DNA from: Flavobacteriales bacterium
Lineage (GTDB): Bacteria > Bacteroidota > Bacteroidia > Flavobacteriales > UBA1820
DNA: 36,083 nt
Assembly: GCA_017537565.1 (NCBI GenBank)
Contig: JAFYKQ010000129.1
Span: 1-36,083, forward strand
Direction of reading: 5' to 3'
This document shows positions 1-36,083 of this stretch, one piece after another. Under the pieces are notes generated by a model. The model saw only the letters and a list, made by a program, of their open reading frames with translations, was not told the origin of the DNA and made no database searches. Position numbers and translations under genes: made by a program. How positions within the stretch are numbered: the first letter of the stretch is position 1; each line of letters begins with the position of its first letter.

Positions 1-1858
1 GGTTAAGACGTTGGTATGCCACGCCCAGGTCATAACGTACCGATGCTCGTAGTGGAGATTCTGTGTATGTATCCAGAAAAGCATTGAGTGATTTTACCTG
101 TGATGAGTAATCTCCCATTATCCCCATACATAGTGTGCGTTGATATGCTATGTAGTCCTGTGGTGTGCTGCTGCCCTGTTGTGCAGCGGTATATGTGGAT
201 AGAGCCTCTTTATATCTGCCCAGTGCAAACAGGCAGTCTCCTATACGCATCTGTACATCGGCTTTTTCGTCACGGGATAGTTGTGATTTTTTAAGGTATG
301 AGTTAAAATGCTGTAATGCCAGCGAATAATCACGACTCTCGCTATAGAGATATCCCATCTGGTAGTCTATCGACGTCCATTCGGGGGTGTTACGACTAGC
401 AGGGTGAGAGTTAAACGACTCATACATACGACGAGCATCGTCATACATTCCCATACGTATATAGCACTCTCCCGCCCAGAAATAAGCACGGGCTGTGAGT
501 TGTGGATCTATGTCTTGTGCGATAGACTTGTTGTAGTATTTAACCGCGGCATCTAGCTGTCTTTCTTCCATCTTCTGTGCTGCGAGATAAAAAGACGCTT
601 CCTGTAGTGCTCGTCTGGAATTATCACTGCTAAGTCCCATACCTTCTATACACTTGACAGCCTCTTCATACTCCTGGCTTGAAAGGAAAGAATCCACCAT
701 ATAGTCATATACCTGTGGACTATGAGTAGATGTAGGGTATTTTCCCAAGAACTCTTTCATCACCTGTGAAACGCTGGTGTATGGAGTGCCTACTTCGTAT
801 GAGAGCATAGCATAGTTATACCAAGCATTGTATGTGGTATTAGGGTCGTCACTCATCTGTGCAGCACTACGGAATGCGTCCAGAGCCATCATCTTTCTGC
901 CCGATTTAAGATGTATGTCCCCCGTTACAAAAAATGACTGCTGGGTGTAATTACATTTTTTCTCTCGCAGTACTTTTAATGTTTCTAGAGCACTATCATC
1001 GTTCCCACAACGATAGTGTGAGTAGCCTATCATATATTGCTCATCGTCTGATGCAGGGCTGGTCTTTACCATTTCCTGTAGGATAGAAAGACATTTGTCA
1101 TATCCCCCGTTGTTAAAATATGCCGTAGCTAGATTCTTTCTCACCGTATGAACATCGGTACTGTCATTGGTCGTGGAGGATAGGAAAGCTTCGCCAGCCT
1201 CTATGGATTTTTTCCAATTACGGGTGTTGAGATATATGCCACATAGATAGGCATTGGATTTGTTGTTATAGGGAGCAGAGTCTTTTATCTTTTCAAAATA
1301 TTCGGCAGCTAGAGCCAAATCACCGTCATCATAGCATATATGGGCATAGATATATGTGGCATCGGTGCCATATGTGGCGTCATCTATAAGATTATACATA
1401 CCTCGGCGGGCAGCGTCATAGTTCCCGGTAGCATACTGGCAGTAAGCCAGACGGTAGTTATGGCGGGAGCGTTGGATTTCGTCGGCATAGGTGAAACGGT
1501 CCAGCATAGAGTAGTATTTAAGAGCTGTGCCGTATTCTGTACGGTCCCACATAGCGTCGGCCATAGAGGATATGAGCTGTGTGCGGTGTGTAGATGTGGG
1601 ATAGTTTACCAGAAAAGCATCTAGCATCTCACAAGCCTTTGTAGGGGATAGTCTCATTTGGCACATTATGCGGTAGTAATCCACACTGTGCATATCGGCA
1701 GTAGATATAGACGATAATTCGTCCAGTGCAGCCGAATATTCACCCTGTGAGATAAGGGATTCTATGCGGGAGAACGATGCGTTCTGCCCCATCATTCCCA
1801 CCGTTGTAAGAAGAACAAAGATTATGGTATATATATATCTATAACACGCGTTTTTCAT
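1..1858 (-). CDS. TPR-repeat protein, exported, 3' end cut by window edge
   Basis: The reading frame is open on the minus strand from an ATG at 1858 to the left edge, about 619 codons with no stop found at either end. The N-terminus starts MKNACYRYIYTII, followed by a hydrophobic stretch ending in GMMGQ, which looks like a Sec signal peptide cut after Gln or nearby. The rest consists of degenerate helical repeats rich in Ala, Tyr and Leu (for example ISQGEYSAALDEL and RASVRYDLGVAYQRL), typical of tetratricopeptide repeats, so a periplasmic protein-protein scaffold is likely. A -7 box lies 29 bp upstream of the start codon. Large TPR proteins of this kind are common in Bacteroidales and usually lack an assigned partner; I cannot name one. 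The C-terminus lies outside the window, so total length and any terminal domain are unknown. Confidence 0.8.
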   Translation of the reverse strand, partial: MKNACYRYIYTIIFVLLTTVGMMGQNASFSRIESLISQGEYSAALDELSSISTADMHSVDYYRIMCQMRLSPTKACEMLDAFLVNYPTSTHRTQLISSMADAMWDRTEYGTALKYYSMLDRFTYADEIQRSRHNYRLAYCQYATGNYDAARRGMYNLIDDATYGTDATYIYAHICYDDGDLALAAEYFEKIKDSAPYNNKSNAYLCGIYLNTRNWKKSIEAGEAFLSSTTNDSTDVHTVRKNLATAYFNNGGYDKCLSILQEMVKTSPASDDEQYMIGYSHYRCGNDDSALETLKVLREKKCNYTQQSFFVTGDIHLKSGRKMMALDAFRSAAQMSDDPNTTYNAWYNYAMLSYEVGTPYTSVSQVMKEFLGKYPTSTHSPQVYDYMVDSFLSSQEYEEAVKCIEGMGLSSDNSRRALQEASFYLAAQKMEERQLDAAVKYYNKSIAQDIDPQLTARAYFWAGECYIRMGMYDDARRMYESFNSHPASRNTPEWTSIDYQMGYLYSESRDYSLALQHFNSYLKKSQLSRDEKADVQMRIGDCLFALGRYKEALSTYTAAQQGSSTPQDYIAYQRTLCMGIMGDYSSQVKSLNAFLDTYTESPLRASVRYDLGVAYQRLN

Positions 1859-1886
1859 ACAAATAAAAATACTATGATTTAATCTA

Positions 1887-1894
1887 CAAATGTA
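1887..1894 (-). promoter_or_regulatory. -7 box of the TPR gene
   Basis: On the minus strand this reads TACATTTG, a perfect match to the Bacteroidota -7 consensus TAnnTTTG. It ends 28 bp before the ATG. No clear TTTG -33 element is present at the expected distance. Confidence 0.55.
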
Positions 1895-1950
1895 CATAAA
1901 CCAAGTCTCATATCATAGAATTTTGACATATAATTAAGAAATGTACTTCC

Positions 1951-1985
1951 AAAAAAGGCGAGCCCCGCGGGGCTCGCCTTTTTTT
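1951..1985 (-). terminator. Rho-independent terminator after the HAD gene
   Basis: A perfect palindrome with arms AAAAAAGGCGAGCCCCG and its complement ends in a T run on both strands. It sits 25 bp after the HAD stop codon and upstream of the TPR promoter, so it separates two genes on the same strand. Confidence 0.85.
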
Positions 1986-2009
1986 AGAATGGAATAGTTA
2001 TAAGTCGAT

Positions 2010-2858
2010 TTATATCTTAAAAAATTCGTTGATGTATGTAGCTACACCGTCTTCTGTGTTGCGAAGTGTTGTAGCATTGGCAGCGGTTTTTACGACGTCT
2101 TTGGCATTTCCTACTGCCACGCCCATACCTGCACGGGTAAGCATACCTATGTCGTTATAGTTATCACCAAATGCCATTATATCGTTTACCTTGATATTGT
2201 AGTAACGGGCAAGCAGGTCCAGTGATTTGTCTTTGGATACGGCCTTGGCATTTATTTCCAGGTATGTGTCTTTGCTGCGGTATATGTCAACGTGTTCGCC
2301 ATACATACTGGATAGTTTGTGGTAAACCTCTTCTATGATTTCCACCTCGCCCATAAGCAATACCTTGTGTGCCGATAGCCCATCACAAGAGAAACGATGT
2401 ATCATACCGTTGTTTGGGATAATCTCGGGCTGGCAGCGGGTGTTGTTTATCTCGCGTTCTGTCCAACGGTCCATACGGTTGGCGTACCAAGAGTCTTTGT
2501 GGAAAGTAGAGACGTGTATGTCATAATTGCTCAAAAACAGGAGCATATCTATAAAACATTCGTAATTTATAGGGCGGTTACGCAATACACGTACCAGACC
2601 ATCTTCTTTTATCTCACTCTCTATGTATGCACCGTTAAAACATACTATAGGACGATTGATATGGGACTTGTATTGGAAAGGACGCATAGCACGAGGCATA
2701 CGCGCAGATATCATAACAAATGGTATTCCCTTTTTATCCAGGGCCTCGATAGCAGCAGCCGTAGCGGCAGAAACATCACGAGTGCTGTCCAGTAGTGTAC
2801 CGTCTATGTCTGAACATACTAGTTTTATAGACTGTGCCGTATCTGTGTTTTTGCTCAT
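2010..2858 (-). CDS. Cof-type HAD-IIB family phosphatase
   Basis: This 282-residue protein is a haloacid-dehalogenase phosphatase of the Cof/YidA type, a cytoplasmic enzyme class that dephosphorylates sugar phosphates and similar metabolites. Motif I is SDIDGTLLDS, with the nucleophile and acid-base aspartates at residues 17 and 19. Motif II is SARM. The C-terminal half has the lysine followed by the motif IV signature FGDNYNDIGML and the usual GMGVAVGNA. The 280-residue length with the cap between motifs II and III fits class IIB. It is monocistronic, divergent from the rhodanese gene and closed by a strong terminator. The substrate cannot be read from the sequence. Confidence 0.9.
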   Translation of the reverse strand: MSKNTDTAQSIKLVCSDIDGTLLDSTRDVSAATAAAIEALDKKGIPFVMISARMPRAMRPFQYKSHINRPIVCFNGAYIESEIKEDGLVRVLRNRPINYECFIDMLLFLSNYDIHVSTFHKDSWYANRMDRWTEREINNTRCQPEIIPNNGMIHRFSCDGLSAHKVLLMGEVEIIEEVYHKLSSMYGEHVDIYRSKDTYLEINAKAVSKDKSLDLLARYYNIKVNDIMAFGDNYNDIGMLTRAGMGVAVGNAKDVVKTAANATTLRNTEDGVATYINEFFKI

Positions 2859-2957
2859 ATTTTATATGTATATGTTATCTTTTGTAATTAACTTGTAGCG
2901 AGGGCATAAAATTACTAATTTTATTCCAATCACAAAACTTAAAAACTACAAAGACTT

Positions 2958-3254
2958 ATGAATACTACATTTGTACCAAATCCTACCGTTTGTTCTATCA
3001 TAGACATACGGTGGCAAGACCAATATGCCACAGGGCATATAGCAGGTTCTATCAATATCCCGAGTGATAGAATCCTTTCACATATAGAGCGTCTTAAAGA
3101 GATGCGTAAACCCATAGTGCTGTGTTGTCAGTCTGGATTTCGTTCGCGGCAGGCGGCACGTATCCTGCTACTCAAAGGAATAAAAGATGTGATAGACGGT
3201 GGAGATTATCGAGTGCTCTCTCGTAAATATGATCTACCTATAGAGGCCATCTGA
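2958..3254 (+). CDS. Single-domain rhodanese-like sulfurtransferase
   Basis: This 98-residue cytoplasmic protein is one rhodanese domain. It shows the conserved region GHIAGSINIPSD and the active-site loop CQSGFRSR, where the first cysteine would carry the persulfide and the final arginine closes the Cys-x5-Arg loop. Family members move sulfur from thiosulfate or persulfides to thiol acceptors. There is no signal peptide. The start ATG at 2958 gives a complete domain. The last 21 bp overlap the end of the convergent NodB gene, so the two transcripts share a 3' end and no terminator fits between them. The acceptor is unknown. Confidence 0.85.
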   Translation: MNTTFVPNPTVCSIIDIRWQDQYATGHIAGSINIPSDRILSHIERLKEMRKPIVLCCQSGFRSRQAARILLLKGIKDVIDGGDYRVLSRKYDLPIEAI

Positions 3255-3875
3255 CGAAGGGTCCAATGCACAGAAAGTATATCCCTGTTCTGAAAACTTG
3301 CGTAATACCTCGGGAAGAACGTGGTGAGTGCGAGGTATAGTTTTTATACTATCGTGGAATAGTACTATGGAACCATCATCTATGTTATTAAAAGCCTTGC
3401 GGGTGAGAAGTGTGCTGTCCTTGCTGGGGTCAAAATCGCCTATCAGCACATCTGAAAGCACTATACGGAAGTCTTTTTTAAGAGCGCGATACTCTCCTGG
3501 TGTGATACGGCCGTATGGGGGGCGAAATAGTCGTGTGCCTATTAGGCGTTCGGCTTTCCAGACATTTTCTATGTACTCTTCGGCACTTACAGCTGTGCCA
3601 CTCAAGTGATTATATGTGTGGTTGGCGGGGGTGTGTCCTGCCCGTAACAGTTGTTCGTATGTGCGGGGGTGTTTGTGTATGTTCTCGCCCACACAGAAAA
3701 AAGTAGCACGAGCATCGTATTTTTCCAATTGACGTAACACCCAAGGCGTAGCCTCGGGTACTGGTCCATCGTCAAATGTAAGGAATATCTTTTTTTCAGC
3801 CTGGTCTATCCGCCATATAAACCCACCCAGAATAAGGCGAGCCAGATGTGGAACTTTGAAAGGATAGATAAGCAT
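3234..3875 (-). CDS. NodB-type polysaccharide deacetylase
   Basis: This 213-residue protein carries a nearly complete NodB homology domain of the CE4 family, metal-dependent enzymes that remove N- or O-acetyl groups from peptidoglycan, chitin-like or other glycans. Motif 1 is LTFDDGP (Asp35-Asp36, base and metal ligand), motif 2 is NHTYNHLSG (His86 and His90, metal ligands), motif 3 is FRPPYG, and a late motif is IVLFHDS. The N-terminal 25 residues include a short hydrophobic stretch that could anchor it, but no clean signal peptide is visible. It starts 12 bp after the stop of the GT117 gene, so the two form an operon. This pairing suggests action on the same envelope glycan (inference). Confidence 0.88.
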   Translation of the reverse strand: MLIYPFKVPHLARLILGGFIWRIDQAEKKIFLTFDDGPVPEATPWVLRQLEKYDARATFFCVGENIHKHPRTYEQLLRAGHTPANHTYNHLSGTAVSAEEYIENVWKAERLIGTRLFRPPYGRITPGEYRALKKDFRIVLSDVLIGDFDPSKDSTLLTRKAFNNIDDGSIVLFHDSIKTIPRTHHVLPEVLRKFSEQGYTFCALDPSSDGLYR

Positions 3876-3887
3876 CGTCGATGTGTG

Positions 3888-6800
3888 TTATTTTTCTTCG
3901 GTGCGTAGGAATGGATAAATCACCAGGAATGATTCATATATGGCATTCAAGTATTGGGATTTTTCCTCTTCCAGCGTAGGAGAGAAATTCTCTACTGTGC
4001 CATATAGATGATTATACAGACTCAAACAATTATACGCATCTTCAAATACTCCCATCTTTTTATCTCTGGGGAATGATATGTAGAACAGTAGGTCTTTCTC
4101 CATCTGGTCAAATGCATATCGTGCCAGGCTGTCGGCTTTTTCATTCTGCCCACTCTGATAAACGGCCTTGATGGTGTTTACCGTATAGTAATCCACCTCA
4201 AAACGGTTTATAGGCATCTTTTCTACCGATGTGTTTATTATCTCGCGGGCACGAGTGGTATCCCCGTCCATAAGTAGTGAGCGTGTAGTGCGTATCATAG
4301 CACTACGCATATGAGTAGCCGAACGTTTGTCAAATTCTGTAAGATATGTGCTGGGGTGCTCTATGCCGCCATACTCCCAATTGTTCTTTATGATTTCATA
4401 GCTACGAGCTGCATCATCGGCTTCCATGTTGTTAAGACGGAATGGCACCAGTTTATATGTCATACCTTCCTGTATAACATACTCGTTAAGACAGAACATA
4501 TTCTCACGCGCGTCTGATGAGGCTCCCAATGCAAAGTGTATAGGACGGTCCCATTCATAGTTTGATAAAAAGTCCAGGAATGCCAGTGTCTTTTTATCTA
4601 TCGATATGTTTTTGCCTCGCTGACGTCCTACCGTTATATGCAGGCTGTCCTCCATATATGGAGCTTGCAGGGAATCAACTATGCCATACTTGACAGCGTT
4701 TTCTTTGTTGACAGGTATAGAGATGTGTGTGGTAGGAATCATATAGTCATATTCGCCAAACATATCTTTGTATAGAAGTGCGGGGTGTTCGGCTGCTATG
4801 AGGTTTATGAATGTCTTTATGTCCAGTTCTTTGTCTGCTATGCCAGAATTTTCGTTGAGGTAAACAGTCTCATTCTTGCGGCCGGTATATGCGCGCTGTT
4901 TAATGGTAAGTGGTAGAGGGTCGCTATCGTAATACTGTGAGCGGAACTGTTTTATATACCAGTCACACATAAGCAGCGAAGTGTTTACCACGCGTACATC
5001 GGTACGGTAGCCTTCCATCTCTTGCATATACCACAATGGGAATGTGTCATTATCTCCATATGTTACCATTATACCGTTCTTACCCACACAAGACAGGTAG
5101 TTGAGTCCCGTGGCGCGTCCCGTGCTGCGGGTGCTGCGGTCGTGGTCGTCCCAGTTCTGTGCGGCCATAAGGGTCGGCACAGCTACAAATGCTATGATAG
5201 ATGTAAGGGCTGCTATCACAGGACGTGAAACCTTTACTCTCTCACTTATCCAGGAGTATAGAGCCAGTACGCCAAGACCTATCCATATGCCAAATGTCCA
5301 GAACGATACCACCAGTGCATAGTCGCGTTCGCGGGGTTCATAAGGAGGGTTGTTTGTATAAATTGTTATGCCTACACCTGTGATAAGGAAGAATAACAGT
5401 ACGCAATATGCGTCCTTTTGATGACGTAAGAAATGGAAGAACATTCCCGCCAGTCCCAGTAGTAGAGGCAACATATAGTAAACGTTGTGTGCAGCATTAC
5501 CTCCCAGATGGTCTGATGTAGGTTCCTGTGGTCCCAGACGCAATTCGTCTAGCGGACGTATGCCCGTAATCCAGTTGCCCTTGTGAGGTTCACCACGACC
5601 TTGGTAGTCGTTCTGTCTTCCTGCAAAGTTCCATAGGAAATACCTCATATTCATATGTCCCAATTGGTATGTAAGGAAGAATCTAAGGTTATCGCCAAAA
5701 GTAGGTATTTCCCCCTCTTTAAGACCTGTAAGAGTCTTGTAGTTCTCACGATATTGAGACAAATCGTTGGCTATACGAGGGAAGATATTCATATATTTGC
5801 TCTGGTAGCGTATAGACAGTGAGTGGTCTATAACATCATAACGTCCTGTTTCATAGTTTGGTTCATAGATGGCTTTACCTATGATATATGGGTCTGAATA
5901 GTCTGGCAGGGCGTTATATGAAGGCCCGTAAAGCAGGGCTTGTTTGCCGTATTGTTCACGGGATAGATAGTAGCTTAGCCCTTCGGCTGTTGATGGGTTG
6001 TTTTCGTTTATAGGGGTATTGGCGTTGGCGCGTATAGGAATCATAAGGTATGACGTAAACCCTATGACTATCATCATGATGGCAAGCATAACGGTATTGG
6101 CTGCTATCCAGCCTTTGCGGGCGGTAATCCATAGAGCAAATGCTATGGCTACAGCCAAAAATACAGCCCAGAATATAGTTCCCGAGTGAAATGGCATGCC
6201 CAGCGTGTTTACAAAGAACACGTCCATCGCACCAAATGAATAGATAAGGAATGGGAATATAGCACCAAATGTAAGCACCAGCACAGCACAAGCCACAGCA
6301 TTGGCAGCCAAGAAACGTTTTACAGTGACCTGTTTGTCCTCACATTCATAATAATACATCATAGCCACCACAGGTATACCCAGCAGTCCCATAAAGTGAA
6401 CTCCCGGTGCAAGTCCTGTCATAAGAGCAACAAGAATGAGCCATTTGTTATTGCGAGGGCGGCCAAATCCGTTTATCCATCTCACACCAAAGTACAACAA
6501 CAGTACGGTAAACAGCGTAGCTAGCGAATATACTTCACTCTCGGTGGCATTAAACCAGAATGTATCTGAAAACAGTATGGCACTACTACCCACTATACCG
6601 CTACCTATTGTAGCTATGGCTTCGGGGGTGGATAGCTCCTCCCAATTTCTGCCCAGTATCCTGCGTGCAAAAAACGTTATAATCCAGAACAGCAACATAA
6701 TGGCCACAGCCGATGACAGGCAGGCAAAAACGTTCATCATAAATGCCACGTTTTCTGCCTCCACGTCAAACATATTACTTATCACTGCACCCATCATTTG

Positions 6801-6974
6801 ATACAGCGGAGCTCCGGCAGGGTGTCCCACTTCCAGTTTCACAGCTGTAGCAGTGTATTCAGGGCAGTCCCATAGTGGTACGGTAGGTTCGGTAGTGGAG
6901 ATGTAAACAGTCGAAGCGACAGCAAACATCACCCAACCTATTATGGTATTTAAGTGTTTGAATTTTGTGTTCAT
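3888..6974 (-). CDS. DUF2723 / GT117-family membrane glycosyltransferase
   Basis: This 1028-residue protein belongs to the DUF2723 family (TMEM260-like, GT-C fold). Family members have an N-terminal multi-pass membrane half and are thought to move sugars from a lipid donor onto proteins outside the cytoplasm. The signature is visible: WDCPEY at residues 35-40 holds the candidate catalytic Asp/Glu pair in the first external loop, followed by VGHPAGAPLY at 49-58. About a dozen hydrophobic segments fill roughly residues 10-600; the final ~400 residues are soluble, probably periplasmic, and helical near the end. Many relatives have Gly-Glu-Phe where this has Pro-Glu-Tyr. It leads a two-gene operon with the NodB deacetylase. 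The acceptor, possibly secreted glycoproteins, is inference. Confidence 0.85.
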   Translation of the reverse strand: MNTKFKHLNTIIGWVMFAVASTVYISTTEPTVPLWDCPEYTATAVKLEVGHPAGAPLYQMMGAVISNMFDVEAENVAFMMNVFACLSSAVAIMLLFWIITFFARRILGRNWEELSTPEAIATIGSGIVGSSAILFSDTFWFNATESEVYSLATLFTVLLLYFGVRWINGFGRPRNNKWLILVALMTGLAPGVHFMGLLGIPVVAMMYYYECEDKQVTVKRFLAANAVACAVLVLTFGAIFPFLIYSFGAMDVFFVNTLGMPFHSGTIFWAVFLAVAIAFALWITARKGWIAANTVMLAIMMIVIGFTSYLMIPIRANANTPINENNPSTAEGLSYYLSREQYGKQALLYGPSYNALPDYSDPYIIGKAIYEPNYETGRYDVIDHSLSIRYQSKYMNIFPRIANDLSQYRENYKTLTGLKEGEIPTFGDNLRFFLTYQLGHMNMRYFLWNFAGRQNDYQGRGEPHKGNWITGIRPLDELRLGPQEPTSDHLGGNAAHNVYYMLPLLLGLAGMFFHFLRHQKDAYCVLLFFLITGVGITIYTNNPPYEPRERDYALVVSFWTFGIWIGLGVLALYSWISERVKVSRPVIAALTSIIAFVAVPTLMAAQNWDDHDRSTRSTGRATGLNYLSCVGKNGIMVTYGDNDTFPLWYMQEMEGYRTDVRVVNTSLLMCDWYIKQFRSQYYDSDPLPLTIKQRAYTGRKNETVYLNENSGIADKELDIKTFINLIAAEHPALLYKDMFGEYDYMIPTTHISIPVNKENAVKYGIVDSLQAPYMEDSLHITVGRQRGKNISIDKKTLAFLDFLSNYEWDRPIHFALGASSDARENMFCLNEYVIQEGMTYKLVPFRLNNMEADDAARSYEIIKNNWEYGGIEHPSTYLTEFDKRSATHMRSAMIRTTRSLLMDGDTTRAREIINTSVEKMPINRFEVDYYTVNTIKAVYQSGQNEKADSLARYAFDQMEKDLLFYISFPRDKKMGVFEDAYNCLSLYNHLYGTVENFSPTLEEEKSQYLNAIYESFLVIYPFLRTEEK

Positions 6975-7006
6975 ACCTATATGTTAAAATTCTGATTATA
7001 AGCACG

Positions 7007-7014
7007 CAAATTTA
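7007..7014 (-). promoter_or_regulatory. -7 box of the GT117-NodB operon
   Basis: The minus strand reads TAAATTTG, fitting TAnnTTTG, 32 bp before the GT117 start codon. The -33 position shows no TTG. Confidence 0.5.
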
Positions 7015-7107
7015 CTATAAAATATCGGTATTTTCACGATGGATAAATTATTTAAGAAAATATAAACATATACACAGGTGAAGAGATGACTATGAATAAA
7101 ATTTTAT

Positions 7108-7265
7108 ACTTTTTTTGAGTCATATAAAAACTTTTTTTAAGTGAAAATATGTTTTTTGTTTTAATTATTATTAACTTTGCTCCAAACAAGTGGAGGTAAA
7201 GTCAAGAATTTAAGTTATTTGAGTTAAAAGTTTTAGATATATCCAAATATCTGATTAACTTAAAT
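7108..7265 (+). promoter_or_regulatory. Five copies of a TTTRAGTNA motif, candidate operator array
   Basis: The 348-bp gap between the divergent GT117 and winged-helix genes is AT-rich and holds no gene. Within it the 9-mer TTTRAGTNA occurs at 7114-7122, 7136-7144, 7209-7217 and 7218-7226 (the last two directly abutting), and inverted at 7256-7264. The first two lie in 13-bp direct repeats (ACTTTTTTTGAGT at 7108, ACTTTTTTTAAGT at 7130) that start 22 bp apart, about two helical turns. The inverted copy makes a 10-bp stem (7208-7217 with 7256-7265) around a smaller hairpin at 7233-7254, so the leader RNA may also fold. OmpR-family domains typically bind tandem direct repeats, so the neighbouring winged helix is the obvious candidate ligand (inference). 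Confidence 0.5.
7172..7179 (+). promoter_or_regulatory. Candidate -7 box of the winged-helix gene
   Basis: TAACTTTG fits TAnnTTTG and would start a leader of about 135 nt before the ATG at 7323. The -33 region has only a TTG 13 bp upstream, which is too close. One copy of the 9-bp motif ends a few bases upstream of the expected -33 site, so activated transcription is possible. Confidence 0.4.
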
Positions 7266-7322
7266 GTCGCAATCCTTCCAAGGGTTAGAAAAATTAATAA
7301 CAACAAATAAAAAGGAAACATT

Positions 7323-7643
7323 ATGAACATGCAAACAGAATTCAAAATCGGAAACTATGTTTTTGATTTTCGCAAACGTACGTTGGTAATAGGAGATGAG
7401 TCTCGTAAACTCACCACCCGTGAAGCCGAACTACTCCTTATATTCTGTGAAAATATGGGAGAACTGGTAGAACGCTCATTTATCCTTAAAAAACTATGGG
7501 GTTATGACGATTTCTTCAACGCACGCTCTATGGACGTGTTTATCACAAAGATACGTAAATATCTGGGCGGTGACGTGAATGTACAGTTGGCCAATGTACG
7601 CGGTAAAGGATATCGTTTGCTTACAGGAGGACAGCAGGCTTAG
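7323..7643 (+). CDS. Stand-alone OmpR/PhoB-type winged-helix DNA-binding protein
   Basis: The 106 residues consist only of the effector domain of an OmpR-family response regulator: LTTREAELLLIFCENMGE at the first helices, ILKKLWGYDDFFNARSMDVFI as the recognition-helix segment, and a C-terminal NVRGKGYRL hairpin wing. The closest pattern I know is the C-terminal domain of the Bacteroidota regulator RprY. No receiver domain precedes it: the upstream 130 bp contain no in-frame coding sequence and the ATG follows a purine-rich AAAAAGGAAAC stretch. The protein is therefore not controlled by phosphorylation in the usual way. Codon use here mixes ATC and ATA for Ile, unlike several low-expression neighbours that use ATA only. 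It is monocistronic, with a strong terminator and a possible operator array upstream. Confidence 0.85.
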   Translation: MNMQTEFKIGNYVFDFRKRTLVIGDESRKLTTREAELLLIFCENMGELVERSFILKKLWGYDDFFNARSMDVFITKIRKYLGGDVNVQLANVRGKGYRLLTGGQQA

Positions 7644-7652
7644 TAAAATATA

Positions 7653-7699
7653 ATCTTCATAAAAAACGCCGCCTTGTGGGCGGCGTTTTTTATGAAGAT
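7653..7699. terminator. Bidirectional terminator
   Basis: A 21-bp perfect stem (7653-7673 with 7679-7699) with a TTGTG loop has the core ACGCCGCC flanked by A and T runs. It lies between the convergent winged-helix and ABC-F genes and can serve both. Confidence 0.88.
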
Positions 7700-7708
7700 A
7701 AAGAAGAG

Positions 7709-9331
<1,623 letters not shown>

Positions 9332-9369
9332 TTATAATGTCTTTATTTTTACCTATTTGTAACAGGTTG

Positions 9370-9377
9370 CAAAGGTA
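9370..9377 (-). promoter_or_regulatory. -7 box of the ABC-F gene
   Basis: The minus strand reads TACCTTTG, a perfect TAnnTTTG, 41 bp before the ATG. At the -33 position the strand shows a T tract rather than TTTG. Confidence 0.55.
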
Positions 9378-9445
9378 CGTATTTATATGGACTTAAAAAA
9401 TATGAAAAAACTTCACTTTTTCTGTAACCTTTGGTTTTAAAATTA

Positions 9446-9602
9446 CGTCTAATGTAGTAGAATCCACAAGGAGTTTTAAAACTGGCGCCGGAGCCTCTCC
9501 GGGCAGTGGGGCTTCCCCACCGTCTAATGTAGTAGAACCGCCCGTGGTGGCTGCACCGGAGAGGCTCCGGCCCCAATTAAAACCGCCCGTGGTGGCTGCA
9601 CC
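9446..9602. repeat. Compact intergenic repeat element with inverted and direct repeats
   Basis: Between the divergent ABC-F and lipoprotein genes lies a GC-rich island in AT-rich surroundings. It contains a 17-bp direct repeat (9446-9462 and 9521-9537, beginning CGTCTAATGTAG), a 22-bp direct repeat (9536-9557 and 9581-9602, core CCGTGGTGGCTGCACC), a perfect 16-bp inverted repeat (9487-9502 with 9556-9571, arm GCCGGAGCCTCTCCGG) and a small hairpin GTGGGG-CTT-CCCCAC at 9506-9520. No coding sequence is credible. The layout resembles a dispersed palindromic element or the remnant of one, made of partly duplicated modules. Copies elsewhere in the genome cannot be checked here. Confidence 0.7.
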
Positions 9603-9637
9603 ACTAGATAGAGATAAAAAAGAATAATGTTATAAAA

Positions 9638-10174
9638 ATGAAAGATATAAATTTGCATAGTGCAGTATGTATGGTAGTGATGCTGCTACTCGCCTCGTGT
9701 AATTCGACGTTTACTCGGCACAATTTCCTAGCCTATGACATAGATGAGGTGGGTGTTACACATATAGACATAAGAGAGGATATATTTGATGTAAAGATAG
9801 AGCCTTCGTGGAGTGACACGCTGAGCGTAGAGGTATATGCCGAAAACATAACTATGAGCGGTATGGCAGGATTTGAAAAACTCATAAAAAATGAAGGCCT
9901 CTATGAGATAGAGAGAGACTCGACACGTATGGAGATAAGAAACAGCCGTTCTATGACACGTGGTGTAAAAGAATCAAAAGGCGAGATGACCGTCAAGATA
10001 CCACCGGGAGTAACATATGTGCGTGTGAGTAGTAAACGAAGCGACGTGAGAGCAGAGGAAGTAGAGTTTGATACGCTGGAAATATATGCTATGCGGGGGA
10101 GTGTACTGCTAGAGAACTGTAAAGTGGAAAATCCACATATACGCTGTGAGCGTGTGATAATGATAGACAAATAA
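9638..10174 (+). CDS. Lipoprotein with a short DUF4097-like adhesin segment
   Basis: This 178-residue protein begins with a lipoprotein signal peptide ending in LLASC (lipidated Cys21), so it is expected in the outer or inner membrane facing the periplasm. The body lacks a named catalytic motif. Its C-terminal half (IPPGVTYVRVSSKRSDVRAEEVEFDTLEIYAMRGSVLLENC) has the alternating short-strand pattern of DUF4097 putative adhesins, like the next gene. It lies 16 bp upstream of that gene and forms an operon with it. All 15 isoleucines are encoded by ATA, an extreme bias. Function unknown; a role with its neighbour at the envelope is inference. Confidence 0.7.
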   Translation: MKDINLHSAVCMVVMLLLASCNSTFTRHNFLAYDIDEVGVTHIDIREDIFDVKIEPSWSDTLSVEVYAENITMSGMAGFEKLIKNEGLYEIERDSTRMEIRNSRSMTRGVKESKGEMTVKIPPGVTYVRVSSKRSDVRAEEVEFDTLEIYAMRGSVLLENCKVENPHIRCERVIMIDK

Positions 10175-10190
10175 TAAAAAATATAAAGTT

Positions 10191-11435
10191 ATGAAAAGAG
10201 TATTTGCAATTGTGGTTATGGCATTGATGCTGCCAATGACTCTTATGGGACAGGTAAGGGTTAACAATATAACAATAGGCTGTGATGGATATATAGAACA
10301 GTATGGCTGGAAGATTAAAATAAAAAACAATAACAACGTATGGATAAACGACCATAAGATAGACGGCAAGGTAGATGTGATAGTTTATAATCAAGATAAA
10401 ATAAAAGTAAACGGACGCGATATCACAGATGAAGTCTCTTCTCGTGTGTCACCAGATGATAAAACCGTGTCAAACATCGTTATCAACGGCCGTAACCTAG
10501 ATGATGTGATAGATGGATTTCTATCAAAGGCTTCCTCCACGTCTGGTAAAAAAGGTTGGTGTGAGATAAGGGAGAAAGTGATAGCCAAGGCCATAGAAAA
10601 AGGCATAGACGAGATAACGTGCGACCAAAAAGTATTGGCGGTGAAGGTGGTGCCTACCGATGAGGACTGTGTAAGCGTGGAGGCGTATATAGGCTATCTC
10701 AAAGTAAATAAATCTGACTATGGAATAGGGATAGCACGCGAGGGTTCTCGCCTTACAATATGGCAGAAGGGTGGAGCTACGTCATTTCAAGGTTCGCCCT
10801 CGTCAAAGGGTAATGTCATAACGATAAAGGTTCCACGTACTATGATACACGCCATAAATATAGCCAATACCAGTGGCAGTATATCGGTATTTGGAGTAGA
10901 TGCTTCTTATATCAAGTGTACATCTGTAAGTGGGGCGATAGCCGTTTCAAATGCAAAAGTAAACAAGGCCTTGACATTGCAATCTACCAGTGGCAGCATT
11001 ACTATGGAAAAGGTGGAAGGAAATGTCCTGATGCAGGCGACATCTATAAGTGGAGGTGTTGTGGTAAAAGGAACCCAATGTGATAAACTTAATGCTACTA
11101 CTACCAGCGGCTCCATATACATAGATGGTATCGATACTGGGCTGTTGATAGTGCGTTCTATAAGTGGTGATGTGAAGGCGTTTGCAATTAGTAAATTGCT
11201 TAAAGATATGTCTGTTAAAACCACCAGTGGAGACATACGTCTGTCGCTTCCAAAAAATGTAGAGAAAAGCTATACATATAATATGACTTCGGTCTCGGGT
11301 GCTATACGCGTGGGTAGTATCACTGCATATAAGAGTCTGTCCATAAGAACAGATGACGGTCACGCCAATATCCACTGTGCTAGTGTGAGTGGTTCTATAA
11401 CGGTAATACAAGGAACCAGCGGTATTGTGAAATAA
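10191..11435 (+). CDS. Secreted DUF4097-family beta-solenoid protein
   Basis: This 414-residue protein starts with a clear Sec signal peptide (MKRVFAIVVMALMLPMTLMGQ). From about residue 225 to the end it holds a run of short strands built on an S-G turn. The turn triplets TSG, VSG and ISG recur every 19-21 residues about eight times, with one 23-residue step, strictly in the form (T/V/I)-S-G-x-(I/V). That is the signature of DUF4097 putative adhesins, which fold as a right-handed beta-solenoid. The first ~200 residues are less regular. No membrane anchor, T9SS C-terminal domain or catalytic motif is visible. It probably works with the preceding lipoprotein. It is followed by a bidirectional terminator shared with trxB. 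Confidence 0.8.
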   Translation: MKRVFAIVVMALMLPMTLMGQVRVNNITIGCDGYIEQYGWKIKIKNNNNVWINDHKIDGKVDVIVYNQDKIKVNGRDITDEVSSRVSPDDKTVSNIVINGRNLDDVIDGFLSKASSTSGKKGWCEIREKVIAKAIEKGIDEITCDQKVLAVKVVPTDEDCVSVEAYIGYLKVNKSDYGIGIAREGSRLTIWQKGGATSFQGSPSSKGNVITIKVPRTMIHAINIANTSGSISVFGVDASYIKCTSVSGAIAVSNAKVNKALTLQSTSGSITMEKVEGNVLMQATSISGGVVVKGTQCDKLNATTTSGSIYIDGIDTGLLIVRSISGDVKAFAISKLLKDMSVKTTSGDIRLSLPKNVEKSYTYNMTSVSGAIRVGSITAYKSLSIRTDDGHANIHCASVSGSITVIQGTSGIVK

Positions 11436-11461
11436 AAGACAGGGAGTAAATTACAGCCTGT

Positions 11462-11496
11462 AAAAAAATCGGCAGCCTCTGGCTGCCGATTTTTTT
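11462..11496. terminator. Bidirectional terminator
   Basis: A 16-bp stem with a TCT loop, arms AAAAAAATCGGCAGCC and its complement, lies between the convergent DUF4097 gene and trxB. T runs are present on both strands. Confidence 0.88.
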
Positions 11497-11512
11497 GAGT
11501 ATGACGTATAGA

Positions 11513-12454
11513 TTATAATTCCATAAGGTATCTCTCGGCGTCCATTGCTGCACGACAACCACCTGCTGCGGCAGCTATCGCTTGACGGTAGCGAGGGTCG
11601 GCTACGTCTCCCGCAGCAAATACTCCTGGGACGTTGGTATGTGTCGTATTATCGTGAGTGAGTATATAGCCTTCGCCGTTAAGTTCTACCTGCCCTGCCA
11701 CTAGTTCTGTGTTTGGGTGATGGCCTATCGCTACAAATACACCGTCTAGTGCTATGTCGGTGTCTGTATTATCTACTTTGTTGTGAACTTTAACGCCTTC
11801 CACGCCGTCATTGCCATATATTTCGGTTATCTGGCTGTTCCATATGATTTCTATATTGGCAGTAGATAGCACGCGGGATTGCATAGCTTTGGACGCACGC
11901 ATCTGGTCGCGGCGTACTATGAGATATACCTTGCTGCATAGTTTTGCCAGGTATGTGGCTTCTTCCAGTGCCGAATCTCCAGCTCCTACCACACATACAG
12001 TCTTGCCGCGGTAGAAAAATCCATCACAGGTAGCACAAGCCGATACTCCATAGCCTTTGTATTTCTCCTCGGTAGGGATTCCCAGCCATCGTGCCGATGC
12101 ACCCGTAGCCATAATGATAGTGCGAGCCATAATGGTCTTCTCTCCATCTATCTCTACCTCGTGCCACGCTCCTTTCTCCTGTCCCAAGGTTATTTTGGTT
12201 ACAACACCAAAACGAATGTCTGTGCCCAGACGACGGCACTGTTCTTCCATCTGGCTCATAAGCATATTACCATCTATTCCCGTAGGGAAACCAGGGAAAT
12301 TCTCTACTTCGGTGGTCTGTGTGAGCTGTCCTCCTGCCTGCAATCCTGTGTATAGAACGGGTGAAAGGTCTGCTCTCGAAGCATATATGCCGGCAGTGTA
12401 TCCCGCAGGCCCAGAGCCTATTATCAAGACTTGTAGTTTTTCTGTGTTTTCCAT
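11513..12454 (-). CDS. trxB: Thioredoxin reductase
   Basis: This is an NADPH- and FAD-dependent thioredoxin reductase of the low-molecular-weight type, cytoplasmic, which keeps thioredoxin reduced. From the chosen start MENTEKLQ it is 313 residues, normal for the family. It shows the FAD motif GSGPAGYTAG (13-22), the redox pair CATC (140-143), the NADPH motif GAGDSALEEA, and the late FAD motif FAAGDVADPRYRQA. The frame extends 12 codons upstream to 12490, but that ATG lies at the -7 box rather than inside the transcript and the extension has no family counterpart, so 12454 is preferred. It is the only gene of its transcript, between a shared terminator and the clostripain gene. Confidence 0.96.
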   Translation of the reverse strand: MENTEKLQVLIIGSGPAGYTAGIYASRADLSPVLYTGLQAGGQLTQTTEVENFPGFPTGIDGNMLMSQMEEQCRRLGTDIRFGVVTKITLGQEKGAWHEVEIDGEKTIMARTIIMATGASARWLGIPTEEKYKGYGVSACATCDGFFYRGKTVCVVGAGDSALEEATYLAKLCSKVYLIVRRDQMRASKAMQSRVLSTANIEIIWNSQITEIYGNDGVEGVKVHNKVDNTDTDIALDGVFVAIGHHPNTELVAGQVELNGEGYILTHDNTTHTNVPGVFAAGDVADPRYRQAIAAAAGGCRAAMDAERYLMEL

Positions 12455-12487
12455 TTTATATCGTGTGTGGTATGTATTATTACGTGG

Positions 12488-12518
12488 CAAATTTATGATT
12501 TAGTTCCCTATCATACAA
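12488..12518 (-). promoter_or_regulatory. Promoter of trxB
   Basis: On the minus strand, TTG at 12516-12518 is followed after 20 bp by TAAATTTG at 12488-12495. This fits the Bacteroidota -33/-7 promoter and places the start of transcription near 12481, downstream of the alternative ATG at 12490. Confidence 0.6.
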
Positions 12519-12520
12519 GT

Positions 12521-13696
12521 TTACAGATATGTATCACGATACCATTCTGTAAGGGAATAATATGTGTTAAGGCTAGAAAAAGACGATAGAGGAATATATG
12601 ATGACAACCCACAGAACGTGTTTATACGTTGGTTAAACATATATGCTGTAGATGCTTTGTAAACAACAGCATCATTAAGAGCTGTGGTGAAGGTGTGGTA
12701 TTGGCTTTGTGAAGAGATAAGCCCCATATATGAATCTAGGTCATAAGCAAAATGTCGCGAATAATTATCCAATATCTGGGCAGAATTCTCTTTGAGTGTG
12801 TTGATTTCTGCCGTGTGGGATTTAACTATTCCGCTAACGGCACTAGATAGACCCTCTAGAGCACTGGTACGTATAACCGAAACGGTGGCATATCTGTATG
12901 ATGGGTCTGTATGTGAGCTGTAGTAATTAAAGTATTTGCGGGCTATAGATGTGCATATACCCTCGATAGGAGTAGAGTAAGATGTAAGTTCGCCTACTAT
13001 GTCTTTATAAGGGAACCCATCTGCTATTATCTCACAGGGAGAGGCGACTATGTACTGTGCTTTATCTCTCAACGCATATGCTACTTCCACAGCACCCATA
13101 TAGCAAGCATCAAATACTATGTAGTCAAAAACACCCGTAGGGATTGTTCTTTTGAGTTCGTCCAGTTCTATTTCATATGTGGTGTTATTTACAACCTGAT
13201 GTCCAAATGTCTTGGTAGGAGGGTATGCTACACCACCCACTGTGTAAAGTGTAGCCATAGAAGACGTGTGAACCAATGTAAAGTTTGCTGGTAGCCAAGC
13301 CGTACCGTGTGACCATAGCACTAGAGAGTAAGTATCGGCTGTGAAGGATTTTATCATATCCTGTATGGCTAGTGATAGTCCTCGCTGGCTGGAAGATATC
13401 TCTCCTGGGTATTCTTTTATGATGCGTGAACCGTTATTGTCTATGTAGAGCAGTTGTGGTTCTTTACCCTGTGTATCTTTATAGATGAGTAGATTTATAT
13501 CGGTAAGATGATTAAGGGTTTTGCAGGCGTCTATTATGGATTGGGTATTATCATCGGCAAATGAGCTGAGGTCGTTATCTCCTGCCATATATATGAGCGT
13601 AGTGCGTTTGGCTATAGATTCTTGGCCACCGTCCTTGTTACAAGAGGTGAATATAATGGATAATAAGACGAGAATGTATGTAAATCTTTTCATCAA
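12521..13696 (-). CDS. Clostripain-family (C11) cysteine peptidase, lipoprotein
   Basis: This 391-residue protein has a lipoprotein signal peptide with lipobox ending FTSC (Cys19). The body matches the C11 clostripain family: TLIYMAGDNDLSSF near the start, the catalytic histidine in LWSHGTAW (His130), and the catalytic cysteine in VFDACYMGAVE (Cys198), followed by YIVASPCEIIADGFPY. Family members cleave after Arg or Lys, often with self-activation. An envelope-anchored peptidase fits a peptide-using bacterium (inference). No T9SS C-terminal domain is visible. Two ATG codons open the frame (13696 and 13693); either gives the same signal peptide. It has its own -7 box upstream and lies just before trxB on the same strand, but trxB has its own promoter. 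Confidence 0.9.
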   Translation of the reverse strand: MMKRFTYILVLLSIIFTSCNKDGGQESIAKRTTLIYMAGDNDLSSFADDNTQSIIDACKTLNHLTDINLLIYKDTQGKEPQLLYIDNNGSRIIKEYPGEISSSQRGLSLAIQDMIKSFTADTYSLVLWSHGTAWLPANFTLVHTSSMATLYTVGGVAYPPTKTFGHQVVNNTTYEIELDELKRTIPTGVFDYIVFDACYMGAVEVAYALRDKAQYIVASPCEIIADGFPYKDIVGELTSYSTPIEGICTSIARKYFNYYSSHTDPSYRYATVSVIRTSALEGLSSAVSGIVKSHTAEINTLKENSAQILDNYSRHFAYDLDSYMGLISSQSQYHTFTTALNDAVVYKASTAYMFNQRINTFCGLSSYIPLSSFSSLNTYYSLTEWYRDTYL

Positions 13697-13724
13697 ATAT
13701 GTCTTTTAATGGTCATATATTGTG

Positions 13725-13732
13725 CAAAAATA
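13725..13732 (-). promoter_or_regulatory. -7 box of the C11 peptidase gene
   Basis: The minus strand reads TATTTTTG (TAnnTTTG), 28 bp before the start codon. No -33 element is evident. Confidence 0.45.
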
Positions 13733-13775
13733 ATGATAAATATCTATATGGTAGAATGGGTAAAAGATATTTCGC

Positions 13776-13783
13776 TATATTTG
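13776..13783 (+). promoter_or_regulatory. -7 box of the hydrolase-propeller operon
   Basis: TATATTTG matches TAnnTTTG, 26 bp before the first ATG. The -33 region is AT-rich without TTTG. Confidence 0.45.
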
Positions 13784-13809
13784 TGATGTGATACATAGAT
13801 ATAAATGCA

Positions 13810-14775
13810 ATGATTATGAAAAAATATATAGCGTTACTACTATTGTGTGGTATGTGGGTAAACCTTGTGGGGCAGAATGTCCTGCAGGAGAGCCCTATTG
13901 ATATAACAACGAGAGATGGTATAACGTTGAAAGGAACGGTTATAGATGCTACAGGCCAAGACGCTATGCCCACCCCGCTAGTGGTGATAGTGGCAGGTAG
14001 TGGTGCTACCGACCGCGATGGTAATGGGGGAGGTCTTAAAAGTGATGCGTATAAAATGCTATGTGAATCCCTAGCCGAAAGAGGTATATCCTCATATCGT
14101 TATGATAAACGAGCCATAGCCGCCAGTGCATATGAAGGTATGAAAGAAGAAGACCTCACCGTGGAACTATATGCAGGTGATGTAAAAGATATAGTGCATC
14201 ATTTTTACTCTATGGGCAAGTATTCATCGGTGTATGTCGTAGGTCATTCAGAAGGTTCGTTGCTTTCTATTCTAGCGGCTAGGGATAATAAAGAAATATC
14301 TGGCGTAGTATCACTATGCGGAGCCGGACGCCCTATGGGTGTTATCCTCAAAGAACAACTTGCCGCACAGGCAGGGGGTATGCTTACTCCATATACTACA
14401 CCTATCATAGATAGTCTATCGGCAGGTCATAAGGTAAAAAATGTTATGCCTCAACTCTATTCGTTATTCCGTCCATCGGTACAGCCATTTCTTATATCAC
14501 AGATGAGGTATGACCCAGTTGATGAAATAAAAAAACTCACCTGCCCTATCCTTATCATAAGCGGTAGTAAAGACCTGCAAGTAAAAGAGGCAGACTATGA
14601 CGCATTAAGAGGTGCAAAGCCAGATGCTCGTGCGGTGAGAGTAGAGGGTATGAGCCATACACTTAAAATGACCGATAGCGATAATATGCAGGTGCAGTTA
14701 TTTACCGTATATATGAATCCATCTGTTCCACTTTCAGACGAATTGATGATGGAGATAAAAAACTTTGTGAAATAA
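13810..14775 (+). CDS. Exported alpha/beta hydrolase
   Basis: This 321-residue protein has a signal peptide (MKKYIALLLLCGMWVNLVGQ) and an alpha/beta-hydrolase fold. The nucleophile elbow is GHSEG (Ser147), the acid is probably Asp255 in SGSKDLQV, and the base is His283 in GMSHTLK. VIVAGSGATDRDGNG near residue 60 forms the oxyanion region and is characteristic of the exported serine hydrolases common in Bacteroidales. It probably cleaves an ester or peptide bond in the periplasm; the substrate cannot be inferred. ATGs at 13810 and 13816 both work, and the second starts the classical signal peptide (MKK). It is 18 bp upstream of the propeller gene, in one operon. Confidence 0.88.
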   Translation: MIMKKYIALLLLCGMWVNLVGQNVLQESPIDITTRDGITLKGTVIDATGQDAMPTPLVVIVAGSGATDRDGNGGGLKSDAYKMLCESLAERGISSYRYDKRAIAASAYEGMKEEDLTVELYAGDVKDIVHHFYSMGKYSSVYVVGHSEGSLLSILAARDNKEISGVVSLCGAGRPMGVILKEQLAAQAGGMLTPYTTPIIDSLSAGHKVKNVMPQLYSLFRPSVQPFLISQMRYDPVDEIKKLTCPILIISGSKDLQVKEADYDALRGAKPDARAVRVEGMSHTLKMTDSDNMQVQLFTVYMNPSVPLSDELMMEIKNFVK

Positions 14776-14793
14776 AATAAAGACATATAAGAT

Positions 14794-15687
14794 ATGAAAA
14801 AACAACTATTTGTAATGATGATGATAATGGGAGTATCTACTCTTATGGCACAGAGTATAGATATTCTCCCCGAGGGTACTTTCAGTCCTGCTATGGAAGC
14901 TGCATCTCACGATGCAGATGGAAATATATATGCCGTGGGTCTAGCTATCCCTCATAAAGGAAATGTGGCTATTATGCGTGATGGCAAGGCTTCGCTATAT
15001 CTTACCCTACCTGCAGGTAGTATAGGAAATGGTATAGTGTGGGACAAGGCTGGTAATATGTACATAGCAGACTATACGGGACACAAGGTATGGGTAAAAC
15101 GTCAGGGTAAAAAAGAATTGGAAGTGTATGCTAGTCGTAGTGATATGTCCCAGCCAAATGACCTGGCAATACACCCTGCGGGATATATCTATGCATCAGA
15201 CCCTGCGTGGAGTAAGAGTACAGGGCGTCTGTGGCTTGTTAAAAAGGGAGAGATAACACTACTGGAAGATAATATGGGTACTACAAATGGTATAGAGGTG
15301 GCACCTTCGGGACGTTGTCTTTATGTAAATGAGTCTGTACAACGTCGTATATGGAAATATATGATACACAAGGACGGTACATTGGGTGCCAAAAAGATGT
15401 TCTTTGCTTTTCCAGACTATGGTATGGACGGTATGAGATGTGATAGTGCGGGTCGATTGTGGGTAACACGTCATGGCAAGGGTACGGTGGCTATAATATC
15501 TCCATCGGGAAAAATGGTCAAGGAGATAACATTGAGAGGTAAAAACTGTACCAATATCACTCTTATAGAGGACGATGATTATATATATGGATATGTAACG
15601 GTGGCCGACAGAGGCTGTTTTGAAAAGATACAGGTATCCAAAAAAGAGTTGAGAACTGTGGCTAGTATGGTAGGCATAGGTAGATAA
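14794..15687 (+). CDS. Exported SMP-30/gluconolactonase-like beta-propeller protein
   Basis: This 297-residue protein starts with a signal peptide (MKKQLFVMMMIMGVSTLMAQ) and continues as a six-bladed propeller of the SMP-30/gluconolactonase/NHL type. Blade signatures include NGIVWDKAGNMYIADY, TNGIEVAPSGRCLYVNES and DGMRCDSAGRLWVTRHG. In SMP-30 enzymes the Asn in the TNG loop and the Asp in the DGM loop bind the metal ion, and both are kept here, so a metal-dependent lactonase or esterase activity is possible. It shares an operon with the upstream alpha/beta hydrolase, so both may act on the same periplasmic compound (inference). No terminator hairpin follows; the next gene has its own promoter. 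Confidence 0.82.
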   Translation: MKKQLFVMMMIMGVSTLMAQSIDILPEGTFSPAMEAASHDADGNIYAVGLAIPHKGNVAIMRDGKASLYLTLPAGSIGNGIVWDKAGNMYIADYTGHKVWVKRQGKKELEVYASRSDMSQPNDLAIHPAGYIYASDPAWSKSTGRLWLVKKGEITLLEDNMGTTNGIEVAPSGRCLYVNESVQRRIWKYMIHKDGTLGAKKMFFAFPDYGMDGMRCDSAGRLWVTRHGKGTVAIISPSGKMVKEITLRGKNCTNITLIEDDDYIYGYVTVADRGCFEKIQVSKKELRTVASMVGIGR

Positions 15688-15717
15688 AATGCTGTATTTC
15701 CCTTTTTACAATAAAAA

Positions 15718-15736
15718 TTTATCGTAAAACGATAAA
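15718..15736. promoter_or_regulatory. Palindrome TTTATCGT-AAA-ACGATAAA, candidate operator
   Basis: A perfect inverted repeat with 8-bp arms and a 3-bp spacer lies 5 bp upstream of the -33 box of the DUF2975/XRE/CPBP operon. A dyad of this kind suits a dimeric XRE repressor or activator such as the one encoded by the operon (inference). Confidence 0.5.
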
Positions 15737-15741
15737 AATTA

Positions 15742-15772
15742 TTTGTTTTTCGAGAAAATGTATATACATTTG
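15742..15772 (+). promoter_or_regulatory. Promoter of the DUF2975/XRE/CPBP operon
   Basis: TTTG at 15742-15745, a 19-bp spacer and TACATTTG at 15765-15772 form an exact match to the Bacteroidota primary-sigma promoter. Transcription should start near 15779, 26 bp before the ATG. Confidence 0.8.
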
Positions 15773-15804
15773 CCCCGTGAAACAAATGTCATTATTATAA
15801 AACG

Positions 15805-16521
15805 ATGAAAAAAAGCATAGCACGCAGGGTAAAGATACTTTATTGGTCTATCATAGTGGTGGTGGCAGTGATGCTTACCTGGCAATTAGGGGACTTTATT
15901 ACTGGATTTTCACAGGGAATGAGTCTTTCAGATGAATATCTAGAACTTCATAAACAGGGCCGTACTATGTATGCTTCGCCGTTAGATGTAAAGGAATACT
16001 ACTCTACCGATGGAGCCGATGCTTATAAACACATAGTAACACATACGCCAGATAGCAGTATAACTGTTATGGCCCGTGTGGCTACATATGGGGTGAGAGT
16101 AGAACACGATAAAAACATCTCCCACCCCAAGGCTTGGATGCAGAAAGCATCTGTACTGCTACTTATAATAGAGATGGTTATCTATGTTATGGTGCTGGTC
16201 TTTCTGTTTAAGACCTTGTCTGACATTAAACGCAGTATGAAACGAGGTACGGTGTTCTCTCGACGTGTGGTGCGTTATGCTCGCTGGACAGGGTTACTAA
16301 TGATAGTGTGTGTAATAGGATTTGACGTAGCGGTATGGTTACAAGGGCAGTATGTGCTGTCTTTGGTGGAGATATGTGATGCCGACCTGGCGTCTACATA
16401 TATGACGGGTAGCCCTGTAAAATCTATGGTAAGTATTGTGGTGGGGCTGCTTGTGCTCTTTTTTGCCGAGGTGCTGGGTATAGGATATGATATGAGTGAG
16501 GAACAGAAACTCACTATTTAA
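15805..16521 (+). CDS. DUF2975-like membrane protein
   Basis: This 238-residue protein has four hydrophobic segments: about residues 12-32, 110-135, 155-175 and 200-225. The positively charged segment KTLSDIKRSMKRGTVFSRRVVRYARWTGLL between segments two and three matches the DUF2975 family, whose genes are typically followed by a small YozG-like XRE regulator, as here. It has a longer loop outside the membrane between segments one and two (about 75 residues) than small DUF2975 proteins. The role of the family is not established; a membrane sensor controlling the XRE partner is plausible (inference). First gene of a three-gene operon with 18- and 22-bp gaps. Confidence 0.75.
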   Translation: MKKSIARRVKILYWSIIVVVAVMLTWQLGDFITGFSQGMSLSDEYLELHKQGRTMYASPLDVKEYYSTDGADAYKHIVTHTPDSSITVMARVATYGVRVEHDKNISHPKAWMQKASVLLLIIEMVIYVMVLVFLFKTLSDIKRSMKRGTVFSRRVVRYARWTGLLMIVCVIGFDVAVWLQGQYVLSLVEICDADLASTYMTGSPVKSMVSIVVGLLVLFFAEVLGIGYDMSEEQKLTI

Positions 16522-16539
16522 CGCTGTAAAAAACAAGAT

Positions 16540-16797
16540 ATGCCTATAAGAGTAAATATAGATATAATGATGGCTCGTCGTAAGATAACGCTGGGCGAAC
16601 TGGCCGAAAGGATAGATATCACTCCTGCCAATCTCTCTATTCTTAAAACGGGGAAGGCACGTGCAGTGCGTTTTTCTACATTGTGTGCTATATGTAGGGA
16701 GCTTGATTGTCAAGTGGGAGATATCCTGGAATATGTAGAAGGAGATGATACCGAAGAAGAAACCCGAGATGTAGAAAGGGGGGGGGCACAGAATTAA
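16540..16797 (+). CDS. Small XRE-family (YozG-like) transcriptional regulator
   Basis: The 85 residues carry one Cro/CI helix-turn-helix: LGELAERIDITPANLSILKTGKARAVRFSTL, followed by CRELDCQVGDILEYV, a pattern typical of the YozG-type XRE proteins paired with DUF2975. The tail (GDDTEEETRDVERGGAQN) is acidic and low in complexity. Its last codons contain nine consecutive G. With one G fewer, the frame would continue without a stop through the gap into the CPBP gene, giving a fusion. With one more G it would stop at 16844. It may bind the palindrome upstream of the operon (inference). Confidence 0.88.
   Translation: MPIRVNIDIMMARRKITLGELAERIDITPANLSILKTGKARAVRFSTLCAICRELDCQVGDILEYVEGDDTEEETRDVERGGAQN
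16778..16786 (+). repeat. G9 homopolymer tract in the end of the XRE gene
   Basis: Nine consecutive G lie seven codons before the stop codon (codons AGG GGG GGG G). Tracts of this length are prone to slipped-strand replication and also to sequencing error. Single-base loss puts the frame in phase with the CPBP gene. Confidence 0.7.
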
Positions 16798-16819
16798 CTT
16801 TAAACAATATATTAAACAG

Positions 16820-17749
16820 ATGTTTTTATCAAAATCTTTCATAGGTCGTAATCGTTGGTATCTGTATGTGGCGGTACTGGTGATGGTGTTTATAATGACA
16901 CAGGTGGGAAGTGTCCCATATGCTGTGTACCAGGTCTTTGCTTCTGGAATGCTGGAAGGAAAACAGGTAGACGAGACTATTATCTCTACCCCGCAGGACA
17001 GTGTGGGATTGGCTCTTATGTTGCTGTCGTTTGCCGTAGGGCTGGGAGCCTTGTTCCTTTTTGCACGACTTTGGCAGAAAAAACGCCCCACAGATATCAC
17101 TACTGGTCGTAATCGTTTTGACTGGAAGCGAGTGGTATTTGGTGCGGCAGTGTGGGGAGTTCTTACACTGGCAGTAACGGTGGCACAAGTGAGCGGTGAT
17201 AGCGATGTGGTGCTTAATTTTGATGCGTCCAGATTTTTCCCATTGCTGGTGGTAGGTCTGCTGTTGTTCCCTTTTCAGACGGCTATGGAGGAGGTCCTCT
17301 TCCGCGGATATCTTATGCAGGGGACGACCATAATGACCCGTAGCGGTATAGGAGCCCTTATCATCACTTCGTTACTCTTTGGATTGATGCACGCCGCCAA
17401 TCCAGAAATAGGCACATATGGTTTTTGGGTGGTTATGCCTCAATATGTCATAATGGGACTGGTGCTGGGTTATGTAGCTATCAAGGACGATGGTATAGAA
17501 CTGGCACTGGGTATGCATTTTGCCAATAATCTGCTAGCTTCCCTGCTGGTGACATCAGAAGGAATGGTCTTCCAGACGGCAGCCATATTCCGCGATACCA
17601 CACCAAGTATAACCCATATGGATACACTGGTGCTAATGGGCTGTGCGGCGGTGTTCATATGGATATGTTACAGGGCGTATGGATTTAAGGGTACGTTCTC
17701 ATATAATAAAGAAAAAGCTCATAAAATAGAAGAAGATAGAAAAAATTAG
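16820..17749 (+). CDS. CPBP-family intramembrane metalloprotease
   Basis: This 309-residue membrane protein has about seven hydrophobic segments and the four CPBP (Abi) motifs: EEVLFRG with Glu157-Glu158 and Arg162, FGLMHA with His191, and the third pair GMHFANN with His233 and Asn236/237. Bacterial members cleave substrates in the membrane or take part in peptide resistance, and eukaryotic members remove CAAX tails. The N-terminal half has a cytoplasmic Lys/Arg-rich loop around residues 86-104. It is the last gene of the operon and begins 22 bp after the XRE stop codon. A link to DUF2975/XRE signalling, for instance release of a membrane factor, is inference. Confidence 0.85.
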   Translation: MFLSKSFIGRNRWYLYVAVLVMVFIMTQVGSVPYAVYQVFASGMLEGKQVDETIISTPQDSVGLALMLLSFAVGLGALFLFARLWQKKRPTDITTGRNRFDWKRVVFGAAVWGVLTLAVTVAQVSGDSDVVLNFDASRFFPLLVVGLLLFPFQTAMEEVLFRGYLMQGTTIMTRSGIGALIITSLLFGLMHAANPEIGTYGFWVVMPQYVIMGLVLGYVAIKDDGIELALGMHFANNLLASLLVTSEGMVFQTAAIFRDTTPSITHMDTLVLMGCAAVFIWICYRAYGFKGTFSYNKEKAHKIEEDRKN

Positions 17750-17771
17750 TCTTATGTATGTCTATATGATG

Positions 17772-17779
17772 TATATTTG
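17772..17779 (+). promoter_or_regulatory. -7 box of the M16 protease gene
   Basis: TATATTTG matches TAnnTTTG, 48 bp before the ATG, in the 78-bp gap after the CPBP gene. No clear -33. Confidence 0.5.
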
Positions 17780-17827
17780 ATGGGTTAAAAAAGAAATAAT
17801 AAATAGAACTCTAATACGATAGAAGTT

Positions 17828-20641
17828 ATGACAAAGTTAAGAAGAACATTACTCGTAGCTGTATCTATGCTCTTTGGCACAATGATGTGTTATGCTCAAG
17901 AGGATTTCAGCTACAATCCCACAGCTCCACTACCTGTGAGCGATCAAATCAAGGTAGGTAAACTTAAAAACGGGCTTACTTACTACATTCGCAAGAATTC
18001 TCTACCAGAAAACAAGGTAGAGTTGCGACTGGTAGTCAATGCGGGTTCTGTACTTGAGAACGATGACCAGAGAGGTCTTGCTCACTTTACAGAACATATG
18101 GCATTTAATGGTACACGTGATTTCCCAGGCAATGCCATCATAGACCGTCTGGAAGAGATAGGTGTACGTTTTGGTGCAGACCTTAACGCTTATACTTCGT
18201 TTGACGAGACGGTGTATATGTTGCCTGTTCCAAAAGAACATCTGGATCTAGGACTTTCGGTGTTGGTAAACTGGGCTTTCTATCTCAATATGACAGATGA
18301 GGATATAGACGGCGAACGCGGTGTGATACTGGAAGAATTGCGTCTGGGTCGTGGTGCCAGCGAACGCCTGTCTGAAAAATATTTCCCAGTGCTATTGGGT
18401 GGAAGTAAATACCCAGAGCGTATGCCTATAGGTAAAGAGGAGGTCATAAAGAATTTCCCATATGAAACCATTCGCAGTTTCTATGACAACTGGTACCGTC
18501 CAGATAACGTAGCTGTGATAGTAGTGGGTGATATGAATCCAGACGAGGTCGAAGCCAAAATCAAGGCTCTGTTTGGTAAGGAAAAGAACCCACGCAAGGC
18601 TCCTGAACGCAAGGAAGAAGTTATCCCTTCTTTCAAAGGCTCAAAGGCTATCGTTGTTACAGACCGCGAAATGCCTACTACACAGTTGCAGGTAATATTC
18701 CGTGTAGGTGAAGAAGTAGACAAGACACAGGGAGATTACATAGAAGGCATAGAGGCAGGACTATATGGAGAGATGTTGAGTGCACGTCTACAGGAAATAG
18801 TACGTAAACCAGGTGCTCCATTTATGTATGCAGGTGCAGATTACAGCACACTGTTGCGTTGTACCAAAGCATTCAGCACTGTTGCTATATGTGCTCCTGG
18901 TGGGGCACAGGCGGCATTTAAGTGTCTTCAGACAGAGGCTCAGCGTGCCAAACTATATGGTTTTACACAGGGAGAACTGGACCGTGCCAAAGCTGCTGTA
19001 TTGAGCCGTTTTGAGCAGAGCTATTCAAACCGCGAAAAGATGCTCTCTTCACAGCACGTAGGTGAACTACAACGCAATTTCCTAATAGGAGAGTCTATCC
19101 CAGGTATAGAATATGAATATGCACTTATCAAGGCTGCTTTGCCAGGTATCACACTGGAAAAAGTAAACTCTTATGGAGATAAACTCATCACACTGGACAA
19201 TCGCGTGGTGATGGTTATGGGACCAGAAGGTCTGCCTTATCCTAGTGAGAAAGAATTGCTTGACATATTTGCAGCGGTAGATGCAGATAAATCTATCAAA
19301 CCTTACCAGGAGAAAATGACTGTAAAACAGCTTATGGATAAAACTCCTGTGGCAGGCAAGGTAGTGGCTGAAAAAACATATGATAAATCTGGTGTAGTAG
19401 AATGGACTCTTTCCAATGGAGCTACCGTATATCTTAAACCTACTACATTTAAGGCCGATGAAATCATTATGTCTGCATCTAGTAAAGGTGGACGTAGCCT
19501 GTATGAAGCTGCCGATGACCGCAATATACGTTTTGCTACACAGATACTATCACAAAGTGGTATAAACGGTATCTCGGCTACCGACCTATCCAAATTCCTT
19601 ACAGGTAAAAATGTACGTATATCTCCTTCTATCGGTGCCTACACAGAAACATTAAATGGACAGTATGTGAAAAAAGATGCTAAGACAGCATTTGAACTTA
19701 TGTATCTGTATTTCACTGCTCCATATTTCTCACAGGAGGCATTTGACCTGTTTGTGAAAAATGGTAAGGCTCGTGCGGCACTGCTTATGGAAGACCCAGA
19801 GGCTTATTTCTCATATAAGACTACCGAATTCCTTGCAAATGGCAACCCTCGTGCACTTAACACTCCTCTTGCTGCAGACTATGACGGTATAGACTTGAAA
19901 CGTGTAGAAGAAATCTACCGCGAACGTTTTGCAGGAGCAGATGACTTTAATTTCTACTTTGTGGGTAGCTTTACACTTGATGAGATACGTCCATATATAG
20001 AGACATATATAGCTTCGCTTCCTGCCAAAGGAGTCAAGGAAAACTATAAGGACATAACATCTACATACCCTGCTGGTAAAACAGAAAAAGTATTTAACAA
20101 GGGTGTAGATGCCAAAGCCAATGTGAGATTTGTATTTAACAAGACCGATGTTAAATATGACCGCAAGACTGCGTTTGATTTCAGTATCTTCTCGTCTATA
20201 CTTTCTACACGTCTTCTTAAATCATTGCGTGAAGAGATGGGAGGTACATATTCGGTAGGAGCTCGTGGTACTGCATACTGGCAGCCAAAAGATGAAGCAG
20301 AATTCATTATAGCTTTCTCTTCAAACGTAGAAAAATACACAGAACTATATGAGCGTGCTATAAGCGACCTTAAAGAACTGTATGCAAACGGCCCTACCGA
20401 TGAAGAAGTAGCTGCCAAAAAAGAACAGAACTCACTACAATGGATAGAACAAACCAAAACCAACAGATATTGGTTGTCTATACTATCTGGTGCAGTGAAC
20501 CAAGGTCTTTCCCCCGATGAAGCCCTTAAAACCAAAGACTATATAGATGGTCTTAATGCAGGCGATGTTAAAGCTGCTGGACAGAAATATCTAGATCCAG
20601 AAGAGTGGATACGTATCATATGCTTGCCAGAGAAAAAGTAA
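17828..20641 (+). CDS. Exported M16-family zinc metallopeptidase
   Basis: This 937-residue protein begins with a signal peptide (cut near MMCYAQ) and has the two-half architecture of M16 (pitrilysin/PqqL-like) peptidases. The inverted zinc motif HFTEH at residues 86-90 (His86 and His90 as ligands, Glu89 catalytic) and the distal acidic ligand in VILEELRLGR (around Glu169) are in the N-terminal half. The second half starts near residue 520 (VVEWTLSNGATVYLKPT) and lacks the zinc motif, as normal for the non-catalytic half that closes the chamber. The same arrangement occurs in exported peptidases of Porphyromonas. It probably degrades peptides in the periplasm. Codon use is more ATC-rich for Ile than in its neighbours, which suggests high expression. 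Confidence 0.93.
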   Translation: MTKLRRTLLVAVSMLFGTMMCYAQEDFSYNPTAPLPVSDQIKVGKLKNGLTYYIRKNSLPENKVELRLVVNAGSVLENDDQRGLAHFTEHMAFNGTRDFPGNAIIDRLEEIGVRFGADLNAYTSFDETVYMLPVPKEHLDLGLSVLVNWAFYLNMTDEDIDGERGVILEELRLGRGASERLSEKYFPVLLGGSKYPERMPIGKEEVIKNFPYETIRSFYDNWYRPDNVAVIVVGDMNPDEVEAKIKALFGKEKNPRKAPERKEEVIPSFKGSKAIVVTDREMPTTQLQVIFRVGEEVDKTQGDYIEGIEAGLYGEMLSARLQEIVRKPGAPFMYAGADYSTLLRCTKAFSTVAICAPGGAQAAFKCLQTEAQRAKLYGFTQGELDRAKAAVLSRFEQSYSNREKMLSSQHVGELQRNFLIGESIPGIEYEYALIKAALPGITLEKVNSYGDKLITLDNRVVMVMGPEGLPYPSEKELLDIFAAVDADKSIKPYQEKMTVKQLMDKTPVAGKVVAEKTYDKSGVVEWTLSNGATVYLKPTTFKADEIIMSASSKGGRSLYEAADDRNIRFATQILSQSGINGISATDLSKFLTGKNVRISPSIGAYTETLNGQYVKKDAKTAFELMYLYFTAPYFSQEAFDLFVKNGKARAALLMEDPEAYFSYKTTEFLANGNPRALNTPLAADYDGIDLKRVEEIYRERFAGADDFNFYFVGSFTLDEIRPYIETYIASLPAKGVKENYKDITSTYPAGKTEKVFNKGVDAKANVRFVFNKTDVKYDRKTAFDFSIFSSILSTRLLKSLREEMGGTYSVGARGTAYWQPKDEAEFIIAFSSNVEKYTELYERAISDLKELYANGPTDEEVAAKKEQNSLQWIEQTKTNRYWLSILSGAVNQGLSPDEALKTKDYIDGLNAGDVKAAGQKYLDPEEWIRIICLPEKK

Positions 20642-20673
20642 TTCTTTTTCATTTTTTGATATAATATATGATA

Positions 20674-20701
20674 ATCGGGGAGTCGAAATCGGCTCCCCGA
20701 T
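20674..20701. terminator. Bidirectional terminator between the M16 and porN genes
   Basis: A 12-bp stem with an AAAU loop (arm ATCGGGGAGTCG, one G-U pair) lies between convergent genes. The T runs beside it are interrupted (TATTATTT on the plus side), so termination may be less tight than at other terminators here. Confidence 0.7.
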
Positions 20702-20706
20702 ATTAT

Positions 20707-21609
20707 TTAATACACCCACATATTCATCTCAAAGGCACGTATCATCTCTTTTATACGCTCCCCTTCGCGTAATTGAAACAGGGCATTGGCACGTAGGTAG
20801 TCCTCTATGGCACGGTCGGCATACATATTTTCTTCTTTATAAATGATAGAGGAAAACCTACGGGCAGTGAGAATATCGTCATAGGATATATTCTGTGCAG
20901 CATTGGAGGGGTTAAAGGCAGGATAACTGTCCAGTTCCTTGCGAGCATCGGGATACCATATCCAGAACAGTGCCACCATATCATCATCGCCTGCTTTTAC
21001 TCCGCTTGCGTCGCGGCTGTAAGGAGCTATTCCCAGCAGTCTATAACGCAATTCACTATGCCGTTTATCAAAATACCACATGCCTTTTATGCGGTACTGT
21101 GTAACCATATCTGGGGTAACGCTGTATGTTATGGTATCGGCAGCGGTAAGGGTTTCTCCATCTGCCAATCTATCCATAGCATACTGATCTATGCCCTTCA
21201 TTTCTAGTCTGGACGATACTTCGTTTGTAGAGAGAGGATTTTTAAAATACTCGTCATCATAGACCTGTGTTATACGTCCTTCCATTATAGCATCTTTAAG
21301 CACGGCAAACATACTCTTACGCACAGGTGCCATCTTTTCATCACTGGGGAAGTAAAGTGGTAGGTTTACCTTTTGGTCCAGGTCTATCGTTTCATAGACT
21401 ATGACGCTCCACATCACATCACGAGGTTCTGTGTAAGGGTATTTGACGGGGACATTACTCGTGTCGGTGATAGAGGAACTGTAAGACTCGTGATATTCTG
21501 TGGGTGTTGTAGCGTTGAGAATAGAAACGCTACGGGACTGGGCATGTATGTGTGGTGATAGGCATAGAGCTATACACCAAGTGGTGAAAAATAATTCTTT
21601 CATAGCCAT
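20707..21609 (-). CDS. porN: Type IX secretion ring protein PorN/GldN
   Basis: This 300-residue exported protein is the PorN/GldN subunit of the periplasmic ring that, with PorK, sits under the outer membrane in type IX secretion. A signal peptide ends near HIHAQ. The family core is present: PYTEPRDVMWSVIVYETID, then NLPLYFP, ITQVYDDEYF, and the conserved MVALFWIWYPDARKEL and DILTARRFSSIIYKEEN segments. It is last in the operon, 3 bp after the porM stop. P. gingivalis PorN is slightly longer, chiefly at the N-terminus. ATGs at 21609 and 21603 both fit; the first overlaps the short gap to porM. Confidence 0.9.
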   Translation of the reverse strand: MAMKELFFTTWCIALCLSPHIHAQSRSVSILNATTPTEYHESYSSSITDTSNVPVKYPYTEPRDVMWSVIVYETIDLDQKVNLPLYFPSDEKMAPVRKSMFAVLKDAIMEGRITQVYDDEYFKNPLSTNEVSSRLEMKGIDQYAMDRLADGETLTAADTITYSVTPDMVTQYRIKGMWYFDKRHSELRYRLLGIAPYSRDASGVKAGDDDMVALFWIWYPDARKELDSYPAFNPSNAAQNISYDDILTARRFSSIIYKEENMYADRAIEDYLRANALFQLREGERIKEMIRAFEMNMWVY

Positions 21610-21612
21610 CTA

Positions 21613-23175
21613 TCACATAAGGGTTATCACTATGGGAGAGGGTTCTTTCTGTGGGATTTTACTGGGCTTATCAAACGAATACTTGATGTCTCGTATGACC
21701 ACCTCACTACCGGCAGGAGCATTTGTTATGGCACTGGCAGCCTGTGGGGAAAATCTATCGCCCGATACTTGATATGATGGTCGTCCAGGGATTTTGACAG
21801 TAAAGCCTGTAACGGTGAGCGGTATATCAAATTCAAAATCGGGATAACTTACCTCTACACGATTCTGCACCAATGTGTTTTTGTTTATACGCAGGTTGTT
21901 CTGTCCACGTATCTGTCCCACGGGAGCAGGGACGTTCTTTATGCGGAATTCCTGTGAGGGAAATGTCTGCATCGTTCCATCGGCCATACGTGCAGACGGG
22001 GTATAACGTGCAGTGCGACCTTGTACAGATGAAGGGTCTATGATGTATTTCCCAGCACCCAATGAGCGTACCCCCGGCCCCGATAGCGATACCGCCCCAG
22101 CCGATACACCTGGGATAGATATACTCACAGGATTGTCTATGCCCCTATACAGCACGTTCATACGGGTGGGAGAGATAACCGCCATAGGAGCAGTAACGTC
22201 ATACTTCCCCTCAAATGGGAAATCTTTTGTCTCGCCGTCATCTGTGCGTATGCGTATGTATCCACTCCAATTTTTTTCTCCTGTTGATGAGGTAGGGATA
22301 GAGATAATCCCTCGCCCGTCCTCGACTGGCATCTTCTGTCCATCATTTAGGAAGACTTCTGGAGACTGGGTGTTGTCATATGCTGCCAGTATTACTTGGG
22401 CCTTGAATGGACTGCCGGCCATTATGGTGGTTGCCTGTGGAATGACCATAGCTGTGAGAGTATTGGGTACCAGTAGTGCGTCTTGTGTGGAGGAGGAAAG
22501 CATCTGTGTGAGGAGTTCTTCCTGTGTGGAGCGTATGCGGGATTGGTATTGTGATATGAATGCCAATGCCGCCGCCAATGGATAAGCCGAAAAACGTTCC
22601 TTAATCCACTCTATCGTTACATCGTCTCGTTTTACTGGTGAGGTCGAAAAATCTACGTTTATCATCGATAGCAGATGTTCATCACTGGTCATAGATGATA
22701 TAAGACGACGGTATGAATCCATCATACGTGTAAATTCTGCTCCCTTACCTTTGCTTAAATCACCGCCTGGGAAAAAGAACTCTCCTGCTATGGCGGTAGA
22801 TGATAGTTCATCTATGTCGTCTATCTGTGAGGGAATGACATCGCTACCTTCTGGTATGACGCGAGCCATACGCAACATTTCTACTTTATAGCCTTGTAGG
22901 GTGTTAAAAAAACTATCGGCAGCATCACATAGAGCGGTAGCATTCTCTAGTATGCTACCGTATTTTACAGGATTGTTACGGGCTTTGGTAGAGATGTCGG
23001 CATATAAAGACCGGTTTTTATTCTCTATCTGTGATGTGGTGGAAGACATAGTACGTTCAAAACTCCAAAAGGCTCCCAGGACATCTATCGATACATTGAG
23101 TGCAAGCATAGCCATAAGCACCAGATACATCATATTTATCATCTTCTGTCTGGGAGAATTTGCAGAAAGAGCCAT
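21613..23175 (-). CDS. porM: Type IX secretion motor subunit PorM/GldM
   Basis: This 520-residue protein is the periplasmic shaft of the T9SS motor. It has one N-terminal membrane segment (MINMMYLVLMAMLALNVS, about residues 12-33), then a helical region and a series of beta-rich domains running to the C-terminus, which contacts the PorK/N ring. Length is close to P. gingivalis PorM. The segments NNLRINKNTLVQ and VTGFTVKIPGRPSYQVSGDRF are typical of the last domains of the family. It works with PorL in proton-driven rotation. A 53-bp gap with a 9-bp direct repeat (AATAGTTTA, 23179 and 23207) separates it from porL. Confidence 0.93.
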   Translation of the reverse strand: MALSANSPRQKMINMMYLVLMAMLALNVSIDVLGAFWSFERTMSSTTSQIENKNRSLYADISTKARNNPVKYGSILENATALCDAADSFFNTLQGYKVEMLRMARVIPEGSDVIPSQIDDIDELSSTAIAGEFFFPGGDLSKGKGAEFTRMMDSYRRLISSMTSDEHLLSMINVDFSTSPVKRDDVTIEWIKERFSAYPLAAALAFISQYQSRIRSTQEELLTQMLSSSTQDALLVPNTLTAMVIPQATTIMAGSPFKAQVILAAYDNTQSPEVFLNDGQKMPVEDGRGIISIPTSSTGEKNWSGYIRIRTDDGETKDFPFEGKYDVTAPMAVISPTRMNVLYRGIDNPVSISIPGVSAGAVSLSGPGVRSLGAGKYIIDPSSVQGRTARYTPSARMADGTMQTFPSQEFRIKNVPAPVGQIRGQNNLRINKNTLVQNRVEVSYPDFEFDIPLTVTGFTVKIPGRPSYQVSGDRFSPQAASAITNAPAGSEVVIRDIKYSFDKPSKIPQKEPSPIVITLM

Positions 23176-23228
23176 ATCAATAGTTTAGGTTAAGAGTTAA
23201 GTGTAAAATAGTTTAAGTGGAACCATCA

Positions 23229-23918
23229 TTACTTGTGAGGCTGGTTCATGGCGGTGAGAACATTGCCGTATATGCTGCCCAATGTTTCTAGGTTTTGGGC
23301 AAGACGTTCTATGCTACCACTTACACGGGTAGAGCTTTCGGCTACGCGTTGCATAGTAGAGCTGATGGTACGTATATGTCCTTCCTGGTGTGACATTTGC
23401 TCTATGTGAGAACTGTAAATACGGTTGAGTTGTTTCAGGTTTTCTGTTGCCGATGACATTTGTGAGCAGTAGGCGGCATTGGCATCTTTTACCGTAGATA
23501 GAGATGATATAGAACGAGCCTCCTGTGACAGTCGATTCAGTCCCTCGGCCAAGCGTTCCATCATAGGTACGTCTATGCCTGCACGGGACATCATCTGGTC
23601 CAGTTTGCTGGATAGGGATACATCGGTGGGTGTCTCGCGGGTATGTGGTGTGGTAACAGGAGTATCACCTTTCTCCCCATTTACAAGGGCAGGAAAGACT
23701 TTCTCCCAGTGATAATCATAGCCTATGGGGTCTATGGCTGTAATGGCAAACAATAAGGCTTCAGACAGCATACCTATCCCTATTATAAGGTCGCCGTATG
23801 GTAGGTGCAAGATTTTGAACATAGCGCCTATGATTACTACCGAAGCCCCTAGGTTATAGGCCACATTCACAAACTTCTTCCAAGTTCTCGATGCTAGAAA
23901 TGATGTATTCTCTTTCAT
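23229..23918 (-). CDS. porL: Type IX secretion motor subunit PorL/GldL
   Basis: This 229-residue inner-membrane protein carries the two transmembrane helices of the T9SS proton motor: VAYNLGASVVIIGAMFKILHLP (about 19-40) and IIGIGMLSEALLFAITAIDP (about 45-64). Family-critical charged residues are kept, including Lys35 and Glu53 in the membrane part. The C-terminal cytoplasmic tail is predicted coiled coil and is short: P. gingivalis PorL is about 309 residues, so this one lacks some of the tail. It starts 12 bp after porK. The truncation is at the variable end, so the motor should still work. Confidence 0.92.
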   Translation of the reverse strand: MKENTSFLASRTWKKFVNVAYNLGASVVIIGAMFKILHLPYGDLIIGIGMLSEALLFAITAIDPIGYDYHWEKVFPALVNGEKGDTPVTTPHTRETPTDVSLSSKLDQMMSRAGIDVPMMERLAEGLNRLSQEARSISSLSTVKDANAAYCSQMSSATENLKQLNRIYSSHIEQMSHQEGHIRTISSTMQRVAESSTRVSGSIERLAQNLETLGSIYGNVLTAMNQPHK

Positions 23919-23930
23919 AGTATGTCGTTT

Positions 23931-25310
23931 TTAAGGTTTGCGGTTTTTGCCTACTCCTATTTCTGGACAGTCCTGTACGGTACGGAATCCTATGTAACTA
24001 CGGGCAGAATCCCTGTGTTCATAGTCGCGAGTACCTATTTGTAGAAAGAGAGCCACATCTTTCCAAGAGCCTCCCTTTATGACCTTGTGATGGTTGTTTT
24101 CCAGGGTGTAAGTAGGGTTGAGTGATGATACAAATGATGTGCTGGACGGTTCGTATGATGATAAAGTCCATTCGGCGACGTTACCAGCCATACAGTATAG
24201 TCCATAAGCATTGGGGGTAAATGAACGTACTGGAGAGGTCATATATACTCCGTCTGCCATATAGTTACCTCTCATAGGTTTGAAATTGGCTAGGAAACAA
24301 CCGCGAGAATCCATCGTGGAAGGCCCTCCCCAAGGGTATGGAGATTGGTTGAGTCCACCACGGGCAGCATATTCCCATTCGGCCTCGGTAGGTAGGCGGA
24401 AGGGCGGTACGGGGGGCTCGCCTCGTGAGCGTTGGTAGGCATTCTTTTTCTGTGTCCGCCAATGACAGAAAGCCATAGCCTGTTGCCACGTTATGCCCAC
24501 TACAGGATAGTCGTCATATGCAGGAGATTCAAAATATGTCTGCATAGAGGGTAGATTATAGGAATATATGAAATCCCGTACCCATACGGTGGTGTCGGGA
24601 TATACGGCTATGTTATGTGTCTGCATAAAGTCTTCTATTCTGCCATTGCTAGAATGTGCAGCACGGTTTTCGTCTATGGACACATAGGTGTATATGAGTT
24701 GGCGGGTGTCAATCCTGTCTTCCAGTTCTGCCGAAAGACGGGACTCTATGGGTAGTAGCATACCGTCCCTCACCTCTACGCAATAGATATCCTGCTGTTC
24801 ACGTCCCCAGTTAAGAGGTCGGCTCCAGTCTAGTCTTCGTCCTTTATTGGGGGCATTGGGGTTAAGAGAGCCGTATGTACGCATCATATATTCGTGATAA
24901 GGACTTTCGTCTTCACTGGGAGATATGTAGCGGTAGTAGCCTATACCTTCGTCACTATCGGCTCCTAGTTCGGCGGCTTTTTGTGCCAGACGTGCACGGA
25001 AGATGGAATCACGTACCCAATAGACAAATTCGCGGTATTGGTTATTGGTGATTTCGGCCTGGTCCATATAGAACGAAGCAACTGTCACGGTTTTAAGTTG
25101 CCCGTCCAGAGCCGATGAAGGGTCATATGAAGCATTGCCCATAATGTATGAACCAGCGTCAATTTTTACCATACCCAGTGGTCTGTCTTGCTGCCAGCCC
25201 TTGCCACGAGAACGCACTCCAGTAAGTTCTCCCTTGTCTGGGCTATGTGCCGTAAAACAAGAACACATTACAAGTGAGGAAAAGCATAATGTGATTATAG
25301 TGAGTTTCAT
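23931..25310 (-). CDS. porK: Type IX secretion ring lipoprotein PorK/GldK
   Basis: This 459-residue lipoprotein forms the outer-membrane-associated ring with PorN. The signal peptide ends in VMCSC; Cys18 with Ser before it is the likelier lipidation site, though Cys16 is also possible. The bulk is a formylglycine-generating-enzyme/sulfatase-modifying fold (KIDAGSYIMGNASYD, ITNNQYREFVYWVRD, PVVGITWQQAMAFCHWRT, RLPTEAEWEYAARGG, YCMAGNVAEWTLSSYEP, VIKGGSWKD), used structurally in PorK. It begins 26 bp after porP. The order and spacing match the P. gingivalis operon. Confidence 0.93.
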   Translation of the reverse strand: MKLTIITLCFSSLVMCSCFTAHSPDKGELTGVRSRGKGWQQDRPLGMVKIDAGSYIMGNASYDPSSALDGQLKTVTVASFYMDQAEITNNQYREFVYWVRDSIFRARLAQKAAELGADSDEGIGYYRYISPSEDESPYHEYMMRTYGSLNPNAPNKGRRLDWSRPLNWGREQQDIYCVEVRDGMLLPIESRLSAELEDRIDTRQLIYTYVSIDENRAAHSSNGRIEDFMQTHNIAVYPDTTVWVRDFIYSYNLPSMQTYFESPAYDDYPVVGITWQQAMAFCHWRTQKKNAYQRSRGEPPVPPFRLPTEAEWEYAARGGLNQSPYPWGGPSTMDSRGCFLANFKPMRGNYMADGVYMTSPVRSFTPNAYGLYCMAGNVAEWTLSSYEPSSTSFVSSLNPTYTLENNHHKVIKGGSWKDVALFLQIGTRDYEHRDSARSYIGFRTVQDCPEIGVGKNRKP

Positions 25311-25336
25311 CTGTGATGTGATTTTTTAAGTGTGCG

Positions 25337-26272
25337 TTACAGGAATCGTACGTTATGAACGGTGTGAGTTGTGGGTAGCGTATCGTTCTTACGTTTCCTG
25401 TGTGATGGACGGTATATGAGAAGAATCTCGTGTGTGCCTCCTGTGGAAGAAGCTATCCCATATATCCTGCTCTGGTAGCAGTAGTTTAGTTGTAAATCTT
25501 TCCATATGTATCCCATATTTATCCCAAACGAATGTTCATTGCCATAGGAAAGACCTGCTATCAAGTGGTTCTTGATAACGGTGGAAAGATTGGCAGCATA
25601 GGAAAAACTGCTCATATCACTACCCAGCAATCCCGATGGGCATAGTTTTACATCTCGTCCAATCTCCCAACTGTATCCTCCCATAAGAAAAATGTGGTTC
25701 TTCTGTTCTAATGATAGTACATCTGTTATAGAATGAGAGAATTCTATACTGTGGATAGATGATAGGCCTATGTAGTAACGGCTACTCCATAGAGCTATAC
25801 CGGCACCTACTACTGGTGTGGTTGATGATGTCCTATCCAGTGGTATGTAAGGGTCATTGGGAGATGAGCTTATCCATTTGTTATCTACCCCTATCCTGCT
25901 GATGCCTCCCTTTATGCCCGCCGAAAGATATACCTTCCCCAGTGGCAGGCTGTAAGCATATCCTATGTTGATGTCTAGATGTGAAAAATTGCCTATGCGG
26001 TCATAGCTTATGGCAGTACTTCCTGCCCCGCGGGAAGAAAAAAGAGGCATACGTCCTATGATGGCAGCCGTCTGTGGGGCACCGTCTATACTGCTCCACA
26101 TGTTGCGGTATGTGGCGATGATTTCGCTGCGAGTATCAAGTGGAGCAAATGCCACGTTGTAATAGACCTTGTTATAATACCACTGGGAGAAATATGGGAT
26201 TTGCTGTGCTGTAACACGACATGCACATAGAAACGATAACGATAATGTAAAAAATAAAGCCAGATGTCTCAC
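25337..26272 (-). CDS. porP: Type IX secretion PorP/SprF-family outer-membrane protein
   Basis: This 311-residue protein is a PorP/SprF-type beta-barrel, which acts in T9SS assembly or in the display of secreted cargo. It has a signal peptide (ending CRVTAQ), QQIPYFSQWYYNKVYYNVAFAP directly after it, and a long series of amphipathic strands. The GTG at 26272 is the start: an in-frame stop lies five codons upstream and the signal peptide begins there. It leads the porPKLMN operon. No perfect TAnnTTTG box is seen in the 147 bp up to the tmRNA gene, so its promoter is unclear. Confidence 0.88.
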   Translation of the reverse strand: MRHLALFFTLSLSFLCACRVTAQQIPYFSQWYYNKVYYNVAFAPLDTRSEIIATYRNMWSSIDGAPQTAAIIGRMPLFSSRGAGSTAISYDRIGNFSHLDINIGYAYSLPLGKVYLSAGIKGGISRIGVDNKWISSSPNDPYIPLDRTSSTTPVVGAGIALWSSRYYIGLSSIHSIEFSHSITDVLSLEQKNHIFLMGGYSWEIGRDVKLCPSGLLGSDMSSFSYAANLSTVIKNHLIAGLSYGNEHSFGINMGYIWKDLQLNYCYQSRIYGIASSTGGTHEILLIYRPSHRKRKNDTLPTTHTVHNVRFL

Positions 26273-26397
26273 AGTGAAAATCTATGTTTTGTCTTGAAAT
26301 TACAACCAAAAATCTTATCGGGCTATATATTTTAGCATTAGTAGGAGTTAAAAATTGTTGAGTGAAAGAGGGGGCTGGTCACTATGAGAAAAAATCG

Positions 26398-26405
26398 TAT
26401 CTTTG
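26398..26405 (+). promoter_or_regulatory. -7 box of the tmRNA gene
   Basis: TATCTTTG matches TAnnTTTG and ends 15 bp before the mature 5' end, leaving a short leader that RNase P would remove. The -33 site is weak. Confidence 0.6.
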
Positions 26406-26419
26406 CAGGCAGAAACATA

Positions 26420-26822
26420 GGGGTCGGCATTGGCTTTGACAGCGAGACCGGTCGATATGTAAGCACGTAGAGCAGTGGGGGAGTGGCTCTTAAATCTCTT
26501 CCTCCGAAGTATAAACGGCGAAAATAACTACGCTCTTGCTGCCTAATCTCTCACAGAGAGACTAGAGCCTACGTCTGTTCAAGGAACAGAGGCGGGACAT
26601 CGCTCCGAAGCCACGTTTCACGGCGTTGGGACTAGCGGTGCCGAAAAGTGAAAACAAGCCTCCTGCCGACTGAGGGCAGAGGACTGAAATCTCAAATGCA
26701 GGGTAAGGCTGCCCTTATGGTGTTTGCGACATTAGGTAGCCCTGACAATCTCCCGCAAAATAAACGTGTAGAAAGCATAAAGGTCGCTCGTTTGGACCCG
26801 GGTTCGACTCCCGGCGGCTCCA
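26420..26822 (+). ncRNA. ssrA: Transfer-messenger RNA
   Basis: This one-piece tmRNA of about 403 nt rescues stalled ribosomes. The 5' end GGGGTCG pairs with CGGCTCC near the 3' end to make the acceptor stem (seven pairs, two of them G-U). The T arm reads GACCCGGGTTCGACTCCCGG. The tag frame starts with GGC at 26517 and encodes GENNYALAA followed by TAA at 26544-26546. The tag is identical to the P. gingivalis tag as I recall it, which supports placement near Porphyromonas. After the discriminator A at 26822 the genome reads CAG, so the CCA end is not fully encoded. The gene is divergent from the porP operon. Confidence 0.96.
26517..26546 (+). other. tmRNA tag reading frame (GENNYALAA)
   Basis: Codons GGC GAA AAT AAC TAC GCT CTT, then GCT GCC TAA, give the degradation tag. 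The terminal ALAA is the usual recognition end for ClpXP-type proteases. Confidence 0.93.
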
Positions 26823-26835
26823 CAGGAATGACAAT

Positions 26836-26866
26836 AAAAACGGCACCCTCGAGGGTGCCGCTTTTT
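26836..26866. terminator. Bidirectional terminator between tmRNA and O-acetylhomoserine sulfhydrylase
   Basis: The perfect palindrome CGGCACCCTCGAGGGTGCCG is flanked by A5 and, one base on, T5. It ends both the tmRNA and the convergent metabolic gene. Its arms match the terminator at 29519-29549. Confidence 0.88.
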
Positions 26867-26884
26867 ATGTAAGTGTCATATTTT

Positions 26885-28168
26885 TTATCTGCTAGCTTCA
26901 AATGCCTGTGCAAAATCGGCTATTAGGTCATCTATGTCTTCTATACCTACTGCCACGCGTATAAGGTTGTCATAAACACCGGCTTTTTCACGTTCTTCTG
27001 TGGTGAGCTGTTGGTGAGTCATAGATGCAGGGTGGGTAACGATAGATTTTACATCGCCCAAATTGGCTACCAAATCAAATACCTTAAGTGCGTTTACAAA
27101 ACGTTCGGCACGTTCATAGCCACCCTTTATGCGGAATGATAGAAGACCGCTAGCACCAGATGGTAGGTACTTGAGGTATAGGTCGTGCTGTGGACTGCTC
27201 TTTAATGCTGGATATGTAACACTTTCTACCTGTGGGGAAGCATCTAGATATTCGGCTATTTTAAGTGTGTTTTCACTATGAGCCTTCATCCTCACTCCCA
27301 ATGTCTCTAATCCCTGTAACACCTCAAATGCAGCAAAAGGATTCATACAAGCACCTATATCACGCAATCCTTCGGTACGCAATTTGGTTATGAATGCCGC
27401 AGGTGCTAGGTCTGCATATATAAGCCCGTGATATGCAGGGTCTGGTTCTGTGAATTCTGGGAAACGCCCCGAAGCCTTCCAGTCAAAACGCCCGCTGTCT
27501 ATCACCGCACCCGACATAGTAGTACCGTGGCCTTGCATATATTTGGTAAGCGAATATGTTACTATATCTGCTCCGTGGTCTATGGGGCGAAGTAGAGCGC
27601 TGGTAGGGACTGTGTTATCTACTATAAGAGGTATGCCGTGGCGGTGTGCTACATCGGCTATAGCCTCTATGTCTGTCATTACTAGTTGTGGATTTGGCAG
27701 AGCCTCTATGAATATAGCCTTAGTCTCGGGACGTATGGCACGTTCATATTCGGCAGGGTCTATACTGCTTATAAGCGTAGTGTCTATGCCTATACGTGGT
27801 AAACGTATTGAGAACATAGTATGTGTGCCTCCATATACCATAGATGATGATATGAGATGGTCTCCGCTGTGCATCAGTGTGAGAATGGTAGAGAACAGTG
27901 CTGCCGTCCCCGATGAGAATACACAAGCACCCACGCCACCTTCCAGTTCTGTGAGTCGACGTTCGAGGACATCTGTCGTAGGGTTGTTAAGACGAGAGTA
28001 GATATATCCTGGACGTGACAGATTGAATATCTGTGCGGCGTTTTCGGCTGTGCCAAAATCATATGCCGATGTGAGGTAAATAGGTACAGCACAACTACTC
28101 TGGTGTTCGGCTGGGTCATAGGCACCGTGTATGGCTACGGTAGCGGCTTTATGTGATGAATCTTTCAT
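26885..28168 (-). CDS. metY: O-acetylhomoserine sulfhydrylase (PLP-dependent)
   Basis: This 427-residue cytoplasmic enzyme belongs to the Cys/Met metabolism PLP family. Its length and pattern fit O-acetylhomoserine aminocarboxypropyltransferase, which makes homocysteine from O-acetylhomoserine and sulfide. Visible: YIYSRLNNPTTDVLERRL, SSGTAALFSTILTL, the loop DNTVPT, and the PLP-binding Lys209 in SYSLTKYMQG-like context (YSLTKYMQGHGT). The insertion near GRFPEFTEPDPAYHG, which shorter cystathionine gamma-synthases lack, also points to MetY. It has its own promoter and is divergent from the aminotransferase gene. Confidence 0.88.
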   Translation of the reverse strand: MKDSSHKAATVAIHGAYDPAEHQSSCAVPIYLTSAYDFGTAENAAQIFNLSRPGYIYSRLNNPTTDVLERRLTELEGGVGACVFSSGTAALFSTILTLMHSGDHLISSSMVYGGTHTMFSIRLPRIGIDTTLISSIDPAEYERAIRPETKAIFIEALPNPQLVMTDIEAIADVAHRHGIPLIVDNTVPTSALLRPIDHGADIVTYSLTKYMQGHGTTMSGAVIDSGRFDWKASGRFPEFTEPDPAYHGLIYADLAPAAFITKLRTEGLRDIGACMNPFAAFEVLQGLETLGVRMKAHSENTLKIAEYLDASPQVESVTYPALKSSPQHDLYLKYLPSGASGLLSFRIKGGYERAERFVNALKVFDLVANLGDVKSIVTHPASMTHQQLTTEEREKAGVYDNLIRVAVGIEDIDDLIADFAQAFEASR

Positions 28169-28185
28169 ATCTATATAGTGTTATA

Positions 28186-28218
28186 CAAATGTATTTCTTT
28201 ACTTAAACGAGTCCCAAA
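28186..28218 (-). promoter_or_regulatory. Promoter of the O-acetylhomoserine sulfhydrylase gene
   Basis: On the minus strand TTTG at 28215-28218 precedes TACATTTG at 28186-28193 with a 21-bp spacer, close to the Bacteroidota consensus. Confidence 0.65.
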
Positions 28219-28294
28219 AGTAAATAATTTGGGTGGGATATCAAACATTTTTGTGTTTTTTGCTCGTGTAACTATAACTAGTGTGCTATAAAAA

Positions 28295-28325
28295 TTTGTT
28301 TTTAAGGTTGTGAGTTGTACTTTTG
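28295..28325 (+). promoter_or_regulatory. Promoter of the sugar aminotransferase gene
   Basis: TTTG at 28295-28298, a 19-bp spacer and TACTTTTG at 28318-28325 form an exact Bacteroidota promoter, with transcription expected near 28332. Confidence 0.78.
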
Positions 28326-28358
28326 TAGTCGGTTTTAAATGGAATAAAAATTATCATA

Positions 28359-29501
28359 ATGAAAGATATACGAATGGTTGACCTCAAAGGTCAGTATGAA
28401 AAAATAAAAAGCGAGATAGACGCTGCTGTGGTATCTGTTATGGAATCATCGGCATTTGTAAATGGGCCAGAGGTACATGCTTTACAAGGCGAACTGGAAC
28501 AGTATCTAGGCGTAAAACACGTCATACCTTGTGCCAATGGTACAGATGCCCTACAAATATCTCTTATGGCTATGGGACTGGAACGTGGCGATGAGGTGAT
28601 AACGAGTGATTTTACATTTGCCGCTACGGTAGAAGTGATAGCATTGCTAGGGCTTAAACAGGTATTGGTAGATGTAGATCCAGACACTATGGTGATGGAC
28701 GTAGAGGCTTTGCGTCGTGCCATTACTCCTCGTACACGAGCTATAATACCGGTACATCTATTTGGTCAGTGTGCGCCTATGGAAGAGATAATGCAGGTGG
28801 CACGTGAGCATAACCTGCTAGTGCTGGAAGATACCGCACAAGCGATAGGTGCCGAATATACATTTGCAGATGGCACGGTGAAAAAAGCGGGAACGATAGG
28901 AGATATGGGAGCAACGTCATTCTTCCCTTCAAAAAACCTGGGTTGCTATGGTGACGGTGGTGCTATCTTTACAAATGATGATGCACTAGCACATCGTGCA
29001 CGTGGTATAGTAAACCACGGTATGTATCGCCGTTACTATCACGATGAGATAGGTGTGAACTCACGTCTGGATAGCATACAGGCCGCTATATTGCGTATCA
29101 AGTTGCGTCATCTGGACGAGTACACTGCTGCCCGTCAAGAGGCTGCGGCGATGTATGACACTGCTTTTGCTGGGGTAGAGGGTGTGAAGGTTCCTGCACG
29201 TGCAGAACGTACCACTCACGTTTTCCACCAGTACACGTTGCGTCTGGCAGAAAACATAGACCGAGATGCACTTATAGCGTTCTTAAATGGTAAAGGCATA
29301 CCAGCTATGATATATTATCCTGTGCCATTGCGTCATCAAAAGGCATATGATACACACGACTATGATGATAGTCTGTATCCTGCTACCGATATGTTGGTAC
29401 GTACGGTTATGTCACTGCCTATGCATACAGAACTAGACAGGGAGCAGATAGATTATATAGCGACTGCTGTAAAAGAAGGAATAGTATCTTGTGTTAAATA
29501 A
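28359..29501 (+). CDS. WbpE/PorR-type nucleotide-sugar aminotransferase (DegT family)
   Basis: This 380-residue PLP enzyme of the DegT/DnrJ/EryC1/StrS family transfers an amino group to a keto-sugar nucleotide. Markers are CANGTDALQISLMAMGL (58-74), IIPVHLFGQCAPMEEI, EDTAQAIGAEY and the PLP lysine in SFFPSKNLGCYGDGGA (Lys192). The overall pattern, including RRYYHDEIGVNSRLDSIQAAIL and MSLPMHTELD, is closest to P. aeruginosa WbpE (UDP-3-keto-GlcNAcA aminotransferase). P. gingivalis PorR is of the same type and is needed for the lipopolysaccharide that anchors type IX cargo. Its position beside the por operon supports that role but does not prove it, since Bacteroidales carry several DegT enzymes. 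Confidence 0.85.
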   Translation: MKDIRMVDLKGQYEKIKSEIDAAVVSVMESSAFVNGPEVHALQGELEQYLGVKHVIPCANGTDALQISLMAMGLERGDEVITSDFTFAATVEVIALLGLKQVLVDVDPDTMVMDVEALRRAITPRTRAIIPVHLFGQCAPMEEIMQVAREHNLLVLEDTAQAIGAEYTFADGTVKKAGTIGDMGATSFFPSKNLGCYGDGGAIFTNDDALAHRARGIVNHGMYRRYYHDEIGVNSRLDSIQAAILRIKLRHLDEYTAARQEAAAMYDTAFAGVEGVKVPARAERTTHVFHQYTLRLAENIDRDALIAFLNGKGIPAMIYYPVPLRHQKAYDTHDYDDSLYPATDMLVRTVMSLPMHTELDREQIDYIATAVKEGIVSCVK

Positions 29502-29518
29502 TACACTTGACTTAATAT

Positions 29519-29549
29519 AAAAAACGGCACCCTAGGGTGCCGTTTTTTT
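29519..29549. terminator. Bidirectional terminator
   Basis: The palindrome CGGCACCCTAGGGTGCCG flanked by A6 and T7 lies between the convergent aminotransferase and mutS genes. Confidence 0.9.
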
Positions 29550-29581
29550 ATGTGGTATGTTTATATCATATCTTCATATGG

Positions 29582-32221
29582 TTAATCTTTAAGACCTATA
29601 CTTTTTTTAATCTCTGAAAGTTTTACCAATGCCTCGACAGGTGTAAGGCTATTGATGTCTATGTTTTGCAATTGGTCCTTGATGTTGAGCAGTGTAGGGT
29701 CGTCCAGCTGGAAGAAACTCATCTGCATAGGTGCATCAAATGGACTGTTTGCCGATTTACCTTTACTGCTGTCCTTATCTTTGGTAGAGGCAACAAAGGC
29801 ACTGGTAGGGTTGTTCTTTTCTAGAGATGAAAGTATCTGTTCGGCACGACGTACCACACGCGGAGGCATACCTGCTAGACGTGCCACGTGAATACCAAAA
29901 CTATGATTTGAACCGCCAGCTTCTAGACGACGTGTGAAAATAACGTGACCTCCCTGTTGCTGTACAGATATGTTGAAATTGCGTATGCGAGGGAAGGTGT
30001 CGGCCATCTCGTTAAGTTCGTGGTAGTGAGTGGCAAAAAGAGTCTTTGGACGTAGTGAACTATCGTGCAGGAATTCTGATATCGCCCAGGCTATGGATAT
30101 ACCGTCATATGTGCTAGTACCACGACCTATCTCGTCCAGTATCACCAGTGAACGTTCGGTGATGTTGTTAAGTATATTGGACGTTTCATTCATCTCTACC
30201 ATAAACGTAGATTCTCCAGATGATAGGTTGTCACTAGCTCCCACACGGGTAAAGATTTTATCTATTACACCTATTCTCGCACTAGAGGCAGGGACATAAC
30301 TTCCTACTTGTGCCATAAGACATATAAGTGCCGTTTGACGCAACAAAGCTGATTTACCAGACATATTTGGACCGGTTATCATCATTATCTGTTGGTTGTC
30401 GCGGTTAAGTGTTAGACTGTTTGGAATATATTGTTCTACTACACTCATACGGCGTTCTATGACAGGGTGACGACCGTCTATGATTTCAAGGTCTGTACTA
30501 TCGTCCACCACTGGGCAGGTATAGCCATATTCTGCCGCTATTGTTGCAAATGAAAGAAGACAGTCTATCTGTGAGATGACCTGTGCATTATCCTGAATAG
30601 CGGTGATGTATTTTGCTGTTTTTTCTACCAATGCACCGTAGATACTGCTTTCTAGTTGTGCTATTTTTTCTTCGGCTCCCAGTATCTTGGCTTCAAATTC
30701 TTTAAGTTCGGGTGTGATGTATCGTTCGGCCGAAACGGTCGTCTGTTTGCGTATCCATTCGGCAGGGACTTTGTCCTTGTGAGAATTGCGTACCTCTATG
30801 TAGTAACCAAAGACATTGTTAAACGATATTTTAAGTGATGGGATACCAGTACGGGCACTCTCGTGCTCTATGATGTTGTTAAGTATGGTCTTGTCGTTTT
30901 GCAGTATCTCCCGTAAAGAATCCAACGAGGAATCTACACCCTCGGCTATAACTCCGCCTTTGGAAAGCAGGCTTGGAGCGTCTTCACACAGTGTACGACG
31001 TATAAGACCGCACAGCTCTTCACAAGAGTCAAGCGATGAGGTGAGTTTCAGCAAATGAGCGTTTTCGCTGTATGATAATATGTTTTTGATAGGGGTAGAT
31101 ACGTCCAGCCCACGACATAGAGCCATTAGTTCTTTGGGATTGATACGGGCAGTGGCTACCTTACCAGCCAGACGTTCTATATCTGATACCGATGATATGT
31201 AACGACGTATCTCTTCGCTTTTTTCTTCTTCTCCCAAGAAATATTTTACCGCACTCAGTCGTTCGTTTATTGCTTTAACGTCTTTAAGTGGGAGCATCAG
31301 CCATCGTTTCATCATACGCGCTCCCATAGGGCTGAGCGTGTGGTCCATCACGTCCAGTAACGTAGTAGCATCTGTGTGAGGCGATGATAGTATTTCCAGA
31401 TTTCGCGAAGTAAAACGGTCCAGCCATACATAAGTGTCGTTCTGTATGCGGGATATACGGGATATGTGGTCTGTCTGGTTGTGTTCGGTGTCTTTGAGGT
31501 ATTGCATTACGGCACCAGCAGCTGCTATGGCACAGTCCATCTTTTCTATGCCAAAGCCTTTGAGGGATTTTGTACCGAAATGTTTGAGCAGTATCTCACG
31601 ACCAAAAGTATCTGAAAAAGCCCAATCATCCATCATATATGTATGATACCCACCACCAAAACGGGCATTGAAATCTACCTTACGACGACGTTCGTGTAGG
31701 ACCTCGCTAGGGGAGAACGCCTGAAGGAGTTTTTCTATCTGCCCCAGTGTGCCTTCGCTCACCAGGAATTCACCTGTTGAAATATCCAGCAGTGCTATAC
31801 CATTGGTCTTTTCCCCAAAGTGTACAGCACATAGGAAATTGTTTTTACCAGAAGATAGTACCCCGTCATTCATCGCTACACCGGGAGTGATGAGTTCGGT
31901 AACACCGCGTTTTACTATCTTTTTGGTGAGTTTTGGGTCTTCCAACTGGTCACATACCGCTACACGTTTACCAGCCAAGACCAGTTTTGGTAGATAAGTA
32001 TCTATGGCGTGGTGTGGAAATCCTGCTAGTGCAGTTTCTGATGCACTACCATTACCGCGTTTGGTAAGTACTATACCTAGAATCTTGGAGCACTCTATAG
32101 CATCCTGTCCAAATGTCTCATAAAAGTCTCCTACACGGAACAGTAGTACTGCATCGGGGTGTTGGGCTTTGATGGCATTGTATTGTGCCATAAGAGGAGT
32201 GGTAGCGGTGCTTTTGGCCAT
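29582..32221 (-). CDS. mutS: DNA mismatch repair protein MutS
   Basis: This 879-residue protein is a full-length MutS, which recognises mismatches and starts repair with MutL. The N-terminal mismatch-binding motif FYE (33-35, in RVGDFYETFG) is present. The C-terminal ATPase has Walker A TGPNMSGKSALLRQ, Walker B and signature LVILDEIGRGTSTYDG, and ATHYHEL. Near the C-terminus QMSFFQLDD looks like a beta-clamp-binding peptide. It is the last gene of an operon after yhcC (17-bp gap) and the MFS gene, and ends at a strong shared terminator. Confidence 0.97.
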   Translation of the reverse strand: MAKSTATTPLMAQYNAIKAQHPDAVLLFRVGDFYETFGQDAIECSKILGIVLTKRGNGSASETALAGFPHHAIDTYLPKLVLAGKRVAVCDQLEDPKLTKKIVKRGVTELITPGVAMNDGVLSSGKNNFLCAVHFGEKTNGIALLDISTGEFLVSEGTLGQIEKLLQAFSPSEVLHERRRKVDFNARFGGGYHTYMMDDWAFSDTFGREILLKHFGTKSLKGFGIEKMDCAIAAAGAVMQYLKDTEHNQTDHISRISRIQNDTYVWLDRFTSRNLEILSSPHTDATTLLDVMDHTLSPMGARMMKRWLMLPLKDVKAINERLSAVKYFLGEEEKSEEIRRYISSVSDIERLAGKVATARINPKELMALCRGLDVSTPIKNILSYSENAHLLKLTSSLDSCEELCGLIRRTLCEDAPSLLSKGGVIAEGVDSSLDSLREILQNDKTILNNIIEHESARTGIPSLKISFNNVFGYYIEVRNSHKDKVPAEWIRKQTTVSAERYITPELKEFEAKILGAEEKIAQLESSIYGALVEKTAKYITAIQDNAQVISQIDCLLSFATIAAEYGYTCPVVDDSTDLEIIDGRHPVIERRMSVVEQYIPNSLTLNRDNQQIMMITGPNMSGKSALLRQTALICLMAQVGSYVPASSARIGVIDKIFTRVGASDNLSSGESTFMVEMNETSNILNNITERSLVILDEIGRGTSTYDGISIAWAISEFLHDSSLRPKTLFATHYHELNEMADTFPRIRNFNISVQQQGGHVIFTRRLEAGGSNHSFGIHVARLAGMPPRVVRRAEQILSSLEKNNPTSAFVASTKDKDSSKGKSANSPFDAPMQMSFFQLDDPTLLNIKDQLQNIDINSLTPVEALVKLSEIKKSIGLKD

Positions 32222-32238
32222 AGTTGTATAATTATATT

Positions 32239-33207
32239 TTATCTGTGCGAATTTAGGGAAAAAATACGTCCCTGCCAGCGTTTTTCTTCTCTCATTTTTT
32301 TGATTATAGCATCACGCATTTGTGGTACACGAAGGTCTGTACCCCATAGAGGAGCACGGCGGTAACGTGGTGGAGTCTCGGATATAAATCTTTCTACTGG
32401 CAGGTCTGGACGTAATCTTTCCAGGACTTCGATGATAAATCTCGTGTATTCTTCTACCGAAAATATATGGTAGCCTCCGCGGTCTTCTTCCCAGTGTTTT
32501 TCCAGTAGTGTACCGCGTATTATTTGAAGTTGATGGAACTTGACAGAATCCAGTGGCAGGCGGTTTATTTCTTCCACCTGTGATGGCATACCATCTAGAT
32601 TATCTTCCAGTCCCCACATAAAATGGGCGGCGGTGTGTATGCCTCGGCTATGTGTCATCTCTATGGCTCTTACGGCCGTAGCATAATCGTGGCCTCGGTT
32701 AACTCTACGTAGGACTTCATCGTTGGTGCTTTCCACACCGTATTCTATGCTTACAAAGTATTTGTCTTTCAGCTCTGCAAAAAAGTCAAGAAGACGCTCA
32801 TCTACACAGTCTGGGCGGGTTCCTATGACCAGTCCTCCTATCTCGGGACGGGAGAGTACCTGTAGGTAGAGGTTTTTTATATCCTCAAAACTGCCATAAG
32901 TATTGGTATATGCCTGGAAATAACCTAGAAAATGTGCAGTACGAGGATATCTCTCGCGTAGGAATTTAAGGCCTTCGTCCACCTGGTGATTGATGTCTTT
33001 CCCGTGGGCGTAGAAAGGGACAAAACTCTCATTATTGCAAAAAATACACCCGCCACGTCCCACCCTCCCATCACGGTTGGGACAAGTAAATCCCGTGGCC
33101 AGGGATATTTTTTGCAATCGACCACCATAGCGTTCTTTGAGGCGTTCTACAGTGCTGTTATAAGGCAGACTGTCTCCCCAAGGATATATGGTGATGGAGT
33201 CTTTCAT
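32239..33207 (-). CDS. YhcC-type radical SAM protein (TIGR01212)
   Basis: This 322-residue radical SAM enzyme matches the TIGR01212/YhcC family. The cluster cysteines are in TCPNRDGRVGRGGCIFC (Cys42, Cys54, Cys57), an unusual Cx11CxxC spacing typical of this family rather than CxxxCxxC. Further markers are FLGYFQAYTNTY, GLVIGTRPDC, VSIEYGVES, and HFMWGLEDN. The family's substrate is not settled; some members act on tRNA or are linked to Elp3-like chemistry, which I cannot confirm here. It begins 6 bp after the stop of the MFS gene and is 17 bp upstream of mutS, so the three are one operon. Confidence 0.88.
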   Translation of the reverse strand: MKDSITIYPWGDSLPYNSTVERLKERYGGRLQKISLATGFTCPNRDGRVGRGGCIFCNNESFVPFYAHGKDINHQVDEGLKFLRERYPRTAHFLGYFQAYTNTYGSFEDIKNLYLQVLSRPEIGGLVIGTRPDCVDERLLDFFAELKDKYFVSIEYGVESTNDEVLRRVNRGHDYATAVRAIEMTHSRGIHTAAHFMWGLEDNLDGMPSQVEEINRLPLDSVKFHQLQIIRGTLLEKHWEEDRGGYHIFSVEEYTRFIIEVLERLRPDLPVERFISETPPRYRRAPLWGTDLRVPQMRDAIIKKMREEKRWQGRIFSLNSHR

Positions 33208-33213
33208 ATGATG

Positions 33214-34575
33214 TTATTTTTTGATATTTGGCAGTTGCAGACCGTATCCGTAGCGTTTGTCGGCACGTAGCAGGAGATAAGCCACTACAAACGAAGCCGT
33301 AGCCAAAACACCAAATATTATCATAGGCAGTGTGTAGTCATAAAGAGCTGCTCCGTTTTCATTGATACCTACCACACAATAGTGTTCCTGTACATATCCC
33401 ATAAGTGTAGGTATGCCCCATAGACCTATGTTCTGTATAAAGAATATAAGGGCATATGCCGTACCCAACTGACGTACAGGGAAAATCTTGGCAACGGCAG
33501 GCCACATAGCCGAAGGTACCAATGAGAAGGCTATACCCAATAGTATCATAAGAGCTACCGCTACTACCCAAGAATTGATAGATGGTATGGCATAAGTAAA
33601 GTGAACAGCTATAAGTATTGCAGCACCCAGCATCATTATAGATGCACTTTTACCCTTGCGGTCTATCACACCACCAAATATAGGTGTAAGCAGTAGGGCA
33701 CCCAATGCAGGCAGGCCAACGATAGAACCAGCAAAGTCTGGGTCAATACCATATTTTGTTATCATCAGTGCACTGGCAAATTTCTGGAAAGGGAATATGC
33801 AAGAGTAGAATAGTACGCATAGTATGGAAATAAGCCAGAATCCCTGGTTTGTGATGATGTTTTTAACGTCTGCAAATGAGAATTTTTCTTCATCGGCGTC
33901 CTCCATAGCACTTTCTTGTGCGTCCAGTTTTTTATCCATCACCGCAAATATGAAGAACGAAATCATACCCACTACCAGTAGTATAAGCCCTATAAGCACC
34001 GGAGTAGATATTTCAAAACGTTTGGCGATAGGGATAGCTATGCTGTAAGCAGCTTGGCTGCCTATACGAGCTAGAGCCACCTGAATACCCATAGCCAATG
34101 CCATCTCTTTACCACGGAACCAGCGTGCTATAATCTTGGTAACTGTTATACCGGCAGTCTCGGCACCTACACCAAATATGGCATAACCGGCAGCACACAT
34201 AAGTACGTCGTTCTTGTAGCCAAATGTAGTGGCAGTAGAGCCACCCATATAGTTCATACCGTAGTATTCCATAAGTGTTCCCACTACCATAAGTATAGTA
34301 GCCAGTTTACCTGTAAAACGCACCCCAAAGCGGTCCATTATAAGACCACCCCATATGAGCATCAGCAGGAATACATTGAGAAAACTATATGCACCTGTAT
34401 AAAAACCGTATTCAGACCCGCTCCAGCCAAGTTGTTCTTCCAGCATCGTTTGAAGAGGAGCCATCACATCATTTACATAGTAAGCTGCCATCATAGTGAG
34501 GGCTATAACACCTAGTGCACTCCAACGCATAATAGCACTGTCGCGTAGGGTAGAAGTACTTATTTTTTGTTCCAT
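33214..34575 (-). CDS. MFS permease similar to MFSD1
   Basis: This 453-residue protein has twelve predicted membrane segments and a central acidic loop (about residues 216-231). Signature stretches GLIMDRFGVR, GAETAGITVTKIIARWFRGKEMALAMGIQVALAR and GVIDRKGK resemble the eukaryotic MFSD1 family (GESLTVAQNTYTVLWFKGKELNLVFGLQ-like), whose human member is a lysosomal dipeptide uniporter. So peptide export or uptake is plausible (inference); many bacterial relatives are annotated only as MFS. It leads the MFS-yhcC-mutS operon behind a -7 box. Confidence 0.8.
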   Translation of the reverse strand: MEQKISTSTLRDSAIMRWSALGVIALTMMAAYYVNDVMAPLQTMLEEQLGWSGSEYGFYTGAYSFLNVFLLMLIWGGLIMDRFGVRFTGKLATILMVVGTLMEYYGMNYMGGSTATTFGYKNDVLMCAAGYAIFGVGAETAGITVTKIIARWFRGKEMALAMGIQVALARIGSQAAYSIAIPIAKRFEISTPVLIGLILLVVGMISFFIFAVMDKKLDAQESAMEDADEEKFSFADVKNIITNQGFWLISILCVLFYSCIFPFQKFASALMITKYGIDPDFAGSIVGLPALGALLLTPIFGGVIDRKGKSASIMMLGAAILIAVHFTYAIPSINSWVVAVALMILLGIAFSLVPSAMWPAVAKIFPVRQLGTAYALIFFIQNIGLWGIPTLMGYVQEHYCVVGINENGAALYDYTLPMIIFGVLATASFVVAYLLLRADKRYGYGLQLPNIKK

Positions 34576-34620
34576 TATGGTATATATTATATGATTTAAT
34601 TAAATGTTTGTCTTAAAGTA

Positions 34621-34628
34621 CAAATGTA
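34621..34628 (-). promoter_or_regulatory. -7 box of the MFS-yhcC-mutS operon
   Basis: The minus strand reads TACATTTG (TAnnTTTG), 45 bp before the ATG. The -33 region lacks TTTG. Confidence 0.5.
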
Positions 34629-34681
34629 CGACATATTTGTGGGATAAAGAGTAATGCAGGATAGTTAATGCCAAAATTAAG

Positions 34682-34707
34682 TTTCGGCAGCCCGCGGGCT
34701 GCCGAAA
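34682..34707 (-). terminator. Terminator of the choloylglycine-hydrolase-family gene
   Basis: A perfect palindrome with arm TTTCGGCAGCCCG starts 16 bp after the stop codon. The T run on the minus strand is interrupted, so it is weaker than the other terminators. Its arm shares CGGCAGCC with the terminator at 11462. Confidence 0.65.
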
Positions 34708-34723
34708 TATTTAAGTGCTGTTA

Positions 34724-35815
34724 TTATAGAGAGATGTCTGTTATGGTCTCGTGTGGGGTTTTATCGAGAGGGACATATCGTTCTTTTTCTTTTTCAAAGT
34801 TTATTTTGTCAATCTCTATACGTCGTATAGTCGAATTATACATAGTACGATAGTATAACGCACGTCCTGTCGCATCTATGACCGATGTCCATTGTGTGGC
34901 GGCGGGCATTTGTGGGGCAGAATGAGCAGGTAGTTCACCGCTCAGTGGGATATTGAAATTGCTCAGTATGGTAAAAGAAAGACTCATAGCGTCATATGCC
35001 GTATCGGGACGACGACTGTAAGAGAGGAAAAAAGCAGCTCTTATGAATCTGGATACAGGGGTGAAATCACCAGGTAGTCCCAGGAGTCCGCTACCAGACC
35101 CCGAAGGCAGAATCTCTATATCTCCCATTTTGGTCTTTGATACGGGGGAGGGAGATATATTCACATAGTTGCACAGGTTTGTGATGTGATATGGGTATGG
35201 AGGTGAATTTGTGATAACACCCAGCGTATCGTCATAGATATTGAGCTGTTTATCTACACACTCTATTATGATGCTCTTGCCGTGGGCATCTCCCACACGC
35301 CAGTGCAGAGGAACGACACGTCCCAATTCGCTGCGAATGCTTCCACATATACGTATAGCAGCCAATTTTTCTTTTACTTCATCGGTAGTGCTGCAATTGG
35401 ATAGAATGAAATAAGATAAATCAAGTGCATCTATCGTGTGGTCTTTTGCCTTTGGGTCATAGTCGTGATATGTGGCATAATGGTCAAAAAAGAACATTCC
35501 TGCCACCAGACCTTTTTCATTTATTCCTTCGTTTATAAATGCTGTGGTGTCTGACGTTATGCCTATTGCCCCATAAATGCTTTTCCACGTCATACCCTTG
35601 TCATTGTTTATCGATGATGTGTATCTCTTTCCCCTGGGGCATATTTTAATCATAGGGTGGGTAGGGGAGTAAGCCCATTCAAATGTACGGGAATAGAACA
35701 CCGAACTATCACTGGCCATCACTTTGATGCCAGTGCAGGCCTGTGAATATAGATGGACAGAAGCGATGCAACTCCCCAGTGCAAGTAGGATTTTTTTCTT
35801 CATATTAAAAAGCAA
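34724..35815 (-). CDS. Exported linear amide C-N hydrolase (choloylglycine hydrolase family)
   Basis: This Ntn-type hydrolase cleaves amide bonds of bile salts, penicillin V or acylated amino compounds. A signal peptide (from MKKKILLALG) ends in YSQA immediately before the nucleophile Cys27 (ACTGIK), which would become the N-terminal cysteine after cutting. The family arginine and the adjacent acidic residue lie in SRTFEW, where Glu replaces the Asp of bile salt hydrolases. The conserved NSPP and PVSRFIRAAFF segments follow. The frame is 363 residues from a non-ATG codon at 35815; the ATG of MKKKIL four codons inside is more likely the true start. Which substrate it uses is open, and being periplasmic it need not be a bile salt. 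Confidence 0.85.
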   Translation of the reverse strand: MLFNMKKKILLALGSCIASVHLYSQACTGIKVMASDSSVFYSRTFEWAYSPTHPMIKICPRGKRYTSSINNDKGMTWKSIYGAIGITSDTTAFINEGINEKGLVAGMFFFDHYATYHDYDPKAKDHTIDALDLSYFILSNCSTTDEVKEKLAAIRICGSIRSELGRVVPLHWRVGDAHGKSIIIECVDKQLNIYDDTLGVITNSPPYPYHITNLCNYVNISPSPVSKTKMGDIEILPSGSGSGLLGLPGDFTPVSRFIRAAFFLSYSRRPDTAYDAMSLSFTILSNFNIPLSGELPAHSAPQMPAATQWTSVIDATGRALYYRTMYNSTIRRIEIDKINFEKEKERYVPLDKTPHETITDISL

Positions 35816-35925
35816 ATGATTTGATATAGAAAAGGTAATGAAATTATATATGAATCATATGATAGTGTGTTATATCTTTAAATAAGAAAAGCGAGGGCAG
35901 TTCTCCATAGCCCAAAAATCGTGCA

Positions 35926-36083
35926 TCATAGGGGTCTCCTTCTAGCGTATTTAATGTCAACCATTGCTGAATCCAATACGGCGTAACGGTTATCGCGTGG
36001 CTTGCACAATTCGTCCATGTTGTCTGTAGATTTTGAGTAATATGGTACGTCACCAAATCCCCATACTAGGTCTACATAACGTA
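35926..36083 (-). pseudogene. SusD/RagB-like fragment, prematurely ended, cut by window edge
   Basis: On the minus strand an open frame enters from the right edge and ends at a TGA at 35926-35928. It encodes RYVDLVWGFGDVPYYSKS, then TDNMDELCKPRDNRYAVLDS and AMVDIKYARRRPL. The pattern VDLVWGFGDVPYY and DELxKPRDxRxxVxDS is that of the N-terminal half of SusD/RagB outer-membrane nutrient-binding lipoproteins, where the next helix would continue well past KYA. SusD proteins run to about 500 residues and this one stops within the first helical region, so it is probably a truncated remnant. The upstream part lies outside the window, and a frameshift or assembly error is an alternative. Confidence 0.45.

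Follow-up and report, generated by a model that had tools for sequence, protein, structure and literature searches.

The sites of ArcA of Escherichia coli are direct repeats with GTTA cores, and RprY of Porphyromonas gingivalis is a full-length response regulator. The latter is described as an orphan that outlived its kinase, RprX (PMC6032018). Within the Flavobacteriales, PhoP of Riemerella anatipestifer binds its own promoter; its core motif in DAP-seq is TTTAACA, and the motif was compared to that of ArcA (PMC9603813).

The window analyzed here, i.e., a stretch of 36,083 nucleotides, comes from a genome of the Candidatus Merdimorpha group of the Flavobacteriales (G000; 1.7 Mb in 136 contigs). 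Four Candidatus Merdimorpha species were compared: that of the window, its nearest relative (G002), and two more distant ones (G001 and G003). The features discussed below are listed in Table 1.

A receiver-less winged-helix gene

The earlier note described an orphan OmpR-type winged-helix gene, and this was confirmed by a match to the full domain, by the lack of a receiver, and by a structural model. PF00486 was matched with 62.7 bits (gathering score 26.2) over profile positions 4-77 of 77. The AlphaFold2 model (mean pLDDT 87.9) has strands at residues 6-9, 12-15, 20-23 and 26-29, helices at 32-43, 51-59 and 67-81, and further strands at 87-92 and 96-101, i.e., the β1-4, α1-3 and C-terminal hairpin fold of the family. 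In the PDB it matched the PhoB-DNA structure 1gxp with a TM score of 0.72, and the top matches were DNA-binding domains of the OmpR/PhoB family (PhoB, SaeR, YycF). An N-terminal receiver with a phosphorylatable Asp is absent from all four Merdimorpha species, in which the open frame spans no more than 110-111 codons. The closest NCBIfam model was RprY (NF051850), matched over the DNA-binding part only, and the score of 126 bits did not reach the orthology cut-off of 370.

Residues 28-76 (49 in a row) are identical across all four species, and the protein of G002 is 98% identical to that of the window. Because the fold is complete, this run of residues is invariant, and one neighbor is constant, the comparison argues for a working regulator and not a gene fragment, for which short receiver-less regulators are easily mistaken. 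Codons 1-7 (7323-7343) have the same DNA in all four species, while synonymous sites vary freely elsewhere in the gene; a constraint on the translation start or on the RNA is possible.

The constant neighbor is the divergent GT117-type gene, whose product shares 72%-73% identity with its counterparts in G001 and G003; the downstream neighbor varies. The earlier note raised control of the divergent operon as a possibility, but comparison of the intergenic region across species revealed no conserved motif copy near the GT117 promoter. Elsewhere in the window, a run of genes at 20707-26272 resembles, from translations only, a type IX secretion core, with GldK-L-M-N order and a PorP/SprF-like gene, and a tmRNA gene with the tag GENNYALAA lies at 26420-26825.

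Table 1. Coordinates of the features in the window
Feature	Position	Strand	Remarks
Divergent TMEM260/GT117-type (PF11028) gene	3888..6974	-	Neighbor of the lone-domain gene in 4/4 species
Upstream direct repeats with copies 7114 and 7136	7108..7144	+	Lost in G002; without AGTTA core; probably not functional
Predicted Bacteroidota -7 box TAACTTTG, distal promoter	7172..7179	+	Within TTAATTATTATTAACTTTGC, identical in three species; predicted from the TANNTTTG consensus
Adjacent pair TTTAAGTTA-TTTGAGTTA, candidate operator	7209..7226	+	AGTTA half-sites 9 bp apart; conserved, genome-unique
Possible RNA stem-loop pairing copy 7218 with copy 7256	7217..7265	+	19/19 pairs in G000, 18/19 in G002, 15/19 in G001
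Most conserved leader block CAAATATCTGATTAACTTAAA, with inverted copy 7256-7264	7244..7264	+	Third half-site or degenerate proximal -7 box (TAACTTAA)
Small leader hairpin, CCU....AGG core	7272..7290	+	Similar in three species; single-sequence folding
Receiver-less OmpR/PhoB-type winged-helix gene, 106 aa	7323..7643	+	PF00486, 3.3e-17; AlphaFold2 model; frame in 4/4 species

Relatives of the lone domain and their promoter arrays

We searched for homologues in 396 genomes of the order, and all other matches listed were full-length regulators. The best of the matches listed (about 50%-61% identity) are the second genes of Flavobacteriaceae kinase-regulator operons. In a tree, the lone domain clusters with the regulators of these operons, with moderate support (81/77), apart from the canonical RprY of its own genome. 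The latter, a separate full-length RprY-type regulator adjoining its kinase in G000, has a DNA-binding domain 44%-47% identical to the lone domain. With the operon-type kinase as query, the best match in three of the four Merdimorpha genomes was an RprX-type kinase (34%-36%), accompanied by weaker ones; in G001 the same search returned weaker kinases only, and an RprY-type regulator was likewise not found there. No clear counterpart of the operon kinase is left in the four Merdimorpha genomes searched. The simplest history would be one of loss, in which the receiver and partner kinase of a two-component regulator disappeared in the Merdimorpha lineage, and the winged-helix domain that was left over survived as a free-standing, non-phosphorylatable DNA-binding protein.

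All 16 Flavobacteriaceae kinase-regulator loci (L041-L046, L048, L051 and L056-L063; an example is L042:989-1014) carry, in their own control regions, three GTTAA(C) repeats at an exact 10-bp period. In the 15 loci with a clear -7 box for the kinase gene, the last repeat lies 32-34 nt before that box. Of three loci that come from a different family of the order, two have a pair of GTTAA repeats at 10 bp. Such pairs, 10 bp apart and 32-33 nt ahead of a TANNTTTG box, were seen at L053:1074-1088 and at L055:2394 (minus strand). The Flavobacteriaceae arrays are often common to a divergent gene that resembles a GLPGLI family member.

An array of this kind in the gene's own promoter points strongly to an autoregulatory operator, and the GTTAA(C) array is probably that of an unnamed two-component system. 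From the 16 own-promoter arrays and the two-repeat loci of the other family, it follows that the half-site read by this domain group is probably AGTTA(A). The recognition helix of the lone domain is nearly the same as in its array-bearing relatives. The comparison thus yields a concrete half-site, AGTTA/GTTAAC, for a Flavobacteriaceae two-component group. In the open-access literature we found no description of this two-component group, of a GTTAAC array with GLPGLI, or of the lone-domain protein.

Within Merdimorpha, no GTTAAC pair of the ancestral type (GTTAACNNNNGTTAAC) was found in any genome at up to one mismatch, and the lone-domain gene has no module of GTTAA(C) repeats at 10 bp placed 32-34 nt above TANNTTTG. 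Elsewhere, G000 and G001 each have a single GTTAA module with a -7 box; the loci differ, and both modules were taken as chance. A GTTAA array was also not found in the RprXY-type promoter of G000 and G002.

Repeats in the control region

The five copies of TTTRAGTNA reported previously are present, at 7114, 7136, 7209 and 7218 on the plus strand and at 7256-7264 on the minus strand. It also proved accurate that the first two lie within near-identical direct repeats starting 22 bp apart (15-mers ACTTTTTTTGAGTCA at 7108 and ACTTTTTTTAAGTGA at 7130, identical at 13 of 15 positions), and that the copy at 7218 directly follows that at 7209. When the intergenic region (348 bp, 23% G+C) was shuffled 2000 times with dinucleotides preserved, TTTRAGTNA never occurred five times and at most twice, a figure that overstates the case because the pattern was picked after looking. 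When this choice was allowed for by scoring the best of all comparable 9-mer patterns, five copies were reached in 4 of 200 shuffles, i.e., about 2%. The single 9-mer shows no genome-wide excess (127 matches versus 121 for a reversed control), and a regulon defined by it was rejected on that ground. Pairs at 22-bp spacing, which the earlier note had singled out, occur elsewhere in the genome at control level only. An inverted repeat, TTTTAAGTTAAAC / GTTTAACTTAAAA, surrounds the start of a small lipoprotein-like gene at L036:1348-1420 (G000:C6) and contains two TTTAAGTTA words; it looks unrelated.

Judged by conservation, the five copies are not a single set, and leader copies separate from upstream ones. 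The intergenic DNA of G002 is 80% identical to that of the window, and the upstream copies are gone there, the second reading TTTAAGAAA. AGTTA is present in the leader copies but absent from the upstream ones, which read AGTCA and AGTGA. The copies at 7209, 7218 and 7256, by contrast, keep 27 of 27 bases in G002 (18 of 18 for the adjacent pair), whereas the leader as a whole differs at 21 of 137 columns (P = 0.0065). Columns 7244-7263 are invariant at 19 of 20 positions across three species, and the block CAAATATCTGATTAACTTAAA is unique at zero mismatches in G000, G001 and G002. G001 retains the inverted copy unchanged, its tandem plus-strand copies are degenerate, and a new copy adjoins the inverted one to give AGTTATTTAAGTTAA on the other strand of the same leader; G003 contains no TTTRAGTNA copy. 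Conservation upstream of orthologs, which the earlier note had proposed as a check, is thus partial: it extends to three copies in G002, to the inverted copy and its new neighbor in G001, and to nothing in G003. At up to one mismatch, the adjacent pair has a single match in each of the near-complete genomes G000, G001 and G002, always in this leader. The pattern AGTTANNNRAGTTAA likewise has exactly one match at zero mismatches in each, although it was written after seeing G001, whereas the adjacent-pair pattern was written before. On this evidence, the leader copies look like a genuine element and the upstream copies do not.

The distal start site would lie near 7186, downstream of the predicted -7 box. 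The earlier suggestion that iterated sites flank a start site was not supported, since the nearest relative has lost the upstream copies and these have no AGTTA core. A small upstream ORF at 7264-7326 (MSQSFQGLEKLITTNKKETL, with a stop overlapping the ATG) was rejected, as in G002 the start codon is missing and a stop comes early.

Compared with the GTTAA(C) arrays of the relatives, the leader pair is a degenerate version with a 9-bp period. Its AGTTA cores, 9 bp apart, fall outside the direct repeats at 10-11 bp of OmpR-family operators, and the upstream pair at 22 bp is unconserved. When a matrix derived from the relatives' operators was applied, the best intergenic pair was equaled in 345 (G000), 298 (G002), 14 (G001) and 89 (G003) of 1000 shuffles; the leader pair of the window therefore scored no better than shuffled DNA, and that of G001 did score better.

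These figures bear on whether the copies are an accident of composition, which we regard as rather unlikely. Short T-rich words recur in a region so poor in G+C, and their conservation would then reflect recent divergence and promoter constraint; the frequency among comparable patterns, the unconserved upstream copies, the lack of a genome-wide excess, and the matrix score at shuffle level all fit. Less easily explained by chance are the complete retention of the leader-copy bases in G002 and an adjacent pair that three genomes each have only once, in this same leader, in G001 on the other strand.

A role for the repeats in the RNA is a serious alternative, if unlikely as well. The copy at 7218 (or 7209) would pair with that at 7256, forming a long hairpin ahead of the ribosome-binding site by which translation or stability would be tuned, with the two tandem copies as alternative partners of one arm. 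The 10-bp stem proposed previously, between 7208-7217 and 7256-7265, is possible, but in the predicted fold the partner of the copy at 7256 is that at 7218, with 11 pairs, one of them G-U. The pairing in G000 and G002 (Table 1) favors such a structure, as do the identical codons 1-7 and the position of the tandem copies, which belong to the 5′ arm in G000 and G002 but to the 3′ arm in G001; a duplicated arm would give this arrangement. With one choice of ends, the leader was also more stable than shuffles in three species (z = -3.3, -4.2 and -2.1). However, z varied with the ends chosen (-1.18 for the full leader of G000, -1.57 for another cut), and the G003 leader was no more stable than its shuffles. 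No compensatory pair changes were seen among species, four of the 19 pairs are broken in G001 despite conservation of the 3′ arm sequence, and Rfam at gathering score matched nothing in the leader, the tmRNA being its only match in the window.

Least probable, and in our view distinctly so, is a relic of an ancestral activator-promoter module, in which AGTTA repeats precede a proximal -7 box (TAACTTAA at 7256), the inverted copy serves as a promoter element, and a second, proximal promoter is activated by the protein: the last GTTA (7223) does lie 33 nt from TAACTT at 7256 (32-34 in relatives), GTTA-N5-GTTAA-N{26,30}-TANNTT has a single match in G000 and a single match in G002, both in this leader, and G003 has a canonical TAACTTTG at -84, but in three species TAACTTAA is without the TTTG of the -7 consensus, a canonical and perfectly conserved -7 box is present upstream, and G001 has only a degenerate form of one of the two repeats.

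Autoregulation and comparison with known systems

The reading that we prefer, tentatively and at somewhat less than an even chance, is that the lone domain, as the relic of a two-component regulator, controls its own transcription through AGTTA half-sites in the leader, likely by repression. The protein would bind the half-sites at 7209-7226 and the inverted one at 7256-7264, downstream of the conserved, predicted promoter at 7172-7179, and thereby block initiation or elongation, giving negative autoregulation. With the sites placed some 25-80 nt downstream of the predicted start, repression seems likelier than activation. Autoregulation by the encoded domain, as put forward in the earlier note, draws its plausibility from the related full-length operons: in each of the 16 examined, the promoter itself contains a GTTAA(C) array. 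It would operate through the conserved, genome-unique leader repeats; the upstream copies, which are not conserved, drop out of the proposal.

We count against autoregulation through the leader the matrix score at shuffle level, the 9-bp spacing, the absence of GTTAACNNNNGTTAAC, the lack of any copy in G003, and the degenerate plus-strand copies of G001. The isolated DNA-binding domain of R. anatipestifer PhoP was insufficient to bind its promoter in vitro (PMC9603813), a precedent that speaks against binding by a lone domain, although it concerns a different regulator. We think it doubtful that, in a gut lineage, a two-component regulator was pared down to a bare DNA-binding domain and in addition exchanged an activating array of three repeats above its promoter for a repressing site of two repeats, spaced 9 bp, in its leader, with the gene's own operator as the genome's only one of this form.

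With RprY and related OmpR/PhoB-type regulators of Bacteroidota, the lone domain has in common the DNA-binding domain family and the RSMDV core of the recognition helix; unlike RprY-type regulators, it has neither receiver nor adjacent kinase, and a canonical RprY exists separately in its genome. Its closest relatives, by tree and identity, are the regulators of the Flavobacteriaceae GTTAAC-array operons, with which the AGTTA core is also common. These differ in being full length and in having three repeats at an exact 10-bp period, 32-34 nt above a -7 box. P. gingivalis RprY resembles the lone domain in the loss of its kinase, but the lone domain is not full length. ArcA of E. coli differs in repeat spacing and is a full-length global regulator. 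R. anatipestifer PhoP, too, is full length, and its isolated domain did not suffice for binding (PMC9603813). The kind of regulator is well known, and the receiver-less form with repeats in its leader is the variant.

Follow-up and report, generated by a model that had tools for sequence, protein, structure and literature searches.

A GC-rich leader island in a Flavobacteriales bacterium, probably a composite of dispersed REP-like hairpin units beside an ECF-sigma-type promoter

The stretch of DNA analysed here (the window; 36,083 nucleotides of contig JAFYKQ010000129.1 from a Flavobacteriales bacterium, assembly GCA_017537565.1) contains a compact island of direct and inverted repeats between two divergent genes, and it raises the question of what such an island is made of and how it came to lie in a promoter region. 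On its left, on the minus strand, stands a gene with two ABC ATPase domains and an ABC_tran_Xtn domain (7709..9328), presumably of ABC-F type; on its right, on the plus strand, stands a gene with a Toastrack DUF4097 domain (9638..10174; PF13349, E 1.3e-5). A plus-strand tmRNA gene lies further along the window, at 26420-26825. Four genomes of one genus were compared, the window's own (G000) and three others (G001, G002 and G003), of which G002 (Flavobacteriales MAG RGIG8781, JAGAUI01, from water-deer colon) is the sister species; the counterpart of the DUF4097 gene is 85% identical in G002, and 23-31% identical in G001 and G003. Our reading is that the island is probably a composite of dispersed, lineage-specific REP-like units, locally grown in the 5' leader of the DUF4097 gene, which has an ECF-sigma-type promoter.

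The repeats on which the original prediction was based, two kinds of direct repeat, an inverted repeat and a small hairpin, were all confirmed in place. The 17-nt direct repeat CGTCTAATGTAGTAGAA has copies at 9446-9462 and 9521-9537, and the second of these runs, as described, into the first copy of the 22-nt exact direct repeat (9536-9557 and 9581-9602) with an overlap of 2 nt; the 22-mer extends to 25 nt at 96% identity (9533-9557/9578-9602). The 16-nt exact inverted repeat lies within a 23-nt one that is 91% complementary (9480-9502/9556-9578), and the small hairpin, GTGGGG-CTT-CCCCAC, occupies 9506-9520. The GC content is 60% in 9446-9602 against 24% (9343-9445) and 17% (9603-9637) on either side, in agreement with the proposed GC-rich island in an AT-rich promoter region. 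The extent given earlier, 9446-9602 with one hairpin, was incomplete, as the island reaches 9604, holds four perfect hairpins (9488-9502, 9506-9520, 9556-9570 and 9589-9604) and is preceded by a promoter, holding the first 17-mer, that begins at 9423. None of 1000 dinucleotide shuffles of 9440-9610 held a direct repeat longer than 11 nt (22 observed), an inverted repeat longer than 12 nt (16 observed) or more than two hairpins with a stem of at least 6 bp (four observed); the repeats of the island are genuine and far above chance expectation.

The 17-mer had been regarded as a repeat module, and here the analysis led to a different assignment. Judged by its sequence and surroundings, copy 1 (9446-9462) covers the -10 and the presumed start of an ECF-sigma-type promoter on the plus strand (9423..9453; -35 TGTAACCTTT, -10 CGTCTAAT) and stands outside the repeat family. 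The layout is TGTAACCTTT-N13-CGTCTAAT, with 17 nt from TGTAAC to CGTC, a combination that we take to be a typical ECF sigma factor motif; none of the papers listed in our literature searches showed it. The pattern TGTAACCTTT-N(12-15)-GTCTAAT found 5, 7, 6 and 3 sites in G000, G001, G002 and G003, respectively (21 in total), and its reversed control found none. A slightly varied promoter precedes the DUF4097-matching gene at the same place in all four genomes, with the full CGTCTAAT in G000 and G002, AGTCTAAT in G001, where the C of CGTC is missing, and GGTCTAAT in G003, where the motif reads GGTC. By sequence likeness, promoter sites also stand ahead of TM2-type genes (three genomes) and DUF6249-type genes (all four), these types being assigned by Pfam on G000 proteins alone and in the other genomes by the likeness of the sequences. 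Beyond the two copies in the window the exact 17-mer occurs nowhere in G000. Four further places match it at one or two mismatches, and among them, besides the window, are three of the genome's five ECF-type promoter sites; the 17-mer was accordingly rejected as a module of the repeat family. Copy 2 (9521..9537, plus strand) is a duplicated -10 region that lacks a TGTAAC -35 at the right distance and is therefore probably no promoter; it is a by-product of the growth of the island. At a second ECF-type promoter, that of a TM2 gene (L084 near 17834-17890, G000:C33), we observed a 37-bp insertion present only in G000, which adjoins the -10 region and contains TTTTTAAAA or its complement.

What remains of the island can be described as hairpin units built from TTTTAAAAC, a 5-nt tag (YNGCM), a perfect GC-rich stem of 6 bp and a loop that is CCT, CTT or GCT, or GCTG, the TTTTAAAAC-YNGCM at the 5' side giving each unit its orientation; some units are paired in inverted orientation around a common palindromic TTTTAAAA core. 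Following 17-mer copy 1 on the plus strand, an 11-nt sequence, TCCACAAGGAG (9463..9473), which is missing from the G002 leader and resembles no recognised unit, is succeeded by unit A (9474..9502; TTTTAAAAC-TGGCG-CCGGAG-CCT-CTCCGG), scoring 44.3 bits against our covariance model R1, of whose 21 building units it is one. Unit B (9503..9520; GCA-GTGGGG-CTT-CCCCAC) has no linker and matches weakly (18.1 bits, E 0.14). Beyond 17-mer copy 2 come a first copy of unit C with a truncated stem (9538..9557; CGCCC-GTGGTG-GCTG-CACC; two mismatches to the unit C pattern), a unit A on the opposite strand (9556..9582; 21.8 bits, E 0.013) and a complete unit C on the plus strand (9575..9604; 17.1 bits, E 0.26, the model having a triloop and unit C a tetraloop). 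The last two form an inverted pair that has 8 nt of linker in common.

That these units share a fixed build was seen in several ways. Among 14 TTTAAAAC-Y-N-GC sites in the sampled stretches, chosen without any hairpin criterion, 13 had at least five of the six pairs in a fixed register (12 with a 3-nt loop and one with a 4-nt loop), compared with none of the 14 in eight of nine shifted-register controls and one of the 14 in the ninth. In the looser set defined by TTTAAAAC alone, a GC-rich hairpin lay within 32 nt at 23 of 59 sites; four octamers related to it gave 15 of 239. Triloop hairpins with GC-rich stems of 6-9 bp had the loop CTT, CCT or GCT, or its complement, in 23 of 35 cases in G000 and 15 of 20 in G002, a preference that is partly ascertained, although CTT and GCT had been in no prior search pattern except inside the 171-bp island; the sampled stretches were picked for holding copies, and densities in them are not genome averages. 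Aligning 21 units, 19 of them distinct, gave pairing in 99.1% of cells; among the distinct units five of the six stem pairs change on both sides, a mild excess (5 versus 3.5; 13 of 500 shuffles). The covariation score was 0.662 against 0.254 ± 0.042 in shuffled and at most 0.242 in slid alignments, with rows that were partly hairpin-selected, and one of the five measures, further pair types, did not rise above the shuffles (6 versus 7.4; 495 of 500 shuffles as high). At E up to 1 the model gave 63 matches in 562 kb of sampled sequence, many of them weak and 21 of them used to build it, and these include 13 inverted pairs with a palindromic linker of 7-8 nt in common, window positions 9556-9604 being one. 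Of the 67 hairpins listed, 53 lay outside a crude long-ORF mask that left 8.2% of the sequence as non-coding.

The original prediction called for a search for further copies, and this search split its material in two: the arms of the inverted repeat and of the hairpins are copied elsewhere, and the exact 17-mer is not. Against its own genome the island gave 12 matches at E <= 0.01, nine of them beyond the island, at seven loci. Unit C (20 nt, up to three mismatches) was found at nine places in G000, two of these in the window, nine in G002 and none in G001 or G003, and unit A (19 nt, up to three mismatches) at nine in G000, again with two in the window, four in G002, none in G001 and two in G003; each reversed control gave one match, in G003. 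In an order-wide scan, which scored 18 candidates per genome and used stricter filters, so losing weak matches, the model (E <= 0.01) found the family in G000 and G002, with at least 18 matches in each, and in none of the 393 other genomes of the 395 sampled. Exact unit C was confined to contigs of one species among 84,980, a set to which the window's own genome possibly does not belong; plasmids and phages held no match to the 171-bp island, and the 20-nt unit C was not found in exact form in viral contigs. Among the titles and opening lines of abstracts listed in our literature searches, none mentions such a hairpin family in Flavobacteriales.

Three observations were made around the dispersed copies. 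First, a unit hairpin lies directly after TGTAACCTTT, at the place expected for an ECF -10, in G000:C121 at ~85992-86021 (L090:15993-16021) and in G002:C14, and this hairpin (about 86007) is identical in the two genomes. Second, a multi-copy gene family with CarboxypepD_reg and Plug domains (tblastn matches, fragments included: 13 in G000, 17 in G002, 9 in G001 and 0 in G003) often has hairpin units just downstream of its copies (L076, L078, L082, L085, L100 and L102), several of which are at contig ends. We considered these genes as a carrier of the hairpins and rejected them as a regular partner; 20 of the 30 G000 and G002 matches were examined, and of the 11 that are followed by 140 bp of sequence or more, six had unit-type hairpins within 300 bp downstream. 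Third, a 222-bp non-coding repeat (G000:C57:23300-23521, or L085:17939-18160, and G002:C21:20259-20480) is 98.6% identical between the two genomes, stands in opposite orientation upstream of the same gene and is set in adjoining DNA of about 83% identity, which we read as recent spread or transfer; it matched in three of 296 order genomes, the third (G257) over about 40 nt only.

How the units were dispersed bears directly on what to call them. Like REPs, they are short palindromic stem-loops in many, mainly extragenic, copies, and REP spread has been attributed to RAYT transposases (accessible text of PMC3733652). The linked REP-type (Y1) transposase that had been suggested as a check was absent, however: Y1_Tnp, the sole transposase family searched, gave no match at E <= 0.001 in any of the four genus genomes, an absence that is provisional in draft assemblies (completeness 97, 94, 99 and 81%), and was positive in five of 14 control genomes, including E. 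coli. The search of these genomes thus puts no name to the agent of dispersal, and on this point the REP reading fails. Nor did any of the 21 aligned units have GTAG beside the stem or CGTC directly before it; in the L081 hairpin near 14909, which is not part of the alignment, a single base separates the stem from a preceding CGTC. Since neither a Y1 transposase nor a GTAG tag was found, we call the family REP-like and do not regard it as established as REP. It is nevertheless a serious possibility, if not the one we favour, that this is a true REP or REPIN family whose RAYT is missing from the draft assemblies. The perfect short palindromes, the GCT/CCT-type triloop and the inverted doublets resemble group 3 REPs and REPINs, as far as the accessible parts of PMC8266576 and PMC3116915 describe them, and 11 of the 27 unit loci are no more than 250 bp from the end of a contig, a place at which an assembly could lose a gene flanked by units; this has to be set against the lack of Y1_Tnp at the stated completeness and the missing tags, the nearest approach to which is the displaced CGTC of the L081 hairpin.

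A second possibility, which we put forward tentatively and consider rather unlikely, is a REP-like family whose spread and evolution involve no RAYT at all, the agent being replication template switching or an unfamiliar hairpin-handling enzyme. Linker, tag and triloop would then stay fixed while one perfect stem took the place of another, and growth would leave flanking duplications of variable length (15-22 nt).

Flanking duplications are present at some loci. Both blocks by which the island differs from the sister species are bounded by exact duplications of prior sequence (17 nt of promoter, and 22 nt around unit C), and at locus C73 (L075), where the G000/G002 alignment covers one side only, a unit A stands between two copies of a 15-nt sequence from the terminator tail and linker. 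Six of the 27 loci have units surrounded by direct repeats of at least 12 nt, compared with 23 of 2190 control windows (46 of the 63 model matches were used, the 17 weakest being dropped, and control windows were not confined to intergenic DNA). At four of these loci the repeats are, by eye, those of the modules themselves; non-module sequence is duplicated at only two of the 27 (15 nt, partly linker, and 17 nt), so they are no regular insertion signature, and a regular target-site duplication was not supported. Exact duplications at the block boundaries together with irregular flanks speak more for template switching, or for duplicative insertion of an irregular kind, than for a classical transposon. 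At least two unit loci coincide with an end of synteny between G000 and G002 (C6:12230; C45:11153 with C29:4465), and other apparent breaks are possibly contig ends; on the sequences compared, this is consistent with hairpins acting as recombination points. On our preferred reading the units, whose dispersal, structure and difference between sister species were observed directly, most likely spread as non-autonomous hairpin DNA, by an agent that we infer. Template switching in replication, or duplicative insertion, among the hairpins would then have made the local pile grow and left behind the 17- and 22-nt flanking duplications.

The growth by local duplication that had been proposed for the island is supported by comparison with G002. 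There the leader consists of the promoter, a single unit C and then the same sequence as the window up to the ATG, and when two blocks are taken out of the window, one of 75 bp (9463..9537, plus strand, in one possible phase) containing the second 17-mer and one of 45 bp (9558..9602, plus strand, in one possible phase) containing the second 22-mer, 53 of 55 positions match the G002 leader (two mismatches). The net difference of 120 bp is the sole indel longer than 19 bp in 34.6 kb of collinear alignment, the others listed being 15, 15, 15 (at the alignment end) and 19 bp. In G001 and G003 the leader of the DUF4097 gene has the promoter and no hairpin. From these sequences, gain in the G000 lineage is a simpler reading than slippage loss in G002: the ancestor of the two would probably have had one hairpin, unit C, beside the promoter, and the G000 lineage would have gained the 75-bp block, with units A and B and a duplicate of the 17-nt -10 region, and the 45-bp block, with an inverted unit A and a second unit C. 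This polarity rests on parsimony, two direct-repeat deletions in G002 yielding the same pair of sequences, and the exact 17- and 22-nt repeats bound the blocks just as slippage deletion requires, with G002 as the exactly collapsed form. We nevertheless judge it unlikely that the long leader is ancestral and that G002 lost both blocks in this way. The two leaders differ by 6.8% (13 of 192), from which 2.6 differences would be expected over the 39 nt of the repeats, yet both copies of each are identical in G000 (P(0) = 0.065), a weak argument against deletion; moreover, a duplicate of the -10 that lacks the -35 has to be a derived state at some stage, and the G001 and G003 leaders are without hairpins. 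On the preferred reading, of gain in the G000 lineage, the island is probably recent.

A transcript from the 9423-9453 promoter would gain a very stable 5' structure from the island. The predicted RNA of 9458-9640 folds at -79.5 kcal/mol (z -7.2 versus shuffles), with unit A paired to its inverted copy, compared with -17.3 kcal/mol (z -2.2) for the G002 leader (77 nt, with a start slightly further upstream); as single-stranded DNA, 9556-9604 forms two small hairpins (-10.9 kcal/mol, z -2.4). On the strength of this folding model, the leader probably alters translation or mRNA decay of the DUF4097 gene. One could go further and regard the hairpins as a selected cis regulatory RNA leader of an ECF regulon rather than as mobile repeats, an explanation that would account for the strong predicted fold, for stems that keep their pairing and for the related hairpin right after TGTAACCTTT at C121, identical in G002. 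We think it quite doubtful, as numerous other copies follow genes and neighbour terminator-like hairpins (by eye, uncounted), the matching leaders of G001 and G003 have no hairpins, and no Rfam family reached its gathering score at the island (best MIR5387, 22.1 bits against a cut-off of 69, E 0.15). The four window hairpins are not followed by a T run on the gene strand (by eye), as an intrinsic terminator would be, and the initial description of a modular palindromic element that is non-coding and no terminator is upheld. A one-off local rearrangement with no relatives elsewhere, to which the absence of the exact 17-mer from the rest of the genome might point, is very improbable, being refuted for the hairpins by the copies of units A and C at other loci in two species and tenable only for the duplication of the 17-mer.

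With dispersed REP-like units as the preferred reading, the locus is of use in two respects: the island shows a promoter fragment being duplicated as a hairpin element grows, and a young family with long and short versions of a site, covarying stems and no Y1 found makes the multiplication of transposase-less hairpin repeats testable. Among its closest likenesses are the group 3 REPs, described in the accessible text of PMC8266576 as short, generally perfect palindromes with GTAG and exemplified by REPSm of Stenotrophomonas, a palindrome of 16 nt interrupted by 3 nt (wild-type loop GCT, with CCT also tested); both are short perfect palindromes with a 3-nt loop, strand-oriented and in many copies. 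The window family differs from them in having no GTAG, a stem of 6 bp rather than 8 bp, no TnpAREP found and a single loop rule shared by several different stems. In REPINs, two REPs form an inverted doublet (accessible text of PMC3116915), and the inverted doublets and mosaic clusters of the window family are like those of REPINs and BIMEs as these sources (PMC3116915, PMC8266576) describe them, but its paired units share a palindromic core of 7-8 nt, and with 13 inverted pairs among 63 matches singlets are common. The CGTC REPs, reported from Bacteroidetes too, have loops of 4-5 nt, no dedicated transposase and an agent of spread given as unknown in the accessible text of PMC3733652; the window family, likewise palindromic and with no dedicated transposase found, has triloops, apart from the 4-nt loop of unit C, and no CGTC directly before the stem (21 of 21 units), the CGTC of the window being that of the promoter -10. 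Like MITEs, finally, the family is non-coding, dispersed and different between sisters, and it departs from them in having no consistent target duplication of fixed length and no partner transposon identified in the search of the Y1 family.
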